NCBI RefSeq assembly: GCF_006385175.1
Contig: NZ_VFIY01000018.1
Location: 186,001-250,000, forward strand
Source of the DNA: Emcibacter nanhaiensis
Lineage (GTDB): Bacteria > Pseudomonadota > Alphaproteobacteria > Sphingomonadales > Emcibacteraceae
DNA length: 64,000 bases
Direction: 5' to 3'
Part shown: positions 1 through 64,000 of the stretch, piece by piece
How positions within the stretch are numbered: position 1 is the first letter of the stretch
Layout: each line of letters opens with the position of its first letter
Notes under the pieces: model-generated
Told to the model about the DNA's origin: nothing
What the model saw: the letters and a program-made list of their open reading frames with translations, nothing else
The model's database searches: none
Program-made: the position numbers and the translations under genes

Positions 1-382
1 CAAAAGCATAGCGGCCGATGGTCGTCCCGCAGACAATTGTGCTGTTGGCGCCCAGTGTCGCGCCTTTTTTAACCAGCGTGTCGCGATATTCCGCCTTTCG
101 GTTGACCGCGGAGCGCGGGTTATAGACATTGGTGAAAACCATACTCGGGCCGCAGAACACATCATCCTCAAGGGTGACATTGTCATAGACCGAGACATTG
201 TTCTGGATTTTTACATTGTCGCCGATAGAGACGGCATTGCCGACAAAAACATTCTGTCCGAGCGAACAGCCCTTGCCGATACGCGCGCCGCCGCAGATAT
301 GGACCCAGTGCCAAATCCGGCTGCCCTCGCCGATACTGGCCCCTTCGTCAACAATTGCACTGTCATGAACCGTGTAGGACAT
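1..382 (-). CDS. wbpD: WbpD-like sugar N-acetyltransferase (3' part outside the window)
   Basis: The minus-strand frame opens at an ATG preceded by GGAGGAAG and runs off the left edge after about 127 codons. The protein starts [20 protein letters not shown] and continues with hexapeptide repeats of the left-handed beta-helix type (IGKG, IGDN, and similar), then the [10 protein letters not shown] segment typical of UDP-2-acetamido-3-amino-2,3-dideoxyglucuronate N-acetyltransferases. That family acetylates the 3-amino group of the nucleotide sugar using acetyl-CoA in the cytoplasm. It lies 21 bp upstream of nothing else in its own direction but downstream of the wlbA-like dehydrogenase, which makes the 3-keto precursor in the same pathway. 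The aminotransferase that should act between them is not in this window and may lie to the left. Confidence 0.85.
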
Positions 383-403
383 TGCTTCCTCCCCCATATC
401 CGG

Positions 404-1387
<984 letters not shown>

Positions 1388-1399
1388 TCATGGGCAAAA

Positions 1400-2398
1400 T
1401 CATTCCGCACCATTTCCAGACTGACGCCCTGGGTAGTTTCGGATAAAGTTTCTAACAAAAATAGCAACCAAGCCCAAGCAACCTCCAAGAAAAACACCTA
1501 CAATGCAAATGACTGCTCTTGCAGGTCGGCTTTTCTTTTCAGGAACCACCGCCGGGTCAACAACCATAAACACATATTCGTCGGCGGTTTCGGCCATGAG
1601 CTTGTTCTGAATTTCTTTTTCTACCAGTTCAAAAAATATATTCCTGATAGCGGCAACGTCAGTTTTCGCAAGTTTGCCCTCGATATATTTTATATTGCGG
1701 TCTGCTGTCAGGATATGTTTTTGCCGGATTTCATTGTTGATCTCGTACACAATGGCATCGACCCACTGTTTGGCCAAATAAGGCGACAATGATTCCATGC
1801 TTATTGAAATAAAGCCATTTTCTTCATTGCGGGAAATTTGAAGGTTCTCTGAAAGTCTCTCAAACACCTCAAAATCGGAAGGCTCGGATCCCTTATTTCC
1901 TTTTACTACCCTGAGCCATTTTTCCTTTTTTGTATCATAGATATTTTCATCAATAATCAGAACATTAGAGTCTCGCTGCCATTCTTTCCCTGCAAACAGA
2001 GGCACATCCAAATTATATTTATCCGCAAACCGCAGCAGAAAGTATCTAGATTGCATAACCTGGAGGGCCAATTGAATGGTATCCACATCACCTGTGCTAC
2101 CACCCAATCCGGCCAGACCTGCCAACCCTTGCAACCGACTACTTGCTCCCGAAACTTGGTTGGACGAAAGCCTGTCAGAAGGCGCTACCAAAACACTTGC
2201 CCTGTACATATTGGGCAAAGAAAGAGAATACAATACTGAGATTACAGCAGAAACAAAGACAAATGCGAGAATAATGTATTTCCCGGACCACAAAACATTA
2301 AACAAGCGGTAAAGGTCCACATCGTCAATTTCGGTCCGGCCACCTAAATTTTTGATATCTCGATCAGCCAGAACGTTTTCACTAGTTTCGTTATCCAT
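1400..2398 (-). CDS. Wzz-type polysaccharide chain-length determinant
   Basis: 332 residues with the layout of polysaccharide co-polymerases: a short cytoplasmic N-terminus, a first membrane segment at about residues 37-58 (IILAFVFVSAVISVLYSLSL), a long periplasmic region with coiled-coil character, and a second membrane segment near residues 292-315 (ICIVGVFLGGCLGLVAIFV) followed by a basic tail. The Wzz domain is recognisable from DDVDLYRLFNVLW and YRASVLVAPSD. No cytoplasmic tyrosine-kinase domain is fused. Such proteins sit in the inner membrane and set O-antigen or capsule chain length with a Wzy polymerase. Its place between sugar-biosynthesis and Wzi genes fits this. Base composition is somewhat more AT-rich than the neighbouring ugd and galU genes. 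Confidence 0.82.
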   Translation of the reverse strand: MDNETSENVLADRDIKNLGGRTEIDDVDLYRLFNVLWSGKYIILAFVFVSAVISVLYSLSLPNMYRASVLVAPSDRLSSNQVSGASSRLQGLAGLAGLGGSTGDVDTIQLALQVMQSRYFLLRFADKYNLDVPLFAGKEWQRDSNVLIIDENIYDTKKEKWLRVVKGNKGSEPSDFEVFERLSENLQISRNEENGFISISMESLSPYLAKQWVDAIVYEINNEIRQKHILTADRNIKYIEGKLAKTDVAAIRNIFFELVEKEIQNKLMAETADEYVFMVVDPAVVPEKKSRPARAVICIVGVFLGGCLGLVAIFVRNFIRNYPGRQSGNGAE

Positions 2399-2441
2399 TG
2401 CAAAAATTGATTATCCTCAAATTTCCGTATGTATTTCGGAT

Positions 2442-3911
2442 TTAATAGTTAATTACCAGTCTAAATGCAAAATCCAATTTATCATTTTTACTGTCTGGCG
2501 TATTCAACTGGTCCGTGGAGTACCGAAGAGAAACCTGATAATTGAAAAACTCTATCTGGTTCGCATAACCCAGTTCAAAGACATGCATCTTTTCCCTGTT
2601 AAATACCTGATCTTCAAAAGACGTATCATCGCTATTAACCAGAACATTCTCATACTTCAGAGAAATTTTGTCTCCCGACCTGCCATTATAGTCGAAAATC
2701 GCGGAAAATATTTTGCTGTCATTGTCCAAGCTGTGACCAAGCGCTCTCTGCTTGTACCTATAACCGCTGTGATAGATGAAATGATCATAAATCACATTTT
2801 TTAACCGGTCTCCAAAATACAGATATTCTGTCGCTGTTGTATCGGCATACTCAGCCGTTACCCGCCACTGCGCGCCACTATCCCCCCAAGGACCATACAC
2901 CGACACCCCTGCGAGACGGGCAAAAAACTTGGGCAGGAACAGCTTGCCCGCCTCATCTTCTGCTGTGGCTTCCGCATATAACTTTAGTACAGCGTCCTGG
3001 CCGACCCCGAAGCTATAAGCCATGTCCACACTGGCCAGCTGGTTGCCCGGCTCTTCCGACGTTCCGGAGTTCTCCACATCACCGCCACCAATCAGCGCCT
3101 TCAGCCAGGTTTCCCCGTCGCAGGGGCGGCCGTCGCCACAAAGCTGCATGGTCCGGCGCAGCCCTATTTCCCAATTCTCAATCGGTTCGAAGGTGAAGCT
3201 CATCCCGGCAATCAGGGCATTGGGAACATGACGGTCTTCTTCCATTTTCGCCACGAACAACCTGAGCTGCCAGGGCCCCAGCCAGCTCAGCCATTTGGTC
3301 TGGAACGGTTGCGGTTCAGAGCGCATGAAACCGACGGATGGCATCGGCCGGGCATTGTTGCTGAGCAACAGCGTACCTTCGCGGCCCGGGCCCCACCAGC
3401 GGTCAATGGCCCCCACATAAAGCTGCCAGTTGCCCAGTTCCTGCGCCAGGTAACTGCCGTCGAAATGGCCATAGTCCTCGCCGTTGCCGTGGCGGTAGCC
3501 ACCGGCCAGTTTAACGGTGGTGCTCTCCCCGTTATATTGCAGGGCCGCGGAGACATCCACATCGTTGCGGGCGGTCGTCTCGAAGCCGCGCACAATTTCA
3601 GGTTCCGTTGTAAGCTGTACCTTTGCGCCCACCTGCCATTCGCCGGGGATCTTGCTCCGCACCCGCATCAGCGCCGTGCGCACATAGGCCGGCAGGTTCA
3701 TTTCGTCAGCCCGGTGCAGATTTCGGGTGATCTGTGTCCAGGTCATGGGCCAGGTGCCCACCGGACCGGCAATCAGGTCATATCTGGCGAGCAGTTCGAC
3801 ATCATCGCGCAACTGCATATCGCCAACCTCGGCGAATGGCGCCGCCTGGGATGAATTAATTATAAAACAACCACTTAGAATAATACCCAGGAAAAAGGCA
3901 ATAGAACGCAT
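2442..3911 (-). CDS. wzi: Wzi-family capsule assembly outer-membrane protein (copy 1)
   Basis: 489 residues with a signal peptide (hydrophobic stretch, cleavage near NSSQA-AP around residue 24). The mature start FAEVGDMQLRDDVELLARYD, the central VGAIDRWWGPGREG and NNARPMPSVGFMRSEP segments, and alternating amphipathic strands ending in an aromatic-rich FRLVINY terminus are those of the Wzi beta-barrel family. Wzi binds nascent capsular polysaccharide at the outer membrane and helps anchor it. A second copy lies at 7669-9132 with the same motifs, so the two are paralogues. The gene follows ugd after about 75 bp on the same strand and precedes the Wzz-like gene by 43 bp. Confidence 0.85.
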   Translation of the reverse strand: MRSIAFFLGIILSGCFIINSSQAAPFAEVGDMQLRDDVELLARYDLIAGPVGTWPMTWTQITRNLHRADEMNLPAYVRTALMRVRSKIPGEWQVGAKVQLTTEPEIVRGFETTARNDVDVSAALQYNGESTTVKLAGGYRHGNGEDYGHFDGSYLAQELGNWQLYVGAIDRWWGPGREGTLLLSNNARPMPSVGFMRSEPQPFQTKWLSWLGPWQLRLFVAKMEEDRHVPNALIAGMSFTFEPIENWEIGLRRTMQLCGDGRPCDGETWLKALIGGGDVENSGTSEEPGNQLASVDMAYSFGVGQDAVLKLYAEATAEDEAGKLFLPKFFARLAGVSVYGPWGDSGAQWRVTAEYADTTATEYLYFGDRLKNVIYDHFIYHSGYRYKQRALGHSLDNDSKIFSAIFDYNGRSGDKISLKYENVLVNSDDTSFEDQVFNREKMHVFELGYANQIEFFNYQVSLRYSTDQLNTPDSKNDKLDFAFRLVINY

Positions 3912-3986
3912 ATGTAATCCGGCCCCAGTTTATTTATATTTTGACAATAGTCTTTTAAACCAGACCGGACCGTATAACAAGCATGG

Positions 3987-5306
3987 TTAACGTTCTATTA
4001 CCCTCCCCTTTCCGACGCCATAATAGTCAAACCCTTCCGCTGCAGGATTTGCCTTGGCATAAATATTCCGGAGATCGACCAGCAGGGGACTGTTCAGCAG
4101 CGACTTGACCCGTTTGAGGTCCAGGGCGCGGAACTCATTCCATTCGGTAACAATGACCAGTGCATCCGCCCCGTCCATAGCATCATAGGGGCTGCTGGCG
4201 TAACGGATATCCGTCAGATAATTGCGAGCTTCCTCCATGGCGGCGGGATCAAAAGCGTGGACTTCCGCGCCGTTTTGCTGCAGCACCGGAATAATGTCCA
4301 ATGCCGGGCTCTCCCGCATATCATCCGTATTGGGCTTGAACGCCAGTCCCAGCACGGCAATTTTCTTACCCTCCACCGAGCCGCCGCAGGCCTCGATGAT
4401 CCGGTCCGCCATCTTGAGCTTGCGCTCCCGGTTTACATCCACCACGGCCTCGACAATCTTCAGCGGCACCTGGTTCAGTTCACCGGTCCTGAGCAGTGCC
4501 AGCGTGTCTTTCGGAAAGCAGCTGCCGCCATATCCCGGGCCCGCATGCAGGAATTTAGGCCCGATCCTTTTGTCCAGCCCCATACCGCGCGCCACATCCT
4601 GCACATCCGCGCCCAGCACTTCGCACAGGTCGGCAATTTCATTGATGAAACTGATCTTGGTGGCGAGAAAGGCGTTGGAGGCATATTTGATCAGTTCCGA
4701 GGTCTCCCGGGCCGTATTGACGATCGGCGTTTCATTGAGATAGAGCGGACGGTAAAGGTCCCGCATGATTTCCCGCGCCCGGGCGCTATCGGTACCGATG
4801 ACAATCCGGTTGGGCCGCATGAAATCCTCGATCGCCGCCCCTTCGCGCAGAAATTCCGGGTTGGAGGCCACATCGAAATCGGCTTCGGGACGAATGTTAC
4901 TGATCAACTTCTCGATTTCGCGGCCAGTGCCAACCGGCACGGTCGATTTTGTCACCACCACCGTATAGCCCTCCAGCAGGCTGGCGATCTCTTCCGCCGC
5001 CGCATAGACATAGGACAGGTCCGCATGGCCGTCGCCGCGACGGCTCGGTGTACCGACGGCGATAAAAACCGCATCGGAGCCGGGCACCGCCTCAGCCAGA
5101 TCGGTGGTGAAATGCAGCCGCTCCTCGCGAACATTTTTTTCCACCAGCTGGTCAAGTCCCGGCTCGTAAATCGGGATTTCCCCGGCCTTCAGCCGCTCGA
5201 TCTTGTCGGCATCCTTGTCGACACAGATGATTTCATGTCCGAATTCGGAAAAACAGGTCCCTGAAACAAGGCCCACATATCCGGTTCCCACAACTGTCAC
5301 ACGCAT
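3987..5306 (-). CDS. ugd: UDP-glucose 6-dehydrogenase
   Basis: 439 residues. The N-terminal NAD-binding motif is VVGTGYVGLVSG, the NPEFLREG motif lies mid-protein, and the catalytic cysteine sits in GPGYGGSCFPKDT near residue 260; the C-terminal UDP-binding domain has GLAFKPNTDDMRESPA. The enzyme oxidises UDP-glucose to UDP-glucuronate with two NAD. It is 15 bp downstream of galU, which makes its substrate, so the two probably share a transcript. UDP-glucuronate can be built into polymer directly. Length and motifs are typical of the bacterial Ugd/RkpK/TuaD group. Confidence 0.96.
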   Translation of the reverse strand: MRVTVVGTGYVGLVSGTCFSEFGHEIICVDKDADKIERLKAGEIPIYEPGLDQLVEKNVREERLHFTTDLAEAVPGSDAVFIAVGTPSRRGDGHADLSYVYAAAEEIASLLEGYTVVVTKSTVPVGTGREIEKLISNIRPEADFDVASNPEFLREGAAIEDFMRPNRIVIGTDSARAREIMRDLYRPLYLNETPIVNTARETSELIKYASNAFLATKISFINEIADLCEVLGADVQDVARGMGLDKRIGPKFLHAGPGYGGSCFPKDTLALLRTGELNQVPLKIVEAVVDVNRERKLKMADRIIEACGGSVEGKKIAVLGLAFKPNTDDMRESPALDIIPVLQQNGAEVHAFDPAAMEEARNYLTDIRYASSPYDAMDGADALVIVTEWNEFRALDLKRVKSLLNSPLLVDLRNIYAKANPAAEGFDYYGVGKGRVIER

Positions 5307-5321
5307 AATTTTCTTCCGTCT

Positions 5322-6194
5322 TTAAAGTGTCTTTTCCTTGATAAATTCCGTCAGGCCGTCCCTGAGGCCTTCCCGCTCCAGGCCGAAGGCAATATTGGCC
5401 TGCAGGAAACCAAGCTTGTCGCCGCAATCGAACCGGCGCCCCTCAAAGCGAAGGCCGTAGAAATTCTGCGGCCTCAGCATCTTCGCCATGGCGTCGGTCA
5501 CCTGGATTTCCCCGCCGGCGCCCTTCTCCATTCTGGAGAGATAGTCAAAAATCTCCGGCATCAGGATATAGCGGCCGATGATCGACAGGGTGGACGGCGC
5601 CTGGTCCGGATGGGGTTTTTCCACCAGTCCGCGGATCTCCACCAGATTGTCCATCTCCTCGCCCGGCGACAGGATGCCGTAGCGGGAGGTCTGCTCCCGC
5701 GGCACCTCCATGACCGAAACGATGTTGGCGCCGGTCTTCTGGTAGGCCGCTACCATCTGTTTCAGGCAGGGCACCTTGCTCTGCACCAGGTCATCCGGCA
5801 GGATCACGGCAAAGGGGTGATCGCCGACAATGTTGCGGGCGCACCAGATCGCATGCCCGAGGCCAAGCGGCGCCATCTGCCGGGTAAAACTGTAATTTCC
5901 CTCCGGCGGCAGGGCGTCGAGCAGGGCGTCCAGGGCTCCATCCTTGCCCCGCTGGCGTAACAGATCCTGCAGCTCATAGGAATGATCGAAATGATCCTCG
6001 ATCAATCCCTTGCCGCGTCCGGTCACAAAGATGATCTCTTCAATTCCCGCGGCATGGGCTTCTTCGACCGCATACTGGATCAAGGGCTTATCCACCACGG
6101 TCAGCATTTCCTTGGGCATAACCTTGGTGGCAGGCAGAAAGCGGGTTCCCAGTCCGGCGACCGGAAAGACAGCTTTTTTGACGGGTGTAGTCAT
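5322..6194 (-). CDS. galU: UTP-glucose-1-phosphate uridylyltransferase
   Basis: 290 residues from the chosen ATG (MTTPVKKAVFPVAGLGTRFL). A longer frame to 6251 overlaps the end of pgi and adds residues outside the family, so the internal start is preferred; it lies 35 bp after the pgi stop. The nucleotide-binding signature GLGTRFLPATKVMPKEM, the substrate-binding VDKPLIQYAVEEA and the later VEKP motif identify the GalU family. It makes UDP-glucose from glucose-1-phosphate and UTP in the cytoplasm, feeding Ugd and GalE in this locus. No phosphoglucomutase gene is visible here, so glucose-1-phosphate must come from elsewhere. Confidence 0.96.
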   Translation of the reverse strand: MTTPVKKAVFPVAGLGTRFLPATKVMPKEMLTVVDKPLIQYAVEEAHAAGIEEIIFVTGRGKGLIEDHFDHSYELQDLLRQRGKDGALDALLDALPPEGNYSFTRQMAPLGLGHAIWCARNIVGDHPFAVILPDDLVQSKVPCLKQMVAAYQKTGANIVSVMEVPREQTSRYGILSPGEEMDNLVEIRGLVEKPHPDQAPSTLSIIGRYILMPEIFDYLSRMEKGAGGEIQVTDAMAKMLRPQNFYGLRFEGRRFDCGDKLGFLQANIAFGLEREGLRDGLTEFIKEKTL

Positions 6195-6229
6195 TCTGTT
6201 CAGATCTTTCTTCAACTTCTTTTTCCGGA

Positions 6230-7522
6230 TCAGTGCATCCGGCGGCCCCATTCCATATATTGCCGGGTCAGCACCTTGCCTTCCTCGACTGCGGGCTGAT
6301 CAAAGGCGTTCACGTCGAACAAATGGGCGCCGATGATGGTTTCCAGCATGAAATGCATGATCAGGGCGCCCATGCTGTATTCATTGAGTCTTTCCAGCTT
6401 GATCTGGCGCACCGGCTTGTTGTGCCGGCTTAATGCCTCCATGGTGGCGCGGGCTTCGGCCGCCACCAGATCGCCTATGGTACGGCCGGACATGTAACCC
6501 AGCTCGGGATCAGAGGCGAGTTTATCATCAATGACGGGGCCCTTGCCGTTCATGTTGGTGGTGATAAAGGTGAAAAACTTGTCATTGGGGCCGTCGAGGT
6601 AGAGCTGCAGCTGGCTGTGCTGGTCCACCGGTCCCAGGGCCCGCACCGGCGTTGTCCCCTTGCCGGCCTTGCCGACGCTTTCCGACCACAACTGCTGGTG
6701 CCAGCGGGCCAGCATGTCGAGGCGGCATTCATAGGGCATCAGCACATTGATATTCATTCCCTCTTCCGCGCAATGGTATATGGTCGCCGCACCAATGGCC
6801 GCCGGAATATCCTCGATATTTTCGGTTTCCAGGCAATTCATCAGTACGTCCCGCGCGCCGCGGCGTGTTTCCCGGATATCCAGGCCGGCAATGGCGGAGG
6901 GCAGCAGCCCGACCACGGACAGGGCTGAATAGCGTCCGCCGATATCTTTGGCATGATCAAAAATCGGCAGGCGCCAGCGGTTGGCAAAACGGCGCAGGAT
7001 ATTGTCCCCCGGTTCCACAATCACCGTAAAATACTCGGATAGCTGACGGCCGTTCTGGACCCGCTCCAGCATTTCCTTGACCGCCGCCAGGCAGGCCATC
7101 ATCTGGGCCAAGGTTTCCGCGGTGCCCCCGGATTTGGAAATGATCAGGAAATGGGTATGCGCCAGATCCAGCTCCGACAACAAGGCATCCATGCTGTCCG
7201 GTCCCAGGTTGTCGGGAAAATGGATGCGGGGATACTGGTTATTGTGGGAGAAACGGTTTTTCTTGAGCGCCACCAGGGCATGAGCGCCAAGGCTGGAACC
7301 GCCGGTCCCCAGCACCACCACGTCATTGCGGCCGTAACGAATGGTCGCGGCCAGGCATTCAATGGCCGGCAGGTCCTCCGCATGATCCAGCGGCCGGAGG
7401 AACCCGTAGAGCGTGTTTTCCTGTCGCTGGGCTTTCAGCAGGTTAACAGGCTCTGCCGCCCGGGCAAAGACCGCGGAAAGATCCCGATCTTCTTGGCCTC
7501 TTATTTCCTGGCTGTATGACAT
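6230..7522 (-). CDS. pgi: Glucose-6-phosphate isomerase (short form)
   Basis: 430 residues from ATG (MSYSQEIRGQ...), preceded by GAAAGG five bases upstream. Family motifs are VLGTGGSSLGAHAL (residues 70-83), the phosphate-binding ISKSGGTAETLAQ, and DIGGRYSALSVVGLLP mid-protein. The enzyme interconverts glucose-6-phosphate and fructose-6-phosphate. Its position directly before galU suggests it balances flux into UDP-sugars for the polysaccharide. An in-frame GTG at 7591 would add 23 residues, but that GTG is embedded in the strong AAGGAGG motif and has no usable spacing. The role of that unmatched ribosome-site-like sequence is not clear. Confidence 0.92.
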   Translation of the reverse strand: MSYSQEIRGQEDRDLSAVFARAAEPVNLLKAQRQENTLYGFLRPLDHAEDLPAIECLAATIRYGRNDVVVLGTGGSSLGAHALVALKKNRFSHNNQYPRIHFPDNLGPDSMDALLSELDLAHTHFLIISKSGGTAETLAQMMACLAAVKEMLERVQNGRQLSEYFTVIVEPGDNILRRFANRWRLPIFDHAKDIGGRYSALSVVGLLPSAIAGLDIRETRRGARDVLMNCLETENIEDIPAAIGAATIYHCAEEGMNINVLMPYECRLDMLARWHQQLWSESVGKAGKGTTPVRALGPVDQHSQLQLYLDGPNDKFFTFITTNMNGKGPVIDDKLASDPELGYMSGRTIGDLVAAEARATMEALSRHNKPVRQIKLERLNEYSMGALIMHFMLETIIGAHLFDVNAFDQPAVEEGKVLTRQYMEWGRRMH

Positions 7523-7668
7523 CTGCACCTTTCGGCTGACCTGATACTCTCCAGGGCCAAAATACAGATGAACTGCACTAACGCCCTGCACCTCCTTATA
7601 AATAGCCTCAATTATTTCAGGCCGGTGATCATCCCGTGGACTTTTTGTGACAGCCCCCGATGTAACGG

Positions 7669-9132
7669 TTAGAAAGCCGCCCGCCAGCTCAGTTCCAGGT
7701 CCAGCCGGCGGTCTTTTTCTCCCGGTGTATCGGGCTGGTCAGTCATATAACGCGCTTCCATCGCCACAGCCCCCATCCGGGTCGGCAGGCTGCCGGAAAG
7801 CTCAAAAATATCAATCTTTTCGGCGCTGAGGCTGACCGGGTTATAGCCGGCACCGTCCCGGTTGAGATGGGCCTTGTGCCAGGCAATGGAGCCTTCCCAG
7901 TTCTCCCCGCCGAAAAGGCTCGCCCGAAGGGAGAAGAGTCTCACGTCATTATCCAGGCTGTGGCCGATTGCCCGCCCTTCATACCTGAAACCCGAACGAT
8001 AAATGCTGTGATTGTAAAACACATTATAGTCCCGCTTGCCGGTAATGATCTTGAACTTGGCGCTGGTATCGGAATATTCGCCGGTCAGGCGCCACTGCAG
8101 TCCGTCCCCGCCGAGGCCACCGTAAAGGGACATCCCCCACAGGGTGGCGAATTTCACCGGCAAATACTGGCCCTCGTCTTCTCCGGTAAATTCAAAATAG
8201 CTGTTCACATGGACATCCTTGGTCAGGAAAAAGCTATAGGAAAAATCAAAGCCGCCAAGCTGGTTGCCCGGCTCATCCAGCGTTCCGGTATTGTCGGCCG
8301 CGCCGCCGAACAGGGCGTCGGTCCAGGTGCCGGGCCCACAGGGCCGCCCCTCACCGCAGACCTGAATCGCCCGCATGGCGCCCATTTCCATATTCTCGAC
8401 CGGGGAGATCTTGACCCGGATGCCCAGCACCAACGGATGGGCGAAATAGCGATCCTCCTCCATCCGCGCCAGGAAGACCCGGAGGTCCCAGGGGCCGAGC
8501 CAGGACAGCCACTTGCTTTCAAAAGCCTTGGGCTCGCTGCGCATCAGGCCGATCGACGGCATCGGCCGCGCATTATTGCTGATCATCAGGGCGCTTTCCC
8601 GGCCGGTGCTCCACCAGCGGTCAATGGTTCCCACGTAAAACTGGAAGGTGCCCCATTCCTTGGCGAAATAGCTGCCGTCCAGCGGCACCTCGTCAGTGAC
8701 CTCGTCATCCTCGCTGTAGCGATAGCCGATTACCCCCTTGGCGGAAATGGTATCGCCATGCAATTCGGCGCTCAGCGTCACATCAGCCTCACTGCGGGCC
8801 GTGTAATCAAATCCGCGCAGCAGCGCCGGGGTGTTGGTCCCGCGCACGGTCAGGCTGGCATGGAATTCGCCGGGGATCTTGCCCCTGACCCGCGCCAGCG
8901 CCATGCGCACATAAGGAGGCAGGTTGTCCGTCCCGTCCGTTTTATCGAGGCGGGCGGTGATCTGCCGCCAGGTCAGCGGCCAGGTCATGACCGGCCCGGA
9001 TATGAGGCCGTATCGCGCCAGCACCTCGACATCATTGCGCAACTGCCGGTCGCCGGCTTCGGCGAAGGGAGACGCCCCGGCGCTGGCCGCAGGAAAAACA
9101 AAGACCACAAAGAGCAAAATAAATCTGAACAC
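7669..9132 (-). CDS. wzi: Wzi-family capsule assembly outer-membrane protein (copy 2)
   Basis: 487 residues with a signal peptide ending near SAGAS-PF (about residue 21). The mature start FAEAGDRQLRNDVEVLARYG, the VGTIDRWWSTGRES core and NNARPMPSIGLMRSEP parallel the protein at 2442-3911 along the whole length, including the conserved KWLSWLGPW segment. It should form an outer-membrane barrel that binds exported polysaccharide. It lies upstream of pgi-galU-ugd on the same strand, so the two Wzi copies bracket the nucleotide-sugar genes. The two differ in loops such as DDEVTDEVP, so they may recognise different polymers or stages; that is inference. Confidence 0.84.
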   Translation of the reverse strand: MFRFILLFVVFVFPAASAGASPFAEAGDRQLRNDVEVLARYGLISGPVMTWPLTWRQITARLDKTDGTDNLPPYVRMALARVRGKIPGEFHASLTVRGTNTPALLRGFDYTARSEADVTLSAELHGDTISAKGVIGYRYSEDDEVTDEVPLDGSYFAKEWGTFQFYVGTIDRWWSTGRESALMISNNARPMPSIGLMRSEPKAFESKWLSWLGPWDLRVFLARMEEDRYFAHPLVLGIRVKISPVENMEMGAMRAIQVCGEGRPCGPGTWTDALFGGAADNTGTLDEPGNQLGGFDFSYSFFLTKDVHVNSYFEFTGEDEGQYLPVKFATLWGMSLYGGLGGDGLQWRLTGEYSDTSAKFKIITGKRDYNVFYNHSIYRSGFRYEGRAIGHSLDNDVRLFSLRASLFGGENWEGSIAWHKAHLNRDGAGYNPVSLSAEKIDIFELSGSLPTRMGAVAMEARYMTDQPDTPGEKDRRLDLELSWRAAF

Positions 9133-9250
9133 GTCCCGCCCCGTCCCTGATGGTGCAATAGCACTGGATTAATGTCTTTGTAATCATTAGGCTCTATATG
9201 TTTCAGGAATGATACACTGTCTGTAACAGACTGTAAGATAAGAGGAATGC

Positions 9251-10267
9251 ATGAAAATCCTGGTCACCGGCGGAACCGGATATATCGGCAGTCACACGGT
9301 GCTCGAACTGCTGCTGGCGGGTCACGAGGTCACCGTGATCGACAATCTGTGCAATTCGTCGCCGGAATCCCTGCGCCGGGTCCAGAATATCACCGGCCGC
9401 AATGACGTGACCTTCCATGAGCTCGACATCCGCGACCGGGACGGGCTCGATAAATTATTCGCCGATCACGATTTTGACGCCGTCATTCACTTCGCCGGCC
9501 TCAAAGCGGTGGGGGAGTCCGTTGCCAAGCCGCTGGAATATTACGAAAATAATGTGGGCGGCACCGTCACCCTGTGCCAGGCCATGCAGCAGGCCGAGGT
9601 CAAAACCCTGGTTTTCAGCTCCTCCGCTACGGTTTATGGCGAGCCCAGGAGCGTGCCGATCCGCGAGGATTTCCCCACCGGCGGCACCACCAACCCCTAC
9701 GGCACCTCGAAGCTGATGATCGAGCAGATCCTCGAGGATTTCCACAGGGCCGATGATGCATGGAACATCGCCCGGCTGCGCTATTTCAACCCGGTCGGCG
9801 CCCACGAGAGCGGCCGGATCGGTGAAGACCCCAATGACATTCCCAACAACCTGATGCCCTATATCACCCAGGTGGCGGTCGGCAAGCTCAGGGAACTCAG
9901 CATTTTCGGTAATGACTATCCGACCAAAGACGGCACCGGGGTGCGTGACTTCATTCATGTAGTGGACCTGGCAAAGGGCCATCTCGCGGCCCTCGACCGG
10001 CTCGCCCGGAAACCGGGCCTGGTGACCTATAACCTCGGCACCGGTACCGGTTACAGCGTGCTCGACATGGTCCAGGCCTTCGAGCGGGTCAACGGGGTCA
10101 AAATCCCGCATAAATTCACCGCCCGGCGCGAAGGCGATATCGCCGAATGCTATGCGGACCCCACCCTCGCCAAACAGGAAATGGGCTGGCAGGCAGAAAA
10201 AACCCTGGACGACATGGTCCGGGACGCCTGGACCTGGCAATCACAAAACCCGGATGGATATAAATAA
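9251..10267 (+). CDS. galE: UDP-glucose 4-epimerase
   Basis: 338 residues. This extended short-chain dehydrogenase has the NAD motif [12 protein letters not shown] (residues 5-16), SSSATVYG with the catalytic serine region, and the YGTSKLM YxxxK motif, plus RYFNPVGAH typical of GalE. It interconverts UDP-glucose and UDP-galactose, extending the UDP-sugar set made by the neighbouring galU and ugd. It is transcribed divergently from the wzi copy at 7669-9132, with a 118 bp gap that should hold both promoters, and is followed by a hairpin terminator. Confidence 0.95.
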
Positions 10268-10285
10268 AGACGGCTACCCATAAAA

Positions 10286-10307
10286 AAAGCGGCCCTGAGG
10301 CCGCTTT
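10286..10307. terminator. Hairpin terminator between galE and the PEP-CTERM gene
   Basis: AAAGCGGCC and GGCCGCTTT form a perfect 9 bp stem around a CTGA loop, 18 bp after the galE stop. The A-run before it and the T-rich stretch after it allow it to work in both directions, which suits the converging PEP-CTERM gene. Confidence 0.8.
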
Positions 10308-10330
10308 CTCTTCCAGTACTCTATTTATTA

Positions 10331-10903
10331 TCAGGCTTTGCGACGGCGTCCCAGCAGCAGGCCGCCGAGGCCGAGGGCCAGCAGGCCAAGCATAGCAGGC
10401 TCGTCAGCGTCAACCGCTTCACCGGAGATAATCTGGCGTGTGGTATAGAGGACATGCTCTCCCAGAGCCGGAGAGGTGGTCACGACAGATTCTCCCTGGC
10501 CAAACCCGGTACAACCTGATGACGGTCCCTCGAGGCACCACCAGTTGATACCGCTGCCATTGGTAGGATTCTGGAACAGGGCAAATCCCTGAGCGGCAAA
10601 ATCAAACCACAGATCGGTCGCCGTGGCAATGAAGGCGGCACCGGAAATCAGCAGGTCCGAGTTATCGCCAACACTCCCGTTACCCAGAAGGTTGAATGTT
10701 GTACTGCCGTCATCCAGCAGCAGGTTCCAGTCAGTGACGTTGCCCGCGGACAAGGCCCCGAGAGTACCGTCCGTGGTAATGGTACCGGTTACGCCGCCCG
10801 CACCGATGGTCCGGTTAACAGAATAAATGGTCGCGGAGGCCGTTTCCGCCATCAGAAAGACAGCAAAAACACCCATCAAAATTTTAACAATTGCCTTAGT
10901 CAT
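10331..10903 (-). CDS. PEP-CTERM sorting-domain secreted protein
   Basis: 190 residues from the ATG at 10903, which has GGGAGA upstream; a longer frame from 10921 lacks a ribosome site. There is an N-terminal signal peptide (cleavage near ASA-TI, residue 25) and a C-terminal tail of the PEP-CTERM type: DADEPAMLG, a hydrophobic helix LLALGLGGLLLG and a final RRRKA. Such tails are recognised by exosortase and are found in bacteria that make exopolysaccharide. The body is rich in Thr, Ser, Gly and Asn, with one pair of cysteines (CLEGPSSGC), and has no recognised catalytic domain. It is probably exported and processed at the membrane. The adjoining polysaccharide locus is the usual context, but no exosortase gene is in this window. 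Confidence 0.75.
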   Translation of the reverse strand: MTKAIVKILMGVFAVFLMAETASATIYSVNRTIGAGGVTGTITTDGTLGALSAGNVTDWNLLLDDGSTTFNLLGNGSVGDNSDLLISGAAFIATATDLWFDFAAQGFALFQNPTNGSGINWWCLEGPSSGCTGFGQGESVVTTSPALGEHVLYTTRQIISGEAVDADEPAMLGLLALGLGGLLLGRRRKA

Positions 10904-11053
10904 GACACCAATCTCCCACACTCGCTTGGTATTGTTGGATACAAAATTCCACTTTATCCGAAAAATCGGTGCATATTTCGTGCCAGATTAATTTTACCCT
11001 TTTATATCAGAACATTAGGATATTTTTTATAAATTGGTGTAGAAAATGCCTCG

Positions 11054-11100
11054 GAAACTGTAAAGAAACCCGACAGTTTTTCAGGTTATTTTACAGTTTC
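11054..11100. repeat. Inverted repeat in the AT-rich gap between PEP-CTERM and NDUFA9-like genes
   Basis: GAAACTGTAAA (11054-11064) is repeated in perfect inverted form as TTTACAGTTTC (11090-11100), with a further ACAGTTTTTC in the 25 bp between. The 11 bp arms lie 30 bp beyond the stop of the minus-strand reductase gene and 150 bp upstream of the PEP-CTERM start. They could be a terminator-like fold or an operator. No T-run follows. Confidence 0.45.
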
Positions 11101-11132
11101 AGTGCTTTGGCCGGATTTCGGGTTGAGGAGCC

Positions 11133-12080
11133 TCAGCCCTCGATCTGGTCGGCGAACTGGCCCTTGGGGCGCCAGTGCATCATGTAGGACGGAATGATGG
11201 CTTCCACCGGGGTGCCGGCAATACCGAGGCTCGCGAGCCCCTCCGCCCCGTCGCTGACCACATTGTCCTTCTGCAGCAGGCGCAGCTGGTCAATGGTCAC
11301 CATCGGGCTTGGCAGCATGCCGAGGAAAAAGCCCATAACCCAGGCGGCCGGCGCCGGCACATCAATGAGCGGGAGATCGTTGCGGCTCTCCTTGCAGACG
11401 AGCTCGAGGATTTCCCGCATGCTGTAGACTTTCGGTCCGCCCAGCTCCAGGGTCTTGCCGGCAAGGGCGGCGTCGCTGACGGCCCGGACAATCACCTCGG
11501 CCACATCGCCCACATAGACCGGCTGGAACTTGCTGTCGCCGAAGATCACCGGCATCACCGGAAAACGGCTGGCCAGGGCGGCGAAGCGATTGAAGAAATC
11601 GTCGCCAGGGCCGAAAATGACGCTCGGCCGCAGGATGGTCGCGGACGGGAAATAGTGACGCACCGCGTCCTCGCCCCTGGCCTTGCTGCTGGCGTATTTG
11701 CTGTTTGAATCGGCGTCGGCGCCGAGCGCCGACATATGCACCAGCTTGCTCACCCCTTCGGCGGCGGCGGTTCTGGCGACAATGGCGGCGCCGATAGCCT
11801 GGACGCTGTTGAATTTCTGCTTGCCGGATTCGTGGAGGATGCCGACCAGGTTAACCACCGCATCAGCGCCCTTGACGGCGGCGCGGACCGATTTTTCGTC
11901 GCGTATATTGGCCTGCACCACCTGCACCTGGCCCACATCGCCGAGCGGCTTCAGGTGCATGGCGCTGTTGGGATGACGCACCGCCACCCGCACGCGCACG
12001 CCGGTTTTCGCCAGATGCTGGACCAGGGTGGTGCCTACGAATCCGCCACCCCCGAAAATTGTTACAAGACGATCAGCCAT
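11133..12080 (-). CDS. NDUFA9-like NAD(P)-binding SDR (complex I-associated type)
   Basis: 315 residues from the ATG at 12080, chosen because GGAG lies six bases upstream; an in-frame ATG two codons earlier abuts the GGAG. The NAD(P)-binding motif is IFGGGGFVGTTLV near the N-terminus, followed by NLVGILHESGKQKF, the YASSKARGEDAV region with the SDR lysine, and RPSVIFGPGDDFFNRFA. This is the atypical SDR group that includes eukaryotic NDUFA9 and the alphaproteobacterial homologues often annotated complex I NDUFA9 subunit family. Members bind NAD(P)H, and in mitochondria stabilise the complex I junction; the bacterial role is not settled. A hydrophobic stretch (WVMGFFLGMLPSPMV) in the C-terminal part may contact membrane. 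Confidence 0.85.
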   Translation of the reverse strand: MADRLVTIFGGGGFVGTTLVQHLAKTGVRVRVAVRHPNSAMHLKPLGDVGQVQVVQANIRDEKSVRAAVKGADAVVNLVGILHESGKQKFNSVQAIGAAIVARTAAAEGVSKLVHMSALGADADSNSKYASSKARGEDAVRHYFPSATILRPSVIFGPGDDFFNRFAALASRFPVMPVIFGDSKFQPVYVGDVAEVIVRAVSDAALAGKTLELGGPKVYSMREILELVCKESRNDLPLIDVPAPAAWVMGFFLGMLPSPMVTIDQLRLLQKDNVVSDGAEGLASLGIAGTPVEAIIPSYMMHWRPKGQFADQIEG

Positions 12081-12214
12081 ATCCATCTCCGGAATAGTCT
12101 TTTGAAACAACAGCCGTACCCCTCCAAAACGGGCTTTCCGGCGCAAATCTAGAAAGTCTTTTAGACTTTAACCGGGTCTCGCGTCCAGTCCAATTTAAAA
12201 TTTTCATATTGCCC

Positions 12215-12242
12215 TTGACTTTCCATTTCAGAGGGCTTATCC
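12215..12242 (+). promoter_or_regulatory. Likely promoter of tRNA-Leu
   Basis: TTGACT at 12215-12220 and TTATCC at 12237-12242, spaced 16 bp, end 19 bp before the tRNA. The -35 is close to consensus and the -10 is weak. Position relative to the tRNA is the main support. Confidence 0.4.
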
Positions 12243-12261
12243 CCTGCATTCACCAACCCGT

Positions 12262-12348
12262 GCCCAGATGGCGGAATTGGTAGACGCGCTAGCTTCAGGT
12301 GCTAGTGTCCGTATGGACGTGGAGGTTCGAGTCCTCTTCTGGGCACCA
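12262..12348 (+). tRNA. tRNA-Leu (anticodon CAG)
   Basis: The acceptor stem GCCCAGA pairs with TCTGGGC, the D-arm region is GCGGAATTGGTAGACGCG, and the anticodon stem CTAGC/GCTAG encloses the loop TTCAGGT, giving anticodon CAG. The long variable arm (GTCCGTATGGAC) is characteristic of leucine tRNA, and the T-loop is GGTTCGAGTCC. CCA is encoded at 12346-12348. Confidence 0.97.
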
Positions 12349-12391
12349 TTTTCCCCCACATGTTTCTCCGCCAAAGTTGAAGTGCTCTGTC

Positions 12392-13024
12392 TCAGCGCAG
12401 CAGCCAGCAGTTTTCGCTCGCCGCCGCCTGCCCTTTGAGGCCGCCGGGCACATCGGTACTCTCCACCAGACTGATATCATAGGCGGCGCTGTAATGGCGG
12501 CGGATCTCGCCTTCCGGCACCGAAAACGGCGGGCCGGGCTGGACCGACTGGTCATAGTCAAAGCTGATCATCAGCTGCGGCGCCGTATTGGTGATCTCCC
12601 GCAGATGGGCGGTATATTTGATCCGCATTTCCGGCGGCAGCGCCACCAGCGCCGCCCGGTCGTAGATCGCGTCCACCGGCCCCAGCAGCCCGGCGCTGAG
12701 GTCAAAAATATTGCCGACAAAGATATCGATGCCGTCGGCGCTGTAGAGCACCAGGTCGCCGACCTCGGAAATCGCCGGGGTGACCTCCAGCTCTTCAAAC
12801 AGTTGCCGGATGGCGATCTCGCTCAGCTCCGCCCCGGCGACCCGGTAGCCCTGGGACAGCAGCCAGGCGATATCCAGGGTCTTGCCGCACAGGGGGACAA
12901 ACACCCGGCTTTCCTTCGGCAGAGCGAGCTCCTTGAAATGGGCGGCCAGCATGTCATGCGCCGCATCCTGGTGAAAGCCGATTTCCAGTTTTTCCCATTT
13001 GTCGTGCCAGAATTCTGCGTCCAT
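12392..13024 (-). CDS. tpm: Thiopurine S-methyltransferase family protein
   Basis: 210 residues. It opens with MDAEFWHDKWEKLEIGFHQ, the WxxRWxxxxxxFH-like start of bacterial TPMT enzymes, followed by the SAM motif FVPLCGKTLDIAWL and GAELSEIAIRQLFEE, and ends with a region like ISFDYDQ. The length matches the roughly 215-residue bacterial enzymes. These transfer a methyl group from SAM to sulfur or to selenium and tellurium compounds; the native substrate here cannot be told. The gene stands alone between tRNA-Leu and a divergent membrane-protein gene. Confidence 0.9.
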   Translation of the reverse strand: MDAEFWHDKWEKLEIGFHQDAAHDMLAAHFKELALPKESRVFVPLCGKTLDIAWLLSQGYRVAGAELSEIAIRQLFEELEVTPAISEVGDLVLYSADGIDIFVGNIFDLSAGLLGPVDAIYDRAALVALPPEMRIKYTAHLREITNTAPQLMISFDYDQSVQPGPPFSVPEGEIRRHYSAAYDISLVESTDVPGGLKGQAAASENCWLLR

Positions 13025-13173
13025 GAAGGGCTCCTGAAAGATGTTATTTCTGTTGGTGATACGAACAAGATTCTGGCGCGCTTCCTGTCGAGGTCAAGGA
13101 AAATTGACTCCAGTTCGCTTTTTTTTGGTTGCCGACCTTTTCCCCCTTGCCATGCTCTGCTACTCTCCCCCTC

Positions 13174-13743
13174 ATGCTGTTCAAGAACGTCGCCCCGCAA
13201 AAGCAGGCGCTGATCAAGTTCCTCCTGCTGCTTGTCATCCTGGTGGTCTATGTGGCCTACCTGAGCTATGAGTACGGCCTGATGACCGGCGGCCTGGCGG
13301 CGATCCTGACCTGGAGCTTCTTTGTGCTCTGCACCCCGATCGCCGATGCAGGCTTCCTGCTCGACTTCCCGCTCCGGCTGCTGTTCGGCATCCGCATGAT
13401 CCATTCCGAGCTCACGGTCTGGACCATCGCCGTCAGCCTCAATACCTACAGCCTGCTGTTCCGGCCCGGGAATTACGACACCACGATCCTGACCCGGCTG
13501 CTGCATCATATCCTGACCCATCCCTGGCCCTACTGGAGCGTCATTCTGCTGTCCTGCGCCGGCACCTTCCTGTCGATCCGTTTCGGCGACGAGCTGATGG
13601 ATGTGATCCACCACCGTGACCGGGCGTTTTTCCACAGCAACGCCTTCAAGCATGAGCTGATCCTGATCGCCTTTTTCGGCATGGTGGTGTTCAGTTATTA
13701 TGAACTGATCGCCTCCCTTGGCCTCGATAGCGGAAGCTGGTAA
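13174..13743 (+). CDS. Uncharacterised multi-pass membrane protein
   Basis: 189 residues from an ATG after the CTCCCCCTC stretch; a longer frame from 13129 has no membrane character at its start. Five hydrophobic segments are visible: around residues 14-33 (FLLLLVILVVYVAYLS), 35-55, 75-92, 118-135 and 162-180. Between them lie charged stretches such as FGDELMDVIHHRDRAFFHSN, with several histidines on one side. I do not recognise the family. It precedes the symporter gene by 33 bp on the same strand and may be cotranscribed with it, which could point to an accessory role in transport, but this is only position. Confidence 0.7.
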   Translation: MLFKNVAPQKQALIKFLLLLVILVVYVAYLSYEYGLMTGGLAAILTWSFFVLCTPIADAGFLLDFPLRLLFGIRMIHSELTVWTIAVSLNTYSLLFRPGNYDTTILTRLLHHILTHPWPYWSVILLSCAGTFLSIRFGDELMDVIHHRDRAFFHSNAFKHELILIAFFGMVVFSYYELIASLGLDSGSW

Positions 13744-13776
13744 GCTGGCCGCATAGGACCAGCAGCGGGGAAGAAC

Positions 13777-15156
13777 ATGACACTTGAACGCTCCCTCATC
13801 AATCTGCGCTACAACCTCCGGAGCCTGATCACCGGCCGACTGTGGCTGCAGGTGATCCTGGCCATGATCCTGGGCGTCGGTTTCGGCATCCTGATCGGCC
13901 CGGCGAGCGGTTATGTGGACGCGGACCTGTCGGAACTGATCGCGAGCTGGATCGCCCTGCCCGGCAAGATCTTTCTGTTGGGCATCCAGTTCATCATCAT
14001 CCCGCTGATTATCGCCTCGGTCATTCGCGGCATCGCCGCCGGCGAGGAAAGTGAGAATATCGGCCGCCTCGGCATCAGCACCATCCTGTTTTTCATCGCC
14101 ACCACCATCATCGCCGTGGTGATCGGCCTCGGCATGGCCCTGCTGATCAAGCCCGGCGCCTATATCGACAGCGCCCTGCTGCAGTCGATCATCCCCGAGA
14201 GCGCCCCGGCGGAAACGGAGAATATGGCCGCCGCCGGCCTGCCCGCGGTCAAGGAAATCCCCGACCTGCTGACCAGCCTGTTCCCCAGGGACCCGCTCGC
14301 TACCTTTGTCAGCGGCAACATGCTGCAGACAGTGATCAGCGCCATCATCATCGGCGTCGCCATGCTGGCCATGGCCCCGACCCAGCGCCGGCCGATCCTG
14401 GAACTGCTGGAATCGGTGCAGACCGTGTGCATGGTGATTGTCGGCTGGGTGCTGAAATTCGTGCCCTATGCGGTGTTCGGGCTGCTGGCCAATATCGCCG
14501 CCCGGGTCGGAGTCAGCACCCTGCTCGCCGCCACCGTCTATGTGGCCACGGTGCTGGCCGGGCTGTTGCTGCTGTTGCTGATCTATGTGCTGATTGTCAT
14601 GGTCATGGGCCGGATCGGCCCGCTCACCTTCCTCAGCGAGGCCCGGGAAGTGATGCTGCTGGCGCTCTCCACCTCCAGCTCGGCCGCGGTCATGCCGCTG
14701 ACCCTCTCCACCGCCGAGAAAAAGCTTAACGTGCGGAGTGGCATCGCCCGCTTTGTCATCCCGCTCGGCACCACCATTAACATGGGCGGCACCGCGCTGT
14801 ACCAGGGGGTGGCGACCCTGTTCCTGGCCCAGGTGTTCCAGGTCGACATCGGCATTTCCGGCATGATCCTGGTGGTGGTGATGGCGACCAGCGCCTCGAT
14901 CGGCTCGCCCGGCACCCCCGGGGTCGGCATCGTCATTCTCGCCACCATTCTGGAAAGCGTCGGCATCCCGACCGCCGGCATCGCATTAATCATGGGCGTG
15001 GACCGGATACTCGACATGTGCCGGACCTCGGTCAATGTCACCGGCGACATCGCCGCCAGCATTACCCTCAACCGGCTGATCCCGGAGGAAGGGGAAGCCC
15101 CGGCAACGGTGCTTCAAGAGGCGACGGTGCCGGTGAAAGACGAGCCGCAGGGGTAG
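13777..15156 (+). CDS. Dicarboxylate/amino acid:cation symporter (DAACS family)
   Basis: 459 residues, about eight membrane segments. The family marks are the serine-rich STSSSAAVMPLTLS re-entrant loop, TTINMGGTALYQGVATLFLAQ in the seventh segment, and SIGSPGTPGVG in the second re-entrant loop. Members couple uptake of glutamate, aspartate, neutral amino acids or C4-dicarboxylates to Na+ or H+. The cation-binding NMDGT motif of characterised transporters reads NMGGT here, so the aspartate is replaced by glycine. The C-terminal RILDMCRTSVNVTGD retains the conserved D...R/T...N pattern used for substrate and ion binding. Substrate cannot be assigned. Confidence 0.9.
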   Translation: MTLERSLINLRYNLRSLITGRLWLQVILAMILGVGFGILIGPASGYVDADLSELIASWIALPGKIFLLGIQFIIIPLIIASVIRGIAAGEESENIGRLGISTILFFIATTIIAVVIGLGMALLIKPGAYIDSALLQSIIPESAPAETENMAAAGLPAVKEIPDLLTSLFPRDPLATFVSGNMLQTVISAIIIGVAMLAMAPTQRRPILELLESVQTVCMVIVGWVLKFVPYAVFGLLANIAARVGVSTLLAATVYVATVLAGLLLLLLIYVLIVMVMGRIGPLTFLSEAREVMLLALSTSSSAAVMPLTLSTAEKKLNVRSGIARFVIPLGTTINMGGTALYQGVATLFLAQVFQVDIGISGMILVVVMATSASIGSPGTPGVGIVILATILESVGIPTAGIALIMGVDRILDMCRTSVNVTGDIAASITLNRLIPEEGEAPATVLQEATVPVKDEPQG

Positions 15157-15158
15157 GA

Positions 15159-15686
15159 CTAAATCCCCATCTGCTTGCGGAATTTCTTCATCTTTTTCAG
15201 CAGTATGTTGCGTTTGACCGGCGACAGGTAATCGAGATAGATCACGCCGTCGAGGTAATCCACCTCATGCTGGATCACGGTGGCGAGCCAGCCTTCGGCG
15301 CGGAGGGTCTGTTCCGCCCCCTGCGCGTCAAGATAGGTGACGGTGATCTGTTTCGGCCGGGTGACCTCGGCGGAAATGCTGGGATAGCTGAGCGAGCCCT
15401 CTTCGAAGGTCTGGGTTTCTTCGGACTTGTCGACAATCTCCGGATTGACCATGGCGATAGGGCTTTCCGCCCCGCCCTCCTGCAGGTCGATCACCACCAG
15501 CCGCTTCAGCAATCCCACCATATTGGCGCCGAGGCCGACGCCGCGCTCCCGGTACAGCACCTCGAACATGCCGTCAAGCAGGGCGCGGATCTCGTCATCC
15601 ACCTGCCCGACCGGCTCCGCCGTCTGGCGAAACACCGGATCGGGGGCATAGACCAATTTCAGGTTTACCGATTTCAGCGGGGTCAT
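15159..15686 (-). CDS. Peptide deformylase homologue with degenerate active site
   Basis: 175 residues, the length and fold pattern of bacterial deformylase. All three family motifs are in place but altered. Motif 1, normally GxGLAAxQ, reads GVGLGANM (residues 49-56), so the catalytic glutamine is Met56. Motif 2, normally EGCLS, reads EGSLS, so the metal-ligand cysteine is Ser98. Motif 3, normally HExxH, reads HEVDY, so His140 and Glu141 remain but the second histidine is Tyr144. Loss of two of three metal ligands makes removal of N-formyl groups unlikely. The frame is intact from start to stop, and the surrounding residues stay conserved, so it looks selected rather than decaying. It may have a binding or regulatory role. 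It is convergent with the symporter, 2 bp apart. Confidence 0.85.
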   Translation of the reverse strand: MTPLKSVNLKLVYAPDPVFRQTAEPVGQVDDEIRALLDGMFEVLYRERGVGLGANMVGLLKRLVVIDLQEGGAESPIAMVNPEIVDKSEETQTFEEGSLSYPSISAEVTRPKQITVTYLDAQGAEQTLRAEGWLATVIQHEVDYLDGVIYLDYLSPVKRNILLKKMKKFRKQMGI

Positions 15687-15718
15687 TAAGAACTTCTTTT
15701 TCTTTAATTGTTAAAAGG

Positions 15719-15748
15719 TTGCCACTTATACTTTAAAGCCAGTATAAA
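15719..15748 (+). promoter_or_regulatory. Likely promoter of the RNase D gene
   Basis: TTGCCA (15719-15724) and TATAAA (15743-15748) are spaced 18 bp, 36 bp before the start at 15785, in the gap between the divergent deformylase-like gene and rnd. Confidence 0.4.
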
Positions 15749-15784
15749 GTTTAGTAGAAGTTTGGCAGACAAATTGGGAAATTC

Positions 15785-16399
15785 ATGACCATAAAATTAT
15801 TCCACGGGGACCTTCCCGACGATATCAAATTTTCCGGACCGGTAGCGGTCGATACCGAAACCCTGGGCCTGAAACCGCATCGCGACCGGTTGTGCCTGGT
15901 GCAGCTGTCCGGCGGCGACGGCAACGCCTATCTGGTGCAGATCGCCCAGGGCCAGACCAGCGCCCCGAACCTGAAAAAAGTTCTCGAGGATACCGGTTCC
16001 GTCAAGATTTTTCATTTTGCCCGCTTTGATGTGGCCGTGCTGAAACACTATCTGGAGATCAACGTCAAACCGATCTATTGCACCAAGATCGCCTCCCGGC
16101 TGGTGCGCACCTATACCGACAAGCACGGCCTCAAGGACCTGTGCCGCGAACTGCTGCAGGTGGAGATTTCCAAGCAGCAGCAGAGTTCCAACTGGGGCGC
16201 CGACGAACTGAGCCAGGCCCAGCAGGAATATGCCGCCTCGGACGTTTTGTACCTGCATCGCCTGATGAGCCGGCTGGACGTGATGCTGGAGCGGGCCGGC
16301 CGGCGGGAAATGGCCCGGAAATGCTTCGACTTCCTGCCAACCCGGGCCGAACTGGACCTGGCTGGCTGGGAAGAAGAGGATATTTTTGCCCACAGCTGA
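15785..16399 (+). CDS. rnd: Short ribonuclease D-type 3'-5' exonuclease
   Basis: 204 residues comprising the DEDDy exonuclease domain alone. Exo I is VAVDTETLG with Asp and Glu near residues 23-25, Exo II is FHFARFDVAVL with the aspartate near residue 82, and Exo III is YAASDVLYL with the tyrosine and aspartate near residue 150. The HRDC domain of full-length E. coli RNase D is absent, as in many alphaproteobacterial homologues. The enzyme should trim 3' ends of tRNA or other RNA. It lies upstream of the lptC cluster in the same direction, a common arrangement in alphaproteobacteria. Confidence 0.88.
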   Translation: MTIKLFHGDLPDDIKFSGPVAVDTETLGLKPHRDRLCLVQLSGGDGNAYLVQIAQGQTSAPNLKKVLEDTGSVKIFHFARFDVAVLKHYLEINVKPIYCTKIASRLVRTYTDKHGLKDLCRELLQVEISKQQQSSNWGADELSQAQQEYAASDVLYLHRLMSRLDVMLERAGRREMARKCFDFLPTRAELDLAGWEEEDIFAHS

Positions 16400-16541
16400 C
16401 GTTTTGCGGCTGATTCCGGTTAAAAATTCTTTTCCCGGAACCCTTTTTCTGCCATCTTCCTGACAGATAACATGTCAATCAGAGCAGAATGCCAAACAGG
16501 ACAAACACTCCGGCAGTCGTTGCCGGGGTTACGGGCGTAAT

Positions 16542-17270
16542 ATGAGTGAACATAAGGATATACACGGCAGCGTCGCAGGCGAAAGCCATGCCGACCACCT
16601 GGAAAGGCTGATTCCGAAAAGCAGCCAGAGCTTCGAGGAAAGCCAGAAGCAGGTGGAGCTGATTTCTGTCCTGAAAAAATCCCTGCCGGTCATTACCGTC
16701 TTTTTCCTGATCGCCCTGGTGCTGTGGCCGGTCTTCAGCACCAAGGAAGGCAGCTTTACCCTGGCCATCGACCGGCTGGAAAAGCGGGATGAAACCGCCA
16801 AGCTGATCAAGCCCCGCTATGAAGGCAAGGACCGCTACAACAATCCGGTGCGGATTTCCGCCGAAAGCGCCTATCGCGAAACCAACGAGGCCAAGGACTA
16901 TAAATTCCGCAACCTGCTGGCCGAAATGTATCTGAAATCAGGCGACCGCATGTTTGTGAAGGCCCGCTCCGGCCTGTTTGATGTTTCGGACCAGGTGATG
17001 CAGCTGGACGATGAAGTGCACATCCAGTCGGACACCGGTTTTAATTTCACCGCCCGCCAGGCCGAATTCCAGATCAATGACAAACTGGCCAGCGGCCATG
17101 ACGGCGTCAGCGGATCGGCGCCCTTTGGCGCCTTCAGCTCCCGCGCCTTCAAGGTCAATGTGGACGAGGAAACCGTCTTTCTGGAAGGCGACGTCAAGAT
17201 GCACATCGATCCGGAAAAACCCATTGAAACCCCCGAAATTTCCACACCGGGCAGCGATGACAACAATTAA
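16542..17270 (+). CDS. lptC: LPS export system protein LptC
   Basis: 242 residues. A cytoplasmic N-terminus of about 45 residues precedes one membrane anchor (SLPVITVFFLIALVLWPVF), followed by a periplasmic beta-jellyroll region with repeated strands such as DRYNNPVRISAESAYRE and FNFTARQAEFQIN. LptC belongs to the LptB2FGC transporter and passes LPS to LptA across the periplasm. The gene starts the lptC-lptA-lptB-rpoN-hpf-ptsN run. The sequence is weakly conserved, so the identification depends on both topology and synteny. Confidence 0.88.
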   Translation: MSEHKDIHGSVAGESHADHLERLIPKSSQSFEESQKQVELISVLKKSLPVITVFFLIALVLWPVFSTKEGSFTLAIDRLEKRDETAKLIKPRYEGKDRYNNPVRISAESAYRETNEAKDYKFRNLLAEMYLKSGDRMFVKARSGLFDVSDQVMQLDDEVHIQSDTGFNFTARQAEFQINDKLASGHDGVSGSAPFGAFSSRAFKVNVDEETVFLEGDVKMHIDPEKPIETPEISTPGSDDNN

Positions 17271-17288
17271 CCAGGCAACTCAGGTAAT

Positions 17289-17849
17289 ATGATGACTTAT
17301 TTTACCCCTAATTCCCGCAACGGCTTTTTACTGGTCAAAATCGTGGTGCCGGCCCTCCTCGCCCTGGCACTGATGTTGAGCGGCAGCCTGGCCCGGGCGC
17401 AGATTTCCGCCCTCAAGGACCATGACGTGAAAGAGCCGGTGGATATCAGCGCCGACAAGCTGGAAGTCCGCCAGAAGGAAAATATTGCGGTTTTTGTCGG
17501 CAATGTGAAGGTGGTCCAGGGCGACATGACCATGAACTCGGACCGCATCAACGTCTATTACGAGGCCGGGGAAGACAAGGAACTGTCCTCCTCCATCACC
17601 CGGCTCGACGCCTCCGGCAACGTCACCGTCAAATCCCCAACCGAGGAAATTTCCAGCAGCTGGGCGGTCTATGACCTGTCCGAAGGGATCATTACCCTGG
17701 GCGACCGGGTGGTGCTGAAAACCGAAGACGGGGAGCTGCATGGCAAAAAGCTGCGCCTCAACCTGGATACCGGCGTGATCAGCATTGAAGGCCAGGACGG
17801 AAAGGACCGGGTCAAGGGCCAGTTTACCGTCCCGGACAAACAAGACTAA
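17289..17849 (+). CDS. lptA: LPS transport periplasmic protein LptA
   Basis: 186 residues with a signal peptide (ALLALALMLSGSLARA, cleavage near residue 37) and an OstA-type domain: PVDISADKLEVRQKENIAVF, GNVKVVQGDMTMNSDRINVYY, and the later TLGDRVVLKTEDGELHGKKL. LptA forms the periplasmic bridge that carries LPS from LptC to LptD. It follows lptC by 18 bp and precedes lptB, as expected. No anomalies. Confidence 0.92.
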   Translation: MMTYFTPNSRNGFLLVKIVVPALLALALMLSGSLARAQISALKDHDVKEPVDISADKLEVRQKENIAVFVGNVKVVQGDMTMNSDRINVYYEAGEDKELSSSITRLDASGNVTVKSPTEEISSSWAVYDLSEGIITLGDRVVLKTEDGELHGKKLRLNLDTGVISIEGQDGKDRVKGQFTVPDKQD

Positions 17850-17963
17850 CCTGCCGGAAAAGCGCTGGTCGACAAAATTGCCTGCCTGTATTTAAAATTT
17901 ATGGTAAATTTCCTATATCTGAAGGGTAAGGTCAGGTCAGGAAAAACCCTTTGTTAATCCCTT

Positions 17964-18764
17964 ATGGGGTACATAATGAGTATGGATCAGAATATTACAC
18001 CGATATCCGAGCACGCCACGGTGGCGCCGGCCACCCTGTTGGAAGAGGGGCTGGTCGTTGACTGCATCGAAAAAAAATACCGCAAGAAAACGGTGTTGCG
18101 CAGCATCAGCCTGGAGGTACACAAGGGAGAAGTCGTAGGTCTTCTCGGCCCCAATGGCGCCGGCAAGACCACCTGCTTCTATACCATCACCGGCCTGATC
18201 GAGCCGGATGCGGGCCGGATCGTCCTCGACGGGCACGATATCACCCGCATGCCCATGTATCGCCGGGCCCGGCTTGGCATCGGCTATCTGCCGCAGGAGG
18301 CCTCCATCTTCCGCGGCATGACGGTGGAAGAAAATATCTGGTCGGTTCTGGAAATTTCCGAACCCAATGAAGGCAGACGGCTTGAAATGCTGGAGGAACT
18401 GCTGAGCGAGTTTTCCATCCAGCATATCCGCCAGTCTCCCGCCCTGGCCCTGTCCGGCGGGGAACGGCGGCGGGCGGAGATCGCCCGGGCCCTGGCCACC
18501 CGTCCCAGCTTCATGCTGCTGGATGAACCCTTTGCCGGCATTGATCCCATCGCCATCGCCGACATTCGTGACCTGGTGTCACATCTGAAAGACCGGGGCA
18601 TCGGTGTGCTGATCACGGATCACAACGTCAGGGAGACACTTGATATCATTGACCGGGCCTACATTATCCATGACGGCACCGTGCTGATGACCGGGACGCC
18701 GCAGGAAATTGTCGCCAATGAAGACGTCCGTCGTGTATATTTGGGTGACAGGTTCAGTCTGTAA
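17964..18764 (+). CDS. lptB: LPS export ABC transporter ATPase LptB
   Basis: 266 residues. Walker A is GPNGAGKTT, the Q-loop region is [15 protein letters not shown], the signature is [15 protein letters not shown], Walker B is [13 protein letters not shown], and the H-loop histidine is in [11 protein letters not shown]. The FRGMTVEEN wording is diagnostic of LptB. It powers LPS extraction from the inner membrane with LptF, LptG and LptC. The N-terminus carries about 25 residues beyond the usual start, rich in Ala, Thr and Glu; an internal start cannot be excluded. rpoN starts 17 bp after its stop. Confidence 0.95.
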
Positions 18765-18781
18765 GGTGGGATAGAGAGAAT

Positions 18782-20320
18782 ATGGCTTTAACGCCACGCT
18801 TGGAACTAAAACAATCGCAGTCGCTGGTCATGACCCCCCAGCTGCAGCAGGCTATTCGCCTTCTGCAATATTCCAATATGGAACTTGTCGACTTCGTGAT
18901 TGATGAAGTGGAAAAGAATCCGCTTCTGGAAATGGGGGAAGCCAACGATCAATCCCAGACCCCGGGCGAAAGCGAACGCGACGAGAGTGAGAAAAACGGC
19001 AAGGAGAGCGAAGCCGTTACCAGTTCCGATGAATATCTCAGCGCCGATACCATGCAGGGCAGTGAGTCCGATACGCCGCTGGATACGGATTATGAAAATG
19101 TTTTCAATAACGACACGGCCAGCGACGAACCGCTGAGCAATTACAGCGACAGCCTGAGCGTCAGCGGCAGCGGCATGTCCTCCGGCGGCAGCTTTGAAGA
19201 CATGGATTTCTCTCTCGAGCAACGGGTCGGAGAAAGCACCACGCTGCGCGATCATCTCGAAGACCAGCTCAATATGATCGTGCTGCCGACCAACGACAAA
19301 CTGATCCTGCAATATCTGATCGGCTCGCTGGATGAATCCGGCTACCTCACCGAAGACATTGACCTGATCGCCGAACGGTTCGGCTGCAGCACAGATGAAA
19401 TCGAACGGGTCCTGGCCATTGCCCAGACTTTTGATCCGATTGGCGTCTTCGCGCGCAACCTGTCCGAATGCCTCAAAATTCAGCAGCGCGAACTGGACCG
19501 GCTTGACCCGGCCATGGAAGCCCTGCTCGATAACCTCGAGCTTCTGGCCAAACGGGATTTCAATGCCCTGAAACGGCTGTGCCGGGTGGATACCGAAGAC
19601 CTCAGGGACATGATCGGGGAGATCCAGTCGCTGAACCCACGGCCCGGCTCCCTGTTCGGCGGCGAAGTGGTCCAGACTGTGGTCCCCGACGTGTTTATCC
19701 GCAAATCCCCCAAGGGGGAATGGTTTGTCGAGCTGAACAGCGAAACCCTGCCCCGCGTCCTGCTCAACAACCGGTACCATACCGTGGTCAAGGAACAGGC
19801 CCGCAACAAGGAAGAAAAGGAATATCTGGCCGAATGCATGGCATCAGCCAATTGGCTGGTCAAGGCACTGGACCAGCGTGCCCGCACCATCCTCAAGGTC
19901 TCCAGTGAACTGGTTCGCCAGCAGAGTGAATTCTTTGAAAAGGGCATTAAATTCCTGCGTCCGCTGAACCTGAAGACCATTGCCGAAGCCATCGACATGC
20001 ATGAAAGCACCGTGAGTCGTGTAACCGCCAATAAATATATCGCCACGAACCGTGGCATCTTTGAAATGAAGTATTTCTTCACCACCGCCATCTCGTCCAT
20101 GGCCGAAGGTGATGTCCATTCCGCAGAAGCGGTGAAACACTCCATCAAGTCCCTGATCGATGAGGAAAACCCGAAAAAAATCCTTTCAGATGATAAACTT
20201 GTGGAGTTGCTGAAAGCGGAAGGTATTGATATTGCAAGAAGAACAGTAGCAAAATATCGCGAGGCCCTGAATATTCCATCGTCTATTCAGCGCCGCCGGA
20301 TAAAGAATTCCGCCCTGTGA
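18782..20320 (+). CDS. rpoN: RNA polymerase sigma-54 factor
   Basis: 512 residues. Region I begins LELKQSQSLVMTPQLQQAI with the glutamine-rich activator-contact segment, then an acidic Ser/Asp/Glu-rich region II (residues 45-140), the core-binding region, a helix-turn-helix (STVSRVTANKYI) and the RpoN box ARRTVAKYRE near residue 490 that reads the -24 promoter element. It directs transcription of genes needing enhancer-binding activators, often for nitrogen, motility or surface polymers. It sits in the conserved place between lptB and hpf. The acidic region II is long. Confidence 0.97.
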   Translation: MALTPRLELKQSQSLVMTPQLQQAIRLLQYSNMELVDFVIDEVEKNPLLEMGEANDQSQTPGESERDESEKNGKESEAVTSSDEYLSADTMQGSESDTPLDTDYENVFNNDTASDEPLSNYSDSLSVSGSGMSSGGSFEDMDFSLEQRVGESTTLRDHLEDQLNMIVLPTNDKLILQYLIGSLDESGYLTEDIDLIAERFGCSTDEIERVLAIAQTFDPIGVFARNLSECLKIQQRELDRLDPAMEALLDNLELLAKRDFNALKRLCRVDTEDLRDMIGEIQSLNPRPGSLFGGEVVQTVVPDVFIRKSPKGEWFVELNSETLPRVLLNNRYHTVVKEQARNKEEKEYLAECMASANWLVKALDQRARTILKVSSELVRQQSEFFEKGIKFLRPLNLKTIAEAIDMHESTVSRVTANKYIATNRGIFEMKYFFTTAISSMAEGDVHSAEAVKHSIKSLIDEENPKKILSDDKLVELLKAEGIDIARRTVAKYREALNIPSSIQRRRIKNSAL

Positions 20321-20433
20321 GCTCACCGAAACAGAAAATTAGACAGATAGCGTTTTTTGTTTCCACGGGGAGGTATCCAGCAGGACAGACGGATCCCTTT
20401 CCCCTGTCCAGCCAGAGGAACTTGGGTCAAAAC

Positions 20434-20462
20434 TTGACAAAGTGGTAAGTTAACTCTAAGTT
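20434..20462 (+). promoter_or_regulatory. Possible promoter upstream of hpf
   Basis: In the 211 bp gap between rpoN and hpf, TTGACA (20434-20439) is followed 17 bp later by TAAGTT (20457-20462). The -35 is consensus and the -10 matches poorly. A second TTGACT lies near 20472. It would give hpf and ptsN a promoter separate from rpoN. Confidence 0.3.
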
Positions 20463-20531
20463 CCGCGGCCTTGACTGGTAAAATCAAAAGTCTGCGTTGA
20501 TTTAGCTGTCTGAGAAGGATCTGAGAAAAGC

Positions 20532-21101
20532 ATGAGAATCGTTGTTACCGGCAAACAGATTGATATTGGTGACTCACTTCGCAGTCATGTGGAAAACAGC
20601 CTCGACGGCAGTGTGAACAAATATTTCGATCACCCCATAGAGGGATCTGTAACCTTTTCCAAGGATGCACATTTGTTCCGGGCAGATTGCCAGGTACATC
20701 TGGGTCACGGGGTAGACCTGCAGACCCATGGCGAAGAAACAGATATTTATGCGGCTTTTGATTCAGCAGCAGACCGGATGGAAAAAAGATTGCGCAGATA
20801 CAAAAGACGTCTGAGCAATCACCATAACCAGCGAGTCAACGGCCAGTCAGTGATCCCTGCCCAATATAATGTATTGGCGGCAGAGGAAGAAGGTGAAGAG
20901 GAGCTGGAGGATGCCCAGCCCGCCATCGTCGCAGAAACGGAAACCTATATTCCGGAAGTCTCTGTCAGCGAAGCGGTCATGCGGCTCGACCTCGGCAATC
21001 TTCAAACGCTTATGTTCCGCAATTCCGGGCATGGGCGCATGAATGTGGTTTATCGCCGGGCCGATGGAAACATCGGCTGGATTGACCCGAAAGAAGATTA
21101 A
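20532..21101 (+). CDS. hpf: Ribosome hibernation promoting factor, long form
   Basis: 189 residues with two parts. Residues 1-100 are the S30AE domain (MRIVVTGKQIDIGDSLRSHV, and a basic helix ADRMEKRLRRYKRRLSNHHN). Residues 125-185 are the C-terminal dimerisation domain (VSVSEAVMRLDLGNLQTLMF, HGRMNVVYRRADGNIGWI). The long form binds the 30S decoding region and pairs ribosomes into 100S dimers when growth stops. The linker is rich in Glu. Its place between rpoN and ptsN is the usual one in proteobacteria and fits control by nutrient status. Confidence 0.95.
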   Translation: MRIVVTGKQIDIGDSLRSHVENSLDGSVNKYFDHPIEGSVTFSKDAHLFRADCQVHLGHGVDLQTHGEETDIYAAFDSAADRMEKRLRRYKRRLSNHHNQRVNGQSVIPAQYNVLAAEEEGEEELEDAQPAIVAETETYIPEVSVSEAVMRLDLGNLQTLMFRNSGHGRMNVVYRRADGNIGWIDPKED

Positions 21102-21119
21102 CAACAAGAAGTGATCCGT

Positions 21120-21587
21120 ATGGATATTGCTGATTTGATAAATCTGGACACCATCATTCCGGATATGAAAGCGACAAGCAAAAAGCAGATTTTGCAGGAA
21201 CTCGCGAACAAGGCAGAAAAGGTACTCGACAGGCCCAGCCACGAAATCGTTGACGTTCTGGTGGAACGTGAACGGCTTGGTACCACAGGGGTGGGACATG
21301 GCGTTGCCATCCCGCACGGGAAAATTCCCGGACTGGACCGGCTGTATGGCATTTTTGCCCGCCTGAACCAGCCGGTGGACTATGATTCCCTGGATGGTGA
21401 GCCGGTTGACCTGATCTTCATGCTTCTGGCGCCGGAAGCCGCCGGTGCAGACCATCTGAAGGCCCTGGCCAAGGTGTCCCGCCTGCTGCGTGACAAATCA
21501 ACCTGTGAGAAGCTGCGGGGCTCCGAGGGCGGCGATGCCATTCACGCGATCCTGACCTCGACCAGCAAGAATTCCAACGCCGCCTGA
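21120..21587 (+). CDS. ptsN: PTS IIA-like nitrogen-regulatory protein PtsN
   Basis: 155 residues from the ATG at 21120; a GTG three codons earlier is possible. The EIIA domain has the phosphorylated histidine in GVGHGVAIPHGKI near residue 65, then DGEPVDLIFMLLAPE and LAKVSRLLRD. PtsN accepts phosphate from the PTS-Ntr chain (PtsP, NPr) and regulates potassium transport and nitrogen or carbon responses. It is the last gene of the lpt-rpoN run, closed by a strong terminator. Confidence 0.95.
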   Translation: MDIADLINLDTIIPDMKATSKKQILQELANKAEKVLDRPSHEIVDVLVERERLGTTGVGHGVAIPHGKIPGLDRLYGIFARLNQPVDYDSLDGEPVDLIFMLLAPEAAGADHLKALAKVSRLLRDKSTCEKLRGSEGGDAIHAILTSTSKNSNAA

Positions 21588-21607
21588 CCCAGGCGACGGC
21601 CGTAATA

Positions 21608-21641
21608 AAAAAACCCTCCGCAAGATTGCGGAGGGTTTTGC
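21608..21641. terminator. Bidirectional hairpin terminator after ptsN
   Basis: CCCTCCGC and GCGGAGGG form a perfect stem with AAGATT between them, preceded by a run of seven A and followed by TTTT. It separates ptsN from the converging TPR/SPOR gene. Confidence 0.88.
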
Positions 21642-21665
21642 TTTACAATGATCTGCTGACGTTGA

Positions 21666-23273
21666 CTATTCCACGTCTTCTTCCTCGATGCCCTCTTCGG
21701 GTACATCATTCTGAGACAGTTCAGTCTGTTCCGCCTCTGACTGGTGAACCAGTTTCCAGACGATTTTGTCGGCTTTCTTCTTGTCTTCATCTTTTTTGAC
21801 GTCGACATCTTTCGTGTCATCTGCAGCCACGACCGCCGGTTTTGCTTCTACCTCGGCCGGTTTTTCTTCTGCAACCGGCGCCTTGTCCATCTCGGCCGGA
21901 GCCTCGGCAGTGCCGTCGTTCTCGATCATCTTTTCAAGTTTCTCGAACGGCTTTGCCTTCTCCTTGTCCGTTTCCGGAAGTTTGCCTTCGGCGGTCAGCG
22001 GCGGACGCACCCAGCAGTCGGTGCCGCGTTCCTTGATTTTCTTGCAGGCTTCGTTGGCCTCCTCGAACGAGGTCAGCGGACCCGCATTCAGGCGATAATA
22101 GAAGCCGCTCGGTTCCTTGCCGCCGCGATCGCCGAAATCCACTTCAGAACGGCGCGGTTCAAGATCACCGATAATGTCGAAATATTTTTTCTTCAGCTTT
22201 TCCCAGCCCGGGCGCAGTTCGGATTTCTTGCGATAGGCCGCGATCTGCAGCGCCCAGCCTTCCGGGCCAAGCAGGGCCGGAACAGAGGGATCCTCCTCTT
22301 CCGGTTCAGCTTCAACCACCGGTTCGGGAACTTCTTCGACCAGGCGGGCCACCGTCACGTTGCGGGTCAGGCTGTCGTCTTCAAAGACTTCATTGGCCGG
22401 CGCAGTCGTGTCGGTTTTCGGCTCGACAGACTGGTTCAGCACGGAGGCGAACCGGCCGTCTTCCGGCATGCTGGCCAGCACACGGAAATAGTTCATATTC
22501 TCGTTGGTCAGTTCCGGGCCGCTGTCAATGGACAGCAGACGGGAGGCCATAACCTCGTTCCCGGCCAGGGCATAGGCCATAGCAAGGTTCTGACGACTGT
22601 TGGCGCCGGCATCCTTATGCTGGGCGGCCTGCTTCAGAATACGGATTGCCTCATCATGCCGTGACTGAAGCGCCAGGGAAAGGCCATAGTTATTCAGAAG
22701 TTTCAGGTTGTCCGGATCCTGTGCCAGACCGTCCTTGTACACTTCGAGTGCTGCGCTGTTGTTGCCCTGCATTTCCATGGCCAGGGCCAGATTGGAAATA
22801 GCCTCCACATCGGTCGGCGCAAGCGAAACGGCAGAATTCAGTACCGGTACCGCCATGGTCGGACGATTCAGCGCCACATAGGTTTTGCCAAGACCTTTTA
22901 ATGCGGTCAGGTTCTCTTCGTTGATGTCAACGGCCTGCTGGTAAGCTTCCAGAGCCTCTTGATACTGCCCGGTGGCGCTCAGGGAATCCCCCAGGCCAAC
23001 CAGCGGCTCCGAAGAGAACGGGTGCCATTTGTGGGCCCGGCGGAACAGCGTAATCGCCGCATTGTGATCGCCTTCAGCAACCATTTCATTGGCCAGGGTC
23101 AGGAAGCTGTTGTCCTTGTTGGAGGCAGCTTCACGCCCTGCCGCCGCTGAAGCCGTCGAAGCAGCTGGTTCATCAGCTGAACCCGTCTGGTAAGGTGCTC
23201 CACCTGAACAGGCAACCAGAAATACCGGCACTGCCGCTGTCGCCATAAGTTTTGCAATTTTGAGATTTTTCAT
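21666..23273 (-). CDS. TPR and SPOR-domain lipoprotein
   Basis: 535 residues. The N-terminus is a lipoprotein signal with lipobox VACSGG near residue 22. Residues 55-290 hold several TPR units (for example NAAITLFRRAHKWHPF, QEALEAYQQAVDINEENLTA). A SPOR domain spans about 335-425 (WALQIAAYRKKSELRPGWEKL and GPLTSFEEANEACKKIKERG), with a Cys pair. The last 100 residues are Lys, Glu, Ala and Pro rich and acidic at the end. SPOR domains bind denuded peptidoglycan, often at the division site, and TPRs bind proteins. It ends 24 bp past the ptsN terminator, and lies after the small basic protein and ParA on the same strand, so it may belong to that unit. Confidence 0.8.
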   Translation of the reverse strand: MKNLKIAKLMATAAVPVFLVACSGGAPYQTGSADEPAASTASAAAGREAASNKDNSFLTLANEMVAEGDHNAAITLFRRAHKWHPFSSEPLVGLGDSLSATGQYQEALEAYQQAVDINEENLTALKGLGKTYVALNRPTMAVPVLNSAVSLAPTDVEAISNLALAMEMQGNNSAALEVYKDGLAQDPDNLKLLNNYGLSLALQSRHDEAIRILKQAAQHKDAGANSRQNLAMAYALAGNEVMASRLLSIDSGPELTNENMNYFRVLASMPEDGRFASVLNQSVEPKTDTTAPANEVFEDDSLTRNVTVARLVEEVPEPVVEAEPEEEDPSVPALLGPEGWALQIAAYRKKSELRPGWEKLKKKYFDIIGDLEPRRSEVDFGDRGGKEPSGFYYRLNAGPLTSFEEANEACKKIKERGTDCWVRPPLTAEGKLPETDKEKAKPFEKLEKMIENDGTAEAPAEMDKAPVAEEKPAEVEAKPAVVAADDTKDVDVKKDEDKKKADKIVWKLVHQSEAEQTELSQNDVPEEGIEEEDVE

Positions 23274-23333
23274 ACCAGTCCCTTTTCGGCTGTTTCCATT
23301 TTCCTAATTGGGTTTTTCCAAATTCTGCCGGAC

Positions 23334-23831
23334 TTATTCAGCCAGGCAGGAACATCTTTTGTTATCGCAGACATGTTCGGATTCATTGCACAGATACATG
23401 TCCAGCGCCTCTGTCAGAACTTCCTGACAGCTCTTGCGTGTATGCGCGGAATAAAGCCGTAGCTTCAGATGATCTTCTTCGGTCATCCGCAACGTCATGG
23501 CAATGCGCTTTCCGGCGGCTTTTGGTGCCTTGGGCGCAGTTTTTTCCACCTTGCGACGTCCAAAAATCTTACCGCCCGTTGTCTCCGTTTTGTCGTCGCT
23601 CGGACCGGACCGGCGGCCCTGCACTTCAGAGAGTTTTTTTACGGTTTCAATGGTATTTGCCAGGCCGTCTTCTGCTTCCGCAGCGACATGCTTCTCGTCA
23701 ACGGTGTCGTCCTGGCCTTTGTGTCCAAACCTGTTAATAGCCGGCATGGAAAATTTAGGTGCCGCCGGGCTCGGAATTGCCTTCCCTTTGCGCGCCAGCA
23801 GTGAACCGGTTAATCTCGCTTCCTTTTTCAT
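23334..23831 (-). CDS. Small basic protein with putative ribbon-helix-helix domain and Cys tail
   Basis: 165 residues from the ATG at 23831. The first 95 residues look disordered and basic. Residues 105-145 (KRIAMTLRMTEEDHLKLRLY and the helix SCQEVLTEALDMYL) resemble a ribbon-helix-helix fold as in ParG, omega or CopG-type DNA binders. A short tail has four cysteines (LCNESEHVCDNKRCSCLAE; C-x6-C-x4-C-x-C) that could bind metal. It lies 21 bp downstream of the parA-like gene. The pairing of a ParA ATPase with a small RHH partner is known for plasmid partition (ParF/ParG, delta/omega), so a DNA-binding or adaptor role is inferred. I do not recognise a named family. Confidence 0.65.
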   Translation of the reverse strand: MKKEARLTGSLLARKGKAIPSPAAPKFSMPAINRFGHKGQDDTVDEKHVAAEAEDGLANTIETVKKLSEVQGRRSGPSDDKTETTGGKIFGRRKVEKTAPKAPKAAGKRIAMTLRMTEEDHLKLRLYSAHTRKSCQEVLTEALDMYLCNESEHVCDNKRCSCLAE

Positions 23832-23852
23832 CAACTCTTCCCCACTCCTTAC

Positions 23853-24566
23853 TTATGCTTGTATCTGCCGGCGACCGAACCCCTGAGCGGGGGCGGCCGG
23901 TGCCCGACGCTGGGCGGCGTTATTCTGGAAGACCGTGCGGCGGAAATTCTTCTCCAGCCGGTCGCTGATGTAATCCCACAGATCGGCAATTTCCTGTGCA
24001 GATTTTGATTCCGGATTGGTTTCCATCACGGTTCGGCCGTCGATCATGCTGGAAGCATAATCGGTCCGCTGATGCAGAGTAATCGGCGCAACAGTGCCAT
24101 GCTGCGACAGGGCGATAGCGGCATCGCTGGTGATCCGCGCCCGGGCAGAGGCGCCGTTGACCACAAACATAAAGGGCTTGTCGGTCCGGTCAGCCAGCTC
24201 CACTGTACCGCCGGCGGCCCGCAGGTCATGGGGGCTGGGGCGTGTCGGGATAACAATCAGGTCGGAAACGGCAATCACGCTCTGGATCGCCAGGGTAATG
24301 GCCGGCGGTGTATCAATAATCGCCAGCTTGAAACCCTGGTTGCGCAACTCGTCAAGGTCAGTGATCAGTCGGGATACATTGGTCTGGGCGAAGGCCGGGG
24401 TCGGCGCTTCGCGTTCGTTCCACCATTCGGTGAGGCTGCCCTGCGGGTCCGTATCTACCAGAACCACAGGCCCTTCACCAGCTAGCTCGGCCTGGACAGC
24501 AATATGACCGCTCAACGTGGTTTTTCCTGACCCGCCCTTCTGTGATGTAAATGCCAAAACTCGCAT
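23853..24566 (-). CDS. ParA/MinD-family ATPase (orphan, chromosomal)
   Basis: 237 residues from the ATG at 24566; the 30 extra codons upstream lack family sequence. The deviant Walker A reads KGGSGKTTLSGH with the signature lysine, Walker A' is VLVDTDPQGSLTEWW, and Walker B is KLAIIDTPPAI. The C-terminus is basic with FRRTVF and RRAPAAPAQGFGRRQIQA. ParA ATPases bind DNA non-specifically as ATP dimers and position plasmids, chromosomes or protein clusters. No ParB follows; its partner is likely the small basic protein. The context with two SPOR proteins suggests a role in cell-envelope or division positioning rather than main chromosome segregation, which is inference. Confidence 0.85.
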   Translation of the reverse strand: MRVLAFTSQKGGSGKTTLSGHIAVQAELAGEGPVVLVDTDPQGSLTEWWNEREAPTPAFAQTNVSRLITDLDELRNQGFKLAIIDTPPAITLAIQSVIAVSDLIVIPTRPSPHDLRAAGGTVELADRTDKPFMFVVNGASARARITSDAAIALSQHGTVAPITLHQRTDYASSMIDGRTVMETNPESKSAQEIADLWDYISDRLEKNFRRTVFQNNAAQRRAPAAPAQGFGRRQIQA

Positions 24567-24619
24567 ATGTTCCAACCTTGTTTGATGTTTATAATTGCTG
24601 CTATAATGCAAATCTGTGT

Positions 24620-24754
24620 GGGAAAATATTTTCCACATACCCGTACAGTTAACCATTGTGCCCGGGAGGTATTAATAAATCGTAAAGTGAAGCGCAAAAT
24701 TTTAACTACTAACTATTTATAAACACAGGGAAAATATATTGTTTTTTATATATT
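24620..24754. promoter_or_regulatory. Divergent control region between parA-like and Sel1/SPOR genes, with palindromes
   Basis: This AT-rich 207 bp gap holds a perfect 14 bp palindrome, GGAAAATATTTTCC (24621-24634), 55 bp upstream of the parA start. The 10-mer GGGAAAATAT occurs at 24620-24629 and again at 24728-24737. The second copy overlaps an inverted repeat AATATAT (24733-24739) / ATATATT (24748-24754). They look like operator or partition-site sequences for the adjoining RHH-like protein, but binding is not shown. Confidence 0.5.
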
Positions 24755-24773
24755 CGCCTTCGATGATGGGGAC

Positions 24774-25835
24774 TTGAACACAAGTACACAGCCTATGAAA
24801 AAACCAGTCATTATTTTGCCGTTTCTCTTATCCGCATTAACTCTACCGGGTATTACCATTGCGTCCGCAACTGTCTCGGACGGTGTTTCAGCCTATGAAG
24901 CCGGAGACTACGTGCGCGCCCGGGAAGAATGGCTGCCCTACGCCGCCCTGGGCAATCCGAATGCGCTCTATAACCTCGGTCAGCTCTATCGCATGGGCCG
25001 CGGAGTGGAGAGGGACTACAAAAAGGCTGAAGAATATTATTTGCGGGCGGCCGAAAAAGGCCATGTGGGGGCTCAGCGCAACCTGGGCACGCTTCATTAT
25101 TTCGGCCGGCTCGGCAAGGTGGACATGGAACAGGCCTATAAATGGCTGTACCGGGCCGCCGGCAATGGCGATGCCCGCTCCCAGTATATTGTCGGCACCA
25201 TGTATTACAACGGCCAGCATGTGGCTAAAAATGAAACGGACGCCTATGCCTGGATCCACCTGTCCGCCGAACAGGGGATCAGGGACGCGATCAAAGCGCA
25301 GGACAAGCTCAAGGCCTATCTGGACTCCGATACCATCCAGGCGGCCCTGGCCAGGGCTCCCGGACTGGTCGGCTCCTACCGGGTGGCGGACAACCGCGAC
25401 CTGATGGTGGATGGCCAGAATGAGCAGGAGATCGAACAGGCCACCACCCTTGATGTCCCTGGACCTGCAAAACAGGACACCGCACCTGTTTCACCGGTTG
25501 CCGAAGCGACAGGGCAAGCAAAACCGGCTCCCGCACCGGCCTCTGCAGCAAGCCAACCTGCCGTCATAGCGTCAGACAACTACCGGGTCCAGGTCGGTTC
25601 CTTCAGGTCCTCAGAGGAGGCCGAACGTGCCCTGGACGGTCTCAGCCAGCGCCTCGGCAGTCTGGTCGATGACCATGAAGCCGTCATTCAGATTGTTGAC
25701 ATCAGGGACAAGGGCGTATTTTACCGCCTGCAGCTTCGCCCCTTCGGGACGCGAGACGCGGCCAATGACTACTGCGGACGGCTCAAAGACAAAGGCATCG
25801 ACTGTTATACAATGAAAACGCCGCCTCAACCCTGA
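24774..25835 (+). CDS. Sel1-repeat and SPOR-domain exported protein
   Basis: 353 residues from a TTG at 24774; an ATG at 24795 (MKKPVIILPFLLSALTLPG) is an alternative start and begins directly with the signal peptide. Sel1-like repeats run from about residue 37 to 170 (ALYNLGQLYRMGRGVERDYKKA; AQRNLGTLHYFGRLG; SQYIVGTMYYNGQHV). A Pro/Ala-rich linker precedes a SPOR domain (YRVQVGSFRSSEEAERALDGL to GIDCYTMK). It should lie in the periplasm and bind glycan strands lacking side peptides. It is divergent from the parA-like gene and its last 10 bp overlap the convergent pabBC gene. Confidence 0.82.
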   Translation: MNTSTQPMKKPVIILPFLLSALTLPGITIASATVSDGVSAYEAGDYVRAREEWLPYAALGNPNALYNLGQLYRMGRGVERDYKKAEEYYLRAAEKGHVGAQRNLGTLHYFGRLGKVDMEQAYKWLYRAAGNGDARSQYIVGTMYYNGQHVAKNETDAYAWIHLSAEQGIRDAIKAQDKLKAYLDSDTIQAALARAPGLVGSYRVADNRDLMVDGQNEQEIEQATTLDVPGPAKQDTAPVSPVAEATGQAKPAPAPASAASQPAVIASDNYRVQVGSFRSSEEAERALDGLSQRLGSLVDDHEAVIQIVDIRDKGVFYRLQLRPFGTRDAANDYCGRLKDKGIDCYTMKTPPQP

Positions 25836-27655
25836 ACCGCTGGAGCCAGTTCCACTTCAACAAGACCGCGTACCGAATTGCCGACAAATATCCTGCTCGC
25901 CCGCTGAAGATCCTCGGGCCGGAGGGATTTTTCCGTCACTTTGCCTTGGTCCAGCAGGTCCTGCCGCAACGTGCCGGGAAGCAGGCCGGCGGAAAGGGGC
26001 GGCGTATAGATCCGGCCGTCCAGCTCGACAAACAGGTTGGTAAAGCTGCCCTCGGTCAACTCGCCGTTTTCATTCTGGAATATGACCTCGAAACAGCCCC
26101 TGCCCCGGGCCTGAGCCAATTCCCGGTTGTACAGCGCGCGAGCCGTGGTCTTGTGATACAATAGGCTGTTTGAACTGTCCGCCTTTTCCTCGGCAAGACA
26201 GATGGCGTATTTCCGGCCCGGATCCATGTCCTCGGTTTTTTCGCAGGTGATCGACCAGTTGCCTTTGGGCGACAGTAGAAGCCTGACCCGCCACGGACCT
26301 GAACCGGCCAGATGCGATACAGCTTCCCCGAGTTCCTGCCGGATCGCCTCTCTGTCGCAGGGAAAATCAAAATAGCTTGCCGATTTTTCCAGCCGGTCAA
26401 GATGCCGCCCCAGCAACCCGATGCCGTCCTGTTCTGTCCAGAGCATGGTTTCCAGAATCTCGAAATCCGCCTGCTCCCGGGTCAGGAAACTGGCCTTGAG
26501 CAGGCATTCCTCATATTCCGCGCCGGCATCGGAGTCTGCCACGATACCTCCTCCGATCCCGAGACACCCCCTGCCCTGGTGGTCAATCATGAGGGTTCTT
26601 ATCGGGACGTTAAAGCACAGGTCCCGGTCCGGCGTAATATAGCCGATGGCGCCGGTATAAATCCCGCGCGGGCCCCGTTCCAGCTCGTGAATGATCTCCA
26701 TGGCTCTGATTTTCGGAGCGCCGGTCACCGAACCGCAGGGGAACATGGCCCTGAGCAGGTCTGTCACCCGGACCTGCTCGTCAAGTTCCGCCTCAACCGT
26801 CGAGGTCATCTGCAGCAGGGTGCGGTATTTTTCCACATCAAACAGGCTGTCCACCCTGACAGAACCCGGCCGGGCCAGTTTGGACAGGTCATTGCGGATC
26901 AGGTCGACAATCATCAGGTTTTCCGCCCGGCTTTTTTCATCATCCCTGATGAAATCGGCCAGCGCCTCGTCTTCCTCCAGGGTGCGCCCCCTGCGGATCG
27001 TGCCTTTCATCGGCTTTGTGACAACCCGGTCTCCCGTTTTCTTAAGGAAAAGCTCGGGACTGAACGACAGGATGTCAAAATCATCGCTCTCGATAAAAGC
27101 GCCGTAAGACACGGGCTGAGCCCGGCGCAACCGGGAATAGAGCGCCCGCGACGGTCCGTTATACTCAAACAGGGCCTGCAGCGTATAATTGACTTGGTAG
27201 ACATCGCCGGCGCGAAGATAATCGTGAATACGGGCAATATCCGCCAGATAGTCCTCGCGGCTGATATTCAGATGGAGGCCGGAAATATACCCGTCCCGGC
27301 CGCCGGTTTCCCGCGGCCAGTTTTCCTCCATCTCCCCGGAAAATAACTTTTTACGGCCTGCATAGACGCCCATGCACACATAAGGGATATCCGGCCTTTG
27401 CGGTACCAGCGCCTGCAGGCGCTCCTCCAGAACAAGGCCCGCCTCATAGCTGACATAGCCCGCCAGGTGCCTGCCGCTGTCCAGAGCCTCTTCCATCCGC
27501 TCGAATGCGCCTTCCAGGTCATCAGGACGGCGGGCGACAATCAGATCCTCCGGCGCTTCATATCGATAGGATATTCCTTCGGCGTCGCGGTCCAGACTAT
27601 TGTCCAGATAAACGGTAAATTTCTTGTTTTTGCTGTTGGCCTGTTTTTCCGGCAT
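25826..27655 (-). CDS. pabBC: Fused aminodeoxychorismate synthase component I / 4-amino-4-deoxychorismate lyase
   Basis: 609 residues from the ATG at 27655. Residues 60-380 are the chorismate-binding domain, with GDVYQVNYTLQ, the KPMKGTIRRG and MIVDLIRNDLSKL motifs, PCGSVTGAPKIRAMEII and GIGGGIVADS. Residues 400-600 are a class IV aminotransferase-type lyase (FEILETMLW, LYHKTTARALYN, GELTEGSFTNLFVELDG, PLSAGLLPGTLRQDLL). The protein makes 4-aminobenzoate from chorismate with the PabA glutaminase, for folate. Fusions of this kind are widespread in proteobacteria. It stands alone here, convergent with the Sel1/SPOR gene. Confidence 0.93.
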   Translation of the reverse strand: MPEKQANSKNKKFTVYLDNSLDRDAEGISYRYEAPEDLIVARRPDDLEGAFERMEEALDSGRHLAGYVSYEAGLVLEERLQALVPQRPDIPYVCMGVYAGRKKLFSGEMEENWPRETGGRDGYISGLHLNISREDYLADIARIHDYLRAGDVYQVNYTLQALFEYNGPSRALYSRLRRAQPVSYGAFIESDDFDILSFSPELFLKKTGDRVVTKPMKGTIRRGRTLEEDEALADFIRDDEKSRAENLMIVDLIRNDLSKLARPGSVRVDSLFDVEKYRTLLQMTSTVEAELDEQVRVTDLLRAMFPCGSVTGAPKIRAMEIIHELERGPRGIYTGAIGYITPDRDLCFNVPIRTLMIDHQGRGCLGIGGGIVADSDAGAEYEECLLKASFLTREQADFEILETMLWTEQDGIGLLGRHLDRLEKSASYFDFPCDREAIRQELGEAVSHLAGSGPWRVRLLLSPKGNWSITCEKTEDMDPGRKYAICLAEEKADSSNSLLYHKTTARALYNRELAQARGRGCFEVIFQNENGELTEGSFTNLFVELDGRIYTPPLSAGLLPGTLRQDLLDQGKVTEKSLRPEDLQRASRIFVGNSVRGLVEVELAPAVQG

Positions 27656-27848
27656 TCTCACCGAACCTTGAAATTTTGTGTTATCACCCCGATCATAGCG
27701 TTCGGTATCAAGTCATAGGTTATCTCACAGCCGACAACAACACCCAATTCTCCCAATTGCGTGTTATCGGCGCGAAAAACATTTTCCTGGCTCCAAAATG
27801 GCCATTTACCAGTTGTTGACGACTACCCTGTAAAACGACTATTTAGTG

Positions 27849-27869
27849 GCATATGCACAGGACATATGC
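27849..27869. promoter_or_regulatory. Inverted repeat upstream of the GntR-type regulator
   Basis: GCATATG (27849-27855) and CATATGC (27863-27869) form a perfect 7 bp inverted repeat with a 7 bp spacer in an AT-rich leader. Its position just before the regulator gene fits an autoregulatory operator. If so, the GTG at 27846 would not be the start. Confidence 0.45.
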
Positions 27870-27941
27870 TATGAGAACGAACACAAAAATTATGTACAAA
27901 ATAATTTAGTAGCAGACCAGTTTCCAAGGGATTTTAGTATA

Positions 27942-28568
27942 GTGTCAAGTAACCTGTTCCAAACTTCGGGGAAAACCTCCCGGGTAGAAAAAATCGCATT
28001 TGAAATCGTACGCGGCATTCACGAAGGCCGGCTGGTTCCTGGCCAGCGGCTGGTGGAAGCCGTGCTGACTGCGGAACTCGATACCAGTCGCGGCCCGCTC
28101 AGGGAAGCCCTGCGTCTGCTGTCCGCAGCCGGTCTGGTTGACCTGGTCCCGAACCGGGGCGCCATGATCCGTAAAATGAGCAAGGAGGAAATTCTCCACC
28201 GCCTGCAGCTTGTGGACGTCATGGGGGCGATTGCCTTGCGCGACTATGTGCCTTCTTCAGTGGAGAAAAACCGGCTTAAACCCCTTATTGAAGAAACTGC
28301 CGGCAGCGGGGAAGCCGTCCTCCAGCCGATCATGAATTTTTACGGTCAGATTGCCAGGAGCAACGATAACACTACGCTTGCCGAAATGCTGGCGCGCCTG
28401 AACATCTGCCATTTCTCCCGCCATATTCTGCAGGTCCTTAAAATAGACCCTGCCGAATTCTGGGAAGATTTCCGGGCAGCGGCGCACGCCATTCTGGAGG
28501 GTAATCACGACGACGCCCTGCAGAAACATTCAACCTGGGTCAATAAAGTGATTACCTGCGCTGCCTAG
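27942..28568 (+). CDS. GntR-family (FCD-type) transcriptional regulator
   Basis: 208 residues from the GTG at 27942, which has AAGGGA upstream; the open frame extends to a GTG at 27846 but that stretch overlaps an inverted repeat and reads as non-coding. Residues 10-75 are a winged helix (SRVEKIAFEIVRGIHEGRLV, TSRGPLREALRLLSAAGLV, NRGAMIRKMS). The C-terminal helical FCD domain ends EDFRAAAHAILEGNHDDALQKH. FCD regulators bind small carboxylate ligands, often with a metal. Targets are unknown; genes for a UppP phosphatase and an M19 protein lie downstream but are not obviously linked. Confidence 0.85.
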   Translation: MSSNLFQTSGKTSRVEKIAFEIVRGIHEGRLVPGQRLVEAVLTAELDTSRGPLREALRLLSAAGLVDLVPNRGAMIRKMSKEEILHRLQLVDVMGAIALRDYVPSSVEKNRLKPLIEETAGSGEAVLQPIMNFYGQIARSNDNTTLAEMLARLNICHFSRHILQVLKIDPAEFWEDFRAAAHAILEGNHDDALQKHSTWVNKVITCAA

Positions 28569-28694
28569 GCGGTCAAAGCATCCTTCGAATAAGTGATTTT
28601 CCTGTTGCCTGGCACTGGCTCCCGACCTAAAGTCTAGCCGGTCGGAAGCGGGGCAACAGGCCCTGTTCAAACAAATATAAACGGGGGATGCCCG

Positions 28695-29504
28695 GTGTCA
28701 CTTCTTCAGATTTTCGTCCTTGCCATTGTCCAGGGCATTACAGAATTCCTTCCCATCAGTTCCTCCGGGCACCTGATTCTGGTGCCGCAACTGACGGACT
28801 GGCCGGACCAGGGCCTGATGATGGATGTGGGCGTGCATGTGGGCACCCTGGCGGCCGTCATGCTCTATTTCCGCAAGGATGTAGCCGCCCTGTTCCATGC
28901 CTTCTGGCAGATGCTGACCCTGAGCAAGAGCCACCGCCCCCACGAACGCAAACTGTTCCTGGCCCTGATCCTGGCCACCATCCCCGTGGTGGTCTTCGGC
29001 GGGCTGGTTGCCATGTTCGACCTCAATGAGGCCTGGCGCACCGCCGAAGTGATCGGCTGGACCAGTATCATTTTCGGTATTCTGCTCTATGTGCTGGACA
29101 TGCGCTCCCCGGTGACGAAGACCATCCTGGAATTGCGCTATGGCCATGCCCTGATCATGGGCCTGGCCCAGGTGCTGGCGCTGGTTCCCGGCACCAGCCG
29201 CTCCGGCATCACCATGACCGCGGCCCGGGGCCTTGGCTTCAGCCGCACCGAAGCGGCCCGTTTTTCCATGCTGATGTCCATCCCCACCATCCTGGCCGCC
29301 GGCACGCTGGAGGGACTGAAACTGGCGGAAAGCGGCGACTTCGTCCTCGGCCAGGATATTTTACTCGGCGCGGCCCTGTCTTTCGCCGCCGCGCTGCTGG
29401 CCATCGCCGCCCTGATGAAATGGCTGCAGAGCGCCAGCATGACCCCCTTTGTCATTTACCGGGTGTTGCTGGGCATCGGCCTGCTGGTCTGGGCCTACAG
29501 CTAG
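28695..29504 (+). CDS. uppP: Undecaprenyl-diphosphatase UppP (BacA)
   Basis: 269 residues from a GTG with GGGGGA seven bases upstream. The first motif GITEFLPISSSGHLIL (residues 14-29) and the second PGTSRSGITMTAA (near 156) carry the catalytic residues of the BacA family; several hydrophobic helices follow the usual pattern. It dephosphorylates undecaprenyl diphosphate to recycle the lipid carrier used for peptidoglycan and for the surface polysaccharides encoded at the left of the window. Resistance to bacitracin can result from high levels. Confidence 0.96.
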   Translation: MSLLQIFVLAIVQGITEFLPISSSGHLILVPQLTDWPDQGLMMDVGVHVGTLAAVMLYFRKDVAALFHAFWQMLTLSKSHRPHERKLFLALILATIPVVVFGGLVAMFDLNEAWRTAEVIGWTSIIFGILLYVLDMRSPVTKTILELRYGHALIMGLAQVLALVPGTSRSGITMTAARGLGFSRTEAARFSMLMSIPTILAAGTLEGLKLAESGDFVLGQDILLGAALSFAAALLAIAALMKWLQSASMTPFVIYRVLLGIGLLVWAYS

Positions 29505-29575
29505 GTCGGGCCAACTCCCCTGTTCCTGACGGGCGAGAGCTGTGATATCCTCATAAGCAAAAGGGGATATAACTC

Positions 29576-30712
29576 ATGCATAAACTCTCACGCAGATCCT
29601 TCGGCACACTGGCGGCAGGCGGACTTATCGCTTCTGCACTTCCCGCGGTTGCGGGTGCCGATAAAACCCCTGCGCCACTGATCATTGACGGCCTCGGCGG
29701 CTTTGGCGACCCTAACAGGTACAAGGAAGGGGATCCCTTTGCCTCCCGCAAGCTGGTCTTGTCCGATCGCGGCATCCGGGACGCCCTTGCGTCCGGCCTG
29801 ACTGCGATGAACCTGACCTTGGGCTATGTCGCCGGCAAGGATGATCCGTTTGAGCAAAGCGTGCGGGAAATCGGCAAATGGAACGCCGCAATCCGCGCGG
29901 CCAGTGACCGGCTGCTCAAGGTCTACGACATTTCCGATATCGCCCGGGCCCGGCAAACCGGGCGCCTGGGCGTGATCTTCGGGTTTCAGAATGCCGTCCA
30001 GATCGGGGAAGATCCGGAGCGTGTCGACATCTTCGCCAATCTCGGGATGCGCATCATCCAGTTGACCTACAACGACCGCAACCAGATCGGCTGCGGATCG
30101 GTAGTCACTGAAGATACGGGGCTGACCGACCTGGGGCGGCAAATCGTGGAACGCCTGAACCAGTGCCGTGTCCTGGTGGACGCGAGTCATGGAGGTCCGC
30201 AAACCATCCTTGATGCCATTGACCAGTCCAGCGCGCCAATGGCCATCACGCATACCGGATGTCGGGCGCTGGCCGACCTCCCGCGCAATGTCAGCGACGA
30301 AACCCTGAAAAAACTCGCCGACAGGGGCGGTGTCGCCGGCATCTATTTCATGCCGTTCCTGAACAAGGGGCCCCAGCCCTACGCCGAAGCTGTCGTCCGG
30401 CATATCGAACATGCCGTCAATGTGGCCGGCGAAGACCATGTCGGCATCGGCACCGACAACCCCGTCACCGCCATCGATGACATGCCGGCCTACCGGGCAT
30501 TCATCCGCAAAGAGGTTGCGCAACGCGCCAAGGCCGGGGTTTCGGCCCCGGGAGAACAGGGCGATATCGTTCCGATGATCCCCGACCTGCAGGGTATCGA
30601 CAAATACCGCAAACTGATGCGGCTTTTGGACCAGCGGGGGTTTTCGTCCGGCCAGATCGAAAAGATCATGGGTCTCAATTTCCATCGCTTGATGAAGGAG
30701 GTGTGGGCGTGA
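29576..30712 (+). CDS. Tat-exported M19 (membrane dipeptidase) family protein with reduced metal site
   Basis: 378 residues. A twin-arginine signal (SRRSFGTLAAGG) precedes a cleavage region near AVAGA. The M19 fold is visible from VDASHGGPQTILDA and ITHTGCRALADLPRN, the two histidine motifs, and GIGTDNPVTA with the aspartate. The N-terminal HxD pair (DGHND in renal dipeptidase) reads DGLGGFGD, and the bridging glutamate motif reads GFQNAVQIG, so at least three metal ligands of the canonical binuclear centre are missing. It may hold one metal, or act on another substrate. The stop overlaps the start of the amidohydrolase gene, so the two are translationally coupled. Confidence 0.82.
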   Translation: MHKLSRRSFGTLAAGGLIASALPAVAGADKTPAPLIIDGLGGFGDPNRYKEGDPFASRKLVLSDRGIRDALASGLTAMNLTLGYVAGKDDPFEQSVREIGKWNAAIRAASDRLLKVYDISDIARARQTGRLGVIFGFQNAVQIGEDPERVDIFANLGMRIIQLTYNDRNQIGCGSVVTEDTGLTDLGRQIVERLNQCRVLVDASHGGPQTILDAIDQSSAPMAITHTGCRALADLPRNVSDETLKKLADRGGVAGIYFMPFLNKGPQPYAEAVVRHIEHAVNVAGEDHVGIGTDNPVTAIDDMPAYRAFIRKEVAQRAKAGVSAPGEQGDIVPMIPDLQGIDKYRKLMRLLDQRGFSSGQIEKIMGLNFHRLMKEVWA

Positions 30713-32010
30713 GACTGGCAGGTCTGCTACTCTCCTTTTTGCTGCTGGCGCAGTCCGCCCCGGCGCAGACGCTCCTGCTCCGGGATGCCATACTCATTGA
30801 CGGCACCGGCGCTCCGGCGCGGCATATTGAAAATATGTTGATAGAAAACGGAAGGATCACAGGTTTCTTTGATGTCATTCTTGAAGAGGTCCCCTTTGAC
30901 AGGGAGATCGACCTAAAGGGCGCCTGGATTATCCCGGGACTGATCGACGCCCATGTGCATCTGTCCGGTTTTGACGGCGACCGGCGCGAGATGCAGGACC
31001 GGCTGGAGCGGGCGCTGCGGGGCGGCGTTACCGCCGTGCGGGACATGGCCGGCGACGCCCGGGTCCTGAAGGATACCGTCGACGGCCTCCGTCAGGGCGA
31101 CTATCTGGGCCCGGAAATTGTCTATAGCGGCCTGGTCGGCGGCCCGGACATGTTTGACGACCCGCGGGTGCTGGAGGCCTCCCAGGGCTATGAAGCGGGC
31201 ACGGCGCCCTGGCTCAGGGCCTATCATGCCGGCGATGACGCCGACCGGATCATGGAGGAGATTAAACATACCGGCGCCCGGGCCGTGAAACTCTACGGCA
31301 ACCTCAACCCGGAGGCGGTCAGAATACTGATCCCCGCCGCCCGCCGGGCCGGGCTTATGACCTGGGCCCACGCCACCACCTTCCCGGCCCGCCCCTCCGA
31401 CCTGGTGGAGGCCGGTGTCGATGTGTTATCCCACAGCGCCTATTTTGTATGGCAGGCAGTGCTGGACGTCCCCGATGACTATAATGCCCGCAAAAACGGC
31501 CCCTACAGCGAGTACGACCCCGATAGCGAGAACTATCGCATGCTGGTGGCGCGCATGGCCCAGGACAAGGTGCTGCTGGATGCCACCCTGTTCGTTTATT
31601 ATGCCTATGAGAAAGAAAGCGGCAGCTTGCCGGCAGTCGGCAGCACCGACACTGCCTTTGGCTGGGCCGCCGCCTTTACCGCCCTTGCCCATGAGGCCGG
31701 GGTCAGGATCGCTACCGGGACCGACGCCCTGCTGTCGGAAAAAAAGCAGGAGCAGGACGCCCTGCCCTATCTCCATAGCGAACTCGAGCTGCTGGTCCGC
31801 CATGCCGGCCTGACGCCGCTGGAGGCGCTGGTCGCCGCCACCCGTAACAGCGCCGAGGCCGCGGGCCTGCTCGAGGAGCACGGCACCCTGGAAGCGGGCA
31901 AGATCGCCGACCTGGTAGTGCTCAATGCCGATCCGCTCAGGGATATCCGCGCCACCCGCGACATCCGCCTGGTGATCCGGGCCGGGCAGGTTGTTGAACC
32001 TGATGAATAA
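30709..32010 (+). CDS. Exported amidohydrolase-family protein
   Basis: 433 residues from the GTG at 30709, with AAGGAGG seven bases upstream, overlapping the M19 stop in GTGA. A signal peptide (LLLSFLLLAQSAPAQ, residues 6-20) is followed by the amidohydrolase fold: IDAHVHLSG with the HxH pair, AVKLYGNL with the candidate lysine, WAHATTFPARP and LSHSAYF histidines, and TGTDALLSE with the metal aspartate. This resembles the imidazolonepropionase-like periplasmic amidohydrolases. Substrate unknown; a joint peptide- or amide-degrading function with the M19 protein is inferred from the operon. Confidence 0.85.
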   Translation: MRLAGLLLSFLLLAQSAPAQTLLLRDAILIDGTGAPARHIENMLIENGRITGFFDVILEEVPFDREIDLKGAWIIPGLIDAHVHLSGFDGDRREMQDRLERALRGGVTAVRDMAGDARVLKDTVDGLRQGDYLGPEIVYSGLVGGPDMFDDPRVLEASQGYEAGTAPWLRAYHAGDDADRIMEEIKHTGARAVKLYGNLNPEAVRILIPAARRAGLMTWAHATTFPARPSDLVEAGVDVLSHSAYFVWQAVLDVPDDYNARKNGPYSEYDPDSENYRMLVARMAQDKVLLDATLFVYYAYEKESGSLPAVGSTDTAFGWAAAFTALAHEAGVRIATGTDALLSEKKQEQDALPYLHSELELLVRHAGLTPLEALVAATRNSAEAAGLLEEHGTLEAGKIADLVVLNADPLRDIRATRDIRLVIRAGQVVEPDE

Positions 32011-32017
32011 CGGAAAA

Positions 32018-32046
32018 GGCGGCCCCGGGAAAGTCCCGGCACCGCC
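32018..32046. terminator. Hairpin between the convergent amidohydrolase and ligB genes
   Basis: GGCGG and CCGCC pair around an inner CCGGGA / TCCCGG stem with a short AAAG loop, in the 59 bp between converging stops. There is an A-run before and a weak T-run after, so function as a terminator is plausible in either direction. Confidence 0.5.
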
Positions 32047-32069
32047 CGTTCCTCGTCATCGGGAGCTTG

Positions 32070-32912
32070 TCAGTCCAGATTTTCCAGCAGCAGCAGTCCA
32101 GCCGCGGTGTTGGAAATCGGGATGGTATATTTCTTGTGCAGCAGATTGACCTTGTCGCTCAGTGCGCCGCGCATCATCAGCCACAGCACCAGCTCAACCC
32201 CCTGGGAACCGGCCAGGCGCACCAGGTCGGGAATGCTGTAGTCGAGCAGGGCAACGGGATCCTCGACGATTTTCTCCATGCAATATTCGTCGAATTCCTG
32301 ATTGAGGAAACCGGCCCGTTCGCCTTCCAGCTGGTGGCTGAGGCCGCCGGTGCCGATGATCACCACTTTGACGTCCTCGCCATAGGAGCGGATCGCCCGG
32401 CCCATGGCCTTGCCCATGTCATAACAGCGTTTCGGGCTCGGCACCGGATGCTGCACCGTGTTGACGCAGACCGGGATGGTGCGCACTTCCGGGCTCCGGC
32501 GCTCCGGCCACATCAGCTGCATCGGCACAGTGAAGCCGTGGTCCACCTTCATTTCCTGACAGGTGGTGAGGTCGAATTCCTCGGCCATCAGCGATTCAAT
32601 GATATGCCAGGACAGTTTCGGGTCGCCCGGGAACGGCGGAATTTCCGGAATACCCCAGCCCTCGTCCTCGTTACGGTATTCCTGCGCCGCGCCGATGGCG
32701 AAGGTCGGCATGGCATTGAGGAAGAAATTGAGTCCGTGGTCGTTATAGATCACTACCGCTACATCGGGCTTGACCTCGTCCAGCCACTCGCGCACCGGCG
32801 GATAACTGTCGAAGAAGGCTTTCCAGTAGTGGCTTTCGAAATCCTTCTCGGCGATGGCCTTGCCAATCGCGGGAATGTGGGAGGTGGTGATGCCACCGAC
32901 AATCTTGGCCAT
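32070..32912 (-). CDS. ligB: Protocatechuate 4,5-dioxygenase-type extradiol dioxygenase, beta (catalytic) subunit
   Basis: 280 residues of the LigB superfamily. The iron ligands and acid-base residues are present: His12 in TTSHIPA, His59 in YNDHGLNFF, His193 in TGGLSHQLEG and Glu240 near QGVELVLW. The enzyme opens a catecholic ring next to a hydroxyl group using Fe(II) and O2. With LigA it would be a two-subunit enzyme acting on protocatechuate or the related gallate or 3-O-methylgallate; the sequence does not separate these. ligA ends 2 bp upstream of its start. No ring-opening-product dehydrogenase or hydratase is in the window. Confidence 0.88.
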   Translation of the reverse strand: MAKIVGGITTSHIPAIGKAIAEKDFESHYWKAFFDSYPPVREWLDEVKPDVAVVIYNDHGLNFFLNAMPTFAIGAAQEYRNEDEGWGIPEIPPFPGDPKLSWHIIESLMAEEFDLTTCQEMKVDHGFTVPMQLMWPERRSPEVRTIPVCVNTVQHPVPSPKRCYDMGKAMGRAIRSYGEDVKVVIIGTGGLSHQLEGERAGFLNQEFDEYCMEKIVEDPVALLDYSIPDLVRLAGSQGVELVLWLMMRGALSDKVNLLHKKYTIPISNTAAGLLLLENLD

Positions 32913-32914
32913 GA

Positions 32915-33265
32915 TCAGTCCTTTCCGTATTCACCGAGGATTCTGTCAAATTCCTCGCGACTGACACCGCGCTGCTGGGCGCCGATGTCCTGCATGTTGA
33001 GGCCGAAAATGCCGGCGAACTTGGCCAGGTAATAGGCATTGCCGCCGGCCTCCAGCAGGTCCAGCACCTGGCGGCTCTTGATCGCGGCTTTCTGTTGCTC
33101 GTTGAGGCCGTATTTGTCGCAATAGGCCTCCTCGTCGGCAAGGAACTCCTCGCGGTTCTTTTTCTCGTTAAAGGAAAAGCACATTTTGTTGAGGGCATAG
33201 CCCTTCATGGCTTCTTCCCCGTCAAACAGGGTTGTTCCCGGGATCGGGTCGTAGTCGCGTCCCAT
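32915..33265 (-). CDS. ligA: Protocatechuate 4,5-dioxygenase-type alpha subunit
   Basis: 116 residues of the LigA helical subunit family (FDGEEAMKGYALNKMCFSFN, then YYLAKFAGIFGLNMQDIGAQQRG). LigA caps the active site of LigB in the alpha2beta2 enzyme and has no catalytic centre of its own. It lies 2 bp upstream of ligB. Its promoter should be in the 320 bp gap shared with the divergent MetE-like gene. Confidence 0.9.
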   Translation of the reverse strand: MGRDYDPIPGTTLFDGEEAMKGYALNKMCFSFNEKKNREEFLADEEAYCDKYGLNEQQKAAIKSRQVLDLLEAGGNAYYLAKFAGIFGLNMQDIGAQQRGVSREEFDRILGEYGKD

Positions 33266-33356
33266 CGTCTTGCTCCCACTGGTTCGTCACTCAATGAAAG
33301 CATTCTAGCCCTCCGGCGCCCTTTTGTAATTGACATAGATCAGCAAAAATCGGTTT

Positions 33357-33419
33357 TTGCATGCAATAATGGGATTATATTGACTGTTTATGGGATTTTT
33401 ATCCCCATATTGCGTGCAA
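33357..33419. promoter_or_regulatory. Paired palindromic operators in the ligA / MetE-like divergent gap
   Basis: The 320 bp gap from 33266 to 33585 holds two palindromic sites, TTGCATGCAA (33357-33366, perfect) and TTGCGTGCAA (33410-33419), with centres 53 bp apart, about five helical turns. Each is joined to an ATGGGAT-type arm so that 19 bp arms (33357-33375 and 33401-33419) are inverted copies with three mismatches. A minus-strand TATAAT lies at 33374-33379, so the first palindrome would sit near the ligA start point and the second upstream. This is the pattern for a looping repressor. Confidence 0.6.
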
Positions 33420-33585
33420 TTCCATCATTATTCCACACCGACCACCACCCGGCCCGCCGCCATAGGACGTCACTCAAACCCTTGGCATCACCAACCATCT
33501 CTGATATGACCTATAGCGTTTGGGACACATTTTTCAGGGCGCCCGGGAAACCACGATCGGCCCCTGCTTACGGGAGAGATATTTC

Positions 33586-34719
33586 ATGGCCTATATTCGC
33601 ACTTCACATGTCGGCAGCCTGCCCCGCGGCGAGGAACTGACCCCGCTGCTGATCGCCCGCGACAACGGCAAACCCTATGACGCCAAAGAATTCGACGAAA
33701 AGGTCTCGGCCGCGGTTGACCATGTAGTGCAGAAACAGGTGGAATGCGGCGTCGACATCGTCAGCGACGGCGAAATGGGCAAGATCGGTTATTCCACCTA
33801 TATGATCGAGCGCCTGTCCGGCTTCGGCGGCCATGTGGACCGCAAACCGGCCGCCGATCTCGCCGAACATCCGGGCCTCGCCAAAAAACTGTCCGCCATC
33901 ATGGGCAGCCAGGAATTTGTCCGCGCCTCCTGCGTCGGCAAGGTGGAACTGGTGACGCTGGATCCGCTGTGGGAAGACATCAACCGCTTCAAGGCGGCGC
34001 TCGACAAGCACGCCGGGCCCAAGACCGAGGCCTTCATGAACGCCGCCTCCCCGGGCCTGATCACCGCCTTCCAGGTCAACCAGTTTTATCCGAGCCACGA
34101 GGCTTACCTCGCCGATCTCGCCGACGCCATGCGCGAGGAATATGAAACCATCGTCAATGAGGGCTTCTACCTGCAGCTCGACTGCCCGGACCTGGCCATG
34201 TCGCGCCATACCGGCTACCAGGACCTCTCCGAAGAGGAATTCCTCAAGGTCGCGGCGGCCAATGTGGAGGCGCTCAACGCCGCCACCGCCAATATCCCGC
34301 CGGAAAAGCTGCGCATGCATATCTGCTGGGGCAACTATGAGGGCCCGCACGACCATGACATCGCGCTCGAGAAAATCATCGACATTATCCTGGGGGCCCG
34401 CCCCTCGACCCTGCTGTTCGAGGCCGCCAACCCGCGCCACGAGCATGAATGGAAAGTCTGGGCCGAGGCCAAACTGCCCGAGGACAAGATCCTCGCCCCC
34501 GGCACCATCGATACCTGCTCCAACTATGTGGAGCATCCGGAGCTGATCGCGCAACGGATCGAGCATTTCGCCGGCATCGTCGGCCCGGAACGGGTCATCG
34601 CCTCCACCGACTGCGGCTTCGGCACCTTCGCCGGTTACGGCAAGATCGACCCGGACGTGACCTGGAAGAAGCTCCGTGCGCTGCGCCAGGGTGCGGATAT
34701 CGCGGGGGGACGGTTGTAA
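33586..34719 (+). CDS. MetE-like cobalamin-independent methyltransferase (C-terminal domain type)
   Basis: 377 residues from the ATG at 33586, with GGGAGAG eight bases upstream. It corresponds to the catalytic domain of MetE without the N-terminal duplicate. The zinc site is preserved: HIC in MHICWGNYEGPHD, a glutamate in LLFEAANPRHEHEW, and the cysteine of STDCGFGTF. Such stand-alone proteins transfer methyl or alkyl groups to a thiol, including methionine synthase, coenzyme M transferases and others. It shares a regulatory gap with ligAB, so a role in moving a methyl group from methoxylated aromatics is possible, but methionine synthesis cannot be excluded. Confidence 0.8.
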   Translation: MAYIRTSHVGSLPRGEELTPLLIARDNGKPYDAKEFDEKVSAAVDHVVQKQVECGVDIVSDGEMGKIGYSTYMIERLSGFGGHVDRKPAADLAEHPGLAKKLSAIMGSQEFVRASCVGKVELVTLDPLWEDINRFKAALDKHAGPKTEAFMNAASPGLITAFQVNQFYPSHEAYLADLADAMREEYETIVNEGFYLQLDCPDLAMSRHTGYQDLSEEEFLKVAAANVEALNAATANIPPEKLRMHICWGNYEGPHDHDIALEKIIDIILGARPSTLLFEAANPRHEHEWKVWAEAKLPEDKILAPGTIDTCSNYVEHPELIAQRIEHFAGIVGPERVIASTDCGFGTFAGYGKIDPDVTWKKLRALRQGADIAGGRL

Positions 34720-34746
34720 GTCTTCACGTCGTCCTGATCAGAACAG

Positions 34747-34774
34747 ACGCCATCCTTCGGGGTGGCGTTTTTTT
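34747..34774 (+). terminator. Rho-independent terminator of the MetE-like gene
   Basis: ACGCCATCC and GGGTGGCGT form a stem with one wobble pair around TTCG, followed by a run of seven T. Confidence 0.88.
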
Positions 34775-34831
34775 GTTTCAGCTGCTTCTTTATCCTTAAA
34801 ACGCGAGTATGAATTAAAAACCGGGTAATAC

Positions 34832-35893
34832 TTAATTCGAATTATCTAGTGCTCCTCTAACCATTTGTCTTATCTGGTTTTGAGGTATTGTTCTAATTTT
34901 CGGCATCAATTTCTGAAACTTTTTATTTTGCTCAGATGCGACAAAAAAATCATAACTGCATGCAGCAAAATTTGCATTTAATTGCTCAACGTTAATTTCG
35001 ATTTTTTTTCTGCCGCCGATTAAAAGGCAATCCTTAGAAAGGGGTAGAAAAATTTTCTCAATTTTTTGGCCCGCAAACATCAACGGGATATATCCAGTCT
35101 TAGAGGAATAAGAAACAGATACACAATCAGGTAATATTAAGCCCTGTGAAAGACCTGAAATAGTTTGCCATCTTAATGATTTTAAAAAGTTTACTCGTTG
35201 CTTTGGAACTAGCGTTTTCCCAAGAGCAGTGGTGTGACCTTGGTATGCAGTTTCTTTAGATTTTTCTGTCAACTGTTGAAATACATTTTGAAAGAACACA
35301 GCGTTTTGATCAAAACTTGTCTTGAAGTTAAATTTGGAAAATTCAAATGCATAATTCAAAAAACTTTCTTTATTGATAAAGCCCTTTAGAGTCAGTAAAA
35401 ATTTATTTTCCTCATAAAATTCAAGCAAGATCTTTTCCAATGCTCCTTTAGGAGCTTCTTCATTCAATCCAAGGAATTGTTTAGTTTGATCGAAATCCGA
35501 TAAAACCATAGAACTCTTGTCCACCAATTGCTCAAATGCAGAAGTAAGAGTTTCACGCGTGTGTTTTTGTCTAAAAGCAAGATGTGTTACAACTTCTGCA
35601 GCATCATTTGGTGAAATATCTTCACCAGGTTTTCTTGTAAGAAGACTATTAATTTTTGATGCAAGTTCACTCTCGTATCTCGTTATTTTATCATCTAATG
35701 TTCCATCACTTATATTTCTTTCTGCTGGCCTAGAATAAAAAAACCTTTCCGCGGCGATCCCCTCAGTTGAAGTCGTAAAACACCCTCGTTCAAGTGAATA
35801 GACGACCACTTGAACCTTTTTCTTACGCGCATTCTCAATACCAAAATTTCTTAGAAGTGCTTGCGGTATATAGTGCTGTTTTTTACCTGCCAT
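34832..35893 (-). CDS. DUF4238-family protein in AT-rich cassette
   Basis: 353 residues from the ATG at 35893; the frame upstream to 35944 overlaps the neighbouring gene. The N-terminus AGKKQHYIPQALLRNFG matches the HYIPQxxLRNF start of DUF4238, followed by VVVYSLERG and a helical middle (VVTHLAFRQKHTRETL). The end is basic. The function of DUF4238 is unknown; I see no clear nuclease or ATPase motif. The TGA of the upstream gene is 4 bp before this ATG, so the two are translationally coupled. Base composition is very AT-rich (a 60-base line counted at 34921-34980 has 30% GC, against 62% for a line in the preceding gene), which suggests acquisition from elsewhere. Confidence 0.75.
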   Translation of the reverse strand: MAGKKQHYIPQALLRNFGIENARKKKVQVVVYSLERGCFTTSTEGIAAERFFYSRPAERNISDGTLDDKITRYESELASKINSLLTRKPGEDISPNDAAEVVTHLAFRQKHTRETLTSAFEQLVDKSSMVLSDFDQTKQFLGLNEEAPKGALEKILLEFYEENKFLLTLKGFINKESFLNYAFEFSKFNFKTSFDQNAVFFQNVFQQLTEKSKETAYQGHTTALGKTLVPKQRVNFLKSLRWQTISGLSQGLILPDCVSVSYSSKTGYIPLMFAGQKIEKIFLPLSKDCLLIGGRKKIEINVEQLNANFAACSYDFFVASEQNKKFQKLMPKIRTIPQNQIRQMVRGALDNSN

Positions 35894-35897
35894 ATAA

Positions 35898-36647
35898 TCA
35901 AGCCCAATCGTCACAGTGGGGAGGATTTCGGTCTGTTTTGCCAATTTTCTTGTATATAACAGCGTTGTTGTTTTCTATATCCCAGTCCAATTCAACACGC
36001 TTTTCCATATTGGGAATGTCAAATATAATACCTCTTGGACGATATAATCCAAAGCTTGCCGGATCGTCTGGCCTTCCTAGTAGCAAATTAAATCCAACAC
36101 CGGCGATCTTGAATTTACAACACAAAATTTCATTGGTCTCAGGATTGACCAATGTTTCAAGATAAAGCTCTGTTGAAAAAATTTGTGAGCCTAATTGCAC
36201 AGGAAGATACAACCCCCAACCCTCTGGCCACTGTCCGCCAACAAGAATTTTTTTCCATTCTTTGGCAACAACACCATTCCCTATCTTCGGACCAGCGATA
36301 AGACCGCAAACGACTTTAAGCAACCACCGTTCAACCAATCTGCCATCGATAAGGGTGGCTGCTTGTACCGTGCTTGGTGATTTATCAATATTATCCAGCG
36401 TTGAAAAAAGCTTTCCGGCAACAGAATCCATTTCACTTAAAGATGAATTGTGTCTCTCGCAGAGTATTTTTGATTGAAGTGATGCTATTCCAATTTTTTG
36501 CAGGCTATTCTGCGGTTGCCATGGCAAACCACCGATTACCATTCCTTCATTTACATTTATATTCTGAAGCACCACATTAGAAATGTAATGTTCACGCGTA
36601 ATCTTGCCACCGCACTCACCAAATCCATTTAAGAAACACTTGCTCAT
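35898..36647 (-). CDS. HNH-like putative nuclease, partner of the DUF4238 protein
   Basis: 249 residues. The arrangement Cys4, Cys12, Glu19-His20 (TREHYIS), then Cys63 with His66-Asn67 (LCERHNSSLSEMD) follows the spacing of HNH/Zn-finger endonuclease-like folds: an EH motif early and CxxHN some 40 residues later. The rest is a mixed region with two tryptophan-rich loops and FDIPNMEKRVELDWD near the end, which I do not recognise. It lies just upstream of, and coupled to, the DUF4238 gene, in the same AT-rich block, about 240 bp from tRNA-Val. A nuclease-like effector or toxin with a partner is conceivable, but the catalytic assignment is only by pattern. Confidence 0.6.
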   Translation of the reverse strand: MSKCFLNGFGECGGKITREHYISNVVLQNINVNEGMVIGGLPWQPQNSLQKIGIASLQSKILCERHNSSLSEMDSVAGKLFSTLDNIDKSPSTVQAATLIDGRLVERWLLKVVCGLIAGPKIGNGVVAKEWKKILVGGQWPEGWGLYLPVQLGSQIFSTELYLETLVNPETNEILCCKFKIAGVGFNLLLGRPDDPASFGLYRPRGIIFDIPNMEKRVELDWDIENNNAVIYKKIGKTDRNPPHCDDWA

Positions 36648-36835
36648 CGAAGTCTCACGAATTGCAAAATCATTTTAGTTCTGACTCTTGAAGTATGGAT
36701 CCTATTTTCACAGCATAAAAACTTTTCTGATTGTTCAACAACCGTGCAATAAGGTCAAATAGAAGTTTGACACGGTATACGTGTTTAAAAGTGCGAGATA
36801 AGTGGAAACGCTGAGCAAGACCCAAACATTTCTGT

Positions 36836-36855
36836 ATTCCCGTGTTCACGGGAAT
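36836..36855. repeat. REP-like palindromic element
   Basis: ATTCCCGTG / CACGGGAAT, 9 bp arms around TT, followed by GACG. Such CGGGAATGAC-type palindromes are dispersed through many proteobacterial genomes; only one copy is seen here. It is in the 237 bp between the HNH-like gene and tRNA-Val, which otherwise shows no coding frame I would accept. Confidence 0.5.
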
Positions 36856-36884
36856 GACGACGGAGAAGATGTAAGAAGAGAAAA

Positions 36885-36959
<75 letters not shown>

Positions 36960-37138
36960 CTCCCGGGCAAATGCCGGAATGTGAAAGCGATTTATACTGA
37001 TTTCCCGCGCCAACGCAAGCCCAAAGATGAGCTTTTTTGCCCCGCCGCGGTCCCCTGCCCGATTTCTGCCTTTACTCTCGTTCATGCTGGAGTAACAATA
37101 AATCTGCCAGGATTGGCCATCACGACAGGGGACCCGTT

Positions 37139-37729
37139 ATGAAACATGCTGCACGACTGTTTATCCTGATCATTGGCGTTGCCACGCTGGCCGGCTGTGC
37201 CGGCGGCTACAAAAGCGACGTCACCCGCTTTCACACCCTGCCGCGCCCCATGGGCGAGAGCATCGAGGTGATGGCGACCCAGGCCCAGCTTCAGGCGTCG
37301 CTGGAATTCGGCCAGTATGCGGAAATGATCGGCGCCCGGCTCGGCACCGTCGGCTACACCCCGCCGGTCCAGGGCCAGGCCAGCCCGCTGATCGCCTATA
37401 TCAATTACGGCATGCAGCCGGTCGCGGGCGTGCAGGTTGAGCAGGGTTCCTCCGCCTCCATCGGCATGGGCACCGGCAGCCGCCACACCAGCTTCGGGCT
37501 CGGTTTCTCTTTCCCCATCGGCGAGAGCAAGCCGCGCCAGGATTATGTCTATATCCTGACCCTGGATATCGTGCGCCGGGCCGACAATGTGCGGCTCTAT
37601 GAGGGCCGCAGCACCATCCGCGCCACCGGCAAGGCCATGAACGAGATGATGCCGCTGCTGGTCGATGCGCTGTTTGCCGACTTCCCGGGCCAGAGCGGCA
37701 CCGCGACCCGGGTCAAGGTCGGCAACTAG
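37139..37729 (+). CDS. DUF4136-type lipoprotein (copy 1)
   Basis: 196 residues from the ATG at 37139, with AGGGGA seven bases upstream. A lipoprotein signal ends in LAGC (Cys near residue 20). The mature region has VTRFHTLPRPMGES, GYTPPVQGQASPLIAYINYG, and TLDIVRRADNVRLYEGRSTI followed by MPLLVDALFADFPGQSG. This resembles DUF4136 envelope lipoproteins. Role unknown. The gene at 37804 is a paralogue sharing the RFHxLP, YADMIG-type and DFPGQSG segments. Confidence 0.78.
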   Translation: MKHAARLFILIIGVATLAGCAGGYKSDVTRFHTLPRPMGESIEVMATQAQLQASLEFGQYAEMIGARLGTVGYTPPVQGQASPLIAYINYGMQPVAGVQVEQGSSASIGMGTGSRHTSFGLGFSFPIGESKPRQDYVYILTLDIVRRADNVRLYEGRSTIRATGKAMNEMMPLLVDALFADFPGQSGTATRVKVGN

Positions 37730-37803
37730 ACCATCGCTGTTCATAACAGGTTCAGGCGGGCCTCCGTATCCTGCGCTTCACCGTCAGTATAAGGAGTGAC
37801 CGG

Positions 37804-38409
37804 ATGTTTCCCAGGCCTGCCCGTTTTCTAGTCTTGCTGTTTCCCCTGTTGCTGGCCCTGTTGTTCTCTGGCTGCGCCAGCACGGTCAGCCCGCGGGTCA
37901 GCCGTTTTCACCAGCTGCCGCCGGCCGCGAACCAGACCATCACCGTCGAACCCCGCGATCCGGCGCTCGCCAACAGCCTGGAATTCAGCAATTATGCCGA
38001 CATGATCGGCCAGAAGCTCACCGAAACCGGCTATCTGCCGCCCGCCACCAGCAAAAGCGACCTCAGGGCCTGGGTCCATTACAGCGTCCGGCACCTGAGC
38101 AAAATCGAGGAAGAGGTCAAGCCGGTCAGCGGCCATGTCACCGTCGGCGGCGGCAACCGCGGCACCTATACCGACGTGGGCATCAATGTGAACCTGGGCG
38201 ACCGCAAGAGAACCGAGACCGACAGCGTGTTCAGCCTGCGCCTGGAGATCGAACGGACCAGCGACGGCCTGCGCCTCTATGAAGGCACCTCGAGCCTGCG
38301 CGCCAAAAACAAGACCCTGAACCAGGTCATGCCCTGGCTGGTCGACGCCCTGTTCACCGACTTCCCGGGCCAGAGCGGCAGCAGCGGCAAGGTCAGGGTG
38401 GAAAAGTAG
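37804..38409 (+). CDS. DUF4136-type lipoprotein (copy 2)
   Basis: 201 residues with signal peptide and lipobox FSGC (Cys near residue 24). VSRFHQLPPAANQTITVEPR, ANSLEFSNYADMIGQKL and the end MPWLVDALFTDFPGQSGSSG run parallel to the preceding lipoprotein, 74 bp upstream. Both should be anchored in the envelope. A recent tandem duplication followed by divergence is the simplest reading. Function unknown. Confidence 0.78.
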   Translation: MFPRPARFLVLLFPLLLALLFSGCASTVSPRVSRFHQLPPAANQTITVEPRDPALANSLEFSNYADMIGQKLTETGYLPPATSKSDLRAWVHYSVRHLSKIEEEVKPVSGHVTVGGGNRGTYTDVGINVNLGDRKRTETDSVFSLRLEIERTSDGLRLYEGTSSLRAKNKTLNQVMPWLVDALFTDFPGQSGSSGKVRVEK

Positions 38410-38594
38410 CGCCCGCTAATTTTATTGACAAACGGCGGAAAAGCGGGGTATACAGCGCTCAAGGCGCAGGAGGCCTGCCGCTCACGCCCAAAGGGTATGG
38501 TGAACTCCTGATTATCCTGACAAGGTTCCATTTTACGGACCCTGCAGCAAAGTGAGCCCTGTAGATGAGTGTCCATAACGAAATGGAGACCATG

Positions 38595-39023
38595 ATGAAT
38601 ATCCCTTCTACGGACGCCCTGAAAAAGCAGGCGTCCCGCCTTCGCGACCATCTGGCCGGAAAGAACATCGACATCAGCCATGCCGACGCGCTGGAGGCTG
38701 TGGCCAAGCAATATGGCTGCCGCAACTGGAATGTGCTCAACGCCATGGCCAAACGGGAAAAACCCAAAGACTGGCCGAAAATCGGCGACAAGGTCCAGGG
38801 CAACTATCTCGGCAATCCGTTCAGCGGCCAGATCATCAAGCAGAATATCTGCGAGCTGCCCAATGCCCGCACCTATGCCGTCCGCTTTGACGAGCCGGTG
38901 GATGTGGTCAAGTCGGAGCATTTCTCAAGCCTGCGCCAGCAGGTCAATATGACCCTGAACAAGGACGGCCACAGCATCGACCACAAGGGCCGGCCCGACC
39001 AGATCGCGGAAATTTTCGGCTAG
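38595..39023 (+). CDS. Glyoxalase-superfamily-related small protein
   Basis: 142 residues from the ATG at 38595, which has GGAG six bases upstream; starts at 38565 or 38592 are alternatives. The N-terminus STDALKKQASRLRDHLAGKN, followed by SHADALEAVAKQYGCRNWNV, is the helical region seen in proteins annotated glyoxalase-related (the domain named Glyoxalase_8). The rest (PKIGDKVQGNYLGNPFSGQI) looks like a small beta-barrel. The vicinal-oxygen-chelate fold itself is not evident. Function unknown. A terminator follows. Confidence 0.65.
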   Translation: MNIPSTDALKKQASRLRDHLAGKNIDISHADALEAVAKQYGCRNWNVLNAMAKREKPKDWPKIGDKVQGNYLGNPFSGQIIKQNICELPNARTYAVRFDEPVDVVKSEHFSSLRQQVNMTLNKDGHSIDHKGRPDQIAEIFG

Positions 39024-39032
39024 AGCTTATGA

Positions 39033-39068
39033 GGGGAAGACCGGGCGACCGGCCTTCCCTGATTTTTT
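39033..39068. terminator. Terminator between the glyoxalase-related and O-methyltransferase genes
   Basis: GGGAAG and CTTCCC, then CCGG and CCGG, form a stem with one internal mismatch around GCGA, followed by a run of six T (39063-39068). It lies between converging genes. Confidence 0.78.
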
Positions 39069-40068
39069 ATGCCGGGACGGCGCCGAGGATGGTCATGTTC
39101 GGCGGCGCCGGGGTGGCGCTGTCGAGCCGGAAGCCGCTTTCTGCCAGCAGGCTTTCATATTCGCTGCGGGTGCGTTCCCGGCCGCCGGTCATGGCCATCA
39201 TGTTATAGTCCAGCAGCCAGCCGGCATGGGGCGAGAGGTCATCGGGCAGCACCATCTCCATGATATACAGGGCGCTGTCCGGCTTCATCGCCGCACGGAT
39301 ATTTTTCAGGATGGCCACGGACTGGGCGTCGGTCCAGTCATGCAGGATGAACTTGAGGAAATAAAGATCGCCGTCCCCGGGCACCTCATCGAAAAAGTTG
39401 CCGCCCACCGCCTCAAGGCGCGGGGTGTCCGCAAGCGCCGCCCGGGCCCGGCCCGCCACATCGGGCAGGTCAAAGACAATGCCGCTGGCGTCGGGATAGC
39501 GGGGCAGGATTTTTGACAACAGCGTGCCCATGCTGCCGCCGATATCCACCGCCAGTTTGAAGGGCGGGAAATCAAAGGCGGCGATGGTCTCATCGATCGG
39601 CCCGGTAAAGTCGCTCATGGCCTGGGCAAACAAGGCGCCCCGGTCCGGGTTCTGGGTGTAAAACTCAAAGCACGGCATGTCGAAATGCGCTTCGAACCCG
39701 GTGGCGGGCGAGGACAATGCTGACCCGATCCGGCCGAACGCCTCATAATGTTCTCCGCCGAACACCGAGTCGATGAAGGCGCGCAGGCTGTGCGGGCTGT
39801 CAGAGCGCAGCACCGCACTCGCCGGGGTGGCGGCAAAGCTGCCGTCCGCCAACGCCCGGAAGATGCCGAATGCCGTCACGATCCGCATCAGCCGGAGCAG
39901 GCGGTCCGGCTGCAGGCCGGTCTGTTCCGCCAGCTCCTCTACCGTGATTCCGTCCTCTTCCACATGATCGGCGATCCTGAAATGAGCGACGGCCCAGACC
40001 GCGCGCGACATCCACAGCCCGGACGCCATCTGCAGGACCATATCAGCCGGATTCATTCCCTGTTCCAT
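39067..40068 (-). CDS. SAM-dependent O-methyltransferase, COMT/ASMT-like (copy 1)
   Basis: 333 residues. An N-terminal winged-helix dimerisation region (RIADHVEEDGITVEELAEQT, DRLLRLMRIVTAFGIF) precedes the Rossmann domain: SAM motif AVDIGGSMGTLL, then IVFDLPDVA, and FILHDWTDAQSVAILKN with the catalytic-base histidine, followed by TGGRERTRSEYESLL. This is the plant-type O-methyltransferase family, which methylates hydroxyls of small aromatic or polyketide compounds. A close paralogue lies upstream at 40192-41205. Substrate unknown. Confidence 0.87.
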   Translation of the reverse strand: MEQGMNPADMVLQMASGLWMSRAVWAVAHFRIADHVEEDGITVEELAEQTGLQPDRLLRLMRIVTAFGIFRALADGSFAATPASAVLRSDSPHSLRAFIDSVFGGEHYEAFGRIGSALSSPATGFEAHFDMPCFEFYTQNPDRGALFAQAMSDFTGPIDETIAAFDFPPFKLAVDIGGSMGTLLSKILPRYPDASGIVFDLPDVAGRARAALADTPRLEAVGGNFFDEVPGDGDLYFLKFILHDWTDAQSVAILKNIRAAMKPDSALYIMEMVLPDDLSPHAGWLLDYNMMAMTGGRERTRSEYESLLAESGFRLDSATPAPPNMTILGAVPA

Positions 40069-40191
40069 TGAAATTCCCCATCAAAATTATCGTTGCTGCG
40101 GGGCATATACCCTTGAGGAATTATACAGGCAATCCGGATTTTACGCCAGAGCGCCCAAACGGCTGAATTATGCGACAAGCTGATGTGCAAA

Positions 40192-41205
40192 CTATTCCGG
40201 CACCGCCTCCAGGAGGCTGAAACTGGTCGGCGCCAGGACAGTGTCCCGCTTGAGACGGAACCCGCCCTGTTCGAGCAGGCTTTCATATTCGCCGCGGTTG
40301 CGTTCCCGCCCGCCGGTCAGCGCCATCATGTTAAAGTCGGCCATCCAGCCCGGATGGGGCGAGAAATCCTCCGGCACCAGGATCTCGATAATGCACACCG
40401 TGCCGCCGGGATTGATCGCCGTGTGGATGTTTTTCAGGATCTCGACACACTGGTCATCGTTCCAGTCGTGCAGGATCATTTTCAACAGATAGAGATCGCC
40501 GCCCGCCGGCACCGCCTCAAAGAAGTTGCCGCCAATGCCGCTGAGCCGCGCCGCGCCGCCCTCTGCCGCCCAGGCCGCCCCGGCCCGTTCCACCACGTCA
40601 GGCAGGTCAAACACAATGCCCCGGGCGTCCCGGTAACGGGCCAGGATCAGGTTCAGCAGCGTGCCCATGCTGCCGCCGATATCGATGGCGGTGTCGAATT
40701 TGGGGAAGTCATAGGCGGAGATCGAGGCGTCGATGGGAAAGGTAAAGTCGCTCATGGCCTGGGCGAACAGGGCGCCGGCCCCGGGATGGGCGGTATAATA
40801 GTCGAAGCTGAGCATGCCGTGCCGCGCCTCAAACGCCGTGGTTGGCTCCCGGAGCGCCGCATCGATCGAGCCCAGGGCTTCGTAATGTTCATTGCCGATG
40901 ATGGACTCGATCCAGGCCCGGACCGACTTTTCACTGTCCGAGCGCAGCATCTGCGACACCGGGGTGGAGACGACCAGGTCTCCCGGCAGCACCCGGAACA
41001 TGCCGAAAGTGACCAGCACATGCATCAGGCGCTTGAGCCGGTCCGGCAGGATGCCGGTCTTCTCTGCCAAGTCGTCAAGGCCGATGCCCTGGTCGGTGAC
41101 ATGGTCGGCGATTTTGAAGTGAGCTGTCGCCCACAGCGCCCGCGACGCCAGCAGGCCGGTGGCCATCTGCAGGATGGAGCCCAGCGGATTTGTCTCTTCT
41201 CCCAT
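40192..41205 (-). CDS. SAM-dependent O-methyltransferase, COMT/ASMT-like (copy 2)
   Basis: 337 residues from the ATG at 41205 with GGGAGAG upstream. It parallels the neighbouring methyltransferase through the whole length: winged-helix start (KIADHVTDQGIGLDDLAEKT), AIDIGGSMGTLLNLIL for SAM, MILHDWNDDQCVEILKN with the candidate base histidine, and TGGRERNRGEYESLL. Both copies have Ser in place of the third Gly of the usual DxGGGxG. A tandem duplication is the simplest origin. It is separated from copy 1 by 123 bp and from prfC by about 60 bp. Confidence 0.87.
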   Translation of the reverse strand: MGEETNPLGSILQMATGLLASRALWATAHFKIADHVTDQGIGLDDLAEKTGILPDRLKRLMHVLVTFGMFRVLPGDLVVSTPVSQMLRSDSEKSVRAWIESIIGNEHYEALGSIDAALREPTTAFEARHGMLSFDYYTAHPGAGALFAQAMSDFTFPIDASISAYDFPKFDTAIDIGGSMGTLLNLILARYRDARGIVFDLPDVVERAGAAWAAEGGAARLSGIGGNFFEAVPAGGDLYLLKMILHDWNDDQCVEILKNIHTAINPGGTVCIIEILVPEDFSPHPGWMADFNMMALTGGRERNRGEYESLLEQGGFRLKRDTVLAPTSFSLLEAVPE

Positions 41206-41265
41206 CGACACTCTCCCATATTTGTCAGTAACACATACTATGACACAAATATGAGGGGGCGACAA

Positions 41266-42858
41266 TCAGGCCGTCTGTTCGCGGGTATTGAGGAAGCGGA
41301 CCTCGGGGTAATCCTCCTTGGCCTTGTCGAGACGCCAGGAATTGCGGGCGAGGAACACCGGCGCGCCGTTATGGTCCTCGGCCATGTTGGCCCGGTTGTC
41401 GTCAATGAATTTCTTGAGCTTGTGCTTGTCGTCGCATTCGACCCACACTGCGGTATAGAGCGAAGTCGGTTCAAAGCGGCAGGGCACGTCATATTCGGTG
41501 CGGATGCGGTCGGCCATCACCTCAAACTGCAGCATGCCGACCACGCCCACATACCATTCGGAGCCGATCGTGGGCTTGAACACGCTGGCCGCGCCTTCTT
41601 CCGCCAGCTGCTGCAGCGCCTTGGCCAGATGCTTGGCCTTCATCGGGTCTTCCGGGCGCACAGTCTGGATGTGCTCAGGCGCGAAGCTCGGGATGCCGGT
41701 GAAGCTCAAAGTATCGCCGTCAGTCAGCCCGTCGCCGATGCGCAGGTTGCCGTGGTTGGGAATACCGATAATATCGCCGGGCCAGGCTTCCTCGGCCAGT
41801 TCCCGGTCCTGGGCCAGGAACAGCACCGGGTTGTGCAGGTTGATGATCTTGCCGGTACGGCTGTGTTTCAGCTTCATGCCGCGCTTGAACTTGCCGCTGA
41901 CCATGCGGAAAAAGGCGATGCGGTCGCGGTGCTTGGGATCCATGTTGGCCTGGATCTTGAACACAAAGCCTGAGACTTTCGGATCAAGCGGGTCGATACC
42001 GCCCTTCTCCACCGTATTGTAAACACCGGGCTTCGGGGCGCGCTCGCCGATGCCCTCCAGCAATTCGCGCACGCCGAAATTATTGATGGCGGAGCCGAAA
42101 TAGACCGGGGTCATGGTACCGTCGAGGTAGGCCTGCTGGTCGAAGGCCGGGCACAGTTCCCGCACCATCTCGATATCTTCGCGCAGCTTCTCCAGCTGAT
42201 GCTCGGGGATATAGTCGGCCAGCTTGGGATCATCGACGCCTTCGCAGACCACGCCCTCGTCCGGCTTGTCGCCCTTGCTTTTCTCGATCAGGATCAGCTT
42301 GTCATTCAACAGGTCATAGCAGCCCTTGAAATCCCGGCCCATGCCGATCGGCCAGGTCACCGGGGTCACGTCCAGGGCCAGTTCCTGCTCGATCAGGTCA
42401 AGCAGCTCGAACGGGTCGAGGCTTTCCCGGTCCAGTTTGTTGATAAAGGTGGTCACCGGCATGTCGCGCAGGCGGCAGACCTCGAACAGCTTCCTGGTCT
42501 GGCCCTCGATGCCCTTGGCGCCGTCCAGCACCATGATGGCGCTGTCGACCGCGGTCAGCACCCGGTAGGTATCTTCGGAGAAGTCTTCATGGCCCGGGGT
42601 ATCGAGCAGGTTGAACATGCGCCCGTCATACTCGAACGACATGACCGAGGAGGCCACCGAGATGCCGCGCTCCTGCTCCACCTTCATCCAGTCGGAGCGG
42701 GCGCGCCGGCGGTCTCCGCGCGCCTTCACCTCGCCCGCCATCTGGATCGCGCCGCCGAACAGCAGCAGCTTTTCCGTCAGGGTGGTCTTCCCCGCGTCAG
42801 GGTGGGAGATGATGGCGAAGGTGCGCCGCCGGTTTACTTCTTTCTCAAGGGTGCTCAT
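41266..42858 (-). CDS. prfC: Peptide chain release factor 3
   Basis: 530 residues from the ATG at 42858 (MSTLEKEVNRRRTFAIISH), the usual RF3 length. The same frame stays open a further 364 codons upstream, opposite the endonuclease gene, but that stretch is not RF3-like. GTPase motifs are SHPDAGKTTLTEKL (G1), DTPGHEDFSEDT (G3) and FINKLDRES (G4). The RF3-specific RARSDWMKVEQERGISV is present, as is the C-terminal domain. The protein uses GTP to release RF1 and RF2 from the ribosome after termination. The gene is not in an evident operon. Confidence 0.95.
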   Translation of the reverse strand: MSTLEKEVNRRRTFAIISHPDAGKTTLTEKLLLFGGAIQMAGEVKARGDRRRARSDWMKVEQERGISVASSVMSFEYDGRMFNLLDTPGHEDFSEDTYRVLTAVDSAIMVLDGAKGIEGQTRKLFEVCRLRDMPVTTFINKLDRESLDPFELLDLIEQELALDVTPVTWPIGMGRDFKGCYDLLNDKLILIEKSKGDKPDEGVVCEGVDDPKLADYIPEHQLEKLREDIEMVRELCPAFDQQAYLDGTMTPVYFGSAINNFGVRELLEGIGERAPKPGVYNTVEKGGIDPLDPKVSGFVFKIQANMDPKHRDRIAFFRMVSGKFKRGMKLKHSRTGKIINLHNPVLFLAQDRELAEEAWPGDIIGIPNHGNLRIGDGLTDGDTLSFTGIPSFAPEHIQTVRPEDPMKAKHLAKALQQLAEEGAASVFKPTIGSEWYVGVVGMLQFEVMADRIRTEYDVPCRFEPTSLYTAVWVECDDKHKLKKFIDDNRANMAEDHNGAPVFLARNSWRLDKAKEDYPEVRFLNTREQTA

Positions 42859-43008
42859 TGGTCTCTGAATTCCGTCTTCATACGGGGCGGAATTTAGGCA
42901 GTTGCCCCGGAGAAGTACAGAAGAAAATACTTTTGCCCCGAAACATGCTATACTCCGGGCTTCAGTGATCGCGTGCAGAGAGTGAAATTCATATTTCCGG
43001 GGGCCGAA

Positions 43009-43980
43009 ATGCCGTTTGATCAGATCCCAGACGATGTTGAACAACACCTTGATGAGCTGGCCGCAGATCTCGGCCAGCAGATTCCAGCCAAGAAGATGGA
43101 ACAAAACCTGCTGATCGCCACCTGGAACATCCGCGCCTTCAGCTCGCTGACCCGCAAATGGTTCGCCGACGGCGATGACAGTCCGAAGCGCGATTTCTGG
43201 GGTCTCAGCATCATTACCGAAATTGTCTCCCGCTTTGATGTGGTAGCGATCCAGGAAATCAAGGGCGACCTGCGAGCGCTCCGGACCATGATGAAGGCGC
43301 TGGGTCCGGACTGGGGGTTCCTGATGACCGACATCACCCTCGGCGATGCCGGCAACAGCGAACGGCTGGGCTTTGTCTTTGACACCCGCCGGGTCACGCC
43401 CTCGGGCCTCGCCGCCGAGCTGGTGGTGCCGGAAGACTGGATGGAAGCGGAAGATATCGCTGCCGATGCCCTGACGCGCCAGTTCGCCCGCACCCCCTAT
43501 GCAGTCAGCTTCCGCGCCGGCAGCGAGACCTTCATCCTGGTGACCCTGCATGTGGATTACGGCGATAATGCAGACGACCGGGTGCCGGAACTGAAGGGCA
43601 TTGCCAAATGGATGAAGGACTGGGCCAACCGCACCAACCGCTGGCACCAGAACCTGATCGTGCTTGGCGATTTCAACATCGACCGGGCCGGCGACAAGCT
43701 GTGGCAGGCCTTTACCTCCACCGGGCTCAAGGTGCCCGACGAACTGATGCATGTGCCCAAATCCATCTTTGCCGATCCCAATGAGCCGCAGAACGAAAAA
43801 TTCTATGACCAGGTGGCCTGGTTCACCACCGGCAACAAACAGAAGCTGCATATGAACTACAAGACCGGCGGCTATGTGGATTTCGTGCCGTTCAGCTACC
43901 AGGGCAAGGGCCTGGACCGGAACGCCATTTCCTTCCGGGTGTCGGACCACTATCCGCTGTGGACGGAGTTTGAACTCTGA
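43009..43980 (+). CDS. Endonuclease/exonuclease/phosphatase family protein
   Basis: 323 residues from the ATG at 43009, which has GGGGG upstream; a GTG at 42973 is possible. The fold is of the DNase I / EEP type: LLIATWNIRAFS (Asn), VVAIQEIKG (Glu), LVTLHVDYGD (His region), LIVLGDFNID (Asp-x-Asn) and the final FRVSDHYPLWTEF (SDH). These are the metal and catalytic residues of the family. There is no signal peptide. Substrate could be nucleic acid or a phosphoester; none can be chosen. It is divergent from prfC. Confidence 0.86.
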   Translation: MPFDQIPDDVEQHLDELAADLGQQIPAKKMEQNLLIATWNIRAFSSLTRKWFADGDDSPKRDFWGLSIITEIVSRFDVVAIQEIKGDLRALRTMMKALGPDWGFLMTDITLGDAGNSERLGFVFDTRRVTPSGLAAELVVPEDWMEAEDIAADALTRQFARTPYAVSFRAGSETFILVTLHVDYGDNADDRVPELKGIAKWMKDWANRTNRWHQNLIVLGDFNIDRAGDKLWQAFTSTGLKVPDELMHVPKSIFADPNEPQNEKFYDQVAWFTTGNKQKLHMNYKTGGYVDFVPFSYQGKGLDRNAISFRVSDHYPLWTEFEL

Positions 43981-44017
43981 AACCGGGCCCCGCTCGAAGT
44001 CGTCCTGCGCTTCCGCG

Positions 44018-44476
44018 CTAGTCTTCCCTTTTCCAGATCGGCGCGACCCGTTTCCTGTGCGGCTGGTAAGCGCCGTTCACCGTCCCGATTTCGCGGGCAT
44101 CATTGTCCGCCCCCACGTCCCCCATTCGGTGCAGGAGATAACCGATACTGGCGATGGGCAGCCTGATCAGCATGAGAATAAAGGGAACACACAGCATCAG
44201 GACGACAAACAACAGGATAAACTGCACCGGTATCAGTTCCTTTTTTTCCAGCAAATAGGTGACCTCCAGGAAAAATATTCCCCCGAGCAAGACCCCGGTC
44301 ATCAGCAGGGAAAGCAAGGTCCGGCCCAGGTACCGGAGCGAAATATCCTCCATTTTCCAGTGCAAGCCCAGTTCGCGCAGCGTCATCATAAAAATCATAA
44401 CGCCGGGGATCAGCAGGATCGGCCCAATCGAGTCCGGCGGATTTCTCAGATATTCCATGATCGCATCTATGGACAT
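44018..44476 (-). CDS. Small membrane protein of unknown function
   Basis: 152 residues with three likely membrane segments: ILLIPGVMIFMMTL (about 18-33), LLSLLMTGVLLGGIFFL (about 54-72), and FILLFVVLMLCVPFILMLI (about 86-108). The C-terminus is charged and basic (ending HRKRVAPIWKRED). No family recognised. It lies 77 bp downstream of the exported methyltransferase gene, beyond the long inverted repeat. Confidence 0.62.
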   Translation of the reverse strand: MSIDAIMEYLRNPPDSIGPILLIPGVMIFMMTLRELGLHWKMEDISLRYLGRTLLSLLMTGVLLGGIFFLEVTYLLEKKELIPVQFILLFVVLMLCVPFILMLIRLPIASIGYLLHRMGDVGADNDAREIGTVNGAYQPHRKRVAPIWKRED

Positions 44477-44496
44477 CCTTATCCCCTCAAGATGCT

Positions 44497-44530
44497 CGGA
44501 GCAGGGTCTGCCTTGGCAGACCCTGCTCCG
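44497..44530. repeat. Perfect 16 bp inverted repeat
   Basis: CGGAGCAGGGTCTGCC (44497-44512) and its exact inverse GGCAGACCCTGCTCCG (44515-44530) are separated by TT. It sits between the exported methyltransferase and the small membrane protein genes on the minus strand. There is no T-run on either side, so it is not a typical rho-independent terminator. It is the longest perfect palindrome I found in the window. Confidence 0.7.
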
Positions 44531-44553
44531 TCCCCTCCCCGGTTGTCAGATAG

Positions 44554-45324
44554 TTATTTGACAAACCGGTACACAAATCTGTCTGTTTTGCCGCGGATGC
44601 TTTCTTCCCACATGGGTTTGGTGCCGTCATCATCCGGGTTCCTGAGGATATCAGTTTCGCCGTCAAATGTAAAACCCGCGGCGGTAACTTCCTGCATGAC
44701 GATCGCCGGGTCAATCCGGTGCAGGGTTTCTCCGCTGCTGGACGGAGTGCCCGCCGGGGCTGCATGATCAATTATTGCCAGTACGCCGCCCGGCTTCAGC
44801 GCCTTGTAAAATTTGCCAAGCAACATGCCGGTATCAATGGCCGGCCAGTCTTCGGTCGCATAGTAGAAATCATGAAAACTAAGGATCAGGAAAATGGCAT
44901 CCAGACTGTCTTCCTTCAGGTCCAGGTCGGCCACTTCTGCATTGAGCGCCACCACATTGCTCATCCGTCCCGGTTCGGCCAGTTTCCTGGCCAGGGCATC
45001 CTTGGTATAGGCGATATAACCCTGGTTATTGTGGGCAATTACCTTGCCTTCCGGTCCGACCACACCGGACAGAATTTCCGTGTAATAGCCATCACCGGCA
45101 AACATATCGAGCACGGTCATGCCCGGCTTGATCCCGAAAAAGGAAATGATCTGTTCAGGCTTGCGGTTCACATCGCGCGCCCGGTCGCTCTCGCTGCGTT
45201 GCGGATTTTCAATGGCGCAGCTGACGACATCACATTTCAGGTCCGCCGCATATAGAAATGCCGGCAACAGCATAGCCATCACCGACAGGATTAGAACTCC
45301 AGATATCTTGTTGCCGGTCGTCAC
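44554..45324 (-). CDS. Exported SAM-dependent methyltransferase-fold protein (COG4798-like)
   Basis: 256 residues. A signal peptide (VLILSVMAMLLPAFLYA-AD, cleavage near residue 27) is followed by a Rossmann methyltransferase fold: MTVLDMFAGDGYYTEILSG for SAM, VIAHNNQGY, AIFLILSFHDFYY and KALKPGGVLAIIDHAAPAG. The combination of a signal sequence and a SAM-binding fold is seen in a group of predicted methyltransferases of unknown function. SAM is not known to be available in the periplasm, so either the signal is not cleaved, or the protein has another activity. Confidence 0.78.
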   Translation of the reverse strand: MTTGNKISGVLILSVMAMLLPAFLYAADLKCDVVSCAIENPQRSESDRARDVNRKPEQIISFFGIKPGMTVLDMFAGDGYYTEILSGVVGPEGKVIAHNNQGYIAYTKDALARKLAEPGRMSNVVALNAEVADLDLKEDSLDAIFLILSFHDFYYATEDWPAIDTGMLLGKFYKALKPGGVLAIIDHAAPAGTPSSSGETLHRIDPAIVMQEVTAAGFTFDGETDILRNPDDDGTKPMWEESIRGKTDRFVYRFVK

Positions 45325-45419
45325 AGGCCTCTCCCCTTTTTGTCAGACATATAACTTTAACTATCCGGCAGGGAAAATCCACCAGTCAACCTCATGCGAC
45401 GACTGAAAAGCGCCGCCTT

Positions 45420-45779
45420 CTAGTCCAGCTCAAACTGGGCCAGGGCGCTTTCCGCTTCCGCGCTGCCGTTGCGCACGGCTTCGCTCAGCCACCATTTAGC
45501 CAGACGGCGGTTTTGCTCCACGCCCTCGCCAAGGGCATACATCAGGCCGGTAACCAGCTGGGCGTCGCGCAGGCCGCTCTGGGCCAGGGGCAGGCATACC
45601 GCATGCGCCATTTCAAATTCTGAATTGATAAATGCCTCAAGACAACGCACTTCATCGGCAGGATTTGCAGTCCGGGCCATCTCCACCGGCGCAGTACTGC
45701 GCGTGGCGGCAGAAACAGTGGCTGACATAAAGAGACTGCAGGCCAGCACGGAGACAGACAAAAGAAACTTGTGAGACAT
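45420..45779 (-). CDS. Small exported Sel1-like repeat protein
   Basis: 119 residues with a signal peptide (SVSVLACSLFMSATVSA-AT). The mature part has VCLPLAQSGLRDAQLVTGLM and YALGEGVEQNRRLAKWWLSE followed by AVRNGSAEAESALAQFELD, one or two Sel1/TPR-like helical pairs. It is probably a periplasmic binding protein. Function unknown; no clear operon partner. Confidence 0.7.
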   Translation of the reverse strand: MSHKFLLSVSVLACSLFMSATVSAATRSTAPVEMARTANPADEVRCLEAFINSEFEMAHAVCLPLAQSGLRDAQLVTGLMYALGEGVEQNRRLAKWWLSEAVRNGSAEAESALAQFELD

Positions 45780-46092
45780 TTTTATTCCCTATGAACTAAT
45801 TATAATTTTAATCATTCTGTTAACGATTTAAACTACTGCAAATCCCGGGCCAGAATTTCATTTCATTTGTTTTTCAATATCTTAGCTGATTCCCTCATGA
45901 GAGTCCCAAACAAATCATGGTTAATATTATGAAAAATTTTACAGTCCGGTGACAAATCTGTTTCAAAATGGGACGGACTCCAAAAATCCAGTGTTTCTGC
46001 GGGGGACGGGCTTTTGTGATATAATGCCGCCGTCAGAAACGCCATTGTAGGTCCGGCGGCAATTGCAACGTTCCAGCAGCAGGTGCTCCGTC
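45780..46092. other. Intergenic region without a supported gene
   Basis: This 313 bp gap lies between the divergent Sel1-like and GST genes and is AT-rich over its first half. A 60-codon minus-strand frame at 45863-46045 has no ribosome site and no recognisable family, so I do not call it. The gap should hold the promoters of both flanking genes; none is clear. Confidence 0.5.
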
Positions 46093-46728
46093 ATGAAACT
46101 CTATTACAACCCCCTGTCCACCTACTCCCAGAAGGTGCTAATCGCCTTTTATGAGAAAGGCTTAACATTCGAACCATTCGTGATTGACCCGCGCGACAAG
46201 TCGGCCCGTCAGTCCTATCAGAAAATTTATCCGCTGGGAAAAATACCGTTGCTGATCACGGAACAGAACCGACCCGTTCCCGAGTCGAGCATCATCATCG
46301 AATTTCTGGACATGAATTATATGACCGGCGCCACGCTACTGCCCCGGGATGGGGAAATGTCCCGCCAGGCGCGGCTGAAGGACCGGATGTATGACCTTTA
46401 CCTCAATAATCCGGTCGTGGAATTGTTGTTCGAGAGTCAAAAACCCAGGGACCGGCAGGACCCGTGCCGGATGATCAAGGCGCGCGAAACGCTGGACATC
46501 ATGTATGAGCAACTGAACGAAAATCTGTGCGATCACAGCTGGGCCAACGGGGAGGAATTCAGTATTGCCGACTGTGCGGCGGCCCCGGCCCTGTTTTACG
46601 GCCAGCGGGTGCATCCCTTTTCAAAATATCCGGCGATCAAGGCCTATTTTTCGCGCCTGCTCGGCCGTCCCTCACTGCAGAAAGTGCTGGGCGAAGCCGA
46701 ACCGCTGGTGAAAAGCTTCCTCAAATAA
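46093..46728 (+). CDS. Glutathione S-transferase family protein
   Basis: 211 residues from the ATG at 46093. The thioredoxin-like N-terminal domain has MKLYYNPLSTYSQKVLIAFY with a serine or tyrosine in the catalytic position, LGKIPLLI with the cis-proline, and PESSIIIEFLD with the glutathione-contact Glu-Ser. The helical C-terminal domain includes FSIADCAAAPAL. Bacterial GSTs conjugate or reduce with glutathione. Substrate unknown. Confidence 0.9.
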   Translation: MKLYYNPLSTYSQKVLIAFYEKGLTFEPFVIDPRDKSARQSYQKIYPLGKIPLLITEQNRPVPESSIIIEFLDMNYMTGATLLPRDGEMSRQARLKDRMYDLYLNNPVVELLFESQKPRDRQDPCRMIKARETLDIMYEQLNENLCDHSWANGEEFSIADCAAAPALFYGQRVHPFSKYPAIKAYFSRLLGRPSLQKVLGEAEPLVKSFLK

Positions 46729-46746
46729 GGGAACCCGACAGGCCGG

Positions 46747-47283
46747 TCATTTCAGCCGCTCATAATAGATGACCCAGAGGTCTTTCCATTCGTTGCCGAG
46801 GTCTTCACTTTTCTGCCAGCGCCAGGTCAGGCTGTCCGGTTTGATGTCGGTGAACAGCATGCGCAGGATCACCCCCGGTTTCTTTACCGATTGTTTGGTC
46901 TGAAAGACAAATTCGTCCCCCAGGTCCAGGCCGTAAAAATCAAAAAATCCGCCCTGGTTATCCATCCAGGTCTGGCGCCATTGTTCGCCACGCTGGTCAT
47001 AGATGGAGATGCTCATGCCCCTGAAGTGCTGCCCGGACGAGGACACACCGCCATCAAAATTCTCTTCGATGACACAATCGTCGTAGGACCTGGTGATCAC
47101 ATTGGTCCCCTCTCCGGCCTGATCGCCGGCCCCCCAGTGGACCCGCCAGGTGCCGACCCAGAAATCAAGACGGCGGTAGTCGTCGGAGGCGCAATAGGCG
47201 GCCGGTGCCTCCGCCCGGGCAAGTTGTGAAGCCAGTACTATAAAAACAGAAACCATAAATACAGACAGTGATCTGAAGTTCAT
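46747..47283 (-). CDS. Exported DUF1579-like protein
   Basis: 178 residues from the third of three consecutive ATGs, which has GGAG at the right distance. Signal peptide VFMVSVFIVLASQLARA-EA. The mature RRLDFWVGTWRVHWG, followed by FRGMSISIYDQRGEQWRQTWMD, resembles the DUF1579 beta-barrel with its F-W-x-G-x-W signature. Lipocalin-like binding has been proposed for such folds, but function is unknown. It is convergent with the GST gene, 18 bp apart. Confidence 0.68.
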   Translation of the reverse strand: MNFRSLSVFMVSVFIVLASQLARAEAPAAYCASDDYRRLDFWVGTWRVHWGAGDQAGEGTNVITRSYDDCVIEENFDGGVSSSGQHFRGMSISIYDQRGEQWRQTWMDNQGGFFDFYGLDLGDEFVFQTKQSVKKPGVILRMLFTDIKPDSLTWRWQKSEDLGNEWKDLWVIYYERLK

Positions 47284-47347
47284 CATCATCTCCCGTTTGT
47301 TAAGGCTTCCTCCGTAGAATGCTTATTTAAACAGATACTTATGGCAG

Positions 47348-47860
47348 TTACTTATAGCGCACCACCCGGACAAAGCTTGTCTTGCCGGGAATGATCATCC
47401 GGTAGGATCCGAACGCCCCTTTTTCAATCTCCACCGTGAAGTCCCCTTCGGGAAAGCGCACCCGCTGGTTATCCTTCTGCATCCAGACCTGGCCGTTTTC
47501 CAGGTAGACAGCAAACTGCTTGCGCGGCGACCAGACCACCTTGGTCACCTTCGAGCGAATGGAATCCAGTTCATCTGTTTCCTTTTTCTCCGCGCTTTTT
47601 TCCACCCGTTCGGCACCGAAACTGTCCTCTCGGGATTTGGCCGGAGACACCTGAGCAGACGGTTCTTCCGTTGGCACGGCGACACCGTCCCCGCCGGAAA
47701 AGCCGATCACATCATAGCAGGTCAGCCGGTCACGCTCGGCTTTGATCGTGCGGCATTTCTCGATTTTCTGTTTGAGTGTGAGTTCAGCAGCCTGCGCGGT
47801 AACTATTGATACACAGAATACAGACAAGACGGCGCCGGCCGCGATAAAAAGAGTTCTCAT
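47348..47860 (-). CDS. Small exported protein of unknown function
   Basis: 170 residues with a signal peptide (AGAVLSVFCVSIVTAQA-AE). The mature protein opens KIEKCRTIKAERDRLTCYDV, a Cys pair pattern (C..I....RL.CYD) seen in many small proteobacterial exported proteins, then a charged linker and a beta-rich C-terminus (VTKVVWSPRKQFAVYLENGQVW). AAGGGGATAGCA precedes the ATG. No function can be given. Confidence 0.65.
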   Translation of the reverse strand: MRTLFIAAGAVLSVFCVSIVTAQAAELTLKQKIEKCRTIKAERDRLTCYDVIGFSGGDGVAVPTEEPSAQVSPAKSREDSFGAERVEKSAEKKETDELDSIRSKVTKVVWSPRKQFAVYLENGQVWMQKDNQRVRFPEGDFTVEIEKGAFGSYRMIIPGKTSFVRVVRYK

Positions 47861-47903
47861 TGCTATCCCCTTGCATGGGGCTGCCCCCTCTGCGGGGATA
47901 TTA

Positions 47904-49133
47904 TCAGCCCTTGTTATGCGTAAGGATAAACTTTTTTAGCTTCGGTGCAATCTGGTTTTTCCACTTGCGGCCGTTGAAGATGCCGTAATGGCCGACACCC
48001 TTCTGCTCGTGATGCAGTTTCATTTCCTTGGGCAGGTTGGAGCAGATGTCATGGGCCGCCCTGGTCTGACCGATACCGGAAATATCGTCCAGTTCGCCCT
48101 CAACAGTCATCAGCGCGGTTTTGGTGATGGCTTCGCATTTCACCGGCCGGCCGCGGGACACCAGCTCCCCCTTCGGCAGGGAATGTCTCTTGAACACTTC
48201 GCGGATGGTCTGCAGGTAATATTCGGCCGGCAGGTCCATCACCGCCAGATATTCTTCATAGAACAGGCGGGTTTTTTCCGCGCTTTCCTCGTCCCCTTCC
48301 ACCAGATGGTCAAACATCTTGCGATGGGCGCCGACATGGTCCTCCAGATTCATATTCATGAAGGCGGACAGCTGCAGGAAGCCGGGATAAACCTTGCGCA
48401 TGACACCGACATTGGGCCAGGGCACCGTGTGGATGGCATGGCTTTCAAACCATTTCATGGAGCGCTTGTAGCTGAGTTCATTGACCACGGTCGGGCTCTT
48501 GCGGGTATCGATCGGCCCGCCCATCATGGTTATGGACGCCGGCACGCAGGGATTGTCTTCGGCGGACATGATCGCCGTCGCGGCCAGAACCGGAACTGAC
48601 GGCTGGCACACCGCCAGAACATGAGTATTGGGGCCCAGGAATTCCAGGAACTCGATCAGATGGTCAATATAGTCATCCAGATCGAACGCCCCTTCATACA
48701 GGGCAATATTACGGGCATCCTGCCAGTCGGTGATATAAACATCATGGTCCGGCAGCATGGCCTCCACCGTGCCGCGCAACAGGGTGGCATAGTGGCCGGA
48801 CAGCGGCGCCACGACCAACAGGCGCGGATCGTCCTTGTCATTTTCCATCGCCCGCTCAAAATGCTTCAGATGGCAGAAAGTCTTGCGCATCACGTCATGC
48901 TCGGTGACTTCGATATCGACTCCGTCAACCTCAGTCGTATCCAGGCCGAACTTGGGTTTGCCATAGCGGCGGGTCAAAAGCTCCATAACGTCGCAGGCGG
49001 CGCTGACCTGTTTCGCGCCGGGCATATGGGCGAAGGGATTATAGGGATTCTGCAGACTGCGCTGCGTCAGATCAATCATATATCTCGCAGGTGCGAAAGC
49101 AGTGTGCTGGAACTCATACAACTGGTACAGCAT
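47904..49133 (-). CDS. phaZ: Intracellular polyhydroxyalkanoate depolymerase
   Basis: 409 residues of the PhaZ type found in granule-forming alphaproteobacteria. The N-terminus MLYQLYEFQHTAFAPARYM is characteristic. The nucleophile elbow reads AVCQPSVPVLA with cysteine in place of the serine of most esterases, as in known intracellular depolymerases, and the C-terminal HYGIFNGRKWKN holds the histidine. It degrades stored PHB to 3-hydroxybutyrate. The bdhA gene, which takes the product on, is adjacent and divergent. Confidence 0.92.
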   Translation of the reverse strand: MLYQLYEFQHTAFAPARYMIDLTQRSLQNPYNPFAHMPGAKQVSAACDVMELLTRRYGKPKFGLDTTEVDGVDIEVTEHDVMRKTFCHLKHFERAMENDKDDPRLLVVAPLSGHYATLLRGTVEAMLPDHDVYITDWQDARNIALYEGAFDLDDYIDHLIEFLEFLGPNTHVLAVCQPSVPVLAATAIMSAEDNPCVPASITMMGGPIDTRKSPTVVNELSYKRSMKWFESHAIHTVPWPNVGVMRKVYPGFLQLSAFMNMNLEDHVGAHRKMFDHLVEGDEESAEKTRLFYEEYLAVMDLPAEYYLQTIREVFKRHSLPKGELVSRGRPVKCEAITKTALMTVEGELDDISGIGQTRAAHDICSNLPKEMKLHHEQKGVGHYGIFNGRKWKNQIAPKLKKFILTHNKG

Positions 49134-49353
49134 AATTTAACCTATACCCCTTTCCCTGTTTTAACTTTTTCGATGTCTGCCAGCAAAATATCTTCTGTTT
49201 CCGCTGGTTGGACAAATCCGGATTCTATATAATGGCAGCCTAGCATACATGTAAACATAGACCAAAGGTTATTTGCAGTGCAGCATTTTTTGTGCAAAAC
49301 TCTGCCAAACCACCTATCAGAGGGTCTCATTAACAGGTTAACGGGAGTTTAAA

Positions 49354-50160
49354 ATGGGCAGGATCATGCAACCTGATGTCCTGAAAGGAAAAAATGCCGT
49401 CATCACCGGGTCCACCAGCGGAATCGGCCTCGGCATGGCCCGCGCGCTGGCCGACTCAGGCGCCAATGTGATGATCAACGGCCTCGGCGATGCCGGTGAA
49501 ATCGAGGCCACCCGGGCCGCCATCGAGAACGATTTCGGCATCACCGCCCTGTATGACGGCGCCAACATGCTGGACGGGGAAGAGATCACTGCCATGATCA
49601 CGCGGGCGGAATCGGAACTGGGCAGTGTGGACATCCTGATCAACAATGCCGGTATCCAGTTTGTTTCCGCCATTGACGAATTTCCGGCCGACAAATGGGA
49701 AGCCATCATTTCCATTAACCTGGTGTCCAACTTTTATGCCATCAAGGCCGCCCTGCCCGGCATGAAAGAGCGCAACTGGGGCCGGATCATCAACCTGGCC
49801 AGCGCCCACGGCCTGGTCGCCTCCCCCTTCAAGAGCGCCTATGTGGCCGCCAAACACGGCGTTCTCGGCCTGACCAAATCAGTGGCGCTGGAGATTGCCG
49901 AAAGCCCGATCACCTGCAACGCCATCTGCCCGGGCTATGTGCGCACGCCGCTGGTGGACGGCCAGATCAAGGACCAGGCCAAAGTCCACAACATGAGCGA
50001 AGAGCAGGTCATTCGCGACATCATCCTTGCCGCCCAGCCCAGCAAACGCTTCGTCGAGGTGGAGGAACTGGGCCAGTTGGCGGTGTTCCTGTGCACCGAA
50101 GCGGCGCAAAGCTTTAACGGCGCCAGCCTGCCGATGGAAGGCGGCTGGACCGCCCGCTGA
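49354..50160 (+). CDS. bdhA: 3-hydroxybutyrate dehydrogenase
   Basis: 268 residues from the ATG at 49354 with GGGAG seven bases upstream; a second ATG five codons on is an alternative. It is a classical SDR: ITGSTSGIGLGMARAL, NNAGIQFVSAIDEFP, catalytic serine in INLASAHGLVASP, YVAAKHG with Tyr-x3-Lys, and CPGYVRTPLVDGQI. The QF(V)S and HGLVASPFKSAY segments are typical of BdhA. It oxidises 3-hydroxybutyrate to acetoacetate with NAD. It is divergent from phaZ with about 220 bp between. Confidence 0.93.
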   Translation: MGRIMQPDVLKGKNAVITGSTSGIGLGMARALADSGANVMINGLGDAGEIEATRAAIENDFGITALYDGANMLDGEEITAMITRAESELGSVDILINNAGIQFVSAIDEFPADKWEAIISINLVSNFYAIKAALPGMKERNWGRIINLASAHGLVASPFKSAYVAAKHGVLGLTKSVALEIAESPITCNAICPGYVRTPLVDGQIKDQAKVHNMSEEQVIRDIILAAQPSKRFVEVEELGQLAVFLCTEAAQSFNGASLPMEGGWTAR

Positions 50161-50208
50161 CGACGGCGACAAAGTAAGCAGTTGCATCCGGTAAATCTTA
50201 GATGATAT

Positions 50209-50237
50209 CCTTGAAGGACAATCGAAGTCCTTCAAGG
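50209..50237 (+). promoter_or_regulatory. Hairpin overlapping the ribosome site of a 37-codon gene
   Basis: CCTTGAAGGAC (50209-50219) and GTCCTTCAAGG (50227-50237) form a perfect 11 bp stem with a 7-base loop. The 3' arm contains the AAGG of the AAGGGG ribosome site six bases before the ATG at 50245, so folding would mask it. It could also act as an attenuator after bdhA, though no T-run follows. Confidence 0.5.
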
Positions 50238-50244
50238 GGTTACC

Positions 50245-50358
50245 ATGAGCAAATTTCACAGAAACAAAAAGAAAGCTCCCAAAGGTAGCGAACAGAATAC
50301 GATCTGGCTGCTGATTATTGCCGCCGCCGTGCTGGTGATCATCCTGGCCACCCTCTGA
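50245..50358 (+). CDS. Small single-pass membrane protein, 37 residues
   Basis: ATG after AAGGGG with 6 bp spacing. The protein has a basic head (MSKFHRNKKKAPKGSEQNT) and one membrane helix (IWLLIIAAAVLVIILATL) ending at the C-terminus. Small tail-type membrane proteins of this sort are common and often regulate larger membrane complexes. No family recognised. It is in the gap between bdhA and the convergent meaB. Confidence 0.55.
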   Translation: MSKFHRNKKKAPKGSEQNTIWLLIIAAAVLVIILATL

Positions 50359-50369
50359 ACAGGCCCGCC

Positions 50370-51305
50370 CTACATCAAACGAAAAATCTCTACACTCTTG
50401 CGGAACGGTGACTGGCCGGCCGCCAGCGCGATCCGGTCTTTGACTTTTTTCAGGCCTTCGCTGCCGTATTTCTCCCGCACCATATCCCGGAGCCAGCTCT
50501 GCGCCTGGGCCTGGCGACTGCGCTCCAGTTCACCGGTCTGCTGCAGCCAGTCCGCATGCCCGTCAACCGCCGCTACCAGATCCTTGATCCCCTCGCCGCT
50601 GCTGGCGCTCAGTTTCAGGACCGGCACCTGCCAGCCCTCCTGTCCGGCGTCCGAGAGGCCGAGCGCCCCGGCCACATCTGCCCTGGCCCGGTCGGCCCTG
50701 GCGCCCATATCCGCCTTGGTCACCACCATGATATGGGGCACTTCCATGATCCCGGCCTTCATGAATTGCAGGCTGTCGCCGGACCCGGGCTGGATGCAGA
50801 AGATCACCGTGTCCGCCACCGATGCGACATCGGTTTCCGACTGGCCGACACCGACCGTTTCCACCAGGACGATATCATAGACTGCCCGCATCAGGATCAT
50901 GGCCGGCACCGTCAGGCCCGCGAGCCCGCCGAGCCGCTCCCGCGCCGCCATCGAACGCACGAATATTCCCTCATCCTCGGGATTAGTGGCGAACCGGGTC
51001 CGGTCGCCGAGCAAGGCGCCGCCGGTGCGACGACTGCTGGGATCGACGGCGATCACGCCGACAGTTTTGCCGGACTTGCGCCAGGTTGCAATCAGGGCAT
51101 TGATCAAGGTCGATTTGCCGACCCCGGGCGGACCGGTCAGGCCCAGCACATGGCCGTGGGGATGTTGCCAGGCCTCGTCCAGCAGGTGGGTAACAGCGGA
51201 GTCTTCCGGGGAATGTTCGATAGCAGCCAGCGCCCGGGCCATGGCGGCCTTGCCGCCGGCCCTGAGGTCTGTGATGGTCTGGGGAAACGAGGCCGAGATG
51301 TTCAT
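50370..51305 (-). CDS. meaB: Methylmalonyl-CoA mutase-associated GTPase MeaB
   Basis: 311 residues. G1 is GLTGPPGVGKSTL, followed by VGVIAVDPSSRRTGGALLGDRTRF, VETVGVGQSETDVA and VVTKADMG (NKxD-like). A helical arm ends the protein (WLRDMVREKYGSEGL). MeaB protects and loads the B12-dependent mutase. The mutase genes themselves are not in this window. Next to PHB genes it fits propionate or branched-chain catabolism. GGGGGTTAA precedes the start. Confidence 0.93.
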   Translation of the reverse strand: MNISASFPQTITDLRAGGKAAMARALAAIEHSPEDSAVTHLLDEAWQHPHGHVLGLTGPPGVGKSTLINALIATWRKSGKTVGVIAVDPSSRRTGGALLGDRTRFATNPEDEGIFVRSMAARERLGGLAGLTVPAMILMRAVYDIVLVETVGVGQSETDVASVADTVIFCIQPGSGDSLQFMKAGIMEVPHIMVVTKADMGARADRARADVAGALGLSDAGQEGWQVPVLKLSASSGEGIKDLVAAVDGHADWLQQTGELERSRQAQAQSWLRDMVREKYGSEGLKKVKDRIALAAGQSPFRKSVEIFRLM

Positions 51306-51326
51306 TTAACCCCCGATGTAGGATGA

Positions 51327-51749
51327 TCAGGCTTGCTTGATTTCCCAATCATAGGTCAGTTTGGCGGCTTTGCCCAGTGTCAGTGAGGCGGAACAATATT
51401 TGGTCATGCTGAGTTCCACCGCCCGCTGCACCTGGGCTTCCTTCACGTCATTGCCGGTGACCACAAAATGCATATGGATGTCAGTATAGACCTTGGGCGG
51501 CTCCTCGGCCCGCATGCCGGACACCTGACAAACGCAATCTGTGATGTCCTGCCGCGCTTTCTTGAGGATCAACACCACATCGATGCTGGCGCAGCCGCCA
51601 GCTCCCATCAGCAGCAAGTCCATGGGGCTGTGGCCAAGACCGGTGCCACCGTTGGCGGCACCTGCATCCATGGTCACCGTATTGCCGGAGGCGGCCTCGC
51701 CGATAAAAGTCAGTTTACCGGCCCAGGTGACCGCCACTTCTTTCTTCAT
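51327..51749 (-). CDS. OsmC-family protein
   Basis: 140 residues. Family marks are GHSPMDLLLMGAGGCASIDVV with a reactive cysteine near residue 54, and the second cysteine in MTKYCSASLTLGKAAKLTYD near residue 118. OsmC and Ohr proteins are thiol peroxidases acting on organic hydroperoxides; the pattern here is of the broader OsmC group. It lies 5 bp downstream of ppdK on the same strand. Confidence 0.9.
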   Translation of the reverse strand: MKKEVAVTWAGKLTFIGEAASGNTVTMDAGAANGGTGLGHSPMDLLLMGAGGCASIDVVLILKKARQDITDCVCQVSGMRAEEPPKVYTDIHMHFVVTGNDVKEAQVQRAVELSMTKYCSASLTLGKAAKLTYDWEIKQA

Positions 51750-51754
51750 GGGGC

Positions 51755-54421
<2,667 letters not shown>

Positions 54422-54426
54422 GATAC

Positions 54427-56544
54427 TTAACCTTCAATGTTTGAAAAATCCGCCACCAGATTCATGGTTTTGCGAATCTGCGACAAAATCCTTAAGCGAT
54501 TCTGCCGCTCTCCCGAATTTTCACTGTTCACGGTCACTCTGTCAAAGAAATCATCAATGGGTTGGCGCAATGTGGCTAGCTGCGCCATGGCTTCTTCGAA
54601 CTGTTCCGCGTCAACAGCGGCTTTAACAGCCCCGGACACCTCTCCAAGGCTGTTGAATAGTGTAGTTTCCTCCGCCTGGGTACCCGCAGTGGGCTCCCCG
54701 TCGTAGGAGGTATCGTCTTTTTTCTCTTCAATTTTTACAATATTGACCGCCCGCTTGTAACCGGCGAGCAGGTTCGTGCCATCCTCGGTGTCGAGGAAGT
54801 TCTTCAGCGCTTCGACCCGGGCCAGCAGCCGGACCAGGTCATCTTCCCCGCCAAGCGAGAAGACAGCTTCGATCATGTCGTGGCGTACGCCTTGTTCTCT
54901 CTGCTGGACTTTCAAACGGTCTGCATAGAAATCCAGAAGTTCATAGGTCTCAGTATAATGGCCTTTGGAAAAACCATTCATTGCTTTTGTGAATTTGGCA
55001 ATTGGCGTCCCGCGTAATTTTGCCACATCCTTGGCAACAAGGTCCCGCGCAACATCTGTCAGATCTGCAAGCGACAGCCTCAATCCATTTTCAAGAATCA
55101 GGCGAATACATCCCAGGGCCGCACGTCGCAAGGCATAGGGATCCTTGGAGCCGGTGGGTTTTTCCCCGATGTAAAAGAAGGCCGCCAGCGTATCAACCTT
55201 TTCAGCCAGCGCCACGGCAATACTGACCGGAGCGGACGGGCATTTGTCACTCGGCCCCTTCGGGGAATAATGTTCAGCAATGGCCTGGGCCACTTCTGCG
55301 GCCTCGCCCTCAGCCTCGGCATAATATTTACCCATCAGGCCCTGCAGGTCGGCAAATTCGCCGACCATGCCGCTGACCAAGTCAGCTTTACACAGTTGGG
55401 CCGCCCGTTTGGCCTTGTCCACATCGGCGCCGATCAGTTCAGCGATATGGGCAGACAATTCTACCAACCGCCCCACTCGCTCGCCAACCTTGCTGATTTC
55501 GGCATGGAACACGATATCCTGCAACTTCGGCAGATTGTCCTCCAGCTTGCCTTTCAGGTCCTGGTCCCAGAAGAATTTGGTATCGGCCAGCCGGGCGCGC
55601 AGCACCCGCTGATTGCCGTCGATGATCTTGGCGCCGTGATCGTCGGTCTTCATGTTGGAGACAAAGACGAACTTGTTGGCCAGCTTGCCGGTGCTGTCCA
55701 CAAGCGAGAAATATTTCTGGTGGCTGCGCATGGCGCTGGTCAGCGCCTCCTGCGGCACATCGAGGAATTCCTCATCAAACTCACCCAGCAGGATGACCGG
55801 ATATTCGGCAAGGCCGGCGATTTCGTCGAGCAGCGCCGGATCATCCAGCAGCTCCAGCCCGGCGCTTTCCGCCAGGGCCTTGGCTTCAAACAGGATTCTT
55901 TCCTTGCGCACGGCGGTGTCCAGCACCACATAGGCCTTGCCCAGCCTGGCCTGATAATCGGCAAAGGAGGAAACTTCAAAGCTGTCCGGCGCCAGGAAAC
56001 GATGGCCGCGGGTGGTGTTGCCACTCACGAGTCCGTCGCCCAGGTCAAAACCGACCACATCCCCGTCCAGCAGGCACAGCACGCTGTGTAGCGGCCGCAC
56101 CCAGCGGAGTGATCCCGCGCCCCAGCGCTGGGATTTGGGCCAGGGGAAGGTACGGATAATTTCCGGCAGGAACTCGGCCAGCACCTCGCTCGCCGGGCGG
56201 CCTTTCTTTTCGATCACCGCATAAAGGAAGGTGCCTTTTTTCTCTTCACGGATTTCCACCTGGTCGCGGCTGACGCCCGCGCCCTTGAGGAAGCCGTCGA
56301 TGGCCTTTTCCGGCGCATCGGCGCGGGGGCCGCGGCGTTCTTCGGACACATCCGGCTGTTCGCTGGCCAGTCCCTCGATATGCAGGGCCAGGCGGCGCAC
56401 CGTCACATAGGCGGTCGCTTTGTCGTAAGTGAGGCTCGCCTCATCCAGCTTGGCGGTGACCAGACGCTTGAGGTCGTCAGCCGCCTTCTGCTGCATGCGG
56501 GCGGGAATTTCTTCGGAGAACAGTTCAAGCAGCAATTCAGCCAT
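54427..56544 (-). CDS. glyS: Glycyl-tRNA synthetase beta subunit
   Basis: 705 residues. The start [20 protein letters not shown] and internal LDTAVRKERILFEA, EFPVILLGEFDEEFL-like and HQKYFSLVD segments are those of GlyS, with the HD-like and anticodon-binding parts toward the C-terminus. The beta subunit binds the tRNA in the alpha2beta2 enzyme. Its ATG overlaps the glyQ stop as TAATG. Near 54700 there is an acidic insert (EEKKDDTSYDGEPTAGTQAE), a loop not usual for the core. Confidence 0.96.
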   Translation of the reverse strand: MAELLLELFSEEIPARMQQKAADDLKRLVTAKLDEASLTYDKATAYVTVRRLALHIEGLASEQPDVSEERRGPRADAPEKAIDGFLKGAGVSRDQVEIREEKKGTFLYAVIEKKGRPASEVLAEFLPEIIRTFPWPKSQRWGAGSLRWVRPLHSVLCLLDGDVVGFDLGDGLVSGNTTRGHRFLAPDSFEVSSFADYQARLGKAYVVLDTAVRKERILFEAKALAESAGLELLDDPALLDEIAGLAEYPVILLGEFDEEFLDVPQEALTSAMRSHQKYFSLVDSTGKLANKFVFVSNMKTDDHGAKIIDGNQRVLRARLADTKFFWDQDLKGKLEDNLPKLQDIVFHAEISKVGERVGRLVELSAHIAELIGADVDKAKRAAQLCKADLVSGMVGEFADLQGLMGKYYAEAEGEAAEVAQAIAEHYSPKGPSDKCPSAPVSIAVALAEKVDTLAAFFYIGEKPTGSKDPYALRRAALGCIRLILENGLRLSLADLTDVARDLVAKDVAKLRGTPIAKFTKAMNGFSKGHYTETYELLDFYADRLKVQQREQGVRHDMIEAVFSLGGEDDLVRLLARVEALKNFLDTEDGTNLLAGYKRAVNIVKIEEKKDDTSYDGEPTAGTQAEETTLFNSLGEVSGAVKAAVDAEQFEEAMAQLATLRQPIDDFFDRVTVNSENSGERQNRLRILSQIRKTMNLVADFSNIEG

Positions 56545-57458
56545 TACGCGTCTCCCTCGCCCAGCGACTTGAGGTAGGCCTCACAGCAGCTTTTCGCCAG
56601 GGCGCGGACCCGGCCGATATAGGCCTGGCGTTCGGTAACGCTGATCACGCCCCGCGCATCCAGCAGGTTGAAGACATGGCTCGCCTTGATGCACTGGTCA
56701 TAGGCCGGCAGCGGATAATATTTGCCGTCTTCCACGCCCTGTTGCAGGATCGAGGCGCATTCCTTCTCGGCATCCTCGAAATGGCGGAACAGCATCTCGG
56801 TATCGGCCAGCTCGAAGTTATAGGCGGAAAATTCCTTTTCGTTCTGCAGGAATACATCACCGTATTTGACGCCTTCCCCGTTCCAGTCGAGGTCGTAAAC
56901 ATTATCGACGCCCTGGATATACATGGCCAGGCGCTCGAGGCCGTAGGTGAGCTCACCCATCACCGGTTTGCAGTCAAACCCGCCGACCTGCTGGAAATAG
57001 GTGAACTGGCTCACTTCCATGCCGTCGCACCAGACTTCCCATCCCAGCCCCCAGGCGCCCAGCGTCGGGCTTTCCCAGTCGTCCTCTACAAAGCGGATGT
57101 CATGCTCCATGGCATCAATGCCAAGCACTTTCAGGCTGTCGAGGTAAAGCTGCTGGATATTTTCCGGAGACGGTTTCAGCACCACCTGGAACTGGTAATA
57201 ATGCTGCAGACGGTTGGGGTTTTCCCCATACCGGCCATCGGTCGGACGGCGGCAGGGTTGCACGTAGGCGGCCTTCCACGGCTTGGAGCCGAGCGAGCGC
57301 AAAGTGGTGGCGGACTGGAAGGTGCCGGCCCCCATCTCCAGATCATAAGGCTGCAATACCACGCAGCCCTGATCAGCCCAGTATTTCTGGAGCTTCAGGA
57401 TAAGAAATTGAAAGGCGGTTTCCTTGCGGTCCGCAGCATCTCCCGTTGAGGAATTCAT
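56544..57458 (-). CDS. glyQ: Glycyl-tRNA synthetase alpha subunit
   Basis: 304 residues. [20 protein letters not shown], then [34 protein letters not shown], and the region [12 protein letters not shown]-like [15 protein letters not shown] identify GlyQ, which holds the class II catalytic core for glycine activation. It works with GlyS, encoded next with a one-base overlap. The first residues ([14 protein letters not shown]) are a short extension. Confidence 0.97.
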
Positions 57459-57585
57459 TAACCGTCTTGTTCCTTGAGTTTACGCATTTGCGAAATTACC
57501 CGCGGAAACTACCGAGCCGCCCGCCACTCGTCAAGAAATGAATCGGCATTTAACAGTTAACCATCTCCCATGAATTAGGAAAATC

Positions 57586-58440
57586 CTAAAGACCGAAACG
57601 GCCCCAGTGGGCGCGCTCGTCCAGCACCGCCATAATTTCCCGGGAAATCGCGCGCTTGCGTCCGCCCAGGCCAAGCAGGCTCTTGATAAAGCTTTTCTCG
57701 CCCTCGATGCGGTTGAATTTGGTCTTTTCACCAAATTTTTCCTTCATGACGCTTTGCAGATCGCCGACCCCGTCGATGAGTCCCATCTTTTCGGCCTCGG
57801 TCCCGGTCCAGAATTTGCCCGAGAACATGACCTTCTGGGTGCCTTTCAGCTTGTCGCCTCGGCGTTCCTTGACCATATCCTTGAAAAAGCCGTGGATATC
57901 TTTCTGGATTTCCTTGAGAAACTTGACGTCTTCTTCCTTCTCCGGCTGGAACGGATCGAGGATGGATTTATTTTCCCCGGCGGTATAGACGCGACGGTCG
58001 ACACCCACCTTCTCGATCGCCTTGTCAAAACCGAAACCGGCGGAAATGACGCCGATGCTGCCGATAATGGACGCGGCACTGGCGTAGATTTCATCCGCGG
58101 CCAGGGACAGCATATAGCCACCGGACGCGGCCACATCCTCGGCAAAGGCGTAAACCGGGATTTCCTTTTCCTCGGACAGCTTGCGGATCCGGCGCATGAT
58201 CAGTTCGCTCTGCACCGGAGAGCCGCCCGGGCTGTTGATGGCCAGCGCCACCGCCTTCACGCCAAAAACATCAAAGGCTGCCTCAATGCGTTTTTCCACC
58301 CCGGCCAGGTTGAGCGCCTCGCTGAATTTGCCGGAGGTGCCAATCACGCCTTCAAGCGGCAGGATAGCGACGACCGGTTTTGTATCACCGAGAAGTGGCA
58401 GGGGAAGTTTGGCGAGCAGCGTCCTGATTTTTTTGAGCAT
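57586..58440 (-). CDS. sppA: S49-family signal peptide peptidase (SppA-like)
   Basis: 284 residues, the short single-domain form. VVAILPLEGVIG starts the domain, AINSPGGSPVQSELI precedes the catalytic serine in EDVAASGGYMLSLAADEIYA, and the lysine region SIIGSIGVISAGFGFDKAI follows. There is a basic, weakly hydrophobic N-terminus rather than a strong membrane anchor. The enzyme should degrade released signal peptides or other membrane peptides. It lies upstream of glyQ on the same strand, a conserved neighbourhood. Confidence 0.88.
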   Translation of the reverse strand: MLKKIRTLLAKLPLPLLGDTKPVVAILPLEGVIGTSGKFSEALNLAGVEKRIEAAFDVFGVKAVALAINSPGGSPVQSELIMRRIRKLSEEKEIPVYAFAEDVAASGGYMLSLAADEIYASAASIIGSIGVISAGFGFDKAIEKVGVDRRVYTAGENKSILDPFQPEKEEDVKFLKEIQKDIHGFFKDMVKERRGDKLKGTQKVMFSGKFWTGTEAEKMGLIDGVGDLQSVMKEKFGEKTKFNRIEGEKSFIKSLLGLGGRKRAISREIMAVLDERAHWGRFGL

Positions 58441-58497
58441 TCTAAATCCGTTTTATTTTTCTGTTTTTGTTACACATCCACATGGCGATCGGACATC

Positions 58498-59265
58498 TTA
58501 GCCGATATCCAGCTTTTGTCCATGTCGCTGGATCGCCTCGGCCCGGTCGGTATATCCGCCATCGGATGTATGAACGACCAGTCCGCGTTTCAAGACAAGC
58601 GGCGTCCGGCTGCCCTTTCTTGCCCGCACGATCACCCGTCCGGCATTACCCCCCTCCCTGGACCAGATGGGATAGACGATGATTTCGCCGGCCCGCCCCT
58701 GCAGCGCGGACAATATTTCCGCCAGCCGCTCCGCTTTCTGGACCAATGACAGATATCCTTTCGGCTTTACCATTTTAAGACAATGTTCAATCCACTCGCT
58801 CAGGGTCAGATGGCTGTCCGCATGAGCCAGGGCCCGGTTTTCCTGGGGGGAGACGGAATGGGTGTCCTTTTCATAATAGGGCGGATTGGTCACCACATGG
58901 TCGTAGCTGTTCTTTGTGCATTCCGCCGGCGGTGCGGCAAGATCACCTTCAAAATAACTGATCCGGTCTTCAAAACCGTTCAGTTCCGCATTGGCCCGGG
59001 CGAATTCCACATGCAGCGGCTGCAGCTCCAGGCCGTGCAGCACCAGATCCCGGGAGGCCTCCCCCAGACGCCCGGCAAGACAGGTGAGAATGCCGCCGGT
59101 GCCGGCGCCCACATCAAGGAGCCGGTCCCCCGGCCGGGGGTCCAGGGTCGCCGCCAGATGCACCGTATCCATGGAGACGCGGTAGCCCTTGCGCGGCTGA
59201 TGCAGCCGGACCAGTCCGCCGAGGAAATCATCTGTGCTATAGTCGGTCTGAAAAAGCTCTGTCAT
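58498..59265 (-). CDS. trmN6: tRNA1(Val) adenine(37)-N6-methyltransferase TrmN6-like
   Basis: 255 residues. After YRVSMDTVHLAATL comes the SAM motif LLDVGAGTGGILTCLA, then GLELQPLHVEFARAN and the catalytic NPPYYEKDT motif of N6-adenine methyltransferases. The YfiC/TrmN6 family methylates A37 of tRNA-Val. Gene order with the DUF2007 gene, sppA and glyQS agrees with other alphaproteobacteria. Modification of a rRNA or protein glutamine is less likely. Confidence 0.88.
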   Translation of the reverse strand: MTELFQTDYSTDDFLGGLVRLHQPRKGYRVSMDTVHLAATLDPRPGDRLLDVGAGTGGILTCLAGRLGEASRDLVLHGLELQPLHVEFARANAELNGFEDRISYFEGDLAAPPAECTKNSYDHVVTNPPYYEKDTHSVSPQENRALAHADSHLTLSEWIEHCLKMVKPKGYLSLVQKAERLAEILSALQGRAGEIIVYPIWSREGGNAGRVIVRARKGSRTPLVLKRGLVVHTSDGGYTDRAEAIQRHGQKLDIG

Positions 59266-59274
59266 GAGCTGTCT

Positions 59275-59511
59275 TTAGCGAATTTCATCGCTAAAATCCA
59301 CATCATCCGCAAGACCGGCCTGTCGAATCAGAAATTTAGCCCGCGCGGTTGATTCCGGCGCCACCATTACCCGACGGGCGATTCCCCCTATACCGCCCCC
59401 AAACAGACTGGCTAGCCCATCGAGTACACAAAACTCGATCCCTTCGCTGTCAAACAGCGCGGAAACTCTGGTAATAAGCACCACATTATCCGATGAAAAA
59501 AGTTCTCTCAC
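59275..59511 (-). CDS. DUF2007-family small protein
   Basis: 78 residues from a GTG at 59511, with GAGGTC eight bases upstream; a longer frame to 59574 lacks family sequence. RELFSSDNVVLITRVSALFD, then GIEFCVLDGLASLFGG and RRVMVAPESTARAKFLIRQA, follow the DUF2007 pattern. Proteins of this group are annotated as putative signal-transducing domains, without known function. It overlaps the regulatory gap to ispB and precedes trmN6 by 9 bp. Confidence 0.8.
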   Translation of the reverse strand: MRELFSSDNVVLITRVSALFDSEGIEFCVLDGLASLFGGGIGGIARRVMVAPESTARAKFLIRQAGLADDVDFSDEIR

Positions 59512-59716
59512 GTGATTTTGACCTCGAATTAAGCCCGAATTCGCCCGATCTTCCTTGACCTTACCATAGGGCAATGACTATTTTGCCCCGGTAGACAAAA
59601 CACCGGTCCAAAAAGATAAACCGAGTTTATCAGCAGAGACCTGCATTGACCACAATCCGGACGACCGGGTCAAAACCCCCGCTCTTAAACCGGATCATTA
59701 AGACACAGGATTTATC

Positions 59717-60733
59717 GTGGGTGTAGTTGTTAATTTCGAAGACGAGAAAAAGGGCGAAAGCGCGCTTGCCCGGCTGCAAAAGCTGGTCAAGGACGATATG
59801 GACAAGGTCAACCAGACCATTCTCCATAAAATGCAGAGCCCCGTCGCCCTGATCCCCCAGCTTGCCGGACACCTGATTGCCTCCGGCGGCAAACGCCTGC
59901 GCCCGATGCTGACCATCGCCTCTTCCCGCTTGTGCGGCTATGAAGGCGACCGGCATGTGGAACTGTCCGCCTGTGTGGAATTCATTCACAGCGCCACCCT
60001 GCTGCATGACGATGTGGTTGACGAAAGCGACCTGCGCCGCGGCCGGGATACCGCCAATGCGGTCTGGGGCAACAAGGCCAGCGTGCTGGTCGGCGACTTT
60101 TTGTTCAGCCGCTCCTTCGAGCTGATGGTAGCCGACGGCTCGCTGGAAGTGCTGCGCATCCTGTCCCATGCCTCCAGCGTCATTGCCGAAGGCGAGGTGC
60201 TGCAGCTGACCACGGCCAACGACACCGACACCACCGAAGACAGCTACATGGAAGTGATCGCCGCCAAGACCGCAGCGCTGTTTGCCGCGGCCTGCGAAAT
60301 CGGCGCCGTGATTGCCGAACGCCCCACCGCCGAGCAGGAAGCCCTGCAGAGTTACGGCAAGAACCTGGGCATCATCTTCCAGCTGGTGGATGACGTACTG
60401 GATTATTCCGCCGAACAGGAAAAGCTCGGCAAAAGCGTCGGCGACGACTTCCGCGAGGGTAAAATCACCCTGCCGATCGTGCTCGCTTTCCGGCGCGGCA
60501 CCGACGAAGAGCGGGCCTTCTGGCGCCGGACCATGGAAGAACTGGAGCAACAGGACGGCGACCTGGAAAAGGCGCTCGACCTGATCAACAAGCATAATGC
60601 CCTGAACGACACCCTGGAGCGCGCCCGCCACTATGGCGCCATCGCCCGGGATGCGCTGGCCATTTTCCCCGACAATGAACATCGCCAGGCTTTGACCGAT
60701 ATTGTCGATTTCTGTATCGCGCGGGCCTACTGA
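59717..60733 (+). CDS. ispB: Polyprenyl (octaprenyl-type) diphosphate synthase
   Basis: 338 residues from a GTG with AGGA six bases upstream. The first aspartate-rich motif is LLHDDVVDES, preceded by GGKRLRPML; the second is FQLVDDVLDY. The length and motifs are those of IspB-type synthases, which make the C40 to C50 side chain of ubiquinone from IPP and FPP. Its last 7 bp overlap the end of the convergent dus gene. Confidence 0.95.
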   Translation: MGVVVNFEDEKKGESALARLQKLVKDDMDKVNQTILHKMQSPVALIPQLAGHLIASGGKRLRPMLTIASSRLCGYEGDRHVELSACVEFIHSATLLHDDVVDESDLRRGRDTANAVWGNKASVLVGDFLFSRSFELMVADGSLEVLRILSHASSVIAEGEVLQLTTANDTDTTEDSYMEVIAAKTAALFAAACEIGAVIAERPTAEQEALQSYGKNLGIIFQLVDDVLDYSAEQEKLGKSVGDDFREGKITLPIVLAFRRGTDEERAFWRRTMEELEQQDGDLEKALDLINKHNALNDTLERARHYGAIARDALAIFPDNEHRQALTDIVDFCIARAY

Positions 60734-61686
60734 TTCCCGTCTGACAACATCGCCGAAATTTCCTCCAGGGCCTGAAGCCGTTTCAGATCCCGGAACATCT
60801 CGTCCGCGGCCGGATAGCACAGCCGGAGATAGGTAAACCATTGCTTGATGCGGGACGGCAGAAAGCCACCCCGGTGATCGGAGCGTTCAATGCCGGCGTA
60901 GCGCAGCAGAAGCCCCCGCACCTGATCCCAGGACAGCGGGGCCGCGCCGTCAGCAATCACCCGGCTCAGGTTCGGCAGGGCCATGGCCCCACGCCCGATC
61001 ATGATATCCTGACAACCACTTTCCCGGCGGCAGGCCTCGGCATCCTCGGCGGTCCAGATGTCCCCGTTGGCGACCAGAGGCAGCGTCACCTCTTCCCGGA
61101 TCTTTGCAATCCAGTGCCAGTGGGCCGGCGGCTTGTAGCCTTCCACTTTGGTGCGGGCATGGACAGTCAGGCGATTTGCCCCTGCCGCCTCGATCGCCCG
61201 GGCATTATCCAGCGCCAGCGACTTGTCCTCGTATCCCAGCCGCATCTTGGCGCTGACCGGCAGGTTGGCCGGCACAGCGGTGCGTACGGCGCTGATGATT
61301 TTATAGAGCGTTTCCGGTTCCCTGAGCAGGATTGCGCCGCCCTTGCTCTTGTTCACGGTTTTCGCCGGACAGCCGAAATTGAGGTCCACCCCCGGGGAGC
61401 CCAACTCCACCGCCCGGGCCGCATTTTCCGCCATCCAGTCCGGATCCTGGCCCAGCAGCTGGATCATCACTGGCGTCCCGGACGGGGTCTTCGCGCCGCT
61501 TTTCAGTTCCGGGCAGTATTTATAGAACAGGGCCGGTTTATAAAGCTGGTTGGTGACCCGGACGAATTCGGTGACACAAAGTTCGTAGTTGCCGACCGAG
61601 GTCAGCATGTCGCGCATGACATAGTCCACCACCCCCTCCATGGGCGCGAGATAGATTTTACCGGCTGACTGGAGAGTTTCCGCCAT
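60727..61686 (-). CDS. dusC: tRNA-dihydrouridine synthase (DusC-like)
   Basis: 319 residues from the ATG at 61686; an upstream extension of 54 codons is rejected because it crosses the end of rluA. The FMN-binding barrel starts with IYLAPMEGVVDYVMRDM, then LNFGCPAKTVNKSKGGAIL with the catalytic cysteine, KMRLGYED, HARTKVEGYKPPAHW, and VANGDIWTAEDA with IGRGAMALPNL. The wording GVVDYVMRDMLTSVGNYELCV resembles DusC rather than DusA or DusB. The enzyme reduces uridine in the tRNA D-loop. Confidence 0.9.
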   Translation of the reverse strand: MAETLQSAGKIYLAPMEGVVDYVMRDMLTSVGNYELCVTEFVRVTNQLYKPALFYKYCPELKSGAKTPSGTPVMIQLLGQDPDWMAENAARAVELGSPGVDLNFGCPAKTVNKSKGGAILLREPETLYKIISAVRTAVPANLPVSAKMRLGYEDKSLALDNARAIEAAGANRLTVHARTKVEGYKPPAHWHWIAKIREEVTLPLVANGDIWTAEDAEACRRESGCQDIMIGRGAMALPNLSRVIADGAAPLSWDQVRGLLLRYAGIERSDHRGGFLPSRIKQWFTYLRLCYPAADEMFRDLKRLQALEEISAMLSDGNQ

Positions 61687-61688
61687 CT

Positions 61689-62345
61689 CTAGAACGGCAC
61701 CGGCGACGTGAAGGTCACCGTCTCTTTTCTGACCGGATGAAACAAGCTCAGGCTGTGGGCGTGCAGCTGCAGCCGATCGGTCATATTCTTCACCTCGTCG
61801 GACGCGTAGAAGGGATCGCCGAGAATGCTGTGGCCCATCTGCTGGCAATGCACCCGGAGCTGGTGCGAGCGGCCAGTGACCGGTTTGAGCTCCAGCCGGG
61901 TGACATCCCCCTCTTCCCGCTCCAGCACCCGCCAGCGGGTCAGGGCCTTTTTGCCGCGCTCGAAATCCACCATCTGCCGCGGCCGGTTGGGCCAGTCGCA
62001 GATCAGCGGCAGGTCAACCTCCCCTTCATCCCCAGCCACATGACCGGCGACCCGGGCGATATAGGTCTTTTCGGTGCGGCGATGTTCGAACTGACGGCCG
62101 ACATGGCCGTGAATCTCCTTGCTCAGCGCCATGACCAGAATGCCGGAGGTTTCCATATCCAACCGGTGAATGGTGCTGGCCGTGGGATAGCGGCTCTGCA
62201 CCCGGCTTTCGAGGCAGTCTTTCAAATGGTCGTGGCGGCCCGGCACCGACAGCAGGCCGCTCTGCTTGTTGAGCACGAGCAGATAGTCATCCTCATAGAG
62301 GATGTCGAGATAAGGCTCCAGCGGTGGGGCATAATCGGGAAGCAT
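61689..62345 (-). CDS. rluA: RluA-family pseudouridine synthase
   Basis: 218 residues, like E. coli RluA in length, with no S4 domain. LYEDDYLLVLNKQSGLLSVP, IHRLDMETSGILVMA with the catalytic aspartate, and TGRSHQLRVHCQQMGHSILGD are the family motifs. It should modify 23S rRNA U746 and tRNA U32. It ends 2 bp before the start of the dus gene on the same strand, so they probably share a transcript. Confidence 0.92.
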   Translation of the reverse strand: MLPDYAPPLEPYLDILYEDDYLLVLNKQSGLLSVPGRHDHLKDCLESRVQSRYPTASTIHRLDMETSGILVMALSKEIHGHVGRQFEHRRTEKTYIARVAGHVAGDEGEVDLPLICDWPNRPRQMVDFERGKKALTRWRVLEREEGDVTRLELKPVTGRSHQLRVHCQQMGHSILGDPFYASDEVKNMTDRLQLHAHSLSLFHPVRKETVTFTSPVPF

Positions 62346-62444
62346 GCTTTGTCTTGCCGGCTAGGTTTGTCAAAATCCCGGCAGCGATATCACGGCACTG
62401 ACAGGAAAAGCAACAAAAACCGGCCGATGAGGATGGCAGCGGGA

Positions 62445-63779
62445 CTATTCCTCGCTGGCCTTCCTGATGACCCTGTGCAGCCGGCGCAATCCCCAGGCCA
62501 CGCCCAGGATCACCAGCGGGGCGGCCAGCGCCGTGACCAGATAGGGATCAAGGGACGGCAGGACTTTCTTGCTCCCCTGGGCCATGTAATTGATAATCCC
62601 CAGGGCATAATAGCTGATCGCGACCACGGACAGGCCTTCCACCGTCTGCTGCAGGCGCAGCTGCACCCGGGCGCGCCGGTCCATGCTTTCCAGCAACTGC
62701 TTGTTCTGGGCCTGCAGGGTGGTGTTGATGCGGGTTTGCAGCAGGGTACTGGCCCGGTTCACCCGGCGGGACAGGTTTGCAACCCGGTCTTCCATGCTGA
62801 CACAGGTGCGCATGGCGGGGGCAATGCGGCGCTGGAGAAAGCTGGAGACGGTCTGGAAGCCGGTGAGCGGCACTTCCTTGATATTGTCGATCCGTTTTTC
62901 CACCAGGGTATAGTAGGCCTTGGTGGCATTGAAGCGAAAGGTGCTGCCGGCCGAAAGATGTTCCACCCTGGCCGCCATTCTGGTCAGACGGTCAAGCACC
63001 TCATGTTCCCGGGCCGGATCGTCCAGGTCCATCATCTGTTGCACCACATCGGCCAGTTCCTGTTCGACCTCCCGCGTGACCTGGGAAATCTCGCCGGTCA
63101 GCGGCATGGCCAGCATCGCCATCATGCGGTAAGTCTCAATCTCCAGAAGACGCTGTACCAGCCGTCCGGCCTGGGTTTCGGACGAACAGGAATCATTGAC
63201 CAGAATGCGTGAAAAGCCGTCTCCGTGGATCTGGAAGTCTGTCAGGATCTGGGTGCCGCTGCTGCCCGCCCGGGCACCGACCACCAGATTGTCACCGAAT
63301 ATATTTTCCAGATAGTCGCGACTGGTGAACTGGTCTTCATCAATCCTGTCAATAAACAGGTGAACGCCCACAAGAAGTTCGCCGGGGACGGATTTGATCC
63401 ATTCTTCCGGCACCACCGAAAGCGCCGTATCCTTGAACGGGTCGTCGCCCTTGCCCTTGCGCAGGAACGTATAGCTGCAGAATTCCGTATGCCGCTCCCA
63501 CTTCAGGCGGAACGTGCCGAAGTCGATAATCTGGTGCTTGCTGTCGGCCGGCGGTGTCGGCAGGTTGTAGTGACGGCACAGGGCGGCCAGGTGCTCCAGG
63601 TCCGCATTCTGCCCTGCCTCGCCGGTCAGGATCGCCATATGGCAGCACCGGGTCGGGCTGCCAACCTGAATGAAGGGGCGGCTGTGCACTTCATTATTAA
63701 GAATATGCCGGGTTGAAAATTCCTTCATAAGACAAGGGGTTACCCGTGCCGCATCTGCCAATTTTTCTTCCTGAACCAT
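62445..63779 (-). CDS. DUF3422-family membrane protein
   Basis: 444 residues. HILNNEVHSRPFIQV and FRLKWERHTEFCSYTFL are hallmarks of DUF3422. The middle is helical with coiled-coil character (ANLSRRVNRASTLLQTRINT). Two hydrophobic segments near the C-terminus (VVAISYYALGIINYMA, and LVTALAAPLVILGVAWGL) should anchor it in the inner membrane. Function unknown; widely present in alphaproteobacteria. Confidence 0.85.
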   Translation of the reverse strand: MVQEEKLADAARVTPCLMKEFSTRHILNNEVHSRPFIQVGSPTRCCHMAILTGEAGQNADLEHLAALCRHYNLPTPPADSKHQIIDFGTFRLKWERHTEFCSYTFLRKGKGDDPFKDTALSVVPEEWIKSVPGELLVGVHLFIDRIDEDQFTSRDYLENIFGDNLVVGARAGSSGTQILTDFQIHGDGFSRILVNDSCSSETQAGRLVQRLLEIETYRMMAMLAMPLTGEISQVTREVEQELADVVQQMMDLDDPAREHEVLDRLTRMAARVEHLSAGSTFRFNATKAYYTLVEKRIDNIKEVPLTGFQTVSSFLQRRIAPAMRTCVSMEDRVANLSRRVNRASTLLQTRINTTLQAQNKQLLESMDRRARVQLRLQQTVEGLSVVAISYYALGIINYMAQGSKKVLPSLDPYLVTALAAPLVILGVAWGLRRLHRVIRKASEE

Positions 63780-63908
63780 TCGTTTCCGCCCCGGTGTCGA
63801 TGAGAGGGTTACCGGCTGTCATCACAGCAAGAAGCATGCCCCAATTCGATGGGGCACTCAACTGTTTCGTCAAATAAATCGATTTTTCAGGGGTGGACGA
63901 CCAGGAGA

Positions 63909-64000
63909 TCAGCAGACCGCCAGGGCCTGCTCGATATCCTCCAGAATATCTTCGATATCCTCAAGTCCTGCAGAAATGCGGATCAGGCCATCGCTGATGC
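63909..64000 (-). CDS. C-terminus of a Cys/Met-metabolism PLP enzyme (5' part outside the window)
   Basis: About 30 codons ending at TGA (63911-63909). The readable tail SDGLIRISAGLEDIEDILED followed by a short IEQALAVC is the characteristic end of cystathionine gamma-synthase / beta-lyase and O-succinylhomoserine sulfhydrylase family enzymes. Which one cannot be told from the tail. Confidence 0.8.
   Translation of the reverse strand, partial: ISDGLIRISAGLEDIEDILEDIEQALAVC

Follow-up and report, generated by a model that had tools for sequence, protein, structure and literature searches.

Peptide deformylase (PDF, Def) is an essential enzyme and a drug target. Weak or inactive members of the family are already known: the type 3 PDFs of S. 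aureus, S. pneumoniae, and T. brucei carry substitutions at crucial motif residues and are described as having weak activity or none (PMC12690207, PMC5591237). These substitutions are placed in motifs I and II in one description (PMC12690207) and at one or several motif residues in the other (PMC5591237). A small metal-binding tail that ends a ribosome-binding protein is, in turn, described for the C-terminal domain of SecA (PMC6620043).

The window analyzed here, a 64,000-nucleotide stretch of the Emcibacter nanhaiensis genome, encodes a deformylase paralog that belongs to a distinct clade, termed MSY for its Met-Ser-Tyr replacements. MSY proteins resemble the canonical type 1B Def (E. coli, 1xen) in fold, in length, in the C-terminal alpha helix, in the HE of motif III, and in Gly45, Glu88, and Arg102. 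Unlike the canonical enzyme, they carry Met, Ser, and Tyr in place of Gln50, Cys90, and His136 in every MSY row compared. The type 3 PDFs, as characterized in the two sources above, likewise have substitutions at crucial motif residues; in MSY proteins all three motifs are altered, and in the same way throughout the clade, a contrast drawn from published descriptions. No paper on the MSY clade or on the tail motif found in many of its members was found among the matches listed from the open-licence PMC literature, which suggests that the fixed Met-Ser-Tyr clade and its tail are new.

Sequence and predicted structure of the window paralog

The gene and its features are listed in Table 1. The encoded protein matches the Pfam family Pep_deformylase (PF01327) at 165.7 bits, against a cut-off of 22.8 (E 7.5e-49), and the NCBIfam equivalog TIGR00079 at 160 bits, against a cut-off of 103.95 (E 3.4e-47); PDB sequences are also matched in a sequence search. 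Structural modeling with AF2, using 69 aligned sequences, yields a plain PDF fold with a mean pLDDT of 94.6, including the C-terminal alpha helix that a type 1B PDF requires. Foldseek retrieves 1icj with this model (E 5.1e-20), and the E. coli Fe-PDF 1xen superposes on it with a TM score of 0.91 and an rmsd of 1.1. The open reading frame and its homology to deformylase, as proposed in the sequence-only reading, are thus supported by profile, PDB, and model evidence alike. The same reading had placed Met56, Ser98, and Tyr144 at the positions that the Gln, the Cys, and the second His occupy in an active enzyme, with His140 and Glu141 retained, and all five residues are found at these positions. 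The window protein accordingly lacks the motif I Gln, the motif II Cys ligand, and the motif III HExxH of an active PDF, the last reading HExxY.

Table 1. Features of the paralog gene and its upstream region in the window
Feature	Position	Strand	Basis
MSY-clade deformylase paralog, 175 aa, ATG start, stop included	15159..15686	-	ORF, profile matches, AF2
Motif I GVGLGANM; Met56 (codon 15519-15521) in place of Gln (E. coli Gln50)	15519..15542	-	
Motif II EGSLS; Ser98 codon (15393-15395) replaces metal ligand Cys (E. coli Cys90)	15387..15401	-	
Motif III QHEVDYLDG with His140 and Glu141 retained; Tyr144 (codon 15255-15257) in place of the second His (E. coli His136)	15246..15272	-	
C-terminal helix, residues 156-173, counterpart of the ribosome-contacting helix of E. 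coli Def	15168..15221	-	AF2, column table
Basic residues of this helix: Lys158, Lys165, Lys168, Lys171 (E. coli positions 150, 157, 160, 163)			
Candidate promoter of the paralog, between it and the divergently oriented 3'-5' exonuclease (RNase D-like) gene	15741..15768	-	One 9/12 consensus match; shuffles mean 0.4; weak

The replacements are fixed and define one clade

For the census, each PDF row was reduced to a key of five residues, those at positions 56, 98, 140, 141, and 144 of the window protein. The PDF rows of loci L001-L173 fall into MSHEY (106), MSHDY (1, L080), QCHEH (67), and QSHQH (1, L109), counts in which some genes were fetched repeatedly and which correspond to 78, 1, 67, and 1 distinct sequences, respectively. 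No row in this set mixes the Met/Gln, Ser/Cys, and Tyr/His states. A Rickettsia locus fetched later (L192) holds an intact MSY copy with Lys instead of Glu. Given the lack of mixed keys, Met, Ser, His, and Tyr occur together, while Glu can vary, being Asp in L080 and Lys in L192.

The three replacements are invariant in 15/15 and in 69/69 aligned sequences, the window protein included, an agreement beyond chance; the other members of the 69-sequence alignment share 46-66% identity with it. M56, S98, and Y144 belong to the 12 invariant columns among 176 in this alignment, in which His140 is likewise invariant. The new residues are as invariant as the structural core; drift would be expected of a pocket merely in decay. 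The window gene is a member of a clade with fixed replacements and not a one-off case of decay.

Phylogenetic analysis recovers the same division. In a tree of 141 rows, the 73 MSY sequences are split from the 67 QCHEH sequences with an SH-aLRT of 99. When the three motif blocks were removed, a seeded subset of 86 rows (44 MSY and 42 canonical; L109, L141, L165, and L166 excluded) gave the split with a support of 100/98, and it was present in 100% of 200 bootstrap trees, with E. coli Def on the canonical side. MSY is thus one clade, independent of the motif columns.

The comparison of individual sites covers 73 MSY and 63 canonical rows, 4 of the 67 QCHEH rows and the QSHQH row being excluded. 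In E. coli numbering, Q50M, C90S, and H136Y separate 100% of the MSY rows from 100% of the canonical rows. Further changes in MSY are Leu13 to Phe (95%) and Phe or Tyr at position 93 (100%). Common to both groups are Gly45, Glu88, Arg102, Gln131, His132, Gly139, Asp144, and Lys at 150 and 160, and the HisGlu of motif III is retained in nearly all compared rows. Position 125, described as belonging to the P1' pocket (PMC12690207), is aromatic in ~95%, with Trp in 11% of canonical rows.

A canonical def in the carrier genomes checked

In E. nanhaiensis itself, a canonical def (L001) is followed by fmt (TIGR00460), and the MSY gene lies outside this def-fmt operon. The 16 relatives that carry an MSY gene have exactly two matches each, the second copy being canonical in 16/16. 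Sixteen named carrier genomes were selected from the 68 MSY loci, and in 16/16 of them a further PDF copy has the QCHEH key. The sequence-only reading had proposed a search for homologs that share Met, Ser, and Tyr and a test of whether they form a clade beside def, and had named a genome devoid of any other def as evidence against its view. The key census, the tree, and the second copies give this check a positive outcome, and a def was found in the own genome, in the 16/16 relatives, and in the 16/16 named genomes.

Two further observations concern additional PDF copies. In Rickettsia tamurae and R. australis, a stop breaks the frame of a third PDF (G431:C14:12858-13328 and G433:C43:25412-25789), while the MSY copy there is an open frame. 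A Marivivens MAG carries three PDF frames in tandem (L109:6010-7483), the third of which, with the key QSHQH, represents another degenerate type. Like MSY, it has lost the metal Cys beside canonical copies; unlike MSY, it keeps the Gln and the second His, has lost the Glu, and is located in tandem.

The C-terminal helix and the His/Cys-rich tail

The ribosome contacts of E. coli Def are given as L149, K150, R153, K157, K160, and R163 (PMC12690207). In MSY rows, position 150 is Lys in 96%, 157 is Lys in 89% and Arg in 11%, 160 is Lys in 99%, and 163 is Lys in 72% and Arg in 19%. The contact charge is hence retained at 150, 157, 160, and 163 but not at 149 and 153, which are Val and Ile in the window protein. 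Canonical rows have Leu149 in 95% of cases, compared with 29% for MSY, and Arg153 occurs in 12% of MSY and 5% of canonical rows. Judged from these residues, the ribosome contacts appear no better kept in MSY than in ordinary Def. The sequence-only reading had proposed that the protein may bind formyl-Met N-termini or ribosomes without cleavage; the one observation in favor is the retention of most basic residues in this helix, for which descent from Def is an explanation as well.

In many MSY proteins, the helix whose E. coli counterpart contacts the ribosome is directly followed by a His/Cys-rich tail. Such C-termini occur in 45 of the 84 distinct MSY sequences and in none of the 70 distinct canonical ones; 32 of the 84 contain an HxH..C.H element, 13 are otherwise rich in His/Cys, and 39 are neither. 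The counts include several close Rickettsia copies; a thinned tree has tails on 33 of its 72 MSY rows, with at least six changes of tail state. Across many records from Rickettsiales and some from elsewhere, the tail mostly takes the form PPH(V/I)HGxxCxH at the last residue; measured against the first row of the respective alignment, these proteins are 45-57% identical. Some Kordiimonas copies have extra runs of His in the tail. Individual tailed examples, with PPHVHGxxCxH or longer His runs, are L040, L043, L054, L063, L068, L108, and L119. The 14 intact copies from the genus Rickettsia all have a tail. When the codon pattern for HxHGxxxCxxH was searched in 17 genomes, 10 of its 12 matches lay at the end of an MSY gene, one of the remaining two having an in-frame stop and the other lying in a different open frame; the reversed control gave 0. 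These residue patterns suggest that the tail of many homologs may bind metal.

The AF2 model of the tailed L119 protein contains no structure beyond residue 164, the block means of pLDDT being 72 for residues 161-170 and 48 for residues 171-176, with values <50 at 173-176. A tail that folds back to refill the metal site was rejected on this model, and it could not be general in any case, since 39/84 MSY C-termini have no tail. The window protein is itself tailless. The picture given by the sequence-only reading therefore held for the replacements and was incomplete at the C-terminus, the His/Cys tail of many homologs being invisible from the window copy.

Taxonomic distribution

In a search of 40 related genomes (own included), matches were found in 39/40, and the same three replacements in 16 of the 39 other genomes (11/23 in the family and 5/16 in the rest of the order). 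In a wider scan of species genomes, the best 80 of 332 relatives were kept as loci, and 68 of these best 80 have the MSY form; two peptide patterns served to pick the 80, and since the Met is part of one of them, a selection bias is possible. The titles of the MSY records among these 80 all point to Alphaproteobacteria or to unplaced proteobacteria, namely Kordiimonas, Sneathiella, Emcibacter, Rhodobiaceae, Parvibaculaceae, Hwanghaeella, Rickettsia, Megaira, Midichloriaceae, and unnamed MAGs.

The class search involved no choice by pattern and is hence free of the Met bias. Both the class and the phylum samples are even draws of genomes that are ≥90% complete, with membership below the fetched loci assigned by a gap in score. 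In the class sample, 9/387 genomes (own included) score ≥223.6 bits, the next score after the gap being 192.8; among the 30 fetched loci, the top 9 are MSHEY and the following 21 QCHEH. In the phylum sample, 3/299 genomes (own included, all from one order) score ≥254.9, and the next score, 192.7, belongs to a canonical copy. The MSY paralog is thus lineage-restricted and patchy within both samples.

A mobile or viral origin of the gene was rejected: 19 stretches of viral contigs matched the peptide patterns with 0 relatives among them, and the 1021 matching plasmid records (12 listed) were all <60% identical, as judged by identity level. Four MAGs titled Rickettsia typhi (L049, L062, L071, and L089) carry clearly dissimilar MSY genes, with identities to the window protein of 52-58% for three and 49% for L089, so these titles look doubtful.

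Selection and loss in Rickettsia

Among 23 genomes of the genus Rickettsia, the frame is intact in 14 and visibly broken in 3, and weak fragments or nothing are found in the other 6. Among 13 intact copies, the median dN/dS is 0.094 (77/78 pairs usable), compared with 0.133 for 13 Def sequences (73/78 pairs usable); the two sets come from different genomes, L192 and the broken copies were dropped, and the MSY pairs are non-independent and have a high median dS (0.86). The intact Rickettsia copies are under purifying selection. Being broken or lost in 9/23 genomes, the gene is nevertheless dispensable in the genus. A Rickettsia 'peptide deformylase', described as absent from R. canadensis and the typhus group (PMC2635572), is given there without specifying the copy.

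Genomic neighborhood and regulation

Upstream of the MSY gene, positions 15785-21587 encode an RNase D-like exonuclease followed by lptC- and lptA-like genes (just under the cut-off), lptB, rpoN, an hpf-family gene, and ptsN. When 15 neighbors from the window were searched in the 68 MSY loci, 6 gave matches, in 1 to 5 loci each, and the five lptB matches may be other ABC ATPases. Directly downstream, an SDF-family gene is convergent with the MSY gene; a Rickettsiales MAG (L052:6621-7442) has an SDF transporter gene in the same convergent arrangement, the only such case in the 68 loci. Clustering of neighbors recovers mainly within-genus synteny in its top clusters. An operon logic for the MSY gene was consequently rejected, the shared convergent SDF gene being the one neighborhood link beyond genera. 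No metal genes were seen among the annotated recurring neighbors.

In Rickettsia loci, the MSY gene is preceded by a Cu-oxidase_4 (YfiH-like) gene on its upstream side, which tblastn finds in Rickettsia loci only, among those collected. In L190:739-2025, Cu-oxidase_4 and the MSY gene share one stop-free frame.

Between the divergent paralog and exonuclease genes of the window, an inverted repeat (TTATACT/AGTATAA, 15726-15747) overlaps the promoter-like site of Table 1. It has no other match with ≤2 mismatches in the genome, while the reversed control gave 2 and 3 matches. Since the repeat is unique and the reversed control exceeds the pattern, no regulon can be assigned to the window gene.

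Discussion

The best overall explanation, which we hold with slightly better than even confidence, is that the MSY protein is a dead deformylase-fold paralog that remains under constraint and probably acts at the ribosome exit. The sequence-only reading had called the protein probably not a deformylase, a view strengthened by the clade-wide replacement of two of the three metal ligands and of the motif I Gln, alongside a canonical def. On these residues, MSY proteins are very probably not deformylases under normal conditions; motif departures are no proof of inactivity, however, as the type 3 PDFs of T. brucei are reported to be active despite altered motifs (PMC12690207). That the MSY protein has a selected function is likewise highly likely.

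Under this explanation, a deformylase-fold protein would have ceased deformylation and been retained for another role. With the Cys and one His gone, a catalytic metal could not be held in the usual way; the pocket would be metal-free, with Met, Ser, His, and Tyr forming a new fixed network. Less certainly, the basic C-terminal helix would dock where Def docks on the ribosome (uL22 and 23S rRNA), and the docked protein might then compete with Def or hold the nascent N-terminus uncleaved. In tailed relatives, a group that excludes the window copy, the flexible His/Cys tail could add a metal-dependent contact comparable to the end domain of SecA, an analogy that implies no homology. Whether MSY proteins work on the ribosome at all we regard as evenly balanced.

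It is unlikely that MSY proteins serve instead as metallochaperones or metal stores, which, their own site lost, would use the His/Cys tail to carry or buffer metal destined for Def or for further enzymes of N-terminal processing. The tails would fit such a role, being found in 45/84 MSY and 0/70 canonical proteins and accounting for 10/12 codon-pattern matches in 17 genomes against 0 in the reversed control, and His stretches have been taken as a possible metallochaperone mark (PMC2770081). However, 39/84 MSY C-termini, the window's included, are tailless, tail state changed at least six times, and the annotated recurring neighbors include no metal genes.

A stand-in deformylase is quite unlikely, too; it would rely on a different metal, or act during metal or oxidative stress, with ligands provided by His140, Tyr144, and Ser98. 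Replacement of the motif I Gln throughout the clade argues against it, as do the Asp and Lys that take the place of Glu in L080 and the intact L192 and the lack of a regulon signal, the upstream inverted repeat, the one element searched, being unique in the genome. Its merits are the near-universal retention of HisGlu and two published precedents, a discussion of metal-independent paralogs of Zn enzymes (PMC2770081) and the suggestion that type 3 PDFs may use other cofactors (PMC12690207).

Highly improbable is a hydrolase that would work without metal, Ser98 and His140 having become a nucleophile pair at the former metal site. The two residues are invariant in 69 sequences and should be close to each other, since the fold is superposable and they occupy the places of two residues that bound the same metal, yet no oxyanion donor was identified and the Glu is variable (L080, L192). 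A functionless, decaying relic is barely credible, for the residues re-fixed at 46-66% identity, the low dN/dS, and the tails kept at 45-57% identity outweigh the breakage or loss in 9/23 Rickettsia genomes and the patchy presence in 9/387 genomes of the class sample (own included).

A bolder version of the preferred ribosome-exit explanation, which we consider very unlikely, makes MSY a class of ribosome-exit factors in which metal binding moved from the pocket to the His/Cys tail, such that the metal supply would select either the dead copy or Def at the exit. If true, both free-living and intracellular alphaproteobacteria would have their deformylation tied to metal status, and tailless members such as the window's would retain the docking part only.

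Current annotation takes MSY copies for deformylase, as 69/69 clade members match TIGR00079 at E ≤0.001, and counts of accessory PDFs may therefore include them. A copy that is conserved although dead, its pocket re-fixed and its C-terminus extended in many species by a tail resembling a metal-binding element, would be a case of an enzyme turned ribosome or metal partner.
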